In this document: piece after piece, positions 1-53,680 of the stretch
Numbering within the stretch: position 1 is the stretch's first letter
Layout: the number at the start of each line of letters is the position of its first letter
Origin: Geobacteraceae bacterium
GTDB lineage: Bacteria > Desulfobacterota > Desulfuromonadia > Desulfuromonadales > BM103
Reading direction: 5' to 3'
Length of the DNA: 53,680 nucleotides
Assembly (NCBI GenBank): GCA_024641085.1
Contig: JAHEDT010000019.1
Span: 1-53,680, forward strand
The notes under the pieces: model-generated
Databases searched by the model: none
The model's input: the letters and a program-made list of their open reading frames with translations, nothing else
What the model was told of the DNA's origin: nothing
Position numbers and translations under genes: made by a program

Positions 1-52
1 ATCCAGAGGCACTGTGTCAGGTCGCCTTGAACAGATTCCATGTTGGTAAAAG

Positions 53-84
53 AAAAGGCCGCGCTTATTGACGCGGCCTTTTCT
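53..84 (+). terminator. Rho-independent terminator of a gene left of the window
   Basis: An 11-bp perfect stem (53-63 with 72-82) around the loop cttattga ends in TTTTCT on the plus strand. The stem is GC-rich with an A-run on the left and a T-run on the right, so it could work in both directions. It lies between whatever precedes the window and the 3' end of the convergent minus-strand gene at 215. No convincing coding sequence is seen in 1-214. Confidence 0.8.
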
Positions 85-214
85 CATTAGCAACGAATGG
101 CGCCTTATAAAACTCAAGGAAAAAATTCTCAGACTCAGAGGATTCATCATACTAAAATCATTGATTATGGTTCTGTCCAACCCCTGTCAGTATAAAAATC
201 GAACCTGAGTTGTT

Positions 215-1606
215 CTAACCCACTTCGTTATACACCCGCTCGCGAAACTCCACCTGCAGTTCTTCGGCAACCCTGCGGCAGGCTTCAATATCAATCCCCG
301 GCAGGGTGACAGCAGTCGCCGTGACTGAGGGGATGTGTTTCTTCGCCTCGACGAGAAATTCCTTGAGCGCCGCATAGCCCTGCTCACCGAACTCGGAACG
401 GCAGATCTTTTGATAGGTTGACGCATCGGGAGCATTGAGCGAAACGCTGATTGAATCGACCAGCCCGGACAGTTCCGGCAGGACATTGCGGCCGTGCACC
501 AAGTTGGCTTGGCCATCGGTGTTGATGCGCACGGTGATCTTCCGCTCTTTCAGATAACGGGCAACCTGCTTGACCAGATCTAGTCGCACCAGTGGCTCTC
601 CGTAACCGCAGAACACCACTTCATCGTAAGCTGACGGATCGCCGATGGCCGCCAGCACCTCGTCGACCGAAGGCTCCCGTTCCAGGCAAAGCTGGTGCCC
701 CTTGACGGTAAAATCTCTGAACTTCGCACAGAAGGTGCAGCGGTTGGTGCAGCGGTTGGTGATGTTGAGGTAGAGGCTGTTGCGGATCACGTAGGCAATG
801 CGCGTGCTCTGGTCGACATCGCCGATGCCGAACAGTCGCCAGGCATTGAGACTGGTGATGCGGGCGACATCCTCGAGGGTCAGCCCCTTGACTTCGGCAA
901 GCTTTTCGGCGGTTGAGCGGACGTAGGATGGTTCGCAGCGCTTGCCGCGCCAGTTCTGTGGGGCCAGGTACGGGCAGTCGGTCTCCACCAGCATGACGTC
1001 GATCGGCAGGGCCCTGGCAATGCTGCGCAAAGCGTCGTTTTTCGGGTAGGTCAGAGGCCCTGCGAAGGAGATGTAAAAACCCATCGCCACGCACTTGCGC
1101 GCCATGTCAAGGTCCCCCGAGAAGCAGTGCAGCACGCCGCCGGCAGCGCCTGCGTTCTCTTCCTGCATGATACGGACGACGTCGTCGTGAGCGTCGCGGT
1201 CGTGAATGATCAGTGGTTTGCCTGTCTGCCTGGCCAACTGGATATGACTGCGGAAAGCGGCCTCCTGCTGGGCACGCGGAGAGCGGTCACGGTAGAAGTC
1301 GAGGCCGGTCTCGCCGACGGCGACCACCTTGTCGACCGCTTCGATCATTCTGGCCAGCTCGTCGATGACAGCCTGGTTCACCGTACTGGCATCGTGCGGA
1401 TGGATGCCAACGCTGGCATAGACGTTCTGGTAGCGCAGGGCCAGGTCGACGCTGGCGCGGGAACTCTCCAAATCGCAGCCGACCGTCAGGATATGGTGGA
1501 CGCCGTTTTCGCGGGCGCGCTCAATGACCGTCTCAAGATCGGTTGCGAATGGCTTCGAGTCGAGATGGGCGTGGGAGTCGACCAGGGAAGTCTGTGGATT
1601 TTTCAT
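215..1606 (-). CDS. TatD family hydrolase fused to a radical SAM domain
   Basis: This 463-residue two-domain protein starts with a TatD-type metal-dependent DNase/hydrolase (residues 1-265). The metal ligands are visible as DSHAHLD near the start, ETGLDFYR, IIHDRDAHDD, HCFSG and VETDCPYLAP. From about residue 270 a compact radical SAM domain follows. Its CX3CX2C cluster motif (Cys286, 290 and 293) and the GYGEP motif near 336 should bind a 4Fe-4S cluster and SAM. Stand-alone TatD is about 260 residues, so this is a true fusion. TatD-linked radical SAM proteins are known from related bacteria, but their reaction is not. The gene is last in the holB-ricT-metG run, 75 bases after metG. Confidence 0.9.
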   Translation of the reverse strand: MKNPQTSLVDSHAHLDSKPFATDLETVIERARENGVHHILTVGCDLESSRASVDLALRYQNVYASVGIHPHDASTVNQAVIDELARMIEAVDKVVAVGETGLDFYRDRSPRAQQEAAFRSHIQLARQTGKPLIIHDRDAHDDVVRIMQEENAGAAGGVLHCFSGDLDMARKCVAMGFYISFAGPLTYPKNDALRSIARALPIDVMLVETDCPYLAPQNWRGKRCEPSYVRSTAEKLAEVKGLTLEDVARITSLNAWRLFGIGDVDQSTRIAYVIRNSLYLNITNRCTNRCTFCAKFRDFTVKGHQLCLEREPSVDEVLAAIGDPSAYDEVVFCGYGEPLVRLDLVKQVARYLKERKITVRINTDGQANLVHGRNVLPELSGLVDSISVSLNAPDASTYQKICRSEFGEQGYAALKEFLVEAKKHIPSVTATAVTLPGIDIEACRRVAEELQVEFRERVYNEVG

Positions 1607-1681
1607 GGGAAAATTTCCGGGACGCTGGACGTGGGACGGGTGACGAGACGATCAAAAGCCTTGTCGCATCCCTCGTTCAGG

Positions 1682-3220
1682 TTATTCGGGTTCAATTCTG
1701 GGGAAGAGCGGGGCAGCCTTCTCAATCGTGGTGCCCGGCTGCAGCAATCCCCAGCGGTCATGCTCAACAAGTTGCTGGCTATCCGGGTCGAGGCCGAGAA
1801 TCCTGGAGATGCTGGCGCCGGTTTCCGGCATGAAGGGGGTGATCAACAAACCGATCAGGCGCACGGCTTCCAGGAGGTTGTACATGACCGTGCCGAGCCG
1901 TTCGCCCTGGTCTTCGTCCTTGGCCAGGGCCCAGGGGGCCGAGTCATCGATATACTTGTTGGCGGCACTGACCAGTTCCCAGATCGACTGCAGGGCCTTG
2001 TTGAAGGCGAGAGCGTCCATCTGTTCGTCAATCACGCCGACCTGCTGCATGAACTTGTCTTGCAGATCCTGGTCAATAGTCTCTTTTTTACAGGCCGTTG
2101 TAAGCTCGCCTTGAAAGTATTTACTGAGCATTGCCGTGGAGCGGCTGACCAGGTTGCCAAGGTCATTGGCCAGGTCGGAATTGATGCGGTGCACCAGGGC
2201 GCTGTGGGAGAAGTCACCATCAAGACCGAAGGGAACTTCGCGCAGCAGGAAGTAGCGGATGGCGTCAACGCCGTACTTGTCGATGAGCATGTTCGGCTCG
2301 ACCACGTTGGCCAGGCTCTTGCTCATTTTCTGACCCTCGACAGTCCACCAGCCATGGGCGAATACCTTGTCCGGGAGCGGGATGCCTGCTGCCATCAGGA
2401 AGGTCGGCCAGTAAACGGTGTGGAAGCGCAGAATGTCCTTACCGATGACATGGACGTCGCATGGCCAGAATCTGGCAAAATTGCCGTCGTTGTCATGCGG
2501 AAAGCCGAGCGCACTGATGTAGTTGGTGAGGGCGTCAAACCAGACGTAGATGACGTGCTTGTCGTTGCCCGGCACCGGAATTCCCCAGGAGAAGGTCGTG
2601 CGCGAAATCGAGAGGTCTCGCAGGCCTTCGCGAACGAAGCTCAGAATCTCGTTACGTCGTGATTTCGGCTGGATGAAATCGGGGTTGGCCTCTATGTGAG
2701 CGAGCAGCTGTTCCTGGTACTTGCTCATGCGGAAGAAGTAGGACTCCTCCTTGAGCTTGTCCGTCGGGCGGCCGCAGTCCGGGCAGTTGCCGTCGAGCAG
2801 GTTGGTTTCGGTCCAGAAGGTTTCGCAGGGAGTGCAATACCAGTCTTCATACTCGCCAAGGTAGATGTCACCCCTGGCTTCGATGATGCGGAAAATCTCC
2901 TGAACGGCCAGTTTGTGGCGCTCCTGCGACGTGCGGATAAAATCGGTGTTGGAAATATTCAGCTTTTCCCAGAGCGACTGGAACCGTTTGACGACGCGGT
3001 CCGCCAGTTCCAGGGGTGTTTCTCCCTTGGCGTGGGCGGCCTTCTCGACCTTCTGGCCATGTTCGTCGGTTCCGGTCAAAAAATAGACTTGATAGCCCCG
3101 TGCGCGCTTGTAACGCGCCATCACATCACAGGCCAGAGTCGTGTAGGCGTGGCCGATATGGGGAACGTCATTGACGTAATAGATCGGCGTGGTCAGGTAA
3201 AAGCGTTTCTCGTCCGACAT
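1682..3220 (-). CDS. metG: Methionyl-tRNA synthetase
   Basis: This is a cytosolic class I aminoacyl-tRNA synthetase that charges tRNA-Met with methionine using ATP. The HIGH motif is at residues 21-24 (VPHIGHAYT) and the KMSKS motif is near residue 300 (QKMSKSLAN). Two CXXC pairs between about 125 and 150 (CTPC and CPDC) form the zinc knuckle of the connective domain. At 512 residues it lacks the C-terminal tRNA-binding/dimerisation domain found in longer MetG forms. The start has a good ribosome site (GGGAGAA), and ricT ends only two bases upstream, so the two are co-transcribed. The identification is secure. Confidence 0.97.
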   Translation of the reverse strand: MSDEKRFYLTTPIYYVNDVPHIGHAYTTLACDVMARYKRARGYQVYFLTGTDEHGQKVEKAAHAKGETPLELADRVVKRFQSLWEKLNISNTDFIRTSQERHKLAVQEIFRIIEARGDIYLGEYEDWYCTPCETFWTETNLLDGNCPDCGRPTDKLKEESYFFRMSKYQEQLLAHIEANPDFIQPKSRRNEILSFVREGLRDLSISRTTFSWGIPVPGNDKHVIYVWFDALTNYISALGFPHDNDGNFARFWPCDVHVIGKDILRFHTVYWPTFLMAAGIPLPDKVFAHGWWTVEGQKMSKSLANVVEPNMLIDKYGVDAIRYFLLREVPFGLDGDFSHSALVHRINSDLANDLGNLVSRSTAMLSKYFQGELTTACKKETIDQDLQDKFMQQVGVIDEQMDALAFNKALQSIWELVSAANKYIDDSAPWALAKDEDQGERLGTVMYNLLEAVRLIGLLITPFMPETGASISRILGLDPDSQQLVEHDRWGLLQPGTTIEKAAPLFPRIEPE

Positions 3221-3222
3221 GA

Positions 3223-4290
3223 CTATTCTCCCTGCGTGCTCGGGCCGGGCTTGCGCCCGCCGCGTGGTCTGCGTCTGCCGCGGCGACGGCGCTTGGTCTG
3301 GCCTTCCGTGGCTTCATTCGCCTGGGACTTCTGCGGCTCGGCTGGTTTTTCTGGCTCAGGTGCCGGCTGGTCGGCCGGCTTTTGCCCTTTGCCGGCCGGC
3401 TTCCTGGGCTCCTGTCTTTGTGGCCGACTCCTGGTCAAGCGATTGCCGTGGGTCTCACCGGGGGTTCTCTCCTGCTCCACCGGCTGGGTGGCCTGCCCGG
3501 TGCGCAGCTCTTCCATCGTCACGCAGCAGCAGCTGCCTTCCCGGTCCCGCAATGTCACCTGCTGGCGCAGGATATCCTGGGACGTGACTTCGCATTCCCG
3601 ATTCTGCCAGAGGATTTTTTTGCCGCACTTGGGCATGCCTTTCTTGAGTTCGCTGTAGGTGTCGAACTCGTAACCAAGGCAACAGAGCAAGCGGCCGCAC
3701 TGACCGGAAATTTTCGTTGGATTGAGAGCCAGTCCCTGCTCCTTGGCCATTTTTACCGAAACTGGATTGAACTGGGTCAGGAAGCTGCTGCAACAGAGTT
3801 CGCGGCCGCAGATGCCGAGCCCGCCGACCAGTTTCGCCTCGTCACGTACACCTATCTGACGCATTTCGATCCGGGTGTGGAAATGATGGGCCAGGTCCTT
3901 GACCAGTTCGCGGAAATCGATGCGGCCGTCGGCTGTGAAGAAGAAGATGATCTTCGAACCGTCGAAAGCGTACTCGGCGCGGACCAGCTTCATTTCCAGT
4001 TGGCGCTCGTGAATCCGCTCCGCGCAGTAGCGGCGGGCATCCTTTTCACGGGCGGCGTTGGTCTCTGCCAGAGCGAGATCCTCTTCTGTGGCGATGCGCA
4101 GGATATTCTTCAGCCCCTCCGGGGCCTGATCCTCCGGTACTTCGCGCGGTGCCAAGACTACCGTTGCCATGGCGCGGCCGCGATCAGTCTCCACGATTAC
4201 CTTGTCGCCGGCATCGAGCTCGATCGAAAGGGCATTGAAGTCATATTGACGGCCGGCTTGCTGAAATTTGAGTGGGACGATACGTATCAT
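3223..4290 (-). CDS. ricT: RicT/PSP1-domain protein (regulatory iron-sulfur complex subunit)
   Basis: This 355-residue member of the PSP1 C-terminal family is called RicT/YaaT in Bacillus. There it partners RicA and RicF in an Fe-S-containing complex that affects RNA processing. The conserved cysteine blocks are visible as CGRELCCSSF and CGRLLCCLGYEFDTY in the middle of the protein. The last 80 residues or so are a low-complexity tail rich in Lys, Arg, Pro and Gly, probably disordered and nucleic-acid-binding; it is absent from short family members. The gene lies between holB and metG, a common arrangement for this family. No RicA or RicF homologue is seen in the window, so its role here is inferred from the family. 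Confidence 0.88.
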   Translation of the reverse strand: MIRIVPLKFQQAGRQYDFNALSIELDAGDKVIVETDRGRAMATVVLAPREVPEDQAPEGLKNILRIATEEDLALAETNAAREKDARRYCAERIHERQLEMKLVRAEYAFDGSKIIFFFTADGRIDFRELVKDLAHHFHTRIEMRQIGVRDEAKLVGGLGICGRELCCSSFLTQFNPVSVKMAKEQGLALNPTKISGQCGRLLCCLGYEFDTYSELKKGMPKCGKKILWQNRECEVTSQDILRQQVTLRDREGSCCCVTMEELRTGQATQPVEQERTPGETHGNRLTRSRPQRQEPRKPAGKGQKPADQPAPEPEKPAEPQKSQANEATEGQTKRRRRGRRRPRGGRKPGPSTQGE

Positions 4291-4339
4291 GAGCTCACGG
4301 ATCAGGTTAATTGTCAGATATCATGCCTGTCACGCCTCT

Positions 4340-5308
4340 TCAGGCGGCCAGTTTCAGGAGGAGAACCTCCATGGCCAGCTGACGGTTGACATTGCGGTCA
4401 AGTTGGCGGCGAACGGTCATCAATGCGTCCAGTTTGTCGAGTATGCTTGCGACATTCTCGTGAGCCGCCACCCTGTGGACCTTGTGCTTGAGGTCCAGGT
4501 TGACCAGCTCCTCGTCGCCGCGCCCCTCCAGGGTCATCAGGACGTCACGGAAAAATGCCTGAAAAATTTCCAGAATGTCGATCAGGATGGTCTTGTCGGC
4601 GGCGAGCTGCTCGGCAAAATCCAGAATGGGCAAGATACTGCCTGAGGACAACCCCGTCAAGGTTTTTAGCAGATCGCGGCGTTGTTCAAGGTAGAGTTCC
4701 CGGTCCTTACCAAAGGCTTTTTTGAAGCTTCCCTCCGACAGGGCCGCCAGAACATGCGACTCGGTCGCATCGATGCCCAATTGTTTTTCCAATTCCGCCT
4801 GAATCCGGCTGTTCGGGTGCCTGGTGAAGGGGAGCGGCTGGCAGCGGGAGCGGATTGTTTCGAGCAGCCGGTTCGGTTGGGCGGTCAGGAGGATCAGGAG
4901 TGTGTCGCCACGCGGCTCTTCGAGGGTTTTGAGCAGGGCGTTGGCGGCACCAGCGGTCATGGTCTCAGCCTGTTCGATCATACAGATCTTGCGTGATGCT
5001 TCCAGGGGCTTGAGGTTCAGATCACGTTGAAAGGCCCGGACCTGTTCGATCTTGATCGAGCTGCCGTCCGGCTCAAGGATGTGCAGGTCTGGGTGGTTCT
5101 GGTGGTCAATTTTACGACAGGCCTGGCAATGTCCGCAGCCGCGCTGTTCGAGACAGACGATGGCCCGTGCCAGGGCCATTGCCATCAGACGCTTGCCGAT
5201 GCCGTCCGGTCCGGAAAAAAGGTAAGCGTGGGCAATCCGGCCGTTGACCAGCCCCCGGCGCAAGATCTCCTTCTGATGTTCGTGACCCAGTATCTGGTCG
5301 AAAGTCAT
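4340..5308 (-). CDS. holB: DNA polymerase III subunit delta prime
   Basis: This 322-residue clamp-loader subunit helps load the sliding clamp onto primed DNA. The reading frame is open for 42 more codons upstream, but I chose the start at 5308 (MTFDQILGHEHQ) because AGGAGAA precedes it and this is where family homology begins. Visible features are the degenerate Walker A loop GPDGIGKR, a four-cysteine zinc module (CGHCQAC plus an upstream Cys), the TLEEP motif and the SRC sensor motif (IRSRCQPLPF). It heads the run to ricT, metG and the TatD fusion. The thymidylate kinase gene that often precedes holB is not here. Confidence 0.93.
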   Translation of the reverse strand: MTFDQILGHEHQKEILRRGLVNGRIAHAYLFSGPDGIGKRLMAMALARAIVCLEQRGCGHCQACRKIDHQNHPDLHILEPDGSSIKIEQVRAFQRDLNLKPLEASRKICMIEQAETMTAGAANALLKTLEEPRGDTLLILLTAQPNRLLETIRSRCQPLPFTRHPNSRIQAELEKQLGIDATESHVLAALSEGSFKKAFGKDRELYLEQRRDLLKTLTGLSSGSILPILDFAEQLAADKTILIDILEIFQAFFRDVLMTLEGRGDEELVNLDLKHKVHRVAAHENVASILDKLDALMTVRRQLDRNVNRQLAMEVLLLKLAA

Positions 5309-5632
5309 ATTGTTCTCCTGGTGGCATGCACATCTCCCACGGAGAGGGTGACAGGCCATGTCCCAATTGTCCAACCCCTGGCATGGGATGTCGGTCCGCT
5401 GCATGCTTCTCAGGTCGCTAGTCCCGATGGTCACTTTGCATGGGATGGTCTATGGGGCTCAGCAGCCGGGCGGTTTCGATGCTGGCTTCGATCGTTTCAA
5501 AAGCCAAAAAAGAGCATAAATCAACAAGTTGTAGCTTGATCAAAGTCATTTAGTCACTGGCGTGCAAGCAGCGTCATACTATAATGTTTTTGTGAGAGGG
5601 TGCAATTGATATATATGGAGTGGTAGTGTAGT
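5309..5632. other. Divergent intergenic region between holB and rnc
   Basis: These 324 bases separate the minus-strand holB run from the plus-strand rnc run. I see no credible gene; in particular no thymidylate kinase or remnant of one. A TATAAT hexamer lies at 5580-5585, and the palindrome TTGATCAA lies just upstream at about 5536-5543. Confidence 0.6.
5580..5585 (+). promoter_or_regulatory. Candidate -10 element for rnc
   Basis: A perfect TATAAT lies about 48 bases before the first rnc start. The -35 position with a 17-bp spacer reads CTGGCG, a poor match to TTGACA, so only the -10 element is convincing. Confidence 0.4.
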
Positions 5633-6412
5633 ATGACTGACTTTTTGCGGCTGTTCGATAAATGGCCGCGGTGCGAAGGTCAACCGTCTCTTTTGCTTAT
5701 GGACCAGTTGGATACTACAGAAAATACACAATGGCAGGCACTGGAAGCGTCCATCGGCTACTCCTTTGCTGATCGTGTGCTTCTTGCTGAGGCTCTGACG
5801 CACAGATCTTTCGCCAATGAGCGCCCTGGTGATCTGCCCGACAACGAGCGGCTGGAATTCCTCGGCGATGCGGTCCTGGACCTGGTCATCAGTCAATTCC
5901 TAATGACCCATCGACCGAATTCACCAGAGGGCGAATTGACGCGCATCCGGGCCGAAGTCGTCGCCCTGCCTAGCCTGGAACGCCTAGCCCGATCCCTCGA
6001 CTTGGGGCACTGCCTGCTGCTTGGCCGTGGTGAAGAGCTCAGTGGCGGGCGCAATAAGCCCAGCCTGCTGGCCGATGCCCTCGAGGCGCTGTTCGGAGCC
6101 ATCTTCACCGATGGCGGCTTTGAGGTGGCACGATCGGTGATTCTGCCCCTGTTCGTGCCACTGCTGCAGCAGGCGGCCGCCGAAGAGGGTCAGGATTACA
6201 AGAGTCGGCTGCAGGAGCTCCTGCAGGCAATGCAGTGCGGTCTCCCAATCTACCAATTGGTCGAAACGACCGGGCCGGCACATGAGCGCACCTATCGCGT
6301 CGAGGCCATGATTGACGGACGGCTGTATGGCTCAGGAGAGGGCCGTACCAAGAAAGGTGCCGAGCAGGCTGCTGCAAGAGTCGCCCTGGACGTACTGGAC
6401 CAACATTCGTGA
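5633..6412 (+). CDS. rnc: Ribonuclease III
   Basis: This double-strand RNA endonuclease processes rRNA precursors and structured mRNAs. The 259-residue protein carries the signature NERLEFLGDAVLDL (residues 71-84) with the catalytic acidic residues. A double-stranded-RNA-binding domain runs from about residue 184 (DYKSRLQELLQ) to the end (KKGAEQAAARVAL). Homology begins around residue 33. The first 22 residues may not be real, because a second ATG at 5699 also fits, but a GGAG sits before the 5633 start while 5699 has no clear ribosome site. The gene overlaps the next one by four bases. Confidence 0.95.
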   Translation: MTDFLRLFDKWPRCEGQPSLLLMDQLDTTENTQWQALEASIGYSFADRVLLAEALTHRSFANERPGDLPDNERLEFLGDAVLDLVISQFLMTHRPNSPEGELTRIRAEVVALPSLERLARSLDLGHCLLLGRGEELSGGRNKPSLLADALEALFGAIFTDGGFEVARSVILPLFVPLLQQAAAEEGQDYKSRLQELLQAMQCGLPIYQLVETTGPAHERTYRVEAMIDGRLYGSGEGRTKKGAEQAAARVALDVLDQHS

Positions 6413-7422
6413 AGATCTACCCGGTATTCATTCCAAATGCGGGGTGCCCGCACCGTTGTCTGTTCTGTGCCCAGGACCGGACCACCGCTCAACAGTTGCT
6501 TCCCGAGGCCAGAGAGGTCGAACGCTGGCTCGAGAGGACCCTCCCTCAGCGGGGCGGCGGAGAAATCGCCTTTTACGGTGGCACCTTTACACAGCTGCCG
6601 CTTGCTCGACAAACCTGCTACCTGGGGTTGGCCGGACGTTTTGTTGCAACGGGCAGGGTGGCTGGGATTCGTCTCTCAACCCGTCCAGATGCTCTCGATG
6701 ACAATTGCATTGCGCGCCTGCAGGCCGCGGGTGTCACCACCATTGAAATTGGCTGCCAGAGTTTCAACTCCTCGGTCCTGAACAGATCCGGTCGCGGCCA
6801 TACCGCTGACGACTCTATCTCGGCAATTCGGAGATGCTGTCATGCCGGACTGCAGGTCGGTGTGCAGTTGATGCCTGGTCTGCCCGGCGGTGATGCGGCA
6901 GAAGCCTTGCAGTCGTTACGGCGGTCGCTGGAATTGAAGCCGTCTTTCGTGAGGATTTACCCGACCGTGGTGATCGACGGTACGGCGCTGGCAGACCTAT
7001 GGAAAACCGGTGATTTCACACCCTGGCCCCTGGATGAAACCGTCGATGTCTGCGCCGATATGCTGCAACTCTGCAGACTTGCGGATATCCCGGTGATTCG
7101 CATCGGGCTGCAGGCTGATGCGCAGCTGGAGGCGAATTTTCTTGCCGGGCCTTACCACCCTGCATTCGGGCAATTGGTTCGCTCGCGGCTCTGGCGCAGG
7201 GCTCTGTTGAGAGCCGGCACGCACAGCAGGTCGATCAGCATCAATCCCGACGACCTGAGTGACGCCCTGGGGCACCGTGCGGAGAATCGCGAGTGGCTGG
7301 CGCAACACGGGATGTCTTCATGCCTGGTGACCGATAAGACGATTGCCCGTGGTATGTTGCGCACCTCCGGCGAGGATTTTTACTTTGATGCACGTCCGGC
7401 CCAGGGAGGACAATATGGCTGA
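6409..7422 (+). CDS. Elp3-like radical SAM protein
   Basis: This 337-residue radical SAM protein begins at GTG, overlapping the rnc stop as GTGA. The CX3CX2C motif (GCPHRCLFCAQD) is near the N-terminus and FYGGTFTQLP follows, matching the Elp3/COG1243 style of radical SAM domain. The acetyltransferase domain of true Elp3 is missing, since the protein ends shortly after the radical SAM barrel. Homologues sit between rnc and era in related bacteria. The substrate is unknown; RNA modification is a guess from the Elp3 resemblance and from two RNA-linked neighbours. It ends eight bases inside era, which suggests coupled translation. Confidence 0.85.
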   Translation: MKIYPVFIPNAGCPHRCLFCAQDRTTAQQLLPEAREVERWLERTLPQRGGGEIAFYGGTFTQLPLARQTCYLGLAGRFVATGRVAGIRLSTRPDALDDNCIARLQAAGVTTIEIGCQSFNSSVLNRSGRGHTADDSISAIRRCCHAGLQVGVQLMPGLPGGDAAEALQSLRRSLELKPSFVRIYPTVVIDGTALADLWKTGDFTPWPLDETVDVCADMLQLCRLADIPVIRIGLQADAQLEANFLAGPYHPAFGQLVRSRLWRRALLRAGTHSRSISINPDDLSDALGHRAENREWLAQHGMSSCLVTDKTIARGMLRTSGEDFYFDARPAQGGQYG

Positions 7423-8311
7423 CAAGCAGACATTCCGTTCAGGCTTCGTCGCGATTATCGGACGGCCCAATGTCGGGAAATCGACCCTGCTGAACCGGAT
7501 TGTCGGGCAGAAAATCGCGATCACCTCGCCGAAACCACAAACCACGCGCAACCGCATCCTGGGGATTCAGAACCTTGATCATGCCCAGGTGCTGTTCATC
7601 GATACGCCCGGGATTCACGAGGCGCACTCCCCTCTGAATCGCTACATGGTGGAACAGGCCCGTTCTGCATGCCTCGATGTTGACGTAATCCTCTGGCTGG
7701 TCGAAGCAGACCGGCCGGCCGATCAGGACCCCATGATCCCGCGTCTCCTGGAAAAAAGCCGTCGGCCGGTGCTGCTGGTGATCAACAAGATCGATACCAT
7801 TGCCAAGGAGCGCCTGCTGCCGTTGATCGACGCTTATCGGTCAATCTGCCCGTTTGCTTCGATTGTGCCGGTTTCAGCCTTGAAGGGCGATGGCCTTGAA
7901 CGCCTGATGGCGGACATCCCGGCGCTGCTTCCGGAAGGCCCGCGCTACTATCCAGAGGATCAACTGACCGATCTTCCGGAGCGCTTTATCGTTGCCGAAA
8001 TGATCCGCGAGCAGATCCTGATGCGCACCAAGGACGAAGTCCCCTATGGGGTGGCCGTATTGGTGGAGCGGTTTCAGGAGAACCCGGCGCGCAACATGGT
8101 TGGCATCAATGCGGTCATCAACGTAGAACGTGACTCGCAGAAGGGAATCCTGGTCGGCAAGGGCGGCACGATGATCCGTCAGATCGGCCAGGCCGCCCGC
8201 AAGGACATTGAACGCCTGCTGGGGGTCAAGGTGCATCTCGAGCTATTTGTCCGGGTGCAGAAGAACTGGACCAGCTCAGGGCGTATGATGAAAGAATTCG
8301 GTTACGAATAA
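7415..8311 (+). CDS. era: GTPase Era
   Basis: This ribosome-biogenesis GTPase binds the 3' end of 16S rRNA during 30S assembly. The 298-residue product has the P-loop GRPNVGKST near residue 17, the G3 motif DTPGIHE, the G4 motif NKID, and a C-terminal KH domain with GKGGTMIRQIG. The frame is open upstream, but the start at 7415 is favoured by GGGAGGA seven bases before it and by family alignment. It overlaps the end of the preceding radical SAM gene and completes a three-gene RNA-linked run. Confidence 0.96.
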   Translation: MADKQTFRSGFVAIIGRPNVGKSTLLNRIVGQKIAITSPKPQTTRNRILGIQNLDHAQVLFIDTPGIHEAHSPLNRYMVEQARSACLDVDVILWLVEADRPADQDPMIPRLLEKSRRPVLLVINKIDTIAKERLLPLIDAYRSICPFASIVPVSALKGDGLERLMADIPALLPEGPRYYPEDQLTDLPERFIVAEMIREQILMRTKDEVPYGVAVLVERFQENPARNMVGINAVINVERDSQKGILVGKGGTMIRQIGQAARKDIERLLGVKVHLELFVRVQKNWTSSGRMMKEFGYE

Positions 8312-8341
8312 CCGAAGCGTATCTATGATTCAGGATCATGA

Positions 8342-9382
<1,041 letters not shown>

Positions 9383-9477
9383 GAAAAGGCTCTCGGTCTT
9401 CTCGCCAAATTGTTTGAGGAGCGATACTCTATTTTTTTTAGCGCTTCGCATTTCGCATATCGCAAATCGGAGGTGTT

Positions 9478-10812
9478 ATGAAACTGGCAGTTGTTGGTAC
9501 CGGGTATGTCGGCCTTGTCACAGGGGCCTGTTTTGCCGAAATGGGTCACCGCGTGACCTGTGTCGATATAGATGTCGAAAAAGTGGCCCGGCTCAAGGAG
9601 GGCTGGATGCCGATCTACGAGCCGGGGCTCAAGCCGATCGTGCTGCGCAACAGCGAGGAAGGGCGGCTGCTCTTCACCACGGACCTCGCCGACGCGATGG
9701 CGGGAGCGAGGATCATTTTCATCGCCGTGGGGACACCTCCCGGCGAGGATGGTTCTGCTGATTTAAAACATGTCCTGGCCGTGGCCTCCGAAATCGGCCG
9801 GCATATCTCCGAGTACACCGTGGTCGTTACCAAGTCGACCGTACCGGTCGGTACGGCAGAAAAGGTCAAGGCTGCGGTCCTGGCGCAGGTGCAAGAGCGG
9901 CTTGTTGACGTGCCCTTCGATGTGGTCAGCAACCCGGAGTTTCTCAAGGAAGGCGCCGCGGTGGACGATTTCATGAAGCCGGACCGCGTCGTCGTCGGTG
10001 TGGATGCCGACCGGTCCCGCGAAGTTATGTATGAACTTTACAAGGATTTCAGCCGCAACCACGACCGCATCCTGTTCATGGGGATCAAGGACGCGGAAAT
10101 GACCAAGTATGCCGGCAACGCCATGTTGGCGACCAAGATTTCCTTCATGAACGAAGTCGCCAATCTCTGTGATCGTGTTGGTGTCGATGTGGAGAATGTG
10201 CGCCTCGGGATCGGCTCCGACAGCCGCATCGGTTATTCCTTTATCTATCCCGGCTGTGGCTACGGTGGCTCCTGCTTCCCCAAGGATGTTCGCGCGCTCA
10301 TTCATACGGCCAGTCAAAACGGCTACGATTCGCTGGTGCTGCAGGCGGTGCACCAACGCAACGAGGACCAGAAGCACGTGCTGTTCCGTAAAATCACGGC
10401 ACGCTTTGGTAGCGACCTCTCCGGTCTGACCTTTGGCATTTGGGGGCTGGCTTTCAAGCCCGGCACCGATGATATCCGCGAAGCACCGGCGGTCGTACTG
10501 CTTGGCGAACTGCTTGCGGCCGGCGCCAAGGTGCGGGCCTACGATCCGGAGGCCCTCGAGGCGGCCCGCGCTGAGCTCCCTTCGGAGTGGTTTGCAAACG
10601 GCGATGTGACGCTCGTTCGCCACCAGTACGAGGCCCTGGAGCAGGTCGATGCCCTGGCACTGGTCACCGAATGGAAGCCGTTTCGACACCCTGATTTCCG
10701 GGCTATGAAGGAAATGATGCGGCAACCGGTCATTTTCGACGGCCGCAATCAGTATGATCCGCATGGGCTGAAAGAAGAGGGCTTCGAGTATTTCGGCATA
10801 GGTCGACAGTGA
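9478..10812 (+). CDS. ugd: UDP-glucose 6-dehydrogenase
   Basis: This 444-residue enzyme oxidises UDP-glucose to UDP-glucuronate in two NAD-dependent steps. The N-terminal NAD fold has GTGYVGLVTGACFAE. The catalytic cysteine lies in GYGGSCFPKD, and the conserved lysine segment MTKYAGNAMLATKISF is present. The C-terminal UDP-binding domain begins near WGLAFKPGTDDIREAP. CGGAGG lies right before the ATG. It is 95 bases after galE, and the gap contains a short run of CGCAT/CGCAA-like repeats but no clear terminator. Function is well supported. Confidence 0.95.
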   Translation: MKLAVVGTGYVGLVTGACFAEMGHRVTCVDIDVEKVARLKEGWMPIYEPGLKPIVLRNSEEGRLLFTTDLADAMAGARIIFIAVGTPPGEDGSADLKHVLAVASEIGRHISEYTVVVTKSTVPVGTAEKVKAAVLAQVQERLVDVPFDVVSNPEFLKEGAAVDDFMKPDRVVVGVDADRSREVMYELYKDFSRNHDRILFMGIKDAEMTKYAGNAMLATKISFMNEVANLCDRVGVDVENVRLGIGSDSRIGYSFIYPGCGYGGSCFPKDVRALIHTASQNGYDSLVLQAVHQRNEDQKHVLFRKITARFGSDLSGLTFGIWGLAFKPGTDDIREAPAVVLLGELLAAGAKVRAYDPEALEAARAELPSEWFANGDVTLVRHQYEALEQVDALALVTEWKPFRHPDFRAMKEMMRQPVIFDGRNQYDPHGLKEEGFEYFGIGRQ

Positions 10813-10922
10813 TTCTCACTGGCAGCTGGTATTCTTTTACAAGCTTTACTCATCTGAAGACGGCCGTATCTGTGACTGTTTCAGAGGCTCGGTCCTTGGC
10901 GTTCTGTCAATAAAGGTCGTAA

Positions 10923-11765
10923 ATGTCTGCTTTTTTTCGCGAAGTACTCTGGCACCGCTTAAGACGCAACCGGATGGCCATGGCCGGGGCCTTCATTGTT
11001 TTGGCCATGTTCCTGCTGGCGCTACTTGCGCCGGTCGTCGGACGCGACCCCGGTGCGATCGACATCGCTAACCGGCTGCAGCCCCCGGGGCTCGCGTTCC
11101 TTTTCGGGACCGATGATCTGGGACGTGACGTTCTGACCCGGATCCTGTACGGTGCCAGGATCTCGCTGCTGGTCGGTTTTGTCGCCGTCGGCATCGCCAC
11201 GTTCATCGGCATACTGCTTGGTGCCATGGCCGGCTACTACGGCCGCTGGATCGATGCCCTGATCATGCGCTTCGTCGACATCATGCTCTGCTTTCCAACG
11301 TTTTTCCTGATCCTGGCGGTGATTGCCTTCCTGGAGCCCTCGATCTGGAACATCATGATCATTATCGGTTTGACCAGCTGGATGGGAGTGGCGCGCCTGG
11401 TTCGCGCCGAGTTCCTGTCCCTCCGGGAAAGGGATTTCGTGCTTGCTGCGCAGGCAATCGGTGCGCGGGACCTGCGCATCATTTTCCGGCACATCCTGCC
11501 CAATGCCATATCCCCGGTACTGGTCTCGGCAACTCTTGGCGTTGCTGGGGCGATTCTCACTGAAAGCGCCCTCTCTTTTCTCGGCATTGGTGTCCAGCCG
11601 CCGACGCCATCGTGGGGCAATATGCTGATCGCCGGTAAGCAGACCTTGGGTACCGCCTGGTGGCTCTCGGTCTTCCCGGGATTGGCCATTCTCGTTACAG
11701 TGCTTGGATACAACCTGCTGGGCGAGGGCGTCCGCGATGCCATGGATCCGCGGATTCGGGATTAA
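10923..11765 (+). CDS. DppC-type ABC transporter permease, without its partners
   Basis: This 280-residue inner-membrane permease belongs to the peptide/nickel (DppC/OppC) family. It has an N-terminal membrane helix (AFIVLAMFLLALLAPVV), the FGTDDLGRDV segment typical of DppC, about five further helices, and the EAA loop near 170-190 (AAQAIGARDLRIIFRHILPN) that contacts the ATPase. Such permeases normally sit beside a DppB permease, two ATPases and a binding protein. None of these is in the window, so the gene is an orphan whose partners must be elsewhere or absent. The substrate cannot be predicted. Confidence 0.88.
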   Translation: MSAFFREVLWHRLRRNRMAMAGAFIVLAMFLLALLAPVVGRDPGAIDIANRLQPPGLAFLFGTDDLGRDVLTRILYGARISLLVGFVAVGIATFIGILLGAMAGYYGRWIDALIMRFVDIMLCFPTFFLILAVIAFLEPSIWNIMIIIGLTSWMGVARLVRAEFLSLRERDFVLAAQAIGARDLRIIFRHILPNAISPVLVSATLGVAGAILTESALSFLGIGVQPPTPSWGNMLIAGKQTLGTAWWLSVFPGLAILVTVLGYNLLGEGVRDAMDPRIRD

Positions 11766-11818
11766 GGCCTTGAACGTGAATACCCCTCCAGCACCACCGT
11801 GCGGTCCCGGTTCCTGTG

Positions 11819-12250
11819 ATGAGTAAAAACACTCTATCGACCTGTTCCCCGGCCGCATTGATAGTCCGTCGCAGCGAGGCATTTACCCGCGGGGATTTCG
11901 GTTTCATCTACGATTCCTATCATTCTGATTCGAACTTCCGTCGCCAGTTCACGTCACGAGAGGAGTACCTGGCGTTCGGCAGGGACAGCCTCGTCCAGGA
12001 CTACCGGATCGTCAGCTGCCAAATCCTGGTTGAGCAAGAGGAGTCCGGCGAGTCACAGGTTGTGTTCCTCATGGAGATCAAAGCCCACGGCAAGCTGCAG
12101 CGCTACGCTGAACTCGCCTGGTTGCGCCTGGAAAATGCTGCTTGGCGTTATCACCGTGGACAGAAAATGATGTCTGAAGAGTTCTCCGGGGACCCGCAAA
12201 ATTTGAGTCTCACTGACTTCGCCAGGCTTGATCCGACGACGATTTTTTAA
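11819..12250 (+). CDS. YchJ-like (NTF2-fold) protein
   Basis: This 143-residue protein resembles the central domain of the YchJ/UPF0225 family. The pattern is an N-terminal helix with a conserved Arg (RRSEAFTRGDFGFIYDSY), a fingerprint after it (FRRQFTSREEYLAFG), and a beta-rich half ending in the aromatic block WRYHRGQ. The SEC-C zinc motifs that flank this domain in YchJ are missing. A GTG one codon earlier (11816) could also be used. It lies between the orphan permease and a cupin gene; its function is unknown. The family call is moderate, from sequence pattern only. Confidence 0.6.
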   Translation: MSKNTLSTCSPAALIVRRSEAFTRGDFGFIYDSYHSDSNFRRQFTSREEYLAFGRDSLVQDYRIVSCQILVEQEESGESQVVFLMEIKAHGKLQRYAELAWLRLENAAWRYHRGQKMMSEEFSGDPQNLSLTDFARLDPTTIF

Positions 12251-12267
12251 GTGTACTGGAGCCGCAT

Positions 12268-12750
12268 ATGCAGATTATCGATCGGGACAAACTCGACCAA
12301 TTGAGCTGCGCAGCCGCCGCATCGGAGCGCCGGCGCAAAAACCTCAACCTGCATGAGGACTATACGGACCCCTGCCAGCGACTCTTCAATGCTATGGAAC
12401 CTGGGACTTATATCCGGCCGCATCGTCATCTGGACCCACCCAAGGCGGAGAGCTTTCTGGCTGTCCGTGGCCGCATGGCCCTGGTGGTCTTCACCGACAA
12501 CGGCGAAATTGAACAGGTCATCCAGTTCGGGACCGATTGTGATGTGCTGGCGGTTGATTTGCCGGCCGGTTCCTGGCACTGCATGGTTGCCCTGGAGGAG
12601 GGAAGTATCTTTTTCGAAACCAAGCCAGGCCCCTACGCCCCCCACGCTGCAAAGGATCTTGCTCCTTGGGCCCCAGTGGAAGGAACCCCTGCTGCAACCG
12701 GCTACCTGGATGAACTCATGGCCATTGTGTATTCAAAATGTCAAGACTGA
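12268..12750 (+). CDS. WbuC family cupin-fold metalloprotein
   Basis: This 160-residue cupin is recognised by the N-terminal section (KNLNLHEDYTDPCQRLFNAM), the metal-binding IRPHRHLDPPKAESF block and the second cupin motif around GSWHCMVALEEGSIFFETKPGPY. WbuC proteins often occur with O-antigen or nucleotide-sugar genes, which fits galE and ugd a little upstream. The actual reaction is not established. It starts 17 bases after the YchJ-like gene and is probably co-transcribed with it. Confidence 0.85.
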   Translation: MQIIDRDKLDQLSCAAAASERRRKNLNLHEDYTDPCQRLFNAMEPGTYIRPHRHLDPPKAESFLAVRGRMALVVFTDNGEIEQVIQFGTDCDVLAVDLPAGSWHCMVALEEGSIFFETKPGPYAPHAAKDLAPWAPVEGTPAATGYLDELMAIVYSKCQD

Positions 12751-12795
12751 CCTACGGTCTTGCCCCTCGAACTGTGGTCTTCGTTGCGAGCTTGT

Positions 12796-13611
12796 ATGCC
12801 TGAATTACCGGAAGTAGAAACCACCCGCCGAGGCATAGAGCCGTTGGTTGTCAACAAAATGGTGGACCGGGTGGTGATTCACAATGCCGCGCTGCGCTGG
12901 CCGGTCCCGGGTGAACTGCTCGAGCTCCTGCCCGGGCAGCGGGTAAGCTCGGTCGGCCGGCGTTCCAAGTACCTGCTGTTCAACTTCGAGCGGGGCACTC
13001 TGATTATCCACCTAGGCATGACCGGCCATTTGCGGCTGACGAGCCATGACGCGGCGAGACGCAAGCACGATCATGTCGAGATTATCTTCAGCGATGGCAC
13101 TGCCCTGCGCTACAATGACTCGCGGCGTTTCGGAGCCATGCTCTGGGCCGCGGCCGATCCCCTGCAGCACCGGCGGCTCACCGGGCTCGGTCCTGAACCT
13201 TTCAGCCCCGGGTTTAACGCGACTTATCTCCATCGGATCTCTCGTGGTCGCAAGGTTGCCGTGAAGCCGTTTCTGATGGATCCACGGGTGGTGGTCGGGG
13301 TTGGTAACATTTATGCCAGTGAAGCGCTGTTTCGCGCAGGTATCGCGCCGACCCGTCCGGTCGGACAGGTCGGTAAGGCGGCTTTGGGCCGCCTGGTCAA
13401 GTCTGTGCGGGACATTCTCGAAGCCGCGATTGCTGCCGGCGGTACCACGCTGCGGAACTTTTCAGACAGCCAGGGGCGCCCGGGCTATTTCCGGCAGGAG
13501 CTGTGCGTCTATGGACGTACCGGCGAGGCGTGTCTCGTCTGCAGTGCCCCCATCAAGCAACTCAGGCTCGGGCAGAGGTCGACATACTTCTGTCCGAACT
13601 GCCAGAGATGA
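12796..13611 (+). CDS. mutM: Formamidopyrimidine-DNA glycosylase
   Basis: This bifunctional glycosylase/AP lyase removes 8-oxoguanine and formamidopyrimidines from DNA. I chose the start at 12796 because the mature enzyme must begin with the catalytic proline and glutamate (M-PELPEVET), although the frame is open 12 codons upstream. Other marks are the helix-two-turn-helix region with VVGVGNIYASEALFRAGI and the C-terminal zinc finger made from CLVC and CPNC. The product is 271 residues, a normal length. It begins 45 bases after the cupin gene. Confidence 0.96.
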   Translation: MPELPEVETTRRGIEPLVVNKMVDRVVIHNAALRWPVPGELLELLPGQRVSSVGRRSKYLLFNFERGTLIIHLGMTGHLRLTSHDAARRKHDHVEIIFSDGTALRYNDSRRFGAMLWAAADPLQHRRLTGLGPEPFSPGFNATYLHRISRGRKVAVKPFLMDPRVVVGVGNIYASEALFRAGIAPTRPVGQVGKAALGRLVKSVRDILEAAIAAGGTTLRNFSDSQGRPGYFRQELCVYGRTGEACLVCSAPIKQLRLGQRSTYFCPNCQR

Positions 13612-13620
13612 GGAAGGGTA

Positions 13621-13668
13621 GCTGTAAGCGGTAAGCGGTAAGGATTGCAAGCCCTTGAACCTTACAGC
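13621..13668. repeat. Inverted repeat with tandem GTAAGCG units
   Basis: GCTGTAAG at 13621-13628 is exactly inverted as CTTACAGC at 13661-13668. Between them is a short tandem run of TAAGCGG. It sits in the 98-base gap between mutM and the thioesterase gene and may act as a weak transcription terminator or be repeat debris. Confidence 0.4.
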
Positions 13669-13709
13669 CTCCACCTGCCACTGGCTGATCTTACTGAAAC
13701 GGAGTCTTT

Positions 13710-14126
13710 ATGGAAGGGTTCACATTTACCATCCCCTATAAGGTGCGGGTCGTCGACGTCAATTATGGGGGACATGTGGCCAATTCGGCGGTCCTGAATT
13801 TTTTCCAGGATGCGCGCATCGCCTATCTGCAGAATCTTGGCGGCTACTCCGAACTCGATATCGGTGGCCAGTGCGCTATTATCCTGACGGAGGCCCGTGT
13901 CAAATATCTGGCGGAAATGTTTCTTAATGACGAGCTGGTCATCGGGGTCAGGGTCAATCAGGTCAGCAGATCATCGTTTGTCATGGAGTATCGTATCGAG
14001 CGTGAAGGAGGGGCGACGGCCGAAGGGGAGACGGTCCTGGTCTGCTTCGACTATCAAAAGCGCAAGCCGCGGCGTTTCGACGCCGGGTTCAGGGAAAAAC
14101 TCGCCGCATTCGCGGGAATCGTATGA
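13710..14126 (+). CDS. Acyl-CoA thioesterase (4HBT hotdog family)
   Basis: This 138-residue single hotdog-fold protein has the family signature DVNYGGHVANSAVLNFFQDARIAYL, in which the Asp acts in thioester hydrolysis. The rest follows the YbgC/4-hydroxybenzoyl-CoA thioesterase pattern (ARVKYLAEMFLNDELVIGV). It is likely cytosolic and hydrolyses an acyl-CoA or acyl-ACP of unknown chain. CGGAG stands nine bases before the ATG. It ends at a hairpin terminator shared with the convergent FmdB gene. Confidence 0.82.
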   Translation: MEGFTFTIPYKVRVVDVNYGGHVANSAVLNFFQDARIAYLQNLGGYSELDIGGQCAIILTEARVKYLAEMFLNDELVIGVRVNQVSRSSFVMEYRIEREGGATAEGETVLVCFDYQKRKPRRFDAGFREKLAAFAGIV

Positions 14127-14175
14127 AAATGGCGCAAAGCTTCTGGAGAATCCCCGCTGTGCGCCATTTTTCTCT
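14126..14175. terminator. Bidirectional terminator between thioesterase and FmdB genes
   Basis: AAAATGGCGCA (14126-14136) pairs with TGCGCCATTTT (14160-14170), followed by TCTCTC. The stem is 11 bp around a 23-base loop, with A and T runs on the two sides, so it can end transcription in both directions. Its left arm overlaps the last base of the thioesterase gene. Confidence 0.6.
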
Positions 14176-14219
14176 CAGTTGGTCGTGTTCGAGCGTCACG
14201 CGCTCAAAGATCAGGCCCG

Positions 14220-14393
14220 TCAGCCAAACCCCGACCCTGATGGGACACTGCAGCCGGCTGAGGACGCGAACACGGAAACCGTTTTGTCCGCCGGCTGTCC
14301 GCAGACCGGACAGGCTACCGCAGCCTCCTGTTTTTTGAGAAGCTTTTCAAAGGTTTTCGCGCAATGTTCACATCGGTATTCGAATAGGGGCAT
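14220..14393 (-). CDS. FmdB family zinc-ribbon protein
   Basis: This 57-residue protein starts MPLFEYRCEHC and carries a second CXXC (ACPVCG) about 20 residues later. This is the classic FmdB/CxxC-CxxC-SSSS regulatory-protein pattern, ending in a short Ser/Gly tail with one more cysteine. A TGAGGTAA ribosome site lies ahead of the ATG. FmdB proteins are small zinc ribbons of unclear role, first linked to formamidase or formylmethanofuran dehydrogenase loci. It stands alone, convergent to the thioesterase gene. Confidence 0.85.
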   Translation of the reverse strand: MPLFEYRCEHCAKTFEKLLKKQEAAVACPVCGQPADKTVSVFASSAGCSVPSGSGFG

Positions 14394-14706
14394 GATTTAC
14401 CTCAGCAGATTATTGATGTTCAATATATTCAGTATGTACGATTTATTCAAGACATAAATTCAAATTTATGAAATGACGAGCGTTTTGATCAAGCGTATCT
14501 TGCTGCCGGGGGGCTTTGTTCGACGTGAGGCTTAATTTCCCGTACTTGCTGCGAGATTCTTTGATTGACGCTTGGTTCGCGCCTTATCGAGAGAATCCAG
14601 AATTCAGAATCCGGAATAAGTCCCGACAACCAAGTTATATAGAGATTTTTCTGTCTACTGGTTACCCCGCTGTTTGCCGCGTGGTAGCACTTTTTGTCGC
14701 TGACAA
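14394..14706. other. Intergenic region holding dispersed repeat copy A
   Basis: Apart from the repeat at about 14535-14682, this stretch is AT-richer than its surroundings near 14400-14480 and should hold the fmdB promoter on the minus strand. The plus-strand reading frame that crosses it is made mostly of the repeat and is not believable as a gene. Confidence 0.5.
14535..14682. repeat. Dispersed intergenic repeat, copy A
   Basis: This copy shares ordered blocks with a second intergenic segment at 19643-19819: TTGCTGCG, GCTTGGTTCGC followed by CCTTAT, AGAATCC, AGTCCCGAC, GATTTTTCTGTCTA and GTTTGCCGCG. The order and spacing are kept, with small insertions in the other copy. No open reading frame is preserved between the copies, so it is non-coding. 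Confidence 0.7.
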
Positions 14707-14742
14707 AGAAAGGGACGGCTCAGAGTTGAGCCGTCCCTTTCT
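14707..14742 (-). terminator. Terminator of hcp
   Basis: A 16-bp perfect stem (14707-14722 with 14727-14742) with a four-base loop lies 20 bases past the hcp stop codon. Read on the minus strand, it ends in TTTCTTTGTC. This is a strong intrinsic terminator. Confidence 0.85.
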
Positions 14743-14761
14743 GCTGTGATCAATCAACTGA

Positions 14762-16384
14762 TCAGCCGAGAATCTGCTTGAGGTCTGCTTCTGCGGTCGT
14801 GATCGGGCCGATGTTGAAGTTCTCGACCAGGAAGTTGAGTACGTTCGGCGTAATGAAGGCCGGCAATGTCGGGCCGAGCTTGATGTTCCTGATGCCAAGG
14901 TGGAGCAGGGTCAGCAGGATCGCCACGGCCTTCTGCTCATACCAGGAAAGCACCAGGGAGAGAGGCAGTTCGTTGACGCCGCACTCGAAGGCATTCGCCA
15001 GGGCCAGGGCCACCTGGATGGCGCTGTAGGCGTCGTTGCACTGACCGACGTCGAGCAGGCGCGGGATGCCGCCGATATCGCCGAGGTCAAGCTTGTTGAA
15101 GCGGAACTTGCCGCAGGCCAGGGTCAGGATCACGGTATCCTGCGGGGCTTTTTCGGCAAACTCGGTGTAGTAGTTGCGCCCCGATTTCGCGCCGTCGCAG
15201 CCGCCGACCAAAAAGAAGTGCTTGATGGCACCGGCCTTGACACCCTCGATGACCTTGTCGGCAACACCGAGGATGGCGTTGTGGCCGAAACCGGTCAGAA
15301 TCTCCTGGCCCGGATTGTCTGCAAAGCCCTTACATTCCTGAGCTTTTTTGATCACGGCTGAGAAATCCCAGCCATCGACGTGCTTGACGCCTGGCCACTG
15401 GACCAGGCCCCAGGTGAAGAGGCGGTCCTTGTAGCTGTCGGCCGGCTTCTGGATACAGTTGGTGTTGAAGATGATCGCACCGGGGAACTGGGCGAACTCC
15501 TGGTGCTGGTCCTGCCAGGCGCCGCCGAAGTTGCCAGCCAGGTGGGCGTATTTTTTCAAACCCGGGTAGCCGTGGGCGGGAAGCATCTCACCGTGGGTGT
15601 AGATGTTGATGCCAGTGCCTTCGGTCTGTTTGAGCAGCTCCTCGAGGAACTTGAGGTCGTGCCCAGAGACCAGGATCGCTTTGCCGGCCTTGGTGCCGAG
15701 CTGGACCGGGGTCGGGACCGGGTGGCCATAGGCTTCCACATGGGCCTGGTTGAGCAGTTCCATGGTGAGGTAGTTGATGCGTCCGGCTTCCATGGCCAGG
15801 CCGACGTTGGCCATCAGGTCGAGGCTGTCGTCAAGCTGCGCAGCCAGAGCCTTGTGGGTGGACGCGTAGATTTCGTCCGATTCCTTGCCGAGGATGCGGG
15901 CATGGTCGGCGTAGGCGGCGTAGCCCTTGAGGCCATACATGGTGATCTCGCGCACTGAATGGATGTCGGCATCGACGGTGTAGTCTTTGACGCCATGCAG
16001 TTCTCCCAGCTTGACCTGCTCGGCCAAAGTTGCAGGCATTGCCCAGTTCTGAGCTGCGGCAGGGATTGTGCCGGCAAAGTCACCGGCCAGCTGACGGGCC
16101 TTCTCGCGCAGACGGACGCCTTCGGCAACAAATTTGGCGACGACTGCAGGGTCAAAATCGACGTTGGTGACCGTGGTAAAGAGGCCGTCAATCATGAAAC
16201 GGTCGATTTCCTGGTCCTTGAGGTTTTTGGCGCGGGCTTTGTCGGCCCAGAAGGCGATGCCTTTCAGAGTGTAGACCAGCAGGTCCTGCAGAGCGGCGAC
16301 GTCGGGCTGCTTGCCGCAGACACCGATGGCAGTGCAGCCGGTGCCTTTGGAGGCTTGTTCACACTGGTAACAGAACATGGACAT
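14762..16384 (-). CDS. hcp: Hybrid-cluster protein (hydroxylamine reductase / NO reductase)
   Basis: This 540-residue class II Hcp has the N-terminal cluster cysteines in MFCYQCEQASKGTGC and VCGKQPD. Hybrid-cluster ligands further on are visible in VSGHDL, IIFNTNCIQKP, ACGKFRFNKLDLGDIGG, DVGQCNDAYSA and the final NELPLSL region. Hcp detoxifies nitric oxide and hydroxylamine in the anaerobic cytoplasm. No hcr reductase partner is adjacent. AAGGAGA precedes the start at 16384. A CRP/FNR-type palindrome lies 173 bases upstream, so nitrosative-stress control is plausible. Confidence 0.95.
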   Translation of the reverse strand: MSMFCYQCEQASKGTGCTAIGVCGKQPDVAALQDLLVYTLKGIAFWADKARAKNLKDQEIDRFMIDGLFTTVTNVDFDPAVVAKFVAEGVRLREKARQLAGDFAGTIPAAAQNWAMPATLAEQVKLGELHGVKDYTVDADIHSVREITMYGLKGYAAYADHARILGKESDEIYASTHKALAAQLDDSLDLMANVGLAMEAGRINYLTMELLNQAHVEAYGHPVPTPVQLGTKAGKAILVSGHDLKFLEELLKQTEGTGINIYTHGEMLPAHGYPGLKKYAHLAGNFGGAWQDQHQEFAQFPGAIIFNTNCIQKPADSYKDRLFTWGLVQWPGVKHVDGWDFSAVIKKAQECKGFADNPGQEILTGFGHNAILGVADKVIEGVKAGAIKHFFLVGGCDGAKSGRNYYTEFAEKAPQDTVILTLACGKFRFNKLDLGDIGGIPRLLDVGQCNDAYSAIQVALALANAFECGVNELPLSLVLSWYEQKAVAILLTLLHLGIRNIKLGPTLPAFITPNVLNFLVENFNIGPITTAEADLKQILG

Positions 16385-16665
16385 GATTTGTCTCCTTTTG
16401 GGGTGGTTGGGGATCCGGTTTGCGTTTGAAGTGCAAGACCAGTCAACTTTAACAGGTTTTTGTAAAATGTCGTCCGAATCGGCTCAATGATTTGCTATAC
16501 TTATATTCACGGTGAGCAATCTTGAGGCGACCTTAAACTGTCTTGCCGAACCTCACCTTGACAGAGGTCAAGAAATGCTAAAAAAGCTGGAGCTGATTGC
16601 CGGGGACTGATCTTGCACGCTTTTAACCAGTCCCCAGCCCCAAGCCCGCAGCCCCTGGTGCCAAG
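16385..16665. other. Divergent regulatory region between hcp and the EVE gene
   Basis: These 281 bases hold no gene. They contain the perfect palindrome at 16557-16572 and, on the minus strand, a TATAGC hexamer at 16494-16499 that could be an hcp -10 element. The EVE-gene start has only a weak ribosome site. Confidence 0.5.
16557..16572. promoter_or_regulatory. CRP/FNR-family operator candidate
   Basis: CTTGAC-AGAG-GTCAAG is a perfect 6+4+6 inverted repeat with the TTGAN-N4-NTCAA geometry of FNR/DNR/HcpR sites. It lies between hcp (minus) and the EVE gene (plus). HcpR-type regulators are known to control hcp in related bacteria; that this site binds one is inference. The 173-base distance to the hcp start is long for a simple class II site. 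Confidence 0.5.
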
Positions 16666-17142
16666 ATGAACTACTGGCTGATGAAATCGGAGCCGTCCTG
16701 TTTTTCACTTGATGATCTCAAACGCATGCCCGGCGGCATTGAGCACTGGGACGGGGTGCGTAATTACCAGGCCCGCAACCTGCTCAGAGATACCATCAAG
16801 ATCGGTGACGGAGTGCTCTTCTATCATAGCAACTGCCCGCAGCCGGCCATCGTCGGTTTGGCCAAGGTGGTTCGTGAAGGCTATTCCGACCACACGGCTC
16901 TTGATCCGCGTGAACCGCATTTCGACCCGAAGGCCACTCCTGACAAACCGATCTGGTTCATGGTCGATATCCAGTACCTCTGTCATCTCCCGCAACCTCT
17001 GACTCGCGAGGACTTGCGCAAGCATCCGCTGCTAGCCGGTATGGGGGTGCTGCGCAAGGGCAACCGCTTGTCGGTACAGCCGGTTACAGCCCAGGAGTGG
17101 CAAACTGTCCTGGCGTTGAATGGTGTTGACGACCCTCTGTAA
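16666..17142 (+). CDS. EVE domain protein
   Basis: This 158-residue single-domain protein is similar to thymocyte nuclear protein 1 and bacterial EVE proteins. The typical opening MNYWLMKSEPSCFSLDDL is followed by WDGVRNYQARNLLRD and then GDGVLFYHSNC. The family has a PUA-like fold that binds modified bases in DNA or RNA. Stand-alone EVE proteins are widespread and their target is not known. It is the first gene of the plus-strand block after hcp. Confidence 0.92.
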   Translation: MNYWLMKSEPSCFSLDDLKRMPGGIEHWDGVRNYQARNLLRDTIKIGDGVLFYHSNCPQPAIVGLAKVVREGYSDHTALDPREPHFDPKATPDKPIWFMVDIQYLCHLPQPLTREDLRKHPLLAGMGVLRKGNRLSVQPVTAQEWQTVLALNGVDDPL

Positions 17143-17210
17143 ATTTTTGGTATTCTCTCGATGGTAAACGTTCTCAACCCTGGTCTTGGATCTGGCAGGA
17201 GCCTCAGATA

Positions 17211-19619
17211 ATGAAGAAGTGGATCAAGATATTCTCCGCCGTTGTGGCCGTGCTGCTTGCCCTGGCGGTCGTTCTGGTCATCCTGGCCAGCGTGTTGATT
17301 ACCCCGGAGCGGGTCAAGTCTGCGCTGCTGCCGCTGGTCGAACAGAACCTGCACCGTAAGGTCGAGTTGGGCGAGGTCAAGGTCAGCTTGTTTTCCGGAA
17401 TCGAAATTCATGGCTTGCGCGTCTATGAGCAGGACGGCAAGGACCCTTTTGTTACGACTGACCTGGTTCGGCTCAGGTATCAATTGCTGCCACTTCTGGC
17501 CATGAAGGTGGTCGTTGACGAGGTGCGGCTGGAAAAGCCGAGTATTCGGATCGTTCGCTTGAAATCGGGGCAGTTCAATTTCAGCGATCTCACGGATACC
17601 GGAGCCAAGCCGGCCGACAAATCATCCGGCAGCCGGGAGCCGTCGGCAGGCAACCCGATCAGCCTACTGGTTTCGCAAGTTCTGGTGCAGGACGGAGCAT
17701 TGATTTTCTTTGACCACGTCCTCAATGACAAGGCCCCTTACCGTTACGAGATCTCCGCACTGCAGCTTGCGGCTAAAGGGGTGACTCTCGCGGGAGAGAT
17801 TCCCCTTTCGGTGCATTGCCAGCTCAACGGCAGCCCTTTTTCCATGGACGGTCACATCAACCTCAGTCCTCTCGGGGGAGATTTCCAGATCGAACTGCAG
17901 AACCTCGATATCGTTCCCTTCAAACCGTATTTCCAGGACAGCCTGCCGGGGAAACTGGGCGGCCTGAAGCTGGATATCAACGCCAAAGTTTCTGGAACCC
18001 CTAGCGAAATAGCCCTCAATGGCACTCTCGTGCTTGACGGACTTGATCTGGCGCTCGATGCGATGCCGGAGGCCTCACTGAAAAATGCCCGGCTTGCTGC
18101 AGACTACGATCTGCTGTTCGCCCCCAACCAGCAACGCCTTGATCTGCGCCAATTGGGCCTCGATTACAACGGGATCAAGGTCAATACCAAGGGAGTTGTC
18201 TCTGCGTTGAACAGCAAACCGGTGTTGGAGCTTGCACTCACGGTACCCCAGCTGCAGATTGGCAAAGCCCTCGAAGCACTCCCACAAGAGATGATCGGAG
18301 CCATGCGTGGCCTCGACCCGACCGGGACGATTGTTGCTGAAGCGAGCCTGGCCGGCAAATTGGAGTCCTTGGCCGGATTGTTGAAAACCGCAACCCTTGA
18401 CCTTGAGGATGTCCAGGTGACCGCCGGTGGGCAAAGGCCAGCTTTTTCGGGGCGTCTGCGGCTCGCCGGGGATCGGGTGGCCACAGAAGCTCTGCAGGTA
18501 AGGCTGGGTGACAACAAGGCTGACATAGCGCTCAATGCGCAGCGTATCTTTTCCCGGCCGGTTGTGGTCAGAGCTGACATCACCTCTGAGCGTTTTCTGC
18601 TGGAACCACTGCTGCTGGGGAGCGCCGGTTCGGCTGTCGTAACCGATCAGTCCAGGAACACCGCCAAGAACCTGTCGACAACGGACGAGATTGGCCCTTT
18701 CGACATTCCGCTTAATGCCTCTGGCACGATCAAGGTTGCTGAAACAGTATGGAAAGGTTTGGTGATCAAAGACTTCCTGGCTCAGTACGAGCTCAGGGAC
18801 AATGTTCTGAGTCTGGCGCGGATGGACGGCAAGGTTGCCGGTGGCGCGTTCAGCAACACCGCGCGGGTCGACCTCGGCAGAAAGGGCCTGACCTACTCGG
18901 CGACCATGGGGTTGAAAGCCATTCAAGCAGACCCTCTGCTGACGGCGTTCGCGCCGAATGCTGCCGGGAACTTGCTGGGTGCCATGGACCTCGCGTTAAC
19001 GGTTGATGGCCGCGGTTCTCAATGGCAGAGCCTCAGCCGCAACCTCTCGGGCAACGGCAACCTGCTGGTTGTGGACGGCCGGCTGATCAGCCCGGGGCTG
19101 GTCAATGGCCTGGGCGCTTTTTTACAGCTGCCGGAACTCAACGATATCCAGTTCCATAATTTCTCCGGCCAGTTCAAGATCGTGGACGGCAAGGTCACCA
19201 TTGACAGCCAGATGCTCAGCGATGCTCTTAAACTGTTCCCGAAAGGGGCCGTCGGTCTGGATGGCTCACTGAACTTGGGGCTTGATACGCGCCTCAGCCC
19301 CGCGTTGACCAGGAAAATAGACCGCAAGGGTGGATTCATGGGCTACTTGGCAGACAGCGAAGGCTGGTCCAGGGTGCCGTTGCTGCTCAAGGGCACGTTC
19401 GCTTCGCCGAGTTTCGGCTTGGACCCGAAAGGGGTCCAGGAGCAGGCGACCAAGGCCCTCAGCGGCGAGTTGGGCCGGCAGATCGACAAGCTCTTTAAAA
19501 AGCCGGAACCGGCGGCACCGGCAGCCGGTCAGCAGCAGCCGGGTGCTGAGCCCCAGTCAACCGAGGACCCGGCCCGCAAACTGCTGGAGGATTCATTGCA
19601 TAAACTGTTTGGCAATTGA
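17211..19619 (+). CDS. AsmA family protein
   Basis: This 802-residue envelope protein has one N-terminal membrane anchor (about residues 8-28) and a very long beta-rich periplasmic part. The AsmA N-terminal domain and the C-terminal AsmA-like domain (SGNGNLLVVDGRLISPGLVN) are recognisable. A Pro/Ala/Gln-rich linker comes near the end. AsmA-like proteins are repeating-beta-groove proteins thought to move lipids between the inner and outer membranes. AGGAG precedes the ATG. A dispersed repeat follows the gene. Confidence 0.88.
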   Translation: MKKWIKIFSAVVAVLLALAVVLVILASVLITPERVKSALLPLVEQNLHRKVELGEVKVSLFSGIEIHGLRVYEQDGKDPFVTTDLVRLRYQLLPLLAMKVVVDEVRLEKPSIRIVRLKSGQFNFSDLTDTGAKPADKSSGSREPSAGNPISLLVSQVLVQDGALIFFDHVLNDKAPYRYEISALQLAAKGVTLAGEIPLSVHCQLNGSPFSMDGHINLSPLGGDFQIELQNLDIVPFKPYFQDSLPGKLGGLKLDINAKVSGTPSEIALNGTLVLDGLDLALDAMPEASLKNARLAADYDLLFAPNQQRLDLRQLGLDYNGIKVNTKGVVSALNSKPVLELALTVPQLQIGKALEALPQEMIGAMRGLDPTGTIVAEASLAGKLESLAGLLKTATLDLEDVQVTAGGQRPAFSGRLRLAGDRVATEALQVRLGDNKADIALNAQRIFSRPVVVRADITSERFLLEPLLLGSAGSAVVTDQSRNTAKNLSTTDEIGPFDIPLNASGTIKVAETVWKGLVIKDFLAQYELRDNVLSLARMDGKVAGGAFSNTARVDLGRKGLTYSATMGLKAIQADPLLTAFAPNAAGNLLGAMDLALTVDGRGSQWQSLSRNLSGNGNLLVVDGRLISPGLVNGLGAFLQLPELNDIQFHNFSGQFKIVDGKVTIDSQMLSDALKLFPKGAVGLDGSLNLGLDTRLSPALTRKIDRKGGFMGYLADSEGWSRVPLLLKGTFASPSFGLDPKGVQEQATKALSGELGRQIDKLFKKPEPAAPAAGQQQPGAEPQSTEDPARKLLEDSLHKLFGN

Positions 19620-19642
19620 CAGCTTTATCGACAAGAGGGTTC

Positions 19643-19819
19643 ATTCCCCGCAGTTTGCTGCGCCATGTATTGATTGCCGCTTGGTTCGCACCTTATTGTG
19701 GGAATCCGGTACCAAGAATCCAGAACCCGGAGTGAGTCCCGACCGCCAGGTGGGACCGCGTGATTTTTCTGTCTAGCGGATACTGATTTATGGATACCCC
19801 ATGGTTTGCCGCGGGGCAG
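19643..19819. repeat. Dispersed intergenic repeat, copy B
   Basis: This is the partner of the element at 14535-14682, with the same ordered blocks, including GCTTGGTTCGC, AGTCCCGAC, GATTTTTCTGTCTA and GTTTGCCGCG. It is about 30 bases longer through small insertions. It fills most of the 251-base gap between the AsmA gene and the ferritin-like gene. Confidence 0.7.
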
Positions 19820-19870
19820 TTTATTCCGCCTGGAAAACAAAATCGGGCATTGACAGGAAGGATAGTCTCT

Positions 19871-20362
19871 ATGAGTAGTATCAAGTATTTCAGTGGCTTT
19901 GAAGTGATCAGGGCAGCAAAGGAAGTCGAAAAGAACGGCCATCGCTTCTACTCTACCATGGCCGAGAGAGCGTCGGCACCGATGCTGAAAGAACTCTTTG
20001 CCTGGCTTGCCCAGGATGAAGTCGAGCACCTCCGTCGTTTGAACCAGCTGGAAGCCAAGTACCAGGATGGCTCGTTCAGTGATTGTGAAGAGGAATTCCT
20101 CCCTTATTTAAGCCAGTTCTCCGATGCAAAGATTTTTCCCGATGCCGCGCGTCTCGAAGCGGTCCTGAAAACAGCCAATGCCGACCTTCAGGCGCTGGAC
20201 ATGGCCATCGAGGCAGAAGAGAAATTTGCTGAATATTTCCTCCGTGCCAGTTCCCTGGCACTCAGTGCAGACGGTAAGGATGCCTTTGACTGGCTGGCCG
20301 GCGAGGAAGCCCGGCATGCTAAGGTCCTGAAAGAAAGACGCGCCCAATATGCCGGAGCATGA
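19871..20362 (+). CDS. Ferritin-like (rubrerythrin-type) protein
   Basis: This 163-residue four-helix diiron protein has evenly spaced Glu/His ligands in EVEKNGHRFY, DEVEHLRRL, EAEEKFAEYF and GEEARHAKVL. The rubredoxin domain of full rubrerythrin is absent. It likely handles peroxide or iron in an anaerobe. The start at 19871 (MSSIKYFSGFEV) is favoured over an earlier ATG in the repeat because homology starts here and AGGAAGG lies upstream. The PilZ gene follows after 20 bases. Confidence 0.87.
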   Translation: MSSIKYFSGFEVIRAAKEVEKNGHRFYSTMAERASAPMLKELFAWLAQDEVEHLRRLNQLEAKYQDGSFSDCEEEFLPYLSQFSDAKIFPDAARLEAVLKTANADLQALDMAIEAEEKFAEYFLRASSLALSADGKDAFDWLAGEEARHAKVLKERRAQYAGA

Positions 20363-20382
20363 TCTGCCCTGATGAGGCATGA

Positions 20383-20745
20383 ATGTCCACCAACGGGGGA
20401 TATATGGCGGAAAGCCGCTTCAAGAAGCGACATCGTAAAAGGTTCTCTGTGTACTTCGGTATCGACAAAGCGGAAAAATTCGGTTTTACCGATGACATCA
20501 ATCATGACGGGCTCTTTATCCGCTCGGCCATGGTCGTCAAACCCGGGGTTACCATCATGATCGAGATCAAGCCGCCGCAGGGGCGGATTGCCATGCTGGG
20601 AGAAGTGTGCTGGGCCAAAAAGGTCCCGCCAAATTTCCTGCATAAACTCAAGGGTGGCATGGGCGTGAAGATAAAATCCTTCCTGGCCGGGGAAGACATT
20701 TATCACGCTCTCTGTGACGTACTGATCGAGCAGCGGGGCGGGTAG
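20383..20745 (+). CDS. PilZ domain protein
   Basis: This 120-residue PilZ protein has the c-di-GMP-binding arginine cluster near the N-terminus (KKRHRKRFSVYFG) and the second motif as DINHDGLFIRS with GMGVKI towards the end. The second motif departs from the canonical D/NxSxxG, since His takes the Ser place, so ligand binding may be weakened. A second ATG at 20404 is an equally good start. It is probably a cytosolic effector; its target is unknown. Confidence 0.8.
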   Translation: MSTNGGYMAESRFKKRHRKRFSVYFGIDKAEKFGFTDDINHDGLFIRSAMVVKPGVTIMIEIKPPQGRIAMLGEVCWAKKVPPNFLHKLKGGMGVKIKSFLAGEDIYHALCDVLIEQRGG

Positions 20746-20768
20746 AACTCGCCGTTGCCGCCAAAGTG

Positions 20769-20796
20769 AAGGCCTGCCACTTTTTGCGCAGGCCTT
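20769..20796 (+). terminator. Hairpin after the PilZ gene
   Basis: AAGGCCTGC (20769-20777) pairs perfectly with GCAGGCCTT (20788-20796). The loop contains TTTTT but the downstream T-run is short (GAATTT), so it may be a weak or Rho-assisted terminator. Confidence 0.55.
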
Positions 20797-20914
20797 GAAT
20801 TTACCTATCTTACCCTAATCACGGGTTCTCCCGGCAGCAACAGCCGCCGGTTTGGATGTAAACCTTCGTAATGATCAGGCTTATTTTCGATAGGCAGAAC
20901 CTCCTCTGTGAGGG

Positions 20915-21034
20915 TTGAAGTCACGAGCAACGTTGCCTGATTACCATTATATCGCTTATGCAGCTATTTTCATCCTGGTGTTGATTTTTTTCCTTCCCTT
21001 GATGCTCGATCTCGGCCTTTGGTCGAGTCCATAA
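20915..21034 (+). CDS. Possible 39-residue single-pass membrane peptide
   Basis: A TTG start preceded by GTGAGGG opens a short frame. Its middle is a clear hydrophobic helix (IAYAAIFILVLIFFLPLM), followed by LDLGLWSSP and a stop. The composition is that of a small membrane protein rather than of a random frame, but no homologue is recognised, the start codon is weak, and it is too short for confidence. Confidence 0.3.
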   Translation: MKSRATLPDYHYIAYAAIFILVLIFFLPLMLDLGLWSSP

Positions 21035-21066
21035 AACGTCGTGCACGAAAGGAGGACGTTGCGTGC
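21035..21066 (+). other. Pseudoknot-like element around a Shine-Dalgarno
   Basis: AACGTC (21035-21040) can pair with GACGTT (21055-21060), and GCACG (21043-21047) with CGTGC (21062-21066). The arms alternate, giving an H-type pseudoknot layout. AAAGGAGG (21048-21055) lies in the connecting loop. A 24-codon frame from GTG at 21063 follows but is not convincing as a gene. Confidence 0.3.
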
Positions 21067-21118
21067 GTTGTCGGTGGTGGGAAACGTTGGCCCTCGGCAA
21101 CCAACAGGTTGTGTTGGC

Positions 21119-21490
21119 TCACTGCCAACCTTCGTAATTGATCAGAAGTTCGCAGACGATTTCAGTGCATTCATGGTCGAGGTCGAAAGTCAGACCGCAC
21201 AGTGATTTGTGGCATTCTATGCGGCTGGCCAGTTCTTCCCCCCAGGCCGGGTCGAAAAAACTGACCATGGCCGCCATAAACTGCTCCTCCCCTTCACTTT
21301 CTTCTGCGAAGGAGGCGTTAATCATATCCTTCAGCGGTTGCAGCTCCTCCTTGGCCCGAGCGGTCTCGGGTGCCCCTGGTCCGAAAAATCGTGGGCCCAG
21401 GAAATCGACACCGTGTTTCCAGGCCCGCAAAAAGCGGGTGCGTTTTTCCTCGGACTGTTGCAGAACATTCAGGACATTGTCCCTATGCAT
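21119..21490 (-). CDS. Hypothetical protein, 123 residues
   Basis: I do not recognise this protein. It is soluble, acidic and mostly helical in look. It has an N-terminal basic stretch (RTRFLRAWKHGVDFLGPRFFGPG), a central Glu-rich segment and a C-terminal part with three cysteines and His (ECHKSLCGLTFDLDHECTE). The Cys/His spacing could hold a metal, but no known finger matches. Codon use is like its neighbours. It stands alone, facing the PilZ gene and divergent from the zinc-ribbon gene. Confidence 0.65.
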   Translation of the reverse strand: MHRDNVLNVLQQSEEKRTRFLRAWKHGVDFLGPRFFGPGAPETARAKEELQPLKDMINASFAEESEGEEQFMAAMVSFFDPAWGEELASRIECHKSLCGLTFDLDHECTEIVCELLINYEGWQ

Positions 21491-21872
21491 CGCATCGTCT
21501 CCCTTGCCCAGTGCAGGGCCGCCGGCTGATATGATCTTTCCATTTTAACAGAGAAATCCTATTTTTCCCGTGTCCTCCGATGACAGATCAATACACCGGA
21601 CCGCCCGGAACTCCGGCCCGGCATGTTCCTGCGCAAGGCCTGTCAGATGGAAAAGCGTATTTCAACGTTGAGCGTTTCTGCTACGCCGTATTCGCACTTT
21701 CCATCCGTGTCTTCAATATTTTCTCAATTCGACACAAGTTGTTGGATTTTATGTGCTATCATGGCATTTAAAGTATCTTAAAAATTGCCCCTCAAGAGAC
21801 TGTGCCTGAATTTCTTTATGGTACTCTTGAACTGTGTTGTCCTTGTGCGCACTTCAAAACGGGAGAGAGACC
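21491..21872. other. Divergent intergenic region, AT-rich
   Basis: These 382 bases are AT-richer than the surroundings, especially around 21700-21830, and should hold the promoters of both flanking genes. A 63-codon plus-strand frame at 21580 has no ribosome site and looks accidental. I see nothing else clear. Confidence 0.5.
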
Positions 21873-22364
21873 ATGAACAACCAGAATGATAAAAAAAACG
21901 AGCAGGAAGAAATCGGCCTCTATGAAAAGCTGGCCTCCCGCACGGCAGATGTTCTGGAGGAAGGGAAAAAGACCTTCGACGAGGCTCTTAAAAGGGCAAA
22001 GGAGGAGCTTGCCTCAGCTGGTGACTTTTCTCGTGAACAGGCGGACCGGCTCGGTGAATATGTGCGCCGGGATTTGCGAGAAAATGCTGACAAGGCCAGA
22101 GTGGCGGTGAAAAAAGCCGTCGCGCCTCAGCGCGTTGCCGCAGGTGTGCAAAGTGCTTTCTCACGCATCCTGACCAGTACGGCGGAAACGCTTACCGAGC
22201 TTGCGCAACGTTCGGAAAAATCCCTTGAGTATAAAACCGGAGAAATCACCAGCCCGGGGACCTTGACCTGCAAGAGCTGCGACGCTGAAATGCATATGAC
22301 CAAAACGACCCGGATTCCACCTTGTCCGAAGTGCCATAAAACGATTTTCCGCAAGTCATATTGA
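21873..22364 (+). CDS. Zinc ribbon-containing protein (DUF1451/YbeL-like)
   Basis: This 163-residue protein has a helical, highly charged N-terminal two-thirds (EKLASRTADVLEEGKKTFDEALKRAKEEL) and a C-terminal zinc ribbon made of CKSC and CPKC. The layout matches DUF1451 proteins such as E. coli YbeL: helical part, GEITSPGTLTCKSC, then the second CXXC. Their role is unknown. The start at 21873 is preceded by GGGAGAGAGA. Confidence 0.75.
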   Translation: MNNQNDKKNEQEEIGLYEKLASRTADVLEEGKKTFDEALKRAKEELASAGDFSREQADRLGEYVRRDLRENADKARVAVKKAVAPQRVAAGVQSAFSRILTSTAETLTELAQRSEKSLEYKTGEITSPGTLTCKSCDAEMHMTKTTRIPPCPKCHKTIFRKSY

Positions 22365-22465
22365 TTTCGGATGCAGCTTTGACCCTCGTAAAAAGGCCCT
22401 TCTTGCCCAAGCCGTCCGGCTGCTGAACTGCCGTGCGTTGTCGGGCGATCCAATGGATGTATTGA

Positions 22466-23320
22466 ATGAAGATTGAGTGGTATCCAGGACATATGGCGAA
22501 AGCCAAGCGGCAGATCGCCGAGGTTCTGCCGAAGATTGATGTGGTCATCGAAGTTCTTGACGCCCGGCTGCCGCTCTCCAGCGCCAACCCGATGCTGGAG
22601 AAACTCCGTGGCAGCAAACCCTGCATCAAGGTCCTGAACAAGAGTGATCTCGCTGACCCCTTAGTAACGAGTGCCTGGGTCAAATATTTCGAGCGTCAGG
22701 CAGGCGTCAGGGCCCTCCCTATCGACTCCAGAAAGCGTTCAGCGGCGGCCCAGATTCCCAAGTTATGCCGCCGCCTCGTGCCTCACCGCGGCGTGCCTGG
22801 AAAAACCTTGCGTGCCATGGTGGTCGGGATCCCGAACGTTGGCAAGTCGACTTTGATCAACACGCTGGCCGGTAAAAAGATCGCTCGTGTCGGCGACAAG
22901 CCGGCGATCACGACCTGTCCTCAGCAGATCGACCTGCGCAACGGCATCCATCTGGCCGACACACCGGGTTTGCTCTGGCCGGATATCCGCAACCAGAAAA
23001 GCGCCTACCGCTTGGCGGCCAGCGGTGCCATAGGCGAGGGGGGCATGGATTATCCGAGTGTCGCCCTGTTTACCGCAGAGTTCCTGATGAATCACTACCC
23101 CGGACAGCTTGCCAAACGTTACAAATTCGATGAACTACCGGAAAACGCCGCGGCTCTGATTGACCTGGTCGGGCGCAGACGCGGCTGTCTGGCGACTGGG
23201 GGTGATGTGGACCGGTTCCGTACATCAGAACTGCTGTTGCGTGAACTGCGCGCCGGACTGATCGGCCCGGTCAGCCTGGAGATGCCGGGAGAAGATGCCG
23301 GGCAGGAGGATCCCGCATGA
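22466..23320 (+). CDS. rbgA: Ribosome biogenesis GTPase RbgA/YlqF
   Basis: This 284-residue circularly permuted GTPase has its motifs in the order G4-G5-G1-G2-G3, with NKSDL near residue 58, then the P-loop GIPNVGKST near 119 and DTPGLLWP. The N-terminal WYPGHMAKAKRQI is diagnostic of YlqF/RbgA, which matures the 50S subunit. The C-terminal helical domain follows. Its stop overlaps the rhodanese start by four bases (ATGA). Confidence 0.94.
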   Translation: MKIEWYPGHMAKAKRQIAEVLPKIDVVIEVLDARLPLSSANPMLEKLRGSKPCIKVLNKSDLADPLVTSAWVKYFERQAGVRALPIDSRKRSAAAQIPKLCRRLVPHRGVPGKTLRAMVVGIPNVGKSTLINTLAGKKIARVGDKPAITTCPQQIDLRNGIHLADTPGLLWPDIRNQKSAYRLAASGAIGEGGMDYPSVALFTAEFLMNHYPGQLAKRYKFDELPENAAALIDLVGRRRGCLATGGDVDRFRTSELLLRELRAGLIGPVSLEMPGEDAGQEDPA

Positions 23321-23631
23321 CTGCTGAAGAACTGAAAGGACTGATCAAGACCGGTCGTGCTCCGCTCATTCTCGATGTGCGCAGCGGCTTCGAATTCAAT
23401 TCCGGCCATATTTCCGGAGCGGTCCATGCTCCTTTGACGTCAGTCTTGAATGTCCTTGCCGCGGTATCGTGCGCGAAAGACGACCCGGTTGTCATAACCT
23501 GCGAACATGGCCCCCGTGCACAGCTGGCCAAGGTGCTGCTCAAAATGCGCGGCTTCAGGAGGGTGGAATTGCTCGACGGGCACATGGCCCACTGGCGCGG
23601 GATGGGGTTGGCGGTGAAAAAGGGTCCTTAG
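23317..23631 (+). CDS. Single-domain rhodanese-like protein
   Basis: This 104-residue protein has LILDVRSGFEFNSGHISGAVHAPL and the active-site cysteine at 62 (ITCEHGPRA). The catalytic loop is six residues, typical of sulfurtransferases, and the closing GHMAHWRGMG is normal. It has no signal peptide and is likely cytosolic. It is translationally coupled to rbgA, with GGAGG before its ATG. Confidence 0.88.
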   Translation: MTAEELKGLIKTGRAPLILDVRSGFEFNSGHISGAVHAPLTSVLNVLAAVSCAKDDPVVITCEHGPRAQLAKVLLKMRGFRRVELLDGHMAHWRGMGLAVKKGP

Positions 23632-23664
23632 TCGGCCAACCTGAGCAAACCGGTCGGTGCCCGG

Positions 23665-23823
23665 CTACTTTTTGATCAAGAACCTGAAAATAAGGGCCAG
23701 AACGACGATGCCGCCAATATACCAGGATAAGGGCACTTCACTTATTGTATTGGCAAAACTATTCCAGCCACTGACCAACTGGCTGGCGAAAGAACTGTTG
23801 ACCAACGCACCGTATTCAACCAT
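23665..23823 (-). CDS. Small membrane protein, 52 residues
   Basis: This frame encodes a short amphipathic N-terminal part (MVEYGALVNSSFASQLVSGW) and one strong membrane helix (YIGGIVVLALIFRFLI) ending in KK. GGAG lies ten bases before the ATG. The polar N-half plus single helix with a positive tail suggests an inner-membrane protein. No family is recognised. It stands alone, facing the rbgA-rhodanese pair and divergent from the hydrolase gene. Confidence 0.6.
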   Translation of the reverse strand: MVEYGALVNSSFASQLVSGWNSFANTISEVPLSWYIGGIVVLALIFRFLIKK

Positions 23824-23991
23824 AGGCGGTCATCTCCAGGCAACAAGCGTCAGTAAGAATACATAATGAATATATTTTTACCGTACCACAATCGTTTCGC
23901 AACAGGAAGAGCCGCTCCGATTTTATAAAAGACTCTCAATCCCACTGCTGAACTTGACAATCCCACTGGCTTCTCAATCGGGTTGACTTTA

Positions 23992-24954
23992 ATGATGGAT
24001 TTACCCCCCTACAGGCGTCCCCGGTATCTCTTTAATGCGCATCTGGAAACCGTCTGGCCGGCGCTTTTCAGGAGACCCGCTTCGCCTTTTTACCGCCGCG
24101 AACAGATCAACACCGCTGATGATGATTTTCTCGATCTGGACTGGCTGCAAACGGGGCGCAAACGCCTGGCGGTCGTCACACACGGTCTCGAAGGCGACTC
24201 CAACAGGCACTACGTCGTTGGCATGGCCAGGGCCCTGGATGCTGCCGGCTGGGATGTCCTGGCCTGGAACTTCCGCGGTTGCGGAGGGACAATCAACCGC
24301 CAGCCACGCTTCACCCACAATGGTGCAACCGACGACCTCGATGCCGTCGTCCAGCATGCCCTGGGTCAATACGATTATCCGGTTGTCGCCCTGGTCGGCT
24401 TCAGCATGGGTGGGAATCTGTCATTGGTTTACCTGGGGCGTGAACCGTCAAGGGTCCCTGCAGCGGTCAAGGCCGCGGTGTGTTTCTCGGTACCATGCGA
24501 CCTCGTAGCGGCCTCGCAACAGCTGGCCGAAGCCAGCAACGCCATCTACATGAGGCGTTTCATGCGCCTGATGGGCCGCAAAGTCTTCCAGCACGCCAAG
24601 CGCTTCCCCGAGCGATTTCCGTGCTCAGACTACCACGAACTCAAGACCTTCCAGGATTTTGATGACCGCTATACTGCTCCTTTGCACGGTTTTCGTGATG
24701 CACGTCATTATTGGGAAGAGTGCAGCAGCAGCCGTTACCTGTCTGCCGTTCGCCAACCTGTCTGGATTGTCAACGCCTGCAACGACCCTTTCCTGACTTC
24801 TTCCTGTTTTCCGGAACACCGCCATCATCGCAACCACAGGGTCAACCTGGTCGCGCCGCCGCATGGCGGCCATTGCGGTTTTTCCTGGGCGCATGGAAAG
24901 GGCAGGTATTGGTCGGAGATTGTGGCGACCAGGCTGCTCGCTGATTTGTCTTGA
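23992..24954 (+). CDS. YheT-like alpha/beta hydrolase
   Basis: This 320-residue hydrolase belongs to the AB-hydrolase 4 (YheT/EMB8) family. THGLEGDSNRHYVVGMARAL and NFRGCGGTINR form the oxyanion region, GFSMGGN carries the nucleophile Ser, and the acid and histidine appear late (NDPF and PPHGGHCGF). The natural substrate is unknown, though lipid esters are likely in the family. A TTG at 23983 is in frame, but the ATG at 23992 is the better start. Confidence 0.88.
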   Translation: MMDLPPYRRPRYLFNAHLETVWPALFRRPASPFYRREQINTADDDFLDLDWLQTGRKRLAVVTHGLEGDSNRHYVVGMARALDAAGWDVLAWNFRGCGGTINRQPRFTHNGATDDLDAVVQHALGQYDYPVVALVGFSMGGNLSLVYLGREPSRVPAAVKAAVCFSVPCDLVAASQQLAEASNAIYMRRFMRLMGRKVFQHAKRFPERFPCSDYHELKTFQDFDDRYTAPLHGFRDARHYWEECSSSRYLSAVRQPVWIVNACNDPFLTSSCFPEHRHHRNHRVNLVAPPHGGHCGFSWAHGKGRYWSEIVATRLLADLS

Positions 24955-25072
24955 TGGCATCTCAAGGGTTGGTCCGCTGTCATCTGATGTGTTACTGACC
25001 GCCTCTTCTTGGCGGTGGGATTCGGACAGGAAACATGCTATAGTCACCAATCAATTTTTACGAGGTGGCCAG

Positions 25073-25621
25073 ATGCAGACGATCACTGTAATTTTCGCCC
25101 ATGGACGTGAAAGTGGGCCCTGGGGGACAAAGATCAGGGCCCTCGCCCAGGCAGCGGAAAGACTCGGCTGCCGGGTTGTCAGCCGCGATGACAGTGACAG
25201 CCACGACCCGGAATTGCGGGTCGCCCGCCTGATTGATGAAAGCAGAACGGTCAACGGCCCGGTCATACTGGTCGGTTCCAGCATGGGCGGTTATGTCGCC
25301 GCGGTCGCCTCGCAAGTGGTCCGCCCGGTCGGCCTGTTCCTGATGGCACCTGCTATCGGTCTGCCGGGTTATGCTGTCCAGGGGCCGAAACCGGTCTGCC
25401 GCGAGTTGACTGTCGTGCACGGCTGGAACGACGATATCGTCCCGGTCGATGCTGTCCTCGATTTTGCCCGCACGCACCAGGCGATGCTGCACCTGGTCCC
25501 CGCCGGGCACGCGCTCCTCGAGCAGGTGGAGTGGCTGACCAGGATATTCGAGCTGTTCCTTACGCATTGCATACAGCTTGACTGCCGTCCGGCAAGAGAA
25601 CGCCTGCTGGCGACTTTTTAG
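25073..25621 (+). CDS. Small alpha/beta hydrolase
   Basis: This 182-residue hydrolase has the nucleophile elbow GSSMGGYVA, an acid in NDDIVPVD and a histidine in PAGHALLE. It is close in size to YqiA/RBBP9-type esterases, without a lid domain. The frame is open for 70 codons before the ATG at 25073, but GAGGTGG precedes that ATG and homology begins with ITVIFAHGRESGPWG. It lies between the YheT-like gene and tlyA. The substrate is unknown. Confidence 0.85.
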   Translation: MQTITVIFAHGRESGPWGTKIRALAQAAERLGCRVVSRDDSDSHDPELRVARLIDESRTVNGPVILVGSSMGGYVAAVASQVVRPVGLFLMAPAIGLPGYAVQGPKPVCRELTVVHGWNDDIVPVDAVLDFARTHQAMLHLVPAGHALLEQVEWLTRIFELFLTHCIQLDCRPARERLLATF

Positions 25622-25648
25622 CCCTTTCTACGGAGCGCCGTGGGTGTG

Positions 25649-26395
25649 ATGGCTGCCAAGGAAAGAATCGACAAGCTGATGGTGCAGCGGCAATTGGCCG
25701 GTTCTCGTGAACGGGCCAGGGCACTGATCCTGGCCGGTCGGGTCGTCGTCGATGAGCAGACGATCGACAAGGTCGGCACCCAGGTCGATGTTGAAGCGTC
25801 AATTCGCCTGCGGGGAGAGGATATCCCCTACGTCTCTCGCGGCGGCCTTAAGCTGGCACGAGCCCTGGAGCTTTTCGCCATCGAGGTGGCCGGGCGCACG
25901 GCCATTGATGTCGGGGCTTCCACCGGCGGGTTTACCGATTGCCTGTTGCAAAACGGCGCGGTGCGGGTCTTTGCCGTTGATGTCGGTTACGGACAGCTGG
26001 CCTGGAAGTTGCGCGAAGACAGTCGGGTCGTTAATCTCGAGCGCACCAATATCCGCAACCTGACCGCTGTTCAGATCGGTGCCATTCCTGACCTGGCCGT
26101 GATCGACGCTTCATTCATCTCGCTGGAGAAAGTCCTGCCGGCGACTCTCGCCCTGCTCGCGTCGGGCAGCGATCTCGTGGCACTGATCAAGCCGCAGTTC
26201 GAAGTCGGCAGGGGACAGGTTGGCAAAGGTGGCGTTGTCCGCGATCCGCAGCAACACGCTCAAGTCGTCGAAAAGATCCGGCTGCTGGCAACCCAGCTTG
26301 GCTGCCAGGTCGTGAATCTTTGCGAAAGCCCGATTCTCGGTCCGAAGGGCAATCGTGAGTTCCTGATTCACCTGCGCAAGGAGATGCTTACATGA
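25649..26395 (+). CDS. tlyA: TlyA family rRNA methyltransferase
   Basis: This protein of 248 residues (from the ATG at 25649) has an N-terminal S4 RNA-binding domain (ERIDKLMVQRQLAGSRERA) and a C-terminal FtsJ-like methyltransferase. The SAM loop is DVGASTGGFTDCLL, and catalytic Lys/Asp residues lie in KPQFEVGR and VIDASFISLEKV. TlyA methylates 16S and/or 23S rRNA 2'-hydroxyls; the older label is hemolysin A. GTG codons at 25640 and 25646 are alternative starts, with GGAG at 25632. It overlaps the next gene by four bases. Confidence 0.9.
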   Translation: MAAKERIDKLMVQRQLAGSRERARALILAGRVVVDEQTIDKVGTQVDVEASIRLRGEDIPYVSRGGLKLARALELFAIEVAGRTAIDVGASTGGFTDCLLQNGAVRVFAVDVGYGQLAWKLREDSRVVNLERTNIRNLTAVQIGAIPDLAVIDASFISLEKVLPATLALLASGSDLVALIKPQFEVGRGQVGKGGVVRDPQQHAQVVEKIRLLATQLGCQVVNLCESPILGPKGNREFLIHLRKEMLT

Positions 26396-27162
26396 GTCAC
26401 CTGGCCTATTTTCTCGGTGCAGGTCCTGGCGATCCGGAACTGCTGACCCGCCGGGCAGAACGCTTGCTCAGGGAATGCCAGGTGGTTTACGTGTCACCGC
26501 TCTATGACCAGACCTTTGGTGAACTCCTCGCCGGCAAAGAACTTTTTATCCCCTTCGAGTACTATTTTGCCGACCTGACGACCCTGATCAGGGAGCAGCT
26601 GACCAAAGGACCGGTCGCTTTCCTGGTCCCGGGGGATATGACGTTTTATTCCCCTTTCCAGGCCCTGGTCGATGCGCTGGGCGATCAGGCCGTAGTCGTA
26701 CCGGGTGTTGGTTCCGCCAATGCCGCCTCGGCGCTGTTGAAGAAAACCCTGGACCTCCCCGGAATCAGCAGCCGCACTGTCCTGACATCGCCGCGCACCC
26801 TCGGTGAAGTTCCCGGTGCGCCGAGCATGAGAGATCTTGCTGCACCGGGAGTAACCCTGCTGATTTACATGAACAATCTACCCCTCGCAGATCTGGTTGA
26901 CCAGCTTCGACAAGGCTACGGTAAAGATGTGCCGATTGCTTTGGCTCACCGGGTCGGGCTGCCGGAAGAGGAGATCGTTCTGGCCACTCTCGATTCGATT
27001 CTGGACAAGGTCGGCTCGAGAGATTTCTTCAATCTCGACAATTCCAGTCGGAGGCCGGCCCTGACCCTGCTGTTGGTTGGTGAAAGCCTTACAGCGCAGG
27101 CCGATCCCACCTGGTGGGATTACCGTCGTGACCACATCTGGAAATTTCAGGATAAAAGCTGA
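26392..27162 (+). CDS. Tetrapyrrole-methylase family SAM-dependent methyltransferase
   Basis: This 256-residue protein has the precorrin-methylase opening GAGPGDPELLTRRAERLL, the middle VPGDMTFYSPFQALVDAL and VVPGVGSANAASALL, and the late NNLPLADLVDQL and AHRVGLPEEEIV. These resemble CbiF/CobM (precorrin-4 C11-methylase). No other cobalamin genes are near, and its partner is tlyA, so it may act outside B12 synthesis. It is coupled to tlyA by an ATGA overlap with AAGGAG upstream. Confidence 0.82.
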   Translation: MSHLAYFLGAGPGDPELLTRRAERLLRECQVVYVSPLYDQTFGELLAGKELFIPFEYYFADLTTLIREQLTKGPVAFLVPGDMTFYSPFQALVDALGDQAVVVPGVGSANAASALLKKTLDLPGISSRTVLTSPRTLGEVPGAPSMRDLAAPGVTLLIYMNNLPLADLVDQLRQGYGKDVPIALAHRVGLPEEEIVLATLDSILDKVGSRDFFNLDNSSRRPALTLLLVGESLTAQADPTWWDYRRDHIWKFQDKS

Positions 27163-27377
27163 CATGCATTTTATCACGCTTGTTGATATGCTCGTAATGG
27201 ACGACCTGTTTGTGGAGGGCGGGGCCGATGAGTGTTTCGGGTGCTCCCGACAGGTGGTCAGGGCGACTTGATTCTTATTGTAGGATACAGGGATAAACTG
27301 GCTGCACAGAGTAAATTCCCGGCAACGGCACGCTTGTGTCCTCGTCGGGCGGAGCTTTGCTTTCATGGGGGAACTGT

Positions 27378-27563
27378 ATGATAAATTTACTGGGTAGCGT
27401 AGAAGTCGAAGCTCTGGCGAGAGAAGAGAGCGTGCGTGGTGTGCTGGTGCGCATGGCTCTGAATCAGGCAGAGCAGGCTGACCGAGAGGAACTGGTGCTG
27501 CTGGAAAAGGCGCTGGAGCTGCTCCTGTCGCGTTTCCAGGCCCTGGAGGATGATGCCTCATGA
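27378..27563 (+). CDS. 61-residue protein coupled to a Rad50-like ATPase
   Basis: This small, acidic, helical protein (EVEALAREESVRGVLVRMAL, then a Leu/Glu-rich helix ending ALEDDAS) is not recognised. GGGGGAA precedes its ATG and its stop overlaps the ATPase start as ATGA, so the two are made together. The heptad-like leucines suggest it binds a coiled coil, perhaps that of the ATPase. This is inference; no family match is known to me. The 215 bases upstream hold no other gene. Confidence 0.6.
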   Translation: MINLLGSVEVEALAREESVRGVLVRMALNQAEQADREELVLLEKALELLLSRFQALEDDAS

Positions 27564-29713
27564 TTCTGCGCAGCATAGAACTCGAGAACTTCGGCAGGTT
27601 CCGCAGCCAGACCGTGGAGTTCCGGCGTGGCATGAACCTGGTGATTGGCCCCAACGAAGCTGGCAAGTCAACCCTGGCCGAAGCTGTTCCGGCCGTGCTG
27701 TTCGGTTCCGACCGTCTGGAAAAGTTCAAACCCTGGGGGCGCAACGCCTGCAGTGCGGCGCTGTTTTTTGAAGGCCGTGGCCGTACCATCCAGGTCAAGC
27801 GCAACCTGGTCACGGATGACGTCGAACTGGTCGAGAAAGACGACCTTTATCATGTCTTGTCGCAATTTTCAGGAAAGGTTCCGCTGCGTGGCCGTAGTGC
27901 TGCCAGTCGCGAGTACCGCGACCTGCTGGAATCTTTGCTGGGGGTCTCCGACGAGGGACTTTTCCGGGCAACCTATTTCTTTGGTCACCATCCCCAGGAG
28001 TGGAACGGTGATGAGCTTGCGCAAAAGCTGCGATCGCTGGTCAGTGGGACCGCTGAAACGGACTATGCCGAGATCCTTGACGGGCTGCTCGAGGAACATT
28101 TCGCCCTGACCCGCAGCAATCCCTGGGGGCGTGATAAGCAGCGCGATCGAGAATACGAGGAAGTCTGTCAGCAGTTGGCACAGCAGGGTGGTGCCGAAGC
28201 GGTACCAGTTTTCGTGGAGCTTGACAACAACGCTGAGCTTGCAGGTCAGATTGAACAGTTGACCGGTGAACTGGATCACGACCGCCAGGAATATGCAAAA
28301 GGGCTGCGCTATATCGAACGCGTCCGCCGCCAAGCAGAAGAGTCGTCCGGGACCGTCACACCGGTAGTCGCTTCTCCACCGCCGTCGCGCCCGGTTCCCC
28401 CGGCCAATACCGGGTCCCTGTCAGAACAACTCGTTGCCGCCGGTCTGCCGAAAAATCCACCCCGCGAATTGCCGGAAATGCTTTCCGAAGCGGCCGAAAT
28501 CAGACAAGAACTTGCCACCCTTCAGCAGCCTTACGCGGCGCTGGGCAATCGCGAAAAGCATGTCCCCAAGGTTCCCTGGCTGGTGCTTTCCAGTCTGGTC
28601 GCGGTGCTGCTGGTCGTGGTTGCCGTTGCCTGGTGGCAGGATTTCCAGCTTCTCTGGATCGCAGTCGCAGCTGCATTATGCAGCGGCATGCTCTTGGGCT
28701 GGGGCGGCTGGCGCCATGTGGCCCGGAACAAAGCGCTTGCCGAATGCCTTAAAGAACGCAACCGGCTTGACCAGAAGAAGCACACCGCCCAGCAGCGCCA
28801 GGCCGACTTGAGTGAACGCTGCGAATTTCTCGGCCTGCCTTCATCTGCTATCGACCTGGTCAGGCTGCAGAAACAGGTTGCCGCTCACCGTGACTTGCTC
28901 GCCAACTTCTGGAGTGGCGGGGAGGCTGCTGTTGATGGGCCGGGCAGCTCGGCTCAGGGCGGCACCGGAGCTGTCGTATCAGATGTGCCCAGTGCTTCGC
29001 TTGACGCCAACCTGGCCGGAGAAGAGCTGGCGAAGCTGGAAACGCGCATGGCTGAATTCGAGGCCGATTTAAAGCGCAAGGAAGAGCGCCTGCAGGATTT
29101 GGCCAGGCAGCTGGCGGAGGCCCCTGCCGAGTCGTCTCGGCAGGCCGTGACCCCGGCCTCGAAGCTGTTCGCTCGCAAGCGCGATCTGGAGGGACGTATT
29201 GCAGTTCTGCGCAAGGCTGTCAACCTGCTCGCCGAGGCGGTCGATGAGTTCGGAAAATCGCACCTGGTGCACTTGAACGACGAGGCGGGCAAGCTGTTCG
29301 GTAAGATAACCGGCGGGCGTTATGCGGCTTTGAAGCTCGATGAGAACATGACACCATCGGTTCAGGTCGATAGCCGGCGCTGGATGTCTTTTGACCACTT
29401 CAGCAGAGGGACCGTCGACGCCATCTACCTGGCGCTGCGCATTGCCTTGGCAAAAGTCCGCAACGATGGGCGCTCGCTGCCGTTGATGCTCGATGACCCG
29501 TTCGTGCACCTCGACCAGAAACGTCTGGCGACTGCGCTCAACCTGGTCGACCTGGCTGCGGCTGATGGACAATTGATCCTCTTTAGTCATAATATGGAAC
29601 TAGGCAAGCGTGCGGCGCGTGAGCGCTGGCACGTCGTCCCCCTCGACGGGGATTCTGCCGTTGCCAGCCCCGAGGAAGGAGACGAACATGTCGGACAGCT
29701 GCATCTTCTGTAA
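27560..29713 (+). CDS. Membrane-spanning SMC/Rad50-like (YhaN-type) AAA ATPase
   Basis: This 717-residue ABC-class ATPase has its halves at the two ends. The Walker A loop is GPNEAGKS (residues 30-37) after FGRFRSQTVEF. A signature-like FSRGTVDAIYLALRIAL lies near 613 and Walker B LPLMLDDPFVHLD near 640-650. Between them are charged coiled coils broken by two adjacent membrane helices (about 338-360 and 366-388), the YhaN hallmark. YhaN normally pairs with a YhaO/Mre11-like phosphoesterase, but here only a 61-residue protein precedes it. A role in DNA-end or membrane-linked repair is family inference. Confidence 0.8.
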   Translation: MILRSIELENFGRFRSQTVEFRRGMNLVIGPNEAGKSTLAEAVPAVLFGSDRLEKFKPWGRNACSAALFFEGRGRTIQVKRNLVTDDVELVEKDDLYHVLSQFSGKVPLRGRSAASREYRDLLESLLGVSDEGLFRATYFFGHHPQEWNGDELAQKLRSLVSGTAETDYAEILDGLLEEHFALTRSNPWGRDKQRDREYEEVCQQLAQQGGAEAVPVFVELDNNAELAGQIEQLTGELDHDRQEYAKGLRYIERVRRQAEESSGTVTPVVASPPPSRPVPPANTGSLSEQLVAAGLPKNPPRELPEMLSEAAEIRQELATLQQPYAALGNREKHVPKVPWLVLSSLVAVLLVVVAVAWWQDFQLLWIAVAAALCSGMLLGWGGWRHVARNKALAECLKERNRLDQKKHTAQQRQADLSERCEFLGLPSSAIDLVRLQKQVAAHRDLLANFWSGGEAAVDGPGSSAQGGTGAVVSDVPSASLDANLAGEELAKLETRMAEFEADLKRKEERLQDLARQLAEAPAESSRQAVTPASKLFARKRDLEGRIAVLRKAVNLLAEAVDEFGKSHLVHLNDEAGKLFGKITGGRYAALKLDENMTPSVQVDSRRWMSFDHFSRGTVDAIYLALRIALAKVRNDGRSLPLMLDDPFVHLDQKRLATALNLVDLAAADGQLILFSHNMELGKRAARERWHVVPLDGDSAVASPEEGDEHVGQLHLL

Positions 29714-30035
29714 GATTATTGCCGGAGAGATCCCGGGGAAGTGCGTCTACCAGGATGACCAGCTGGTCGCTCTAGAAGATATCAACCCCCAGGCCCCGCA
29801 CCATATTCTTATCGTACCACGCAAGCATATCCGTACGACCCTCGATTTGACGACCGCTGACAATGCCCTGATCGGCCGCGTCTTCCAGGTGGCCGGCAAA
29901 ATCGCCCATGACATGGGATTCTCGGAGGATGGCTTCCGGATCGTCAATAATTGCAACGAAGCTGGCGGCCAGGTCGTCTGGCACATCCACTTTCATCTGC
30001 TTGGCGGTCGCGATATGAACTGGCCTCCCGGATGA
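29688..30035 (+). CDS. HIT family nucleotide hydrolase (HinT-like)
   Basis: This 115-residue protein has the zinc cysteines C5 and C8 (CIFCKI) and the histidine triad at His99, 101 and 103 (VWHIHFHLLGG). These proteins split nucleoside phosphoramidates such as AMP-lysine. The start at 29688 follows GAGGAAGGAGA and lies 26 bases inside the ATPase gene, so the two are probably coupled. The normal HinT length and ending (GRDMNWPPG) make the family call firm. Confidence 0.93.
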   Translation: MSDSCIFCKIIAGEIPGKCVYQDDQLVALEDINPQAPHHILIVPRKHIRTTLDLTTADNALIGRVFQVAGKIAHDMGFSEDGFRIVNNCNEAGGQVVWHIHFHLLGGRDMNWPPG

Positions 30036-30136
30036 GAGCCTGACCGACGCAATTTAACCTCAATGTCGCAACATGGTTGCGAGTCCGCATGTTCTGATTT
30101 ACTATCGCATGACTCTTTGCATGGACGCACAGCTGC

Positions 30137-31624
30137 ATGAACAGTACTCTCCAGCCGATAGCCCAGCCAGAAGCAACGGCAAACTATGATGACAAACGAC
30201 AGCAGCGCCTGATCAACGAGATCATGGAGCTGCTGGTTACGCATTACGGCGGCAGCCTCAGCGAAAAGAAACTCGACGAGTCGATTGACGACCTGCAGAA
30301 GGCGATCAGCCTGGCTCAGGAGGCCCATCGTCAACAGCTGCGCAAGTCTGGTGAACCGTATTTTTTCCACCCTTTGCGCGTGGCTCACCTGGCCGCCCGT
30401 TACTGGATGGACTTTGCTTCGGTCATTGCCGCGCTACTGCACGATGTCGTCGAAGATACACCAACATCTCTTGAAGATGTCGCGGCAATGTTCGGTATGG
30501 AGATCGGCCTGCTGGTTGACGGTCTGACCAAGGTTGATGACGATTTGCTCAGCCGCAGCATCCTCAAGGAACAGACCTACCGGAAGCAGGTGCTCCTGGC
30601 GGTCCGGGATGTAAGGGTGCTCTGTCTGAAGTTCTGGGACCGGATCGACAACCTGCAGACCATACAGGCCCTGAATCCCGAGAAGCAGCGCCTGATTGCC
30701 GAAGAGACCCGCACCATCTATGTCCCCCTGGCCAGGCATCTCGGCATGGGGCGGGTGGCCACGGAACTGGATGCCCTTTCCCTGACGATTCTCTACCCGA
30801 AGCGTGCCGTGCGTTATGACCTTGCGGTCAATGAGCTGCGAGGCTATTACGAATCGATCCTTGGCCGCATACGTTCTGAAGTCCACAACATTCTCGAACA
30901 CTCCAAAATCGACGCTCTGGTCAAGGACCGCTGGCGCCCGTTTTCCATCGCGGCCGCACGGATGACCGCCCGTGGTTTACCGACGCTCTATACCCTGGAC
31001 ATCCTGGTCGATCGTTCCATGGATGCTTACCATGCCCTCGGCCTGCTGCATCGCCTCTACCCACCGATTCCCGGCAAGCTGCGTGACCATCTGAATGTCC
31101 CCTCGCAGTACGGATACCAGGCCCTGAAGACCAGTGTACAGGCCGGCGAGGTTCGTCTGCGGGTCGAAATTACCACACGCAAGCTGTCGCGCTTCAACGA
31201 CGCCGGTGTCCTGGCGCCGGGCTTCGAATTTCGCAGCTCGAACTTCGAAGACCTGATGCAGTCGCTCATCGAAGGGGAGTCAGCATTCGATATGGAGAGC
31301 CTGCGCCTGGCTTCCGCTTCGATCCAGGTTTATACGCCGCTGGGCGATGTCCGTTTGCTACCGGAGGGGAGCAGCGCCCTGGACTTTGCGTTCAATATTC
31401 ATGAACAGCTTGGTCTGCATGCTGTTCGCGTACGCATTAATGGTAAAACACGGCTGCTCAAGGCCCGCCTCATGGACGGAGATCAAGTCGATGTCGAAAC
31501 AGCCGACCGCCCGACAGTACTGCCGAAGTGGCTGGAGTGGGCGGTTACGCCACGCGCCCGCAACAGTATCCGCCGTTACCTGCGCTCGAAAGTCAAACAG
31601 CCGCGAAGCAGCGACAAGCCGTAG
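30137..31624 (+). CDS. Short RelA/SpoT homologue, hydrolase intact, synthetase degenerate
   Basis: This 495-residue RSH protein has a (p)ppGpp hydrolase domain with all key residues: His78 in GEPYFFHP, HDVVED at 102-107 and DRIDN at 168-172. The synthetase-like domain has lost essential positions: the usual YDL Asp reads YTL, GYQSLHT reads GYQALKT, and the EIQIRT motif is not recognisable. A TGS domain (VYTPLGDVRLLPEGSSALDFAF) ends the protein; the helical and ACT parts of long RSH are absent. It is likely a hydrolase or regulator only. Confidence 0.85.
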   Translation: MNSTLQPIAQPEATANYDDKRQQRLINEIMELLVTHYGGSLSEKKLDESIDDLQKAISLAQEAHRQQLRKSGEPYFFHPLRVAHLAARYWMDFASVIAALLHDVVEDTPTSLEDVAAMFGMEIGLLVDGLTKVDDDLLSRSILKEQTYRKQVLLAVRDVRVLCLKFWDRIDNLQTIQALNPEKQRLIAEETRTIYVPLARHLGMGRVATELDALSLTILYPKRAVRYDLAVNELRGYYESILGRIRSEVHNILEHSKIDALVKDRWRPFSIAAARMTARGLPTLYTLDILVDRSMDAYHALGLLHRLYPPIPGKLRDHLNVPSQYGYQALKTSVQAGEVRLRVEITTRKLSRFNDAGVLAPGFEFRSSNFEDLMQSLIEGESAFDMESLRLASASIQVYTPLGDVRLLPEGSSALDFAFNIHEQLGLHAVRVRINGKTRLLKARLMDGDQVDVETADRPTVLPKWLEWAVTPRARNSIRRYLRSKVKQPRSSDKP

Positions 31625-32699
31625 CCTTTTACGGCGCGGCTTCCCTTTCGGACTGCTGCTTCTGCTCCTGCTGTCCGCAACTCCCGCCTGGACAGACCAG
31701 GCCAACGTTTTCATCTACCACCGCTTCAACGATGACCGCTATCCCTCGACCAACACCTCCGTCGTGGACTTCCAGGCACAGTTGGATCTGCTGCAGCGGG
31801 AGCAGTTCACTGTTCTTAACCTCGGCCAGATCGTGGCCAGATTGCAGGCGGGGGAGAGCCTGCCGCCGCGTTGTGCCGTCATCACGGTCGATGATGCCTA
31901 CCAATCCTTCCTGAGTGATGGCTGGCCGCTGCTGAAACGCTACGGCTTCCCAGTCACCCTGTTCGTCACTACGGATACGGTTGGGGGCGGAGACTACCTC
32001 TCCTGGCAGGAACTGGCCGGGTTGCAGCAGGAAGGCGTTGAAATTGGCAACCACTCGGCCAGCCACGCCCATCTCCTGGACCGGTCGCGTGCGGAGAGTG
32101 TTCCCGAATGGTCCGCGCGGGTAACCGCAGATATCAGGCGTGCCCAGCGGGCGCTTAGGGAGCATCTAGGCTCTGCACCGCAGCTGTTCGCCTATCCCTA
32201 TGGCGAATTCGATCCGACCCTGGCCCGGCTGATCAAAAGTGCAGGCTTTGCCGCGGCCTTTGGCCAGCAGTCCGGTGTTATTACCGCGGGTCAGGACTTC
32301 TTCCGTTTGCCGCGTTTTGCGGTGGGTGGTGCCCACGCGTCCCTCGACGAATTCCGCAGCAAGCTTTTCATGCATCATCTGCCGATCAGGGTTATAGAAC
32401 CAGAAAGCACTGTTATTGTAGACAATAACCCGCCGATATTAACATTTTACATGAATAGCGAGGGGTTAGAAGAAAGCTCACTGCGCTGTTTCGCGGCGGG
32501 TTCATCAGAGTGCACGATCAACAAGCTTAATGGCAATGATGGGGTCTACGTGGCAAAAGCGCTGCACCCGATAACCGGCCGGCGCAGCAAGTACACTTTG
32601 ACGGCGAGGAGTGTGGGCGGTGGGGCGTGGTACTGGTTCAGTCAGCTATGGATTCGCCCAGACGTTGGCGAGGTGGCCGATCATTCTGTTCCGCGTTGA
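31491..32699 (+). CDS. Secreted polysaccharide deacetylase (NodB domain)
   Basis: This protein has a NodB deacetylase domain with TVDDAY (motif 1, near residue 130), the metal histidines in NHSASH (motif 2, near 188) and FAYPYGEFD (motif 3). A C-terminal beta domain ends WYWFSQLWI. A signal peptide (FPFGLLLLLLLSATPA) begins only about 50 residues in. The nearest standard start is the ATG at 31491, with GGAG upstream, 134 bases inside the RSH gene. No closer ATG, GTG or TTG exists. It likely deacetylates peptidoglycan or exopolysaccharide in the periplasm. Confidence 0.8.
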   Translation: MSKQPTARQYCRSGWSGRLRHAPATVSAVTCARKSNSREAATSRSLLRRGFPFGLLLLLLLSATPAWTDQANVFIYHRFNDDRYPSTNTSVVDFQAQLDLLQREQFTVLNLGQIVARLQAGESLPPRCAVITVDDAYQSFLSDGWPLLKRYGFPVTLFVTTDTVGGGDYLSWQELAGLQQEGVEIGNHSASHAHLLDRSRAESVPEWSARVTADIRRAQRALREHLGSAPQLFAYPYGEFDPTLARLIKSAGFAAAFGQQSGVITAGQDFFRLPRFAVGGAHASLDEFRSKLFMHHLPIRVIEPESTVIVDNNPPILTFYMNSEGLEESSLRCFAAGSSECTINKLNGNDGVYVAKALHPITGRRSKYTLTARSVGGGAWYWFSQLWIRPDVGEVADHSVPR

Positions 32700-33677
32700 G
32701 AAAAGACCGCTGCCCGTGGTGCTGATGCTGGTCAGTATCTCCTTCACCGGTGGGCGGCGCAGAGACGCGCTGTTGACCTTGGACAGCTTGTTATGACGAA
32801 TCATGGCCTGGATTTCGCTGATATACTCTTCGCCGCGCTCTGAATAGTTTTGCAGACCATGTGCCAGGGCAATCCCGGTCACCGGCTGTTTTGTGCTGCG
32901 CAAGTTCTCCCTGATCTGGCGCAGCTTTGCATAGGCCCCATTGCGGTTGAGGTTGTTCATGTAGCTGCGGATCGATGCAAAGATACTGCTGAATTTACGG
33001 ACTTCGTAAGTCTCACCATCCGGTCGGCCTTCGGGTACTATTCCGGAACCGGTTCTGTAGGTCCATTCACCAAACAGGTTGTTGCCTATTTGCGCAAACC
33101 TGGACGTCCCCCAGGCGGACTCGTTGGCTGCCTGGGCCAGAACCAGGGAGGGCGGAATGGTGTCTACCCTGCGCAACAGGTGTGATCGGGTGCGGTGGTC
33201 GTTCAACGGGTTGCCACGTATACCGTAGCGGGCCATGATATCTTCGAGGCGTTTCTGGTCGCCGGATCTGGTTTCCATGACCCTGCTTCTTGCCAGAATC
33301 TGCAGGATGTTCTCTCGCTCCCTGGCGATTTCCTGGTTGGCCAGCAAAATCATCGGCAGGAGACCCATGAAGAAAGCCAGCTTCTTGTCTGTCGTACTGA
33401 CTGAACCGTTGAGGTCGGAGGGGATGCCTTCGAGGATAAACGGCGGAACGCCGTTCTCGAGCTGTGCCCAGTTGTAGTCGAGAGTCTGGAACAGAGCCTG
33501 CAGTCCCAGTGTCGTCTCAGGACGTATGGTTTCCGGACGAATAGTCTCCGGGCGGCTCAGGTTGAGAACCTGTACGGAGTCCGCGATTGCCGGGCTGCTC
33601 CAGGTGATGGCCAGGAACAGGGCGGGGATGAGCATCAATGCTCTGCGGGTCAGTATGGCCGGGCCTGATGGGGTCAT
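32646..33677 (-). CDS. Bax-like glucosaminidase domain protein
   Basis: This 343-residue exported protein has a signal sequence (MLIPALFLAITWSSPAIA). A tandem RPETI linker near residue 43 follows, then a helical middle, and a glucosaminidase domain with the catalytic Glu in QAANESAWGTSRFA and GNNLFGEWTYRTG. E. coli Bax is the named relative. It probably cuts peptidoglycan glycan strands. Its 3' end overlaps the convergent deacetylase gene by 54 bases, so both cell-wall genes share a terminus. Confidence 0.87.
   Translation of the reverse strand: MTPSGPAILTRRALMLIPALFLAITWSSPAIADSVQVLNLSRPETIRPETIRPETTLGLQALFQTLDYNWAQLENGVPPFILEGIPSDLNGSVSTTDKKLAFFMGLLPMILLANQEIARERENILQILARSRVMETRSGDQKRLEDIMARYGIRGNPLNDHRTRSHLLRRVDTIPPSLVLAQAANESAWGTSRFAQIGNNLFGEWTYRTGSGIVPEGRPDGETYEVRKFSSIFASIRSYMNNLNRNGAYAKLRQIRENLRSTKQPVTGIALAHGLQNYSERGEEYISEIQAMIRHNKLSKVNSASLRRPPVKEILTSISTTGSGLFSTRNRMIGHLANVWANP
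33510..33554 (-). repeat. Triple 15-base tandem repeat in the Bax-like gene
   Basis: Three 15-base units at 33540-33554, 33525-33539 and 33510-33524 encode RPETI, RPETI and RPETT. Third-codon changes between units show the repeat is not brand new. It lies in the linker after the signal peptide. Confidence 0.85.
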
Positions 33678-34010
33678 GTTGTCTTGATTTGCCTTTTAAT
33701 GAGTACTGATCCCGTGGCGGCATCAATCGCTTGTTGATAACGGGGACTCACCCCCCGCGGGCTGCTTGCCCATGCCTATGCTGTGGCTTGGTTCAAACGT
33801 CTTCGAGTGAATTGGCGCACAGGAGGCCAAAGCTCCGGTTAAAGTTCAAGCCGGCCCTCTTGAACCATGGACTCTTCCGTCAGCCGGAGGCCGGCTCCTC
33901 TGCCGCTTGCTGCACGGCCGGTTAACGATATATTCTAACATGCATGTTTTTCTGTCGACAAGCACCTGTTGATCTCCTGTCGATCGTCAATGCCTGACAA
34001 AGGAGGCTCT
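33678..34010. other. Intergenic region between the Bax-like gene and yjbQ
   Basis: These 333 bases hold no credible gene. They contain two small inverted repeats (GTTCAAG/CTTGAAC at 33844-33865 and AGCCGG/CCGGCT at 33882-33896), a promoter-like pair and a 12-base palindrome. The stretch near 33750-33795 faintly resembles the start of the dispersed repeat (GGCTTGGTTC), but the match is too short to call. Confidence 0.5.
33907..33948 (+). promoter_or_regulatory. Candidate yjbQ promoter with palindromic operator
   Basis: TTGCTG (33907-33912) and TATATT (33929-33934) are 16 bases apart, which fits a sigma70-type promoter. The perfect palindrome AACATGCATGTT (33937-33948) sits right at the expected transcription start, where a repressor could bind. 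Confidence 0.4.
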
Positions 34011-34430
34011 ATGAAGTCCTTCCGCAAGGAACTTTGGTTCGAGGTCCCCAACCGTCGCGGTTTTATCAATATCACTCCGCAGGTCGAGACGTGTCTCACG
34101 GAGAGTGCCATCAGGGAAGGTTTGGTCCTCTGCAACTCGATGCACATCACCTCATCGGTCTTCATCAATGATAACGAGAGAGGGTTGCTGGAGGATTTCG
34201 AACATTGGTTGGAGAGGTTAGCGCCACATGAGCCCGTCATGCTTTACCAGCATAACAAAACCGGTGAAGACAACGGCGACGGACACCTGAAGCGAACTAT
34301 CATGGGCCGTGAGGTGGTCGTTGCGGTTACCGGGGGCCGTCTGGACTTCGGTCCCTGGGAGCAGATTTTCTACGGCGAATTCGATGGCCGGCGCCGCAAA
34401 CGGGTGCTGGTCAAGATCATCGGCGAATAG
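34011..34430 (+). CDS. yjbQ: YjbQ/UPF0047 family protein
   Basis: This 139-residue protein of the secondary thiamine-phosphate synthase (YjbQ) family is marked by the opening with [35 protein letters not shown], the [10 protein letters not shown] block with a conserved His, and [13 protein letters not shown]. Weak thiamine-phosphate synthase activity has been reported for the family, but its main role is uncertain. A perfect AAAGGAGG lies before the start. Confidence 0.9.
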
Positions 34431-34540
34431 TGCTGGGGGCAATGTTTCCTGGAACGTTGTTTCGCTTGCCTTGGAGCCTGATTTGCCTATAATTGAAGGA
34501 GATCGTTCGCGTCCGCTGCAGCCGTTGATCGGAGATCGGC

Positions 34541-34879
34541 ATGAATGAGCACATAGTCTTCGGGTTATTCGCCCTCTATGTTGCCAGCATTTCTCTCTAT
34601 CAGGTGCTGGTGGGTCGCCAGGATGCGGTCCTTTCTCTCTTGAGGCGCTTCTGGGGGCGCACCAGGGGCCATTCCCTCTATTTTGTCGCCAATGTGGCTC
34701 TGCCCATGTTGATTTGCGCTCTCTGCCTGGGTTGGGGGGTCCGCCACTATGATCCCGCCTCAGGGTTTGACCGTCTGGACAAACCTTTGCATTTGCACCT
34801 CGATTCGTACCGGGATTTTCGGCAGCTGTTTCACAAAGAGCGGGCTCCGGACTCTCTTGGTGTGGTTTACGGCGCCTGA
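34541..34879 (+). CDS. Small membrane protein, 112 residues
   Basis: This unrecognised protein has two membrane helices (about 5-23, IVFGLFALYVASISLYQVL; and 47-66, LYFVANVALPMLICALCLGWG) joined by a basic loop (RRFWGRTRG). A charged tail follows, likely periplasmic or cytosolic. GGAG lies seven bases before the ATG. It is 110 bases after yjbQ and 83 before htpG, possibly a free unit. No function can be assigned. Confidence 0.65.
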   Translation: MNEHIVFGLFALYVASISLYQVLVGRQDAVLSLLRRFWGRTRGHSLYFVANVALPMLICALCLGWGVRHYDPASGFDRLDKPLHLHLDSYRDFRQLFHKERAPDSLGVVYGA

Positions 34880-34897
34880 TCTTTCCGCCTTGCGGTC

Positions 34898-34926
34898 TTG
34901 ACATTCTGACCTATCGTCACTATCTT
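34898..34926 (+). promoter_or_regulatory. Candidate htpG promoter
   Basis: TTGACA (34898-34903) is followed after exactly 17 bases by TATCTT (34921-34926), 36 bases before the htpG start. This is a good sigma70-like match. A heat-shock sigma factor could use the same region, but no clear sigma32 pattern is seen. Confidence 0.6.
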
Positions 34927-34962
34927 CCTCCCTGGCTTTAAATCCGTCGCGGAGGTTTTTTC

Positions 34963-36822
34963 ATGGCAAGCGATCAATCTACAGAGCAAGGCACAATTTC
35001 CATTCACACGGAAAATATTTTTCCGATCATCAAAAAGTGGCTTTACAGCGAAAAAGAGATCTTTCTCCGTGAACTCGTATCCAATGCGGTCGATGCGATT
35101 CACAAGATGCAGCACGTCAACCTGGTCGAAGGTTTGCAGAAGGCTGATGACTACCGGGTCGATGTCCTTCTGGATAAAGACAAGCGAACCTTGACCATCA
35201 AGGATAACGGCATCGGCATGACTGCCGACGAAATCCGTCGTTACATCAACCAGATTGCCTTTTCCTCAGCTGAAGAGTTCGTTCAGAAGTTCAAGAACCT
35301 CGAGGACAAGAGCCAGATTATCGGCCACTTCGGCCTTGGCTTCTATTCGGCGTTCATGGTTGCCAAGCAGGTTGAAATCCGTTCCCTCAGCTACCAGGAG
35401 GGCGCCGCGGGCGCTCACTGGTCCTGTGACGGCTCGACCGCTTACCAGCTCGCCGAGATCTCCAGGGATGAACGTGGCACGGAAGTCATTCTCACCCTTG
35501 ACGAGGGTGAACTGGAATTCCTGGAACCGGCTCACGTCCGCCAGGTCCTGACCCGCTACTGCAACTTCCTGCCGGTCGCAATCTACCTGGAAGGGGCGGT
35601 GGTCAACGACCAGAACCCACTGTGGACGCGCCTGGCCACCGATCTCAGCGATGATGACTACAAGGCTTTTTACCGCAAACTTTACCCCTTCTCGGATGAT
35701 CCGCTGTTCTGGATACACCTCAACATCGACTTTCCGTTCAACTTGAAAGGGATTCTCTACTTCCCGCGGCTGACCACTGAGTTTGACGTGACGAAAAGCC
35801 ATATCAAGCTTTTCTGCAATCAGGTCTTTGTCAGCGACAACTGTTCCGAACTCATCCCCGAGTTTCTGACGCCGCTGCAGGGTTGTCTCGATGCACCCGA
35901 TCTGCCGCTGAACGTGTCGCGCAGTTACCTGCAGAACGATCCGCAAGTCCGCAAGATACGAGAAGTGATCACCAGTCGCGTTGCCGGCAAGCTGGTTGAA
36001 CTCGATAAGCAGGACCGCGAAGCGTTCTCCGCTATCTGGGCCGACATTCATACCTTTATCAAGTTCGGCATGATGCGGGACGACAAGTTTTACGAGAAGC
36101 TCAAGGACCACACGCTCTTTGCCGTAAGTGGTGCCAATACCTGGACGACGCTTCCGGAATACCTTGAGGACAGCACCGCAGCCAAGGCGACCACGGTTTA
36201 CTACACCAACGATGAAGTGGCCCAGGCGACTTATCTGAAATTATTCAAGGCCCAGGGGCTCGACGTATTGGTGCTCGATACGCAGATCGACTCCCATTTC
36301 ATTCAGTTTCTGGAGATGAAGAACAGCGAGATACTCTTTGCCCGGGTGGATGCCGATGTCACGGAAAACCTGATTCAGCAGGACGCCTCCAGCAAACTGG
36401 TCGATGGTGAGGATGGCAAGACCAGGGATGAGCGAATTGCCGAGCTTTTCAAGCAGGCCCTCAAGGACGAGAAGCTCGAGGTCAGGGTCGAGCGGCTCAA
36501 GGACGAGTCGGTGCCCGCCATGGCCCTCTTTTCCGAGCAGGATCGCCGTTTCCAGGAAATGACACGTACCCTCGGCAAGCAGATATCGTTGCCGGACAAG
36601 GGTCCCTCTCTCATGATCAACGCCGCCAGCCCGGTTGTCCAGAATATCCTTGATCTGCAGGCAAAGCAGAAGTTTGCGGATGCCGAACTGTTGATCGCCC
36701 AGGTGTACGACCTGGCCATGCTGACCTGCAGGGCTTTCGACCAGGAGCGCATGGCGCGCTTTTTGGAGCGAAGCAATCAGCTGCTGGCGAGGGTGAATGT
36801 AGAGACGCCCGGGGAGGAGTAA
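34963..36822 (+). CDS. htpG: Chaperone protein HtpG (Hsp90)
   Basis: This 619-residue ATP-dependent chaperone has the GHKL ATPase domain first. ELVSNAVDAIHKMQ carries the catalytic Glu, DNGIGMTADEI binds the nucleotide, and IGHFGLGFYSAFMV forms the lid. The middle domain follows with the conserved NVSRSYLQND stretch, and the C-terminal dimerisation domain closes it. Length and order are those of bacterial HtpG. GCGGAGG precedes the ATG, and a perfect hairpin follows the gene. Confidence 0.97.
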   Translation: MASDQSTEQGTISIHTENIFPIIKKWLYSEKEIFLRELVSNAVDAIHKMQHVNLVEGLQKADDYRVDVLLDKDKRTLTIKDNGIGMTADEIRRYINQIAFSSAEEFVQKFKNLEDKSQIIGHFGLGFYSAFMVAKQVEIRSLSYQEGAAGAHWSCDGSTAYQLAEISRDERGTEVILTLDEGELEFLEPAHVRQVLTRYCNFLPVAIYLEGAVVNDQNPLWTRLATDLSDDDYKAFYRKLYPFSDDPLFWIHLNIDFPFNLKGILYFPRLTTEFDVTKSHIKLFCNQVFVSDNCSELIPEFLTPLQGCLDAPDLPLNVSRSYLQNDPQVRKIREVITSRVAGKLVELDKQDREAFSAIWADIHTFIKFGMMRDDKFYEKLKDHTLFAVSGANTWTTLPEYLEDSTAAKATTVYYTNDEVAQATYLKLFKAQGLDVLVLDTQIDSHFIQFLEMKNSEILFARVDADVTENLIQQDASSKLVDGEDGKTRDERIAELFKQALKDEKLEVRVERLKDESVPAMALFSEQDRRFQEMTRTLGKQISLPDKGPSLMINAASPVVQNILDLQAKQKFADAELLIAQVYDLAMLTCRAFDQERMARFLERSNQLLARVNVETPGEE

Positions 36823-36858
36823 GCGCCGGAGCGCCACGAGAGTTTGATGCTTTAAACA

Positions 36859-36881
36859 CAGGGGCCGAATTTCGGCCCCTG
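36859..36881. terminator. Hairpin between htpG and fxsA
   Basis: A perfect 23-base inverted repeat (CAGGGGCCGAA, one central T, then its complement) lies 36 bases past the htpG stop and in the 3' flank of the convergent fxsA gene. The following T-run is poor (GTTCGCGTTC), so its terminator strength is uncertain; it can serve both genes. Confidence 0.65.
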
Positions 36882-36993
36882 TTCGCGTTCTGGCCTGGCG
36901 GCCGGACCAGAAGGCACGTCAGCTGGCGGCCAGAAACAAGCAATCCCTCTCAGGAGCAATTCATGGTGACAGTCCATCCTTTGAAGGTCGCAC

Positions 36994-37401
36994 CTACAAT
37001 CGATGAATCGTAACCGTACCATGCCGAACCTGTTTTTGCAGCCAGTCACTCAGGGCCTTCCGCCACAGGCTCCTGGTCAGAGGGACCAGGAAGCTGAAGC
37101 CCAGCAGGTCGGTAAAGAAGCCGGGTGTCAGCAGCAGCAACCCGCCGACCAGCACCAGCGCCCCCTCAATCAGGTTGATGGCCGGCATCTGCCCGCGTGC
37201 CGTCTCCTCCTGTATCCTGCGCACGATTTCGATGCCCTGGCTGCGTGCCAGCCATGCTCCAGCCACACCGGTCAGCAGGATAAGGCTGATTGTTGGCCAG
37301 ATCCCGATGACGCGGCCGGCTTCAATCAGGAGATACAGTTCCATAAGTGGTACAAAAATGAAGATCGCGAGTAGTTTTGTGAACACTGTGTCCCATTTCA
37401 T
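36994..37401 (-). CDS. fxsA: FxsA family membrane protein
   Basis: This 135-residue inner-membrane protein has the FxsA pattern: a helix with PLMELYLLIEAGRVIG, a second helix (TISLILLTGVAGAWLARSQG), a cytosolic loop (RRIQEETARGQMPA) and a third region LVGGLLLLTPGFFTDLLGF. FxsA was named for blocking F-plasmid exclusion of phage T7. Its cell role is unclear. It is convergent with htpG. Confidence 0.88.
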   Translation of the reverse strand: MKWDTVFTKLLAIFIFVPLMELYLLIEAGRVIGIWPTISLILLTGVAGAWLARSQGIEIVRRIQEETARGQMPAINLIEGALVLVGGLLLLTPGFFTDLLGFSFLVPLTRSLWRKALSDWLQKQVRHGTVTIHRL

Positions 37402-37698
37402 TTGTCAACCCTCATGAGGCGGGTCGTTGGAAACATCTTATCCGGTTTATCTTGTAAAATATCTGGTAAATACCTGTTATTATTGTGAAAAAAAACTGCC
37501 TAAATATTGGGCATACAGTAGAAGTCGTCAGCCTGGCGATTTGAAACAGGTTTGTGCACATGCTTTTCAACACCTTGTCCACAACTTTTGTGGACAAGGT
37601 GTGAAGATGCTTGAAACTCATTGATTTTTTCGTAATCAAGAGAATATGCACAAATCGCCATTCGGTGCTGTGCATGTTGTAGCCGTTGCAACGTCCTT
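37402..37698. other. AT-rich intergenic region with inverted DnaA-box-like motifs
   Basis: The 297 bases between fxsA and mazG (both minus strand) hold no believable gene. They contain an AT-rich run (about 37440-37510), a strong hairpin, and several TTRTNCACA-like motifs. Two overlapping minus-strand frames across it have no ribosome site or sensible composition. Confidence 0.6.
37571..37601. repeat. Long hairpin of paired TTGTCCACAA boxes
   Basis: CACCTTGTCCACAA and TTGTGGACAAGGTG form a perfect 14-bp stem around CTT. Each arm contains TTGTCCACA (37575-37583 on plus, 37589-37597 on minus), one base away from the DnaA box TTATCCACA. It could be a hairpin in RNA, a repeat unit, or a protein-binding palindrome. 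Confidence 0.7.
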
Positions 37699-38391
37699 TT
37701 ATTCAGAGTCTAAAGAACCGATCAGCTTGACTGTCATTTTGCGCAAGGCTGTTTCAGCGTCGAGGTCAGCTTCGTGAGCCAGTCTGGCGAGACGGAACAG
37801 CGCCAGGCCGAGAGAATCTTCATCCATACGCTGATCTCGACTGGCGGCGGAATCGCAAAACAGTCTTTCCAGTTTTGGGTCGGTTGGCGGCAATTCTGCC
37901 TGTCGGCCTGCCCGGTGCGCCTTTGCAACCAGTTTCTGGGCGCGTTGCAGTGCGGGCAGTTGTGCGGGCAGGTGATCGGCAAGGCAGGTCTTTCGATGGG
38001 TTGCTTCGGAGCGCTTGATGGCATCCCATTGATCGTCCAGTTCTGCTGGGTTTTTGCGAGGCGTGCTCCGGTCAAACACGTGGGGGTGACGCCGAACCAG
38101 CTTGTCGGCAATCCCTGCGGCAACATCATGGAAATCGAACTGTTCCCGTTCACTGAAGATTTGGGCCAGAAAAACGACCTGGAAAAGCAGGTCGCCGAGT
38201 TCGTCGAGAATGAACTCCTGCGAACCCTGCTCAATAGCGTCGATTAACTCGCACGCCTCTTCGAGAATGTAAGGCGTCAGGCTTTCCGGAGTCTGCCCGG
38301 CATCCCAGGGGCAGCCTTCGGGGGCCCTGAGTGCCCGCATGATTTCCAGCAGGGATTCGAAACTTTTGCTGTTGTCTTTATGCGTCATCAT
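37699..38391 (-). CDS. mazG: Nucleoside triphosphate pyrophosphohydrolase MazG
   Basis: This 230-residue MazG removes pyrophosphate from (d)NTPs and is a housecleaning enzyme. The N-terminal domain has the marker PEGCPWDAGQTPESLTPYI, then EEACELIDAIE with the metal-binding EExxE pattern and DELGDLLFQVVF. The C-terminal half repeats the fold in weaker form, normal for two-domain MazG, though at 230 residues it is a little short (E. coli has 263). AAGG precedes the start; the second ATG at 38388 is also possible. Confidence 0.92.
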   Translation of the reverse strand: MMTHKDNSKSFESLLEIMRALRAPEGCPWDAGQTPESLTPYILEEACELIDAIEQGSQEFILDELGDLLFQVVFLAQIFSEREQFDFHDVAAGIADKLVRRHPHVFDRSTPRKNPAELDDQWDAIKRSEATHRKTCLADHLPAQLPALQRAQKLVAKAHRAGRQAELPPTDPKLERLFCDSAASRDQRMDEDSLGLALFRLARLAHEADLDAETALRKMTVKLIGSLDSE

Positions 38392-38538
38392 TAACCTTTG
38401 ACCAATCCACGTTGCCTCCTTCTACCGCAGCTTATGGCAGATTGCAAGGACCCCTCTTGCACGGCCACTAAAGTCTTGCAAATTTGTCCTTAATACGTTA
38501 ATAGAAGGGACTTAATTCCGGTGGCAGGTGAAAACTTC

Positions 38539-38566
38539 TTGACTGTTTCCGGGAGGTTCCTATACT
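38539..38566 (+). promoter_or_regulatory. Promoter of the yceD-rpmF-plsX-fab operon
   Basis: TTGACT (38539-38544) and TATACT (38561-38566) are separated by 16 bases, each one mismatch from consensus. They lie 36 bases before the GTG start of the yceD-like gene. This is the best sigma70-type promoter in the window and fits the high expression expected for a ribosomal protein and fatty-acid genes. Confidence 0.75.
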
Positions 38567-38601
38567 GGCGCCTTGCCCGATTTGCCCTGGGGTAGATCAT
38601 C

Positions 38602-39147
38602 GTGCTGATACAGATCGACAAACTCAAAAGACGGCCGCGCCAGATCGTCATAGATGAAGAGGCGGCAGACTTTGCGGTTCTGCACGAACTCGTCGAAGAG
38701 GGGACCGTTTTTTTTAACGATAAGATCAACGGCACTCTTGAAGCTACCTGGGCGGGAGATATCATAGAAGTATGCGGTCGCCTGACCACCACGGTAACTT
38801 CGTCCTGCGGCCGTTGCCTGATGCCGGTGACCGAACAGCTGGCCATCTCCGTCCTGCTCAGTTATGCCGGGCGTGAGGAGGAAGGTGAGTGTGCGGTCGC
38901 CGAGGATTCTGAATTAACCGACCTGGAGCTGGGTCTGATTCCTTACTCCGGCCAGGAAATCGACTTGCGGCCGGACCTTGAGCAGGAAATCATCATGGCC
39001 CTGCCTCAACAGGTGTTGTGTGAAGAGGCTTGCAAGGGGCTTTGTCCGGTATGTGGAGGCAACCTTAATCAGGAAAGCTGTGAGTGCGCTCCCCCGGTTT
39101 TTCATGCCGGGCTGGAAGCGCTGAGGAACTTTAAAGCCAAAAAGTGA
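38602..39147 (+). CDS. yceD: YceD/DUF177 family protein
   Basis: This 181-residue protein starts at GTG. It is characterised by CGRLTTTVTSSCGRCLMPVTEQL and a C-terminal zinc-like set of cysteines (LCEEACKGLCPVCGGNLN, then CEC). Genes of this family nearly always precede rpmF, as here, and have been linked to 23S rRNA stability or ribosome assembly. Function in this organism is inferred from position and family. Confidence 0.9.
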   Translation: MLIQIDKLKRRPRQIVIDEEAADFAVLHELVEEGTVFFNDKINGTLEATWAGDIIEVCGRLTTTVTSSCGRCLMPVTEQLAISVLLSYAGREEEGECAVAEDSELTDLELGLIPYSGQEIDLRPDLEQEIIMALPQQVLCEEACKGLCPVCGGNLNQESCECAPPVFHAGLEALRNFKAKK

Positions 39148-39153
39148 AATCCC

Positions 39154-39170
39154 TGGGGTTCGAATCCCCG
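39154..39170 (+). other. tRNA T-arm-like sequence
   Basis: TGGGG-TTCGAAT-CCCCG has the exact stem length, seven-base loop and GTTCGAATC core of a tRNA T-arm. The acceptor strand expected upstream is not present, because the preceding 90 bases encode the yceD C-terminus. It is therefore not a tRNA gene. Confidence 0.45.
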
Positions 39171-39220
39171 CGATCATTAATCAAGACCGGATCAACCGGT
39201 ATTAAGGAGACACTCAGACA

Positions 39221-39400
39221 ATGGCAGTACCTAAGAAGAAAACTTCGAAATCCAAGCGCGATATGCGCCGCTCCCACGATGGTCTTAAAACTCCCGGTAT
39301 CTCTATCTGCCCGCAATGCAAGGAGCCGAAGCAGGCTCACCGCGCCTGTCCTTCCTGTGGCACATACAAGGGCAAGGACATCCTCGGCACAGAAGAGTAG
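39221..39400 (+). CDS. rpmF: 50S ribosomal protein L32
   Basis: This 59-residue protein is immediately recognisable by [20 protein letters not shown] and the zinc ribbon CPQC plus CPSCG. It is a small basic component of the large ribosomal subunit near the exit tunnel. AAGGAG precedes the start. Its position between yceD and plsX is the classic arrangement. The zinc-binding (C+) form has all four cysteines. Confidence 0.97.
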
Positions 39401-39411
39401 GGGCATTCCTC

Positions 39412-40479
39412 TTGAATAACCGCCCCGTTGTCGCTGTTGATGTCATGGGAGGGGACAATGCGCCCGCTCATGAGATTACTGGTGCCGTCATGGCTGCCAG
39501 ACGATGGCAAATTCCGATTGTGCTGGTTGGTAAGGCCGCGTCGATCGAGCCGGAGCTGGCAAAGCTCAATACTCAGGGGCTGGATATCCGTATCGAGAAT
39601 GCCAATGAAATTGTCGGCATGCACGATTCGGCCTCTGATGCGGTTCGCAAGAAAAAGGACTCGTCAATCCGGGTTGCCTTTGAGTTGGTTCAGAAGGGGA
39701 CTGCGGAGGCTGTGGTCAGCACAGGCAACTCCGGTGCCACCATGGCTGCTGGAATGTTCGTCCTCAAGCGAATCCCGGGGATTGATCGTCCGGCAATTGC
39801 AATCCTGGTCCCCAACCTGAAAGACGAGACGCTCATTCTGGATGTCGGCGGCAATGTCGACTGCAAACCCCAGCACCTGGTTCAGTTTGCCTTGATGGGC
39901 AGCGTTTATGCTTCTCAGATGCTCGAAAAAGCCGCGCCGCGCGTCGGGCTGCTCTCCAATGGAGAAGAAGATTCCAAGGGTAATGAGTTGACTCGTGAAG
40001 CCAATCGCGTCCTTAAAAAAACCTCTCTTAATTACATCGGTTATATTGAAGGTCGCGACATCTATAACGGCCATGTTGATGTCGTCGTCTGTGACGGCTT
40101 CGTTGGCAACGTTGTCCTGAAGGTCTCAGAAGGGTTGGCAGAAGCGATCGGCACCATGATGCGCAAGGAGTTCAGTTCCAGGTTCTGGTCCCGGATCGGC
40201 TATCTGCTGGCCAAACCCGCCCTGAAAGCTTTCCGCCGCAAAGTCGACTATGCGGAATATGGCGGTGCACCATTGCTCGGCATCCAGGGCACGGCGATGA
40301 TCTGTCATGGCAGTTCCAGCCCCCGGGCCATCATGAACGCCGTCAAGATGGCTCACGATAACGTGACGCGTCAGGTCAACAGGAAGCTGACTGAGCGCCT
40401 CGGGGAAATCCGTGCGTTGCAGAATGATGCTCCCGAAGCGCCCGCAGTCGACGCCCAAACGAATACTCAAGGAGTATGA
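39412..40479 (+). CDS. plsX: Phosphate acyltransferase PlsX
   Basis: This 355-residue enzyme makes acyl-phosphate from acyl-ACP for phospholipid synthesis. It opens [20 protein letters not shown] and has the conserved [15 protein letters not shown] and [10 protein letters not shown] motifs. No ATG, GTG or closer codon fits the start, so TTG at 39412 (12 bases after the rpmF stop, with GGGG before it) is the likely one. The frame is open upstream through rpmF but homology starts at the TTG. Its end overlaps fabH. Confidence 0.95.
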
Positions 40480-40481
40480 TC

Positions 40482-41462
40482 GTGATCAGAGCACGAATCA
40501 CCGGAACCGGTTCCTACGTCCCCGAAAAGGTGCTGACCAACCTGGATATAGAGAAATTTCTCGATACCAGCGACGAATGGATCAGAACGCGGACCGGGAT
40601 TTCCGAACGTCACGTCGTTGCCGATGGTGAATATACTTCGGACCTGGCAACCAACGCCGCGCGACGAGCCCTCGAGATGGCCGGTGTCGACGCCAAGGAG
40701 ATCGACCTGGTCGTCGTGGGCACCATCACCGGCGATTACCCCTGGCCGGCCACGGCGTGTGTCGTTCAGCGCAACCTGGAGGCATTGAATGCCGGCGCGT
40801 TCGATGTGTCTGCCGCCTGCAGCGGTTTCCTCTATGCCCTGTCGTGCGCGGTGGATCGCATTGAAGCCGGGCGCGCCAAAAAAGCCGTGGTGATCGGGGC
40901 GGAGACCCTGACCCGCATTATCGATTGGGAAGACCGCAATACCTGCGTGTTGTTCGGTGATGCTGCAGGTGCCGTGGTGCTTGAGGCCTCCGAAGGGGAG
41001 CATGGTGTCCTGTCGACCCACCTGCATGCAGACGGAACCCAGCTCGAACTCCTCTATCAACCGGGATTCGGCACCAGGCTTATGCCGAGCGAGGAGACCC
41101 TGGCGAAGCGGGATTACTTTTTAAAGATGCAGGGCAATGAAGTTTTCAAGGTTGCGGTACGTTCCTTGACCGAAGTGGCAAATATCGCTCTTAAGGCGAA
41201 CAGCATGACCGCGGCGGATGTCGACCTGTTTATCCCGCATCAGGCCAATATCCGGATCCTCGATGCGACGTCGAAAAGAATCGGCTTGAAGGAAAACCAG
41301 GTTTATATCAATGTCGACCGTTTCGGCAACACATCGGCGGCGACGATTCCGCTGGCTCTGGATGAAGCGAACCGGGCCGGTCGTCTCAAGTCCGGGGATA
41401 TCGTGCTGCTCGATGCTTTTGGTGGCGGCTTTACCTGGGCCGCGGCCTTGTTGCGCTGGTAA
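40482..41462 (+). CDS. fabH: 3-oxoacyl-ACP synthase III
   Basis: This condensing enzyme starts fatty-acid chains from acyl-CoA and malonyl-ACP. The catalytic Cys is in DVSAACSGFLYAL (about residue 113), His in IPHQANIRI and Asn in RFGNTSAATIP. An ATG at 40476 overlaps the plsX stop (ATGA), but AAGGAG is only one base from it and seven from the GTG at 40482. The GTG (MIRARITGTGSYVPE) therefore has the better spacing and alignment. The product is about 326 residues. Confidence 0.95.
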   Translation: MIRARITGTGSYVPEKVLTNLDIEKFLDTSDEWIRTRTGISERHVVADGEYTSDLATNAARRALEMAGVDAKEIDLVVVGTITGDYPWPATACVVQRNLEALNAGAFDVSAACSGFLYALSCAVDRIEAGRAKKAVVIGAETLTRIIDWEDRNTCVLFGDAAGAVVLEASEGEHGVLSTHLHADGTQLELLYQPGFGTRLMPSEETLAKRDYFLKMQGNEVFKVAVRSLTEVANIALKANSMTAADVDLFIPHQANIRILDATSKRIGLKENQVYINVDRFGNTSAATIPLALDEANRAGRLKSGDIVLLDAFGGGFTWAAALLRW

Positions 41463-41472
41463 TTCGCGTGTC

Positions 41473-41488
41473 TCCGGATCGCCGGAGT
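41473..41488 (+). other. Small hairpin between fabH and fabD
   Basis: CTCCGG-ATCG-CCGGAG is a perfect 6-bp stem with a four-base loop, 10 bases after the fabH stop. It has no T-run. It may be an mRNA processing or stability element inside the operon. Confidence 0.4.
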
Positions 41489-41532
41489 CAAACAATTTCG
41501 AATCCTCTTTGGCTGCAAGGTATCAGGACGCA

Positions 41533-42453
41533 ATGATTGCATACATTTTCCCCGGTCAGGGCTCACAATATGCGGGGATGGGCAAGGATCTCGCCGACAA
41601 TTTCCCGGTGGCCCGCCAGATTTTCGAAGAGGCAAACGACGCGCTCGGTTTTGACCTCGCGGCGCTTTGCTATAATGGCCCTGAGGACGACCTCAGGCTG
41701 ACGGCCAATACGCAACCGGCCATCCTCACGACCAGCGTGGCGGCCCTGCGTGTCCTCGAGACCGAGACCGACCTTGTTCCTGGCTTTGCGGCCGGGCATT
41801 CGCTTGGTGAGTACAGTGCGTTGGTTTGCGCGGGCAGCCTGTCCTTCGCAGATGCCGTGCGTACGGTCCGCCAGCGTGGCAAGTTCATGCAGGAGGCCGT
41901 GCCGGTTGGTAGCGGATCGATGGCGGCAATTCTTGGACTCGACCTCGAAGTTCTGGATCAGGTTTGCGCTGATGCTGCCCAGGGGCAGGTGGTCGCACCG
42001 GCCAATTACAACAGCGACGGCCAGGTGGTCATTGCCGGGCACAGCGAAGCCGTTGCCCGCGCGATTGAACTGGCCAAGGAGAAAGGCGCGAAAAGGGCCC
42101 TGCCATTGCCGGTCAGCGCACCTTTCCATTGCAGCCTGATGGTCCCGGCCGGCGAACGCCTGGCGGCCGTCCTGGCCGGAATCAGCCTGAAAGAACTGGC
42201 CCTGCCGGTCGTCACCAACGTCGAGGCTCTTCCGAACAATGACGCCGCACGGGTTCGTGATCTGCTGGTCCGCCAGGTCAGTGCCCCGGTTCGCTGGCAG
42301 GAGACGGTTGCTTGTATGGTCAGTCTTGGTGTTGACCGTTATATCGAGCTTGGCCCTGGCAAAGTGCTCTCCGGCTTAGTCAAACGCATGGCAAAGGGCA
42401 GCCTCATCGACAACGTGCAGGATGCGAATGATGTCACTGCTCTGGCCGGATAA
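41533..42453 (+). CDS. fabD: Malonyl-CoA:ACP transacylase
   Basis: This 306-residue enzyme loads malonyl groups on ACP. IFPGQGSQYAGMGKDL opens it, GHSLGEYSA holds the nucleophile Ser90, and the active-site His is in SAPFHCSLM. The frame is open upstream through the end of fabH, but homology starts at the ATG at 41533. Its ribosome site is poor, so translation may depend on upstream flow. Confidence 0.95.
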   Translation: MIAYIFPGQGSQYAGMGKDLADNFPVARQIFEEANDALGFDLAALCYNGPEDDLRLTANTQPAILTTSVAALRVLETETDLVPGFAAGHSLGEYSALVCAGSLSFADAVRTVRQRGKFMQEAVPVGSGSMAAILGLDLEVLDQVCADAAQGQVVAPANYNSDGQVVIAGHSEAVARAIELAKEKGAKRALPLPVSAPFHCSLMVPAGERLAAVLAGISLKELALPVVTNVEALPNNDAARVRDLLVRQVSAPVRWQETVACMVSLGVDRYIELGPGKVLSGLVKRMAKGSLIDNVQDANDVTALAG

Positions 42454-42470
42454 CCCGAGGAGATTTTTAT

Positions 42471-43208
42471 ATGCTTGCTGGTAAAGTGGCCATCGTAACC
42501 GGAGCATCACGTGGCATCGGTCGTTCGATTTCAGTTGCACTTGCCGGACAAGGCGCTAAAGTTGTTGCATCGGCCCGCAATGCCGAGGCACTGGACAACC
42601 TGGTGGCGGAAATCAAAGCCCTGGGCGGCGAGGCTCTGGCGGTCGTCGGCGATGTGGCTGTAGAGGCTGATGCGAACAATCTCATTGAGCAGGCGGTCGC
42701 TGCCTATGGTCAGCTTGACATCCTGGTCAACAATGCCGGCATCACCCGTGACGGACTGCTGCTGCGCATGAAGAATGACGACTGGGATGCCGTTCTCGAT
42801 ACCAACCTCAAAGGCGCTTTCCTCTGCATCCGTGCAGCGGCCAAGTTCATGAGCAAGCAGCGGTCAGGACGCATTATCAACATCTCTTCGGTGGTTGGGG
42901 AAATGGGCAACGCCGGCCAGGCCAACTACTGCGCCAGTAAGGCCGGACTACTCGGACTGACCAAGTCCGTCGCCAGGGAACTGGCCCGTCGCAATGTGAC
43001 GGTGAATGCCATCACTCCCGGCTTTATCGTCACTGACATGACCGAAAACATGACAGACAAGGCCCGCGAGGCCATGACCGAACAGATTCCGCTGGGCCGT
43101 CTCGGCTTAGCGGAGGATGTTGCCCATGCCGTGCTTTTCCTGGCCTCGGACCAGTCATCCTATATCACCGGCCAGGTGCTCGGCATCAATGGTGGCATGT
43201 ATATGTAA
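42471..43208 (+). CDS. fabG: 3-oxoacyl-ACP reductase
   Basis: This 245-residue NADPH-dependent short-chain reductase of chain elongation has the cofactor loop [11 protein letters not shown] and [11 protein letters not shown]. The catalytic residues are Ser139/140 (INISSVVG) and Tyr153/Lys157 (ANYCASKAG). The C-terminal end ([12 protein letters not shown]) is typical. GAGGAGA precedes the ATG, 17 bases after fabD. Confidence 0.96.
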
Positions 43209-43293
43209 ACCGGAGTCAACCCGTAGGGGTATAATCTACAATCATAATGAGACGGTCTCAGATCGGATCGAAACCAAGAAGGAGGAAAATAAA

Positions 43294-43527
43294 ATGGCTA
43301 GTATTGCAGAGCGTATCAAGCAGATTGTCGCTGAACAGTTGGGTGTAGATGAAGACCAGGTCACGACAGAAGCGTCTTTCATGGACGATCTGGGGGCCGA
43401 CTCCCTGGACACCGTAGAGCTGGTCATGGCTCTCGAGGAAGAATTCGACATCGAAATCTCCGATGAGGATGCCGAGAAAATCCAGACTGTTCAGGATGCC
43501 ATCGACTACATCAGTGAGAATTCCTAA
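43294..43527 (+). CDS. acpP: Acyl carrier protein
   Basis: This 77-residue acidic carrier has the phosphopantetheine site Ser37 in [18 protein letters not shown]. It carries growing acyl chains between the Fab enzymes. GGAGG lies before the ATG. The 85-base gap from fabG may add independent control. Two hairpins follow before fabF, which could set a higher level of AcpP than of FabF. Confidence 0.97.
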
Positions 43528-43536
43528 ATCTCGGTT

Positions 43537-43606
43537 GGCAGCAGCCTGCTGCTGCCGACACTTATGACAGAACCTGCCCCGGCAGCCTGAACGGGTTGCC
43601 GGGGGC
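43537..43606 (+). promoter_or_regulatory. Two tandem hairpins between acpP and fabF
   Basis: Hairpin 1: GGCAGCAG (43537-43544) with CTGCTGCC (43549-43556). Hairpin 2: GCCCCGGCA (43576-43584) with TGCCGGGGGC (43597-43606). Neither has a strong T-run, so partial termination or protection of the acpP 3' end is more likely than a full stop. Confidence 0.5.
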
Positions 43607-43635
43607 TGGCTTTGTGTTGGGAGGGCAATAGCCTC

Positions 43636-44868
43636 ATGCGCAGAGTTGTTGTAACCGGCCTGGGAATCACTTCCCCCCTGGGGACAGGACTTGAGAAGAA
43701 CTGGGATGCCGTGACGAACGGTCGCTCCGGGATCGGTCCGATCACACGTTTTGACGCTTCGGAATTTCCGGTCAGATTCGCTGGTGAAGTCCGTGATTTT
43801 CCAGAAGAAGAATACATTGACAAGAAAGAGGGCCGCAAGATGGACCTCTTTATCCATTATGCTCTCGGTGCGGCAGTAATGGCCCTGGCTGATTCCGGCC
43901 TGGTGATCAATGATGAGAACGCCGAGCGAGTCGGCGTCGTGGTTGGCTCGGGGATGGGCGGTCTGCCTGCCATCGAGAGGTATCACGAAGCTTTGACCAA
44001 TGGCGGTTATCGCAAAATCAGCCCTTTTTTCATCCCGATGTCGATTATCAATCTGGCTGCCGGCCAGATTTCCATAAAATGTGGGGCCAAAGGCCCTAAT
44101 ATCGCTCCAGTATCGGCTTGTGCCACAGGTACGCATGCGATCGGCGACGCCTTTCGCATGATCCAGCGCGGTGATGCCGACGCTGTCATCTCCGGGGGAA
44201 CTGAGTCAACCATCTGCCCCCTCGGCATAGGCGGCTTCTCGGTCATGAAGGCGCTCTCGACACTCAACGAGGATCCGCAGGCGGCAAGCCGTCCCTTCGA
44301 TAAAAATCGCGACGGTTTCGTCATGGGTGAAGGGTCCGGCATCGTGATCCTGGAAGAATATGAATCCGCCAAACGGCGCGGCGCGAAAATCTATGCTGAA
44401 GTCGCTGGCTATGGCCTGACCGGTGATGCCTATCACTTGACGGCACCGTCCCCCGGTGGTGAGGGTGCGGCCCGCTGCATGAAGATGGCCCTGAAGACCG
44501 CCGGAGTCAATCCTGATCAGGTCGATTACATCAATGCTCACGGTACCTCGACTCCTTTCAACGACCTTTACGAAACCATGGCCATCAAGTCGGTGTTCGG
44601 TGAGCACGCCAAGCGACTCATGGTCAGTTCGACCAAGAGCATGACCGGCCATCTGCTTGGAGCCGCCGGCGGTGTCGAAGCGATCTTCTCGGTGCTGGCC
44701 ATAAGTCGCGGGGTTGTTCCTCCGACCATTAACTACACCGAGCCGGATCCGGAGTGTGATCTTGATTACGTCCCGAACCAGGCGCGCCAGGCGGACGTGA
44801 AGATCGCCATCTCCAACTCTCTCGGTTTCGGCGGCACCAACGGGACGGTGCTGTTCCGCAAGGTGTAG
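43636..44868 (+). CDS. fabF: 3-oxoacyl-ACP synthase II
   Basis: This 410-residue elongating condensing enzyme has Cys162 in [13 protein letters not shown], with the two His residues in [11 protein letters not shown] and [21 protein letters not shown]-type closing residues appear as [12 protein letters not shown]. The start at 43636 ([10 protein letters not shown]) is chosen by homology; the frame is open eight codons upstream. It is the last fab gene of the operon, with rpiB four bases later. Confidence 0.96.
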
Positions 44869-44872
44869 CCAG

Positions 44873-45328
44873 ATGATTGTCCTCGGCAGTGATCATGGCG
44901 GGCTGGAGCTCAAGGAGGCCATTCAGGCCGCTCTTGCGGCGCGAGGCCTGGACGTGAACGATTACGGCACAGACAATGGAGACTCGGTTGACTACCCCGA
45001 TTTCGCCGAAAAGGTCGCAGGAGCGGTCTCACGCGGCGATGCCGAGCTCGGCATCCTGGTTTGCGGAACGGGTATCGGCATGTCGATTGTCGCTAATAAA
45101 TTCCCCGGTGTTCGGGCGGCCCTGGCTACCGATGAGTTCATGGCCCAGATGGCCAAGGAGCACAACAACGCCAATATCCTGGTCCTGGGGGGGCGGGTCC
45201 TGACGGCGGAGAAGGCTGTCAAGTTGGTGAACATCTGGCTCGATACACACTACGAGGGGGGGCGCCACCAGCGGCGTCTCGACAAGATTACCCAGCTGGA
45301 GACGGCCCTTCGCGCCGGCAAGATGTAA
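44873..45328 (+). CDS. rpiB: Ribose 5-phosphate isomerase B
   Basis: This 151-residue enzyme interconverts ribose 5-phosphate and ribulose 5-phosphate. LGSDHGGLELKEAI opens it, Cys64 lies in ILVCGTGIGMS, and GVRAALATDEFMAQMAKEHNNANIL is the family core. It supplies ribulose 5-phosphate, which RibBA downstream uses for riboflavin. It starts four bases after fabF. Confidence 0.95.
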   Translation: MIVLGSDHGGLELKEAIQAALAARGLDVNDYGTDNGDSVDYPDFAEKVAGAVSRGDAELGILVCGTGIGMSIVANKFPGVRAALATDEFMAQMAKEHNNANILVLGGRVLTAEKAVKLVNIWLDTHYEGGRHQRRLDKITQLETALRAGKM

Positions 45329-45421
45329 TACGGTTTATGCCTGCGGGCAGGCCAATCGCCTGCCCGTTTCACTTTGCAGCGCATCACGATAGCGATCAAA
45401 CAACGGGAGGTCCATACTGCC

Positions 45422-46672
45422 ATGTTCGATAAACTCGCCCAATTCGACCCGGACATCACGGCCGCGATCCTCAGGGAAACGGCGCGCCAGGAATACAGCC
45501 TTGAATTCATCGCCTCGGAGAACTTTGTCAGCGAGGCGGTCCTTGAGGCCCAGGGGTCGGTCCTGACCAACAAGTATGCCGAGGGTTATCCCGGCAAAAG
45601 GTATTACGGCGGTTGCGAATTCGTCGATGTCGCAGAACAGCTGGCGATTGACCGCGCCAGGGAGCTTTTCGGTGCAGAACATGTCAATGTCCAGGCCCAC
45701 TCTGGATCACAGGCCAACATGGCGGTCTATTTTTCCGCCTGCCAGCCTGGCGATACTGTCCTGGGGATGAATCTCGCTCATGGCGGCCATCTGACTCACG
45801 GCTCCCCGGTGAATTTTTCCGGCAAGCTGTTCAATATCGTGCCTTACGGACTGCGTAAAGAGACCGGCAGGATTGATTACGACGAAGTCGAGCAACTGGC
45901 CAGAAAACACAAACCGAAATTGATCGTGGTCGGTGCCAGTGCCTATCCGCGAACCCTTGATTTCGAAGCTTTCCGGCGTGTTGCCGACCAGGTTGGCGCC
46001 CCGGTCATGGTCGATATGGCCCATATCGCTGGCCTGGTCGCTGCCGGTGTCCACCCGACGCCGGTGCCCCATGCCGAGTATGTCACCACCACCACGCACA
46101 AAACGCTGCGTGGCCCGCGTGGCGGCATGATCCTCTGCAGGGACGAGTTTGCCAAGAAGGTGAACAGCAATATCTTCCCGGGGATCCAGGGCGGCCCTTT
46201 GATGCATGTGATTGCCGCCAAGGCGGTTGCTTTCAAAGAGGCTCTTGCTCCGGAATTCAAGACCTATGCCGCACAAGTGGTCAAGAATGCCCAGGCTCTT
46301 GCCGAAGAACTGGTCTCCCGCGGTTACAATCTCGTCTCCGGAGGTACGGATAACCATCTCATGCTGCTTGACTTCAGCGGTACTGAGCTGACCGGCAAGG
46401 TTGCCGAGGAAACCCTTGAAAAGGCAGGCATCACCGTGAACAAGAACGCCGTGCCATTTGATACCCGTTCGCCGTTTGTCACCAGCGGTGTGCGCATCGG
46501 AACACCGGCGAGCACCACGCGCGGCCTCAAAGAAGCAGAGATGCGCCAGATCGGTGCATGGATAGACGAGGCCCTGCAGAATCTCGCAAATGAAGCGGTT
46601 CTGGCCAGAATTCGTGGTGAAATTCGCGAGCTGTGCCAGAAATTCCCCCTTTACGCCCATAGACTTGTCTAG
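45422..46672 (+). CDS. glyA: Serine hydroxymethyltransferase
   Basis: This 416-residue PLP enzyme converts serine and tetrahydrofolate to glycine and methylene-THF. The PLP lysine is in [15 protein letters not shown], with family motifs [29 protein letters not shown] and [12 protein letters not shown]. The ATG at 45422 follows GGGAGG and matches homologues. Its product methylene-THF feeds thymidylate synthesis, which pairs well with the dCMP deaminase gene that begins right after its stop. Confidence 0.97.
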
Positions 46673-47134
46673 ATGGACAGGCCATCCTGGGACGAGTATT
46701 TCATGGATATCACCCGCCTGGTGGCACGACGCTCGACCTGTCTGCGTCGCCAGGTCGGTGCCGTGATGGTCAAGGACAAGAACATCCTGGCGACCGGCTA
46801 CAACGGTACGCCAAGCGGTATTAAGCACTGTGATGTGACCGGGTGCCTCAGGGAGCAGCTCAAGGTCCCCTCCGGTGAACGGCACGAGCTGTGCCGTGGC
46901 CTGCATGCCGAGCAAAATGCCATTATTCAGGCCGCCAGGCATGGCGTTAATATCTCTGATTCAGTCCTTTACTGTACGGATTCACCCTGTATCATCTGTA
47001 CGAAAATGCTGATCAACGCCGGAATCCGCAAGGTTATTTACCTTCAGGGCTATGCGGACAATCTTTCCATGGAAATGCTTGAAGAGGCCGGCATTGAGAC
47101 GTTTCTTTTTGATCATGCAGTCTCCGGAGGTTGA
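46673..47134 (+). CDS. dCMP deaminase (ComEB-like)
   Basis: This 153-residue zinc deaminase has His78 and Glu80 in HAEQNAII and Cys106/Cys109 in [23 protein letters not shown] and [10 protein letters not shown] are typical of the deoxycytidylate type. It likely makes dUMP for thymidylate. Its ATG follows the glyA stop with no gap, and its stop overlaps the nrdR region. Cytidine or ComE-type specificity cannot be excluded. Confidence 0.88.
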
Positions 47135-47136
47135 TG

Positions 47137-47601
47137 ATGAAATGCCCGTTTTGCAGCCATGACGACACGCGTGTCGTCGATTCGCGCCTTGGAAAAGAGG
47201 GGAACAACATTCGCAGACGACGTGAATGCGTTGAGTGTGAGCGTCGCTTTACGACCTATGAACGCGTCGAGGAGACCTTGCCGCTGGTGATCAAGAAGGA
47301 TGGTCGCAGGGAAGCCTTTGACCGCCAGAAGATTATCTCGGGGATTCAGCGCGCCTGTGAAAAACGGCCGGTATCGATTGCCACCATCGAGAAGGTGGTC
47401 GACCAGATGGAACTCACCCTCCAGGAGAGTGGCGAAAAGGAGATCGCAGCCAGCCGTATCGGTGAAGCGGTTATGGAGGCTCTGCAGTCTATCGATGAAG
47501 TTGCCTATGTTCGTTTTGCATCCGTCTACCGTCAATTCCGCGATATCAACGAATTCATGGCAGAGCTGACCGATATTCTGGCCAAGGGTGCCACCAAATA
47601 G
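47137..47601 (+). CDS. nrdR: Transcriptional repressor NrdR
   Basis: This 154-residue regulator of ribonucleotide reductase genes has a zinc ribbon (MKCPFC, then CVEC) and [20 protein letters not shown], followed by an ATP-cone that senses dATP/ATP ([16 protein letters not shown]). GGAGG at 47126-47130 is spaced best for the ATG at 47137; codons at 47131 and 47134 are in frame too. Its place between dCMP deaminase and rib genes is common. Confidence 0.95.
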
Positions 47602-47662
47602 AGCCCCTCCGATGACAGCGGGTGGGCCGTTCCCGTCAACCGGTGACGCATTGCAAGCCGAC

Positions 47663-48778
47663 ATGACCTCCCAAGAAGAACAATTCATGCACCGGGCCAT
47701 CAGCCTCGCCAGGAGAGGTCTGGGCAGGACTGCGCCCAACCCTCCGGTCGGAGCCGTTCTGGTCCGCGGCGGCAAGATTGTCGGCGAGGGATTCCACCCC
47801 GCCGCGGGAGATCCCCATGCCGAGATCTTCGCCTTGCGCGCAGCCGGTGTTCGGGCCGAGGGCGCCGATCTCTATGTCACCTTGGAGCCGTGCTGCCATC
47901 AGGGGCGCACCGGCCCCTGCACCGAAGCCCTGATCGATGCCGGTATCGCCAGGGTGTTTGTCGGCACTCGCGACCCGAATCCGCTGGTGTCCGGGCAGGG
48001 GATGGATCGCCTGCGCGGTGGCGGCATCGAGGTCGTTTGCGGTATCCTCGAAACCGATTGCCGGGCGCTGATTGCGCCTTTTGCCAAACATGTCACAAGC
48101 GGCATGCCCTATGTCGTTTTCAAGGCGGCCATGACCCTCGATGGCCAGACCGCAACCGCCAACGGCGACTCGCAGTGGATTTCCTGCCCGGCAAGCCGTG
48201 ACCTGGTCCACCAGCTGCGCAACCAGGTCGACGGGATCATGGTCGGATCAGGGACGGTCAAGGCCGATGATCCACGCCTGACCACCAGGCTTGCCGAGGG
48301 TGGCCGCAACCCGGTGCGGATCGTCTTCGACGGCAGACTTGAAACCTCTCCGCAGGCCAGGGTCTACAGTCAAGAGTCGGATGCCAAGAAGACCGTCCTG
48401 GTCACTGCTTCGGACCACGCGGCGGCTGATTTACAGCCTTATCGCGTCGCCGGAGTTGACTGCATCCAGGTCGCCCGCAATGCCGACGGCCTGGATTTGC
48501 CTGCGGCCCTCGCTGAACTGGGTAGAAAAAACCTGCAATATCTTCTGCTGGAAGGTGGCAGTGTGCTGGGTGGCGCCATGCTGCGGGCCGGGTTGATCGA
48601 TCGCCTGATGATTTTCGTTGCGCCAAAGCTTCTCGGCGGAGTCGGTCGCAGCCTGTTGGCCGGAGAGGGCGTTGCCGGTATGGGCGATGCCCGCAAGGTG
48701 CTGAATTTGCGCGCTCGTCAAATCGGCACGGATATCCTGATAGAAGGGGAGGTGCAGAATGTTCACCGGCCTGATTGA
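47663..48778 (+). CDS. ribD: Riboflavin biosynthesis deaminase/reductase
   Basis: This 371-residue two-domain enzyme does the second and third steps from GTP to riboflavin. The deaminase has His52/Glu54 (PHAEIFAL) and cysteines in TLEPCCHQGRTGPCTEAL. The reductase follows from about residue 150 (KAAMTLDGQTATANGDSQWIS). The start at 47663 is chosen by homology because none of the upstream in-frame ATGs has a clear ribosome site. It overlaps ribE by 20 bases. Confidence 0.94.
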   Translation: MTSQEEQFMHRAISLARRGLGRTAPNPPVGAVLVRGGKIVGEGFHPAAGDPHAEIFALRAAGVRAEGADLYVTLEPCCHQGRTGPCTEALIDAGIARVFVGTRDPNPLVSGQGMDRLRGGGIEVVCGILETDCRALIAPFAKHVTSGMPYVVFKAAMTLDGQTATANGDSQWISCPASRDLVHQLRNQVDGIMVGSGTVKADDPRLTTRLAEGGRNPVRIVFDGRLETSPQARVYSQESDAKKTVLVTASDHAAADLQPYRVAGVDCIQVARNADGLDLPAALAELGRKNLQYLLLEGGSVLGGAMLRAGLIDRLMIFVAPKLLGGVGRSLLAGEGVAGMGDARKVLNLRARQIGTDILIEGEVQNVHRPD

Positions 48779-49406
48779 AGACCTTGGCACATTGCGCGAT
48801 ATCCGCACCGGTTCTGACCAGGCCCGGCTGACGGTTGCGACCGGCCTGCCGATGAGTGAACTCTCCCTCGGTGAAAGCATCGCTGTCAACGGCGTCTGCC
48901 TGACCGTTACCGGCTTCGGCGATGGCGCTTTCTCGGCCGATGTCTCGCCGGAAACCCTGAATCGCAGTACGCTGGGCCGCCTAATGAGAGGCGCGCGCGT
49001 CAACCTGGAACGGGCACTGCGCCTCACCGACCGACTCGGTGGGCATTTGGTGACCGGGCACATCGACGGCCGGGCCCGGATCATCGACCGCCACCAGGAT
49101 GGCAATGCCTGGCGTTACAGGATCCAGGCCGACCCCTCCGTGACGGCATTGCTGGTCGCCAAAGGCAGCGTTGCCATCGACGGCATCAGCCTGACTGTCA
49201 ATGAAGTCTCTGGGGAGACCTTTGCCCTGGCGGTGATCCCCCATACCCTTGCGGAAACCACCCTGCGGGACCGCAAGGTCGGTGATGAAGTCAACGTCGA
49301 GACCGATCTGATCGGCAAATATGTCGCGCGATTCATGCTCAACGGCGTTCCGGGAAAAGCCCAGGGTGTGACGTTGGATCTCCTTGCCAAGCATGGTTTT
49401 TTATGA
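48759..49406 (+). CDS. ribE: Riboflavin synthase alpha subunit
   Basis: This 215-residue protein is built of two similar lumazine-binding barrels. MFTGLIEDLGTL and SLGESIAVNGVCLTVTGF form the first; KGSVAIDGISLTVNEVSGETFAL forms the second. It dismutates two lumazines to riboflavin. Its start lies 20 bases inside ribD, with GGGGAGG before it. No FMN riboswitch is seen anywhere in the cluster. Confidence 0.95.
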   Translation: MFTGLIEDLGTLRDIRTGSDQARLTVATGLPMSELSLGESIAVNGVCLTVTGFGDGAFSADVSPETLNRSTLGRLMRGARVNLERALRLTDRLGGHLVTGHIDGRARIIDRHQDGNAWRYRIQADPSVTALLVAKGSVAIDGISLTVNEVSGETFALAVIPHTLAETTLRDRKVGDEVNVETDLIGKYVARFMLNGVPGKAQGVTLDLLAKHGFL

Positions 49407-49449
49407 GATATTTTAAAGTCTTACTGCACCAGCACACTTAGGAAGTTTT

Positions 49450-50655
49450 ATGCCGTTATCCCGCGTTAAAGATGCACTAGAAGATATCCGCCAGGGAAAG
49501 ATGGTCATTCTGGTCGATGACGAAGATCGAGAAAATGAAGGCGATCTTTGCATGGCTGCCGAGATGGTCACCCCTGAAGCGATCAATTTCATGGCCAGAG
49601 AGGGTCGCGGCCTAATTTGCCTGTCCCTGACCGAGCAACGCGCCGATCATCTTGGTCTGCCGTTGATGGTCCAGGATAATTCCTCGTCCTTCGGCACGGC
49701 CTTTACCATTTCCATCGAAGCGCGGCGCGGCGTAACGACCGGGATTTCCGCGGCTGACCGTGCACGGACGATCCAGGTTGCGATAGCCGATGAGACCACG
49801 GCCCTGGACCTTGCCCGGCCCGGACATGTCTTCCCGCTGCGCGCCAAAAAGGGTGGTGTCATGGTCCGTGCCGGTCAAACCGAAGGTTCTGTCGACCTGG
49901 CCCGCCTGGCCGGGTTGAAACCGGCTGGCGTGATCTGCGAGATCATGAATGATGACGGCAGCATGGCGCGCTTGCCGGAACTGCGCAAGTTCGCGGAGAA
50001 ACACGACCTGCGCATTGTCACGATCGCCGATATGGTCGCCTATCGGATGCGCAAGGAGCTGCTGATCAGGAGAGCTGCGGAAACCCGCCTGCCGACCAGG
50101 TCCGGAGGGGAATTCAACGCGATTGTTTACGACAACGACGTTGACAACTGTCAGCACCTGGCTCTCTACAAGGGCGAAATTAGCCCCGATTTGCCGGTTC
50201 TGGTCAGGGTGCACTCCGAATGCCTGACCGGCGACGTTTTCGGGTCGGAGCGGTGCGACTGCGGTGATCAGCTGCATACCTCAATGCGCATGATTGCACA
50301 GGAGGGTGCCGGCGTCGTACTCTACATGCGCCAGGAAGGTCGCGGCATCGGCCTGGTCAACAAGCTCAAGGCCTACAACCTCCAGGACGAGGGGTGTGAT
50401 ACCGTGGAGGCCAACGAGGCCCTCGGTTTCAAGGCTGATCTTCGCGATTACGGTATCGGCGCACAGATTTTGAGTGAACTCGGCGTCCGCAAGATCCGTT
50501 TGCTGACCAACAACCCGCGCAAGATCATCGGTCTTGAGGGGTATGGTCTCGAGATCGTTGAGCGGGTGCCGATCGAGATGCCGGCCAATAAGAGTAACCT
50601 CAAATATCTCAAGGCCAAGCAGGAAAAACTTGGCCACCTGCTTGAGAATCTATAG
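49450..50655 (+). CDS. ribBA: DHBP synthase / GTP cyclohydrolase II
   Basis: This 401-residue fusion makes both riboflavin precursors. The N-terminal RibB half has [17 protein letters not shown] and the acidic metal site. The C-terminal RibA half has the zinc motif [20 protein letters not shown] and [16 protein letters not shown]. Both catalytic sets look intact. GGAAG precedes the ATG. It uses ribulose 5-phosphate, which RpiB upstream can supply. Confidence 0.96.
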
Positions 50656-50700
50656 CTCCGGGACAACCTTTTCCGGACCATGTTTTACGGGAGGCCAGAG

Positions 50701-51165
50701 ATGCCCAAGATAATCGAAGGAAAACTGGATGCCAAGGGACTGCGGGTCGGCCTCCTGGTGAGCCGGTTCAACAGTTTTGTCAGTGAGCGCCTGGTCGAGG
50801 GTGCTATTGACGCACTCCTGCGGCACGGTGCCGAGAAAGACGACATCAACATTGTCAGGGTCCCCGGTGCATTCGAAATCCCTCCGACCGCCAAGCAGAT
50901 GGTGGCTACGGGTCGCTACGACGCCATCGTTTGCCTGGGCGCGGTGATTCGCGGTGCCACGCCCCATTTCGATTATGTCAGCGCCGAAGTTTCCAAGGGT
51001 GTTGCCAGCGTCTCGATTGACTCAGGGATCCCTGTGGCTTTCGGTGTGTTGACCACCGATACCATCGAGCAGGCGATCGAACGTGCCGGCAGCAAGGCCG
51101 GCAACAAGGGCTTCGACGCCGCCATGGCTGCTGTCGAGATGGCCAACCTTTACAAGGCGCTTTAA
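50701..51165 (+). CDS. ribH: Lumazine synthase
   Basis: This 154-residue subunit of the riboflavin synthase complex has [47 protein letters not shown] and the catalytic His in this last segment. It joins the DHBP and pyrimidine halves. The start at 50701 follows GGGAGG; an in-frame ATG at 50680 is less likely. nusB begins seven bases after it, a frequent pairing. Confidence 0.96.
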
Positions 51166-51171
51166 CCAGAG

Positions 51172-51645
51172 ATGTCACGTGGTATCAGACGCCAGGGGCG
51201 CGAAATGGCCCTCAAGGTACTTTACAGCCTCGCCGACCATGAAGGTGGATCCCTCGAACACGTGTTGATGGATTTCTGGAAGAACTTCCAGTTCCGCAAT
51301 GATGTGCTGGGCGAGGCTGTTGATGACGAGACGCCGCCAATCAAGCCGGAAGTCAGGCATTTTGCCGAGCGTCTGGTCTGCGGCGTGGCCGAGAATCTGG
51401 AACGCATCGACCTGGAGCTGAATTCGTATTCAACCAATTGGGCGCTGGACCGCATGGCCCGGGTTGACCTGGCCCTCCTCAGGCTGGCGGCGTATGAGTT
51501 GATTTACTGCCCGGATGTCCCGCACAACGTCGTGATCAATGAGGCCATTGAGATCGGCAAGCGCTTCGGCACCGAGGAGACCCCGGCGTTCATCAATGGG
51601 ATTCTCGATCATCTCGCGCAGCAGCATAGAACCGTACCTACATGA
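51172..51645 (+). CDS. nusB: Transcription antitermination protein NusB
   Basis: This 157-residue all-helical protein acts with NusE in rRNA antitermination. It has RRQGREMALKVLYSL at the N-terminus and WALDRMARVDLALLRLAAYEL with VINEAIEIGKRFGTEETPAFINGILD later. An insertion around 50-65 relative to short NusB is normal in this group. Its stop overlaps the next start (ATGA), so the downstream gene is coupled. Confidence 0.95.
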   Translation: MSRGIRRQGREMALKVLYSLADHEGGSLEHVLMDFWKNFQFRNDVLGEAVDDETPPIKPEVRHFAERLVCGVAENLERIDLELNSYSTNWALDRMARVDLALLRLAAYELIYCPDVPHNVVINEAIEIGKRFGTEETPAFINGILDHLAQQHRTVPT

Positions 51646-52103
51646 TCCGTCCGGAACACTTGGTGCTGCCTGCCGATTCCCTTCCAGGTGAATCGGTCGT
51701 AGCGTTGTATTTCTCCGATCAGAAACCTCTTTCCGGGCCTGTGGCGTTGCTCGACTGGCGTCTTGACGGTCAGTTGACCAAGATGCTCCTGGAAGGTCAG
51801 GTTCTTGGTCGTGCCGGAGAACACGTGTTGATGCAGAACAACGGCAAGCTTAAGGCCGACTGGGTCATTTTCGTTGGTGGCGGCAAGTGGCAGGGACTCT
51901 GTCGTGAAACCCATGCGGCTCTGGTCCGGCATATGCTGAGCGTGACCCGGCAGGCCGGCATCAAGAATGTGTCGCTGGCATTCCTGCCACATGAGGAGAT
52001 TGACGGCGACATCTTGCTCAAACAGATCAATGACGCGCTTGCGGTCGAGGGCGCGGGTATTGATACCTGCCGATATTCATGTGAAGCCGTGACTTCGGTC
52101 TAG
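51642..52103 (+). CDS. Free-standing M17 leucyl aminopeptidase N-terminal domain
   Basis: This 153-residue protein resembles only the N-terminal (macro-like) domain of cytosol aminopeptidase: a LDWRLDGQLTKMLLEGQVLGRAGEHVLM stretch, then ADWVIFVGGGKWQGL and a helical end. The catalytic M17 domain is missing, and no fragment follows, so it is a domain on its own rather than a broken gene. It is coupled to nusB by ATGA. The macro-like fold might bind a nucleotide or nucleic acid; the role is unknown. Confidence 0.7.
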   Translation: MIRPEHLVLPADSLPGESVVALYFSDQKPLSGPVALLDWRLDGQLTKMLLEGQVLGRAGEHVLMQNNGKLKADWVIFVGGGKWQGLCRETHAALVRHMLSVTRQAGIKNVSLAFLPHEEIDGDILLKQINDALAVEGAGIDTCRYSCEAVTSV

Positions 52104-52151
52104 GCCCCAGCCCGGTGAGATTCCGGACCTTGTCCTGAGAAGGTAAATATT

Positions 52152-53462
52152 ATGCAAAACATCAAAGTTGGCCTGCTTGGTTTCGGCACGATCGGCACCG
52201 GAGTTGTCCGAGTCTTTCAACAGAACCGTGATCTCCTGGTCAGCCGCCTCGGCGCGGATATCGAGCTGGTGCGGATCGTCGATCTTGATACGCACTCCGA
52301 CCGCGGTGTGCAGCTGCCTCCCGGTTTGCTGACAGACGACGCCCAGGGGCTGTTGAACGATCCGGACATCCATATCGTTATCGAGTTGATCGGCGGCTAT
52401 GAACCGGCCCGGACGTTTGTTCTCCAGGCGATACGCAACGGCAAGCATGTGGTCACCGCGAATAAGGCGCTGCTCGCCAAACACGGTGAGGAAATTTTCC
52501 GTGCGGCCGAGGAGGCGGGTGTCGATGTCATGTTCGAGGCTTCCGTCGGGGGAGGCATCCCGGTTATCTCGGCCATCAAGGAGAACCTTGGCGCCAACAA
52601 TTTCTCAGCCCTGTACGGTATTCTCAACGGCACCTGCAACTATATCCTGACGCAGATGGATGAGGAGGGCATTGATTTCGACGAAGTGCTGATCGATGCC
52701 CAGCGCAGGGGTTATGCCGAGGCCGATCCGACCTTTGACATCGAAGGGATAGACACGGCGCACAAACTCGCCTTGCTGTGCAGCCTCTGCTTCGGCACCA
52801 AGGTGGATTTCGATCAGATCTACACGGAAGGGGTCAGCAAGCTGTCCGCACTCGACATCCAGTATGCACGCGATTTCGGCTATAAGCTCAAGCTGCTGGC
52901 GATCGGCAAGCGTGATGGCGACCGGATCGAGGCCCGCGTCCACCCGACCATGATCCCGGAAGACTACCCCTTGTCGTCGATCAATGGCGTCTTCAACAGC
53001 ATTCGCCTGGTCGGAGACTTTTCCGGCCCGGTCATGCTCTCAGGCTATGGTGCCGGAATGGCCGCCACGGCGAGCGCCGTCGTGGGCGATGTGCTGGCCG
53101 TCGCTCGAAACCTGAGGTCCGATGTCGGTACCAGGGTGCCTGCCCTCGGCTGTCCGCAGGACTTGCTGTCTTCTTTTTCGGTCAAGCCGATGGAACAGCT
53201 GGTGACCCACTACTACCTCAGATTTACCGTTAAGGACCAGCCTGGCGTGCTGGCCAAGATTGCCGGGGTCCTCGGCAAATACCGGATCAGTATCGAGTCG
53301 ATGGTGCAGCCGCATCGTCACGAAGCAGAGGCTGTGCCGATCGTCTTTATGACTCACGAGGCCAAAGAATGTGACGTGATCGCGGCCTTGACCGAAATCG
53401 ATCAGCTCGATGTGGTTCAGGAAGAGACCCTGCTGATTCGTATCGAGGAAAACCTCGAATAG
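52152..53462 (+). CDS. hom: Homoserine dehydrogenase
   Basis: This 436-residue enzyme reduces aspartate semialdehyde to homoserine for threonine and methionine. The NAD(P) loop is GLLGFGTIGTGVV, the substrate region contains ASVGGGIPVISAIKENL, NGTCNYILTQM and GYAEADPTFDIEGIDTAHK, and a C-terminal ACT domain (FTVKDQPGVLAKIAGVLGKY) points to feedback control, usually by threonine. Length and order are normal. GAAGG lies before its ATG. Confidence 0.96.
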   Translation: MQNIKVGLLGFGTIGTGVVRVFQQNRDLLVSRLGADIELVRIVDLDTHSDRGVQLPPGLLTDDAQGLLNDPDIHIVIELIGGYEPARTFVLQAIRNGKHVVTANKALLAKHGEEIFRAAEEAGVDVMFEASVGGGIPVISAIKENLGANNFSALYGILNGTCNYILTQMDEEGIDFDEVLIDAQRRGYAEADPTFDIEGIDTAHKLALLCSLCFGTKVDFDQIYTEGVSKLSALDIQYARDFGYKLKLLAIGKRDGDRIEARVHPTMIPEDYPLSSINGVFNSIRLVGDFSGPVMLSGYGAGMAATASAVVGDVLAVARNLRSDVGTRVPALGCPQDLLSSFSVKPMEQLVTHYYLRFTVKDQPGVLAKIAGVLGKYRISIESMVQPHRHEAEAVPIVFMTHEAKECDVIAALTEIDQLDVVQEETLLIRIEENLE

Positions 53463-53591
53463 CTGTTGATCGCAATACCGCAAACCGACAGGGTGCTCGT
53501 CAGGGAGCGCCCCGGGCTGCTGGCAAAGTTCACCGTTGTTGCAAGGCTCAAAATTCAGTGAAGGATCGCAACACCTTTGGAAAGAAACACT

Positions 53592-53607
53592 TGAATCCAA
53601 TGATTCA
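53592..53607. promoter_or_regulatory. Perfect palindrome downstream of hom
   Basis: TGAATC-CAAT-GATTCA is a perfect 6+4+6 inverted repeat in the 218-base non-coding end of the window. The surrounding bases are AT-rich. It may be an operator for a gene that starts beyond the window. No gene is seen in 53463-53680. Confidence 0.4.
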
Positions 53608-53680
53608 CAGGTTTTAGTGTTTATCAAATTCTAACTGTCACAATCTGCTTCAAATCGGGCAGCATTTATCAATAACCCTG

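Follow-up and report, generated by a model that had tools for sequence, protein, structure and literature searches.

The C-terminal domain of Mre11 binds the coiled coil of Rad50 near the head and holds the complex together, as stated in the cited parts of two papers (PMC11661359, PMC10418313), and a structure of Rad50 with the helix-loop-helix (HLH) motif of Mre11, 3QKU, is referred to in part of a third (PMC8824468). In the sections cited here, the cluster yhaONM is described as a putative double-strand-break repair cluster whose genes yhaO and yhaN are under the LexA/SOS regulon (PMC3896406), and SbcE as an SMC-like protein of double-strand-break repair (PMC4205851). A Rad50/SMC-like ATPase with an accessory protein is also found in Lamassu, as LmuB and LmuC, according to the cited part of its description (PMC10586767). 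The Bacillus YhaO–YhaN (SbcE) pair, which is known to us from descriptions of the proteins, has the same kind of ATPase and the same pairing as the locus studied here; however, the catalytic part of YhaO is gone from our locus and the tail alone remains. Among the papers listed in searches of open-licence PMC, none dealt with the Rad50-binding domain of a lost nuclease as a free-standing protein.

The locus lies in a stretch of 53,680 nucleotides (the window), which belongs to a 3.5-Mb assembly that is 99.5% complete. Judging by what its nearest named relatives with this ATPase are called, the order is apparently Desulfuromonadales. The features of the locus are as follows.

27164-27243, plus strand: 5′ remnant of a U32-peptidase gene, recognised by local DNA alignment and a tblastn match

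27378-27563, plus strand: ORF of 61 aa, from ATG to TGA, assigned by homology as the C-terminal domain, presumed to bind Rad50, of a YhaO/Mre11-type nuclease, here encoded on its own

27560-29713, plus strand: Rad50/YhaN-like ATPase of 717 aa, recognised by Pfam and Rad50 structure matches

27647-27670, plus strand: Walker A, GPNEAGKS (ATPase residues 30-37), from the alignment

28061-28168, plus strand: N-terminal segment of the coiled coil close to the head (residues 168-203, containing LTRSNPWGRDK), from the alignment; the 61-aa protein presumably docks here

28571-28699, plus strand: two predicted membrane helices (residues 338-356 and 362-380), from a Kyte–Doolittle scan

29201-29302, plus strand: head-proximal C-terminal coiled-coil segment (residues 548-581), from the alignment

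29381-29527, plus strand: ABC signature (SRGT) and Walker B (LPLMLDDPFVHLD), from the alignment

29688-30035, plus strand: HIT-family hydrolase gene (PF01230, 2.7e-26) that overlaps the ATPase 3′ end; by gene order its place after the ATPase is ancestral and not peculiar to the unit

The positions of the frames, the ATGA overlap that joins the 61-aa ORF to the start of the ATPase and the overlap of the HIT gene were all as given in a preliminary description of this DNA. That description had also called the small protein acidic and helical; its pI is 4.3, and its predicted structure model (pLDDT 93.5) consists of three helices at residues 8-14, 19-31 and 36-60.

The ATPase is of the Rad50/YhaN type, with Walker A near the N-end, the signature and Walker B near the C-end, and Rad50-like heads. 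It matched the Pfam families AAA_23 (2.1e-15) and AAA_27 (4.2e-14), and the best PDB match of its profile was the Rad50 head 3qku_A (E 1e-22). Together with the two hydrophobic segments revealed by the Kyte–Doolittle scan, these matches agree with its first characterisation as a Rad50/YhaN-like ATPase with central membrane helices. The intervening coiled coil was read off the alignment. The CxxC zinc hook was not found in the 717-aa sequence, which carries the hydrophobic helices mid-protein instead. The hydropathy scan found no segment over the threshold in two of the 25 ATPases scanned (G034 and G040).

To place the locus among its relatives, we compared 80 named ATPase loci, which were the best among the matches listed and included many larger SbcC-like proteins. 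A nuclease was located directly upstream of the ATPase in 74 of them, two were cut by contig ends and four had none, which bears out the expectation that YhaN-like ATPases usually stand beside an Mre11/YhaO-type phosphoesterase. Two of the four listed loci without a nuclease, L092 and L093, hold the closest named relatives of the window ATPase among the matches listed (63% and 48% identity, respectively). The named loci L143 and L150, also without an upstream nuclease, contain frames of 1173 and 1202 aa.

In 13 loci of the same order (L018-L030), the gene upstream of the ATPase encodes a metallophosphoesterase of about 376 aa; two of these proteins were run against Pfam. Ten ATPases of these loci were aligned and proved 33-38% identical to that of the window. 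The last ~60 residues of the ~376-aa nuclease are homologous to the 61-aa protein, almost without gaps: with hhalign, columns 2-60 of the 61-aa protein matched the C-terminal end of the nuclease with a probability of 98 and an E of 7.5e-14. A profile built only from the 61-aa proteins of the family was run against all 27 nucleases retrieved, which had been picked by their catalytic part alone; in 26 of them it matched the C-terminal end, with 16.1-42.4 bits. The reversed and shuffled controls reached at most -1.1 and 4.3 bits, respectively, and the one exception among the 27, the divergent nuclease L076, scored 1.7 bits, inside the control range.

The structure of the nuclease of the named relative L094 was predicted (pLDDT 90.7) and matched Mre11/SbcD structures, with Foldseek E values down to 3.6e-18 and, in a second comparison that scarcely covers the nuclease tail, 39 Mre11/SbcD rows at Z 23.7-27.6. 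Thirty of the 39 alignments stop at model residues 314-320, the end of the nuclease and capping domain. As the piece kept in the window corresponds to nuclease residues 317-376, it starts at the border between the capping domain and the C-terminal tail. The 61-aa protein contains no metallophosphoesterase catalytic domain and aligns solely to these C-terminal ~60 residues. It had no match in Pfam and none above the cut-off in PADLOC and NCBIfam. Its own model, a very small query, gave a best PDB match of E 4.3, with no Mre11 chain among the few rows.

By homology, the 61-aa protein is the detached C-terminal tail of a lost YhaO/Mre11-type nuclease and not an independent partner, and we refer to it below as the tail. 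The idea that the tiny protein was a new partner of the ATPase was thus abandoned, since it is homologous to the C-terminal ends of 26 of the 27 nucleases. A chance frame or an unrelated new gene was ruled out by this controlled homology and by the purifying selection described below. By analogy with Mre11, the tail would be a helix-loop-helix Rad50-binding domain.

Throughout the order, the genes run TlyA-TPM-(U32)-nuclease-ATPase-HIT; some genomes lack U32 or TPM. The tail gene occupies the same place as the full nuclease gene and has the same ATGA overlap with the ATPase. The tail, as a gene of its own or within a longer frame, was detected in 70 of the 136 genomes of the order. Within the family, it occurs in 15 of the 22 genomes, in all 15 in an open frame of 64-98 aa whose separate ATG falls on one and the same codon of the alignment, and it persists as a gene of its own in five of the eight genera. 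The conservation of the 61-residue gene beside the ATPase in other genomes, which the preliminary description had proposed to look for, is thus borne out. Outside the family, the tail sits in frames of 374-497 aa in 51 of the 55 genomes, in frames of 211-231 aa in three and in a frame of 123 aa in G124. At the level of the class, 72 of 277 genomes matched the tail at E 1e-4, and the two extra ones carry frames of 385 aa. Most of the assemblies consist of many contigs, and completeness ranges from 59 to 100%. This comparison shows that YhaO has lost its nuclease and capping domains and that its last ~60 residues survive as a gene of their own, which overlaps the start of the ATPase.

The family genomes are not uniform. 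In G019, an in-frame deletion removed the tail and left a 14-aa leader that overlaps the start of an intact ATPase; the tail is absent and the ATPase diverged in G007, G011, G013 and G030; the ATPase is broken in G015; and no ATPase match was found in G002 and G006.

We searched for a nuclease elsewhere in the genome. As the preliminary description had said, no Mre11/YhaO-type nuclease adjoins the ATPase in the window, and neither the YhaO-type nuclease of the order (at E 0.001) nor TIGR00619 (sbcD) had a match anywhere in the genome, whose completeness is given above; on these results, relocation of the nuclease was rejected. Seven metallophosphoesterase matches were present, and the three of them that were named (TIGR00282, YfcE and YaeI) belong to other families. 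The window ATPase finds only itself as a match in its genome. Among 16 AAA_23 matches, of which only the strongest were named and 13 weaker ones remain, the two strongest besides the window ATPase were SMC and RecN. No match to a nuclease orthologue was found in any of the 22 family genomes, some of them incomplete and one (G008) with the upstream side of the locus beyond the contig. The best family match to the nuclease (3.8e-20, in G003) lies on another contig than the ATPase locus, and a separate SbcD-like frame exists in nine of the 22 genomes, none of them the window's genome or its genus mate. The preliminary description had named a YhaO-like gene elsewhere and a lack of conservation of the 61-residue frame as what would speak against it; no YhaO/SbcD homologue was found elsewhere, and the frame is conserved.

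A second case was found in another family. In G124, an in-frame internal deletion left ~30 N-terminal and 68 C-terminal residues (98 aa) of the nuclease, without the catalytic core; the tail is still recognised (E 1.6e-13). This deletion is known from one genome, which is 99% complete. The relatives G123, G125, G126 and G024 carry the full-length nuclease gene, and another relative, G122, has lost the core as well, with a tail that is barely recognisable (E 0.04). In the ATPase tree, which was built by a quick method and in which G120 and G041 are flagged as long and a long stem (1.35) leads to the g7 pair, well-supported branches split G124 from the family of the window. The changes needed on this tree are three for the tail-only state, including the loss in G019 inside the family, and four for the full-length state. 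Judged from the tree and the gene structures, the deletion of the core with the tail kept happened separately in G124.

The tail and the ATPase were then examined for selection. In six family pairs, which partly overlap in the genomes used, the tail had a dN/dS of 0.12-0.27 and the ATPase one of 0.14-0.16, with p<0.05 throughout. In two nuclease-bearing pairs, the values were 0.03-0.08 and 0.09-0.10, respectively; the constraint on both proteins is therefore weaker in the family than in these relatives. A wider comparison of 12 of the 15 tails (L012, L014 and L016 omitted), in which 36 of 66 pairs had a pS under 0.65 and were taken as unsaturated, gave a dN/dS of the tail from 0.06 to 0.75, with only two pairs above 0.5, both involving the 59% complete genome G021. 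All these values are rough, as dS is high in several pairs. Between the two genomes of the window's genus, identity was 84% (153/183) inside the 61-aa gene and 58% (127/218) before it. Selection thus maintains the protein sequence of both the tail and the ATPase, if less strictly than where the nuclease is present. Both genes show the signature of purifying selection in the family.

To examine the presumed docking site, 67 ATPases were aligned: 49 from nuclease-bearing loci, 13 of the 16 known tail-only ones, that of G122 with its degenerate tail and four from loci with neither nuclease nor tail. The coil-base segment at residues 168-203 was filled in all 49 nuclease-bearing rows (0.83-1.00), in all 13 tail-only rows (1.00) and also in G122. 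In the rows with neither, it was filled to 0.03 in G007 and G013 and to 0.44 in G030. As the coil base and the ATPase of G019 are intact, the loss of the coil holds in three of these four rows. Meanwhile, the membrane segment was filled to 0.91-1.00 in all aligned ATPases. The PWG motif was present in 36 of the 49 nuclease-bearing and in all 13 tail-only rows. The coil segments had been picked by conservation in an earlier alignment that lacked these rows, but the pattern was glimpsed ahead of the count, so the count quantifies something already seen; the coil deletions represent only two independent lineages, and the g7 ATPases have decayed in other motifs too. Among the 49 nuclease-bearing rows, the nuclease frame of G129 has 231 aa, and the tails of G052 and G069 miss the tail profile.

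We consider it probable that the locus encodes a nuclease-free complex of the Mre11–Rad50 type, in which the YhaO tail and a membrane-anchored ATPase have been kept for a structural, non-cutting role. The nuclease would have been cut away at a domain border, with its tail left as a gene of its own beside the ATPase. The tail may bind the ATPase, which is anchored in the membrane, on the part of its coiled coil next to the head, as happens in Mre11–Rad50, and may stabilise or tune the ATPase dimer. Together the two would form a membrane-bound, ATP-driven clamp or tether for DNA that has lost the cutting activity. The resemblance to Mre11–Rad50/SbcCD lies in the Rad50-type heads, in the Mre11/SbcD fold of the relatives' nuclease and in the tail, which lies where the Rad50-binding helix-loop-helix lies; unlike these complexes, the window locus has no nuclease and no CxxC hook but two hydrophobic helices. 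Structure 3QKU, as far as the cited part of its source describes it, combines a Rad50 head with a bare HLH, the same part list as in the proposed natural pair, but it is a laboratory construct from Pyrococcus furiosus without a membrane part. The broader claim, that this is a natural nuclease-free Mre11–Rad50 in which a bare Rad50-binding domain became a micro-subunit of a membrane clamp at least two times in one order, has in our estimate an even chance of being right.

The strongest alternative is a relic in slow decay, whose short frame survives mainly because it links ATPase translation to that of the gene before it. We regard this as a serious rival, if an unlikely one. It would account for the loss or degeneration of the tail in G019, G122, the g7 genomes and G030, for the broken or missing ATPases of G015, G002 and G006, and for the weaker constraint than in nuclease-bearing relatives; the leader left in G019, which still overlaps the start of an intact ATPase, speaks for it too. 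A coupling leader, however, needs an open frame only, yet the dN/dS of the tail stays low in all six family pairs, its positions are conserved, E16, G21, E43 and F53 being invariant, and the frame persists in most of the family's genera. A function of the tail is favoured by its conserved protein sequence across these five genera and by the matching state of the coil base.

According to another explanation, which we find improbable, the tail is an adaptor that recruits another enzyme in trans, be it U32, HIT or an unlinked nuclease. The U32 gene is intact at the same place in many family relatives and, where present in the family, lies directly before the tail, its stop overlapping the ATG of the tail. 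Yet U32 also precedes intact nucleases in other parts of the order, and only a remnant of it is left in the window. The 5′ part of this remnant was aligned with four intact U32 genes, and none of 300 mononucleotide shuffles was as good in each case; a 3′ part reaching up to 27377 was suggested by eye and was not significant against shuffles. In the sister genome L002, the same shuffle-controlled alignment detected no remnant. In G012 and G010, TlyA directly precedes the tail and U32 is missing. As U32 is reduced in the window and absent from these two loci, the tail stays beside the ATPase while the upstream content changes, and U32 was rejected as a required partner.

The HIT gene followed the ATPase in 28 of the 30 loci L001-L030, and contig ends cut off the other two; the 28 include every one of the 13 nuclease-bearing loci L018-L030. 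Judging from this gene order, the link of HIT to the ATPase is ancestral and not specific to the unit, which tells against HIT as the recruited enzyme. HIT was therefore discarded as a specific third part, and the three-part unit of small protein, ATPase and HIT put forward in the preliminary description did not hold. The predicted model of the 61-aa protein is a single small helical domain, with no second domain by which an adaptor might hold another enzyme.

The ATPase ends in a QLxLL stretch, which presumably resembles the sliding-clamp-binding peptide motif. It was rejected as such a peptide: it overlaps the HIT start in another frame and, among the 80 named loci listed, occurs only in the five Desulfuromonadales ones and one other, so it is equally explained by dual coding.

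A Lamassu-like defence system, in which the ATPase would be the sensor and the small protein would serve as an LmuC-like subunit, is very improbable: PADLOC LmuB was the best match of the ATPase (1.6e-20), but any Rad50-like protein should give such a match (the ATPase matched 126 PADLOC families), no LmuA-like effector and no LmuC stood beside it among the six neighbouring genes scanned (24863-32696), the small protein had no PADLOC match, and the locus has a constant position with constant neighbours across many families of the order. The earlier suggestion of a defence device likewise found no support among the neighbouring genes scanned.

The nuclease-free complex with a docked tail is the reading that we prefer. 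The nuclease-independent jobs of Rad50-type complexes are usually probed with mutants. Here, whole lineages would have run that experiment, as the cutting half is lost and the ATPase and its putative docking domain are still selected. The locus thus may offer a minimal two-protein system for testing the ATPase, the membrane anchor and the docking domain on their own, and it would account for one set of tiny hypothetical genes beside Rad50-like ATPases. If this reading is true, the non-cutting role, tethering or clamping, would be the part of the machine on which selection acts.

The gene for the stand-alone nuclease tail (61 residues) and the ATPase gene are flanked in the window by the following features:

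27164-27377, remnant of a U32-peptidase gene, with statistical support for its 5' end alone
30137-31624, HD/TGS protein that weakly matches the RelA_SpoT domain

Many relatives in the window's own family carry an intact U32-peptidase gene at the position of the remnant, and the HD/TGS gene is often found downstream across the order.

Single loci showed a reduced tail or a broken ATPase. At L009 (G019), the 61-residue gene was cut to a 14-residue leader by an in-frame internal deletion, and the overlap of this leader with the ATPase start is still present. At L017 (G015), an intact tail gene precedes an ATPase gene whose reading frame is broken by stop codons and shifts once.

In two relatives that belong to another family than the window's, L206 (G124) and L211 (G122), the nuclease has lost its catalytic core; the former retains the tail, and the tail of the latter is almost beyond recognition.

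Both nuclease and tail are missing in genomes G007, G013 and G011 (L080, L081, L083-L084), where the ATPase is short and strongly diverged. The two aligned sequences from these three genomes, those of G007 and G013, lack the coil base, the presumed docking site of the tail, as well as the switch histidine. At L082 (G030), the TPM gene is followed directly by the ATPase gene, with neither nuclease nor tail, and this is a separate complete loss of both.

The window ATPase ends in GQLHLL (29688-29713), which is similar to a sliding-clamp-binding peptide, and QL[HYSCR][LF]L was found at this end in all 21 aligned sequences. As the stretch coding for GQLHLL is shared, in a different frame, with the start of the HIT hydrolase gene, dual coding may explain this ATPase end.
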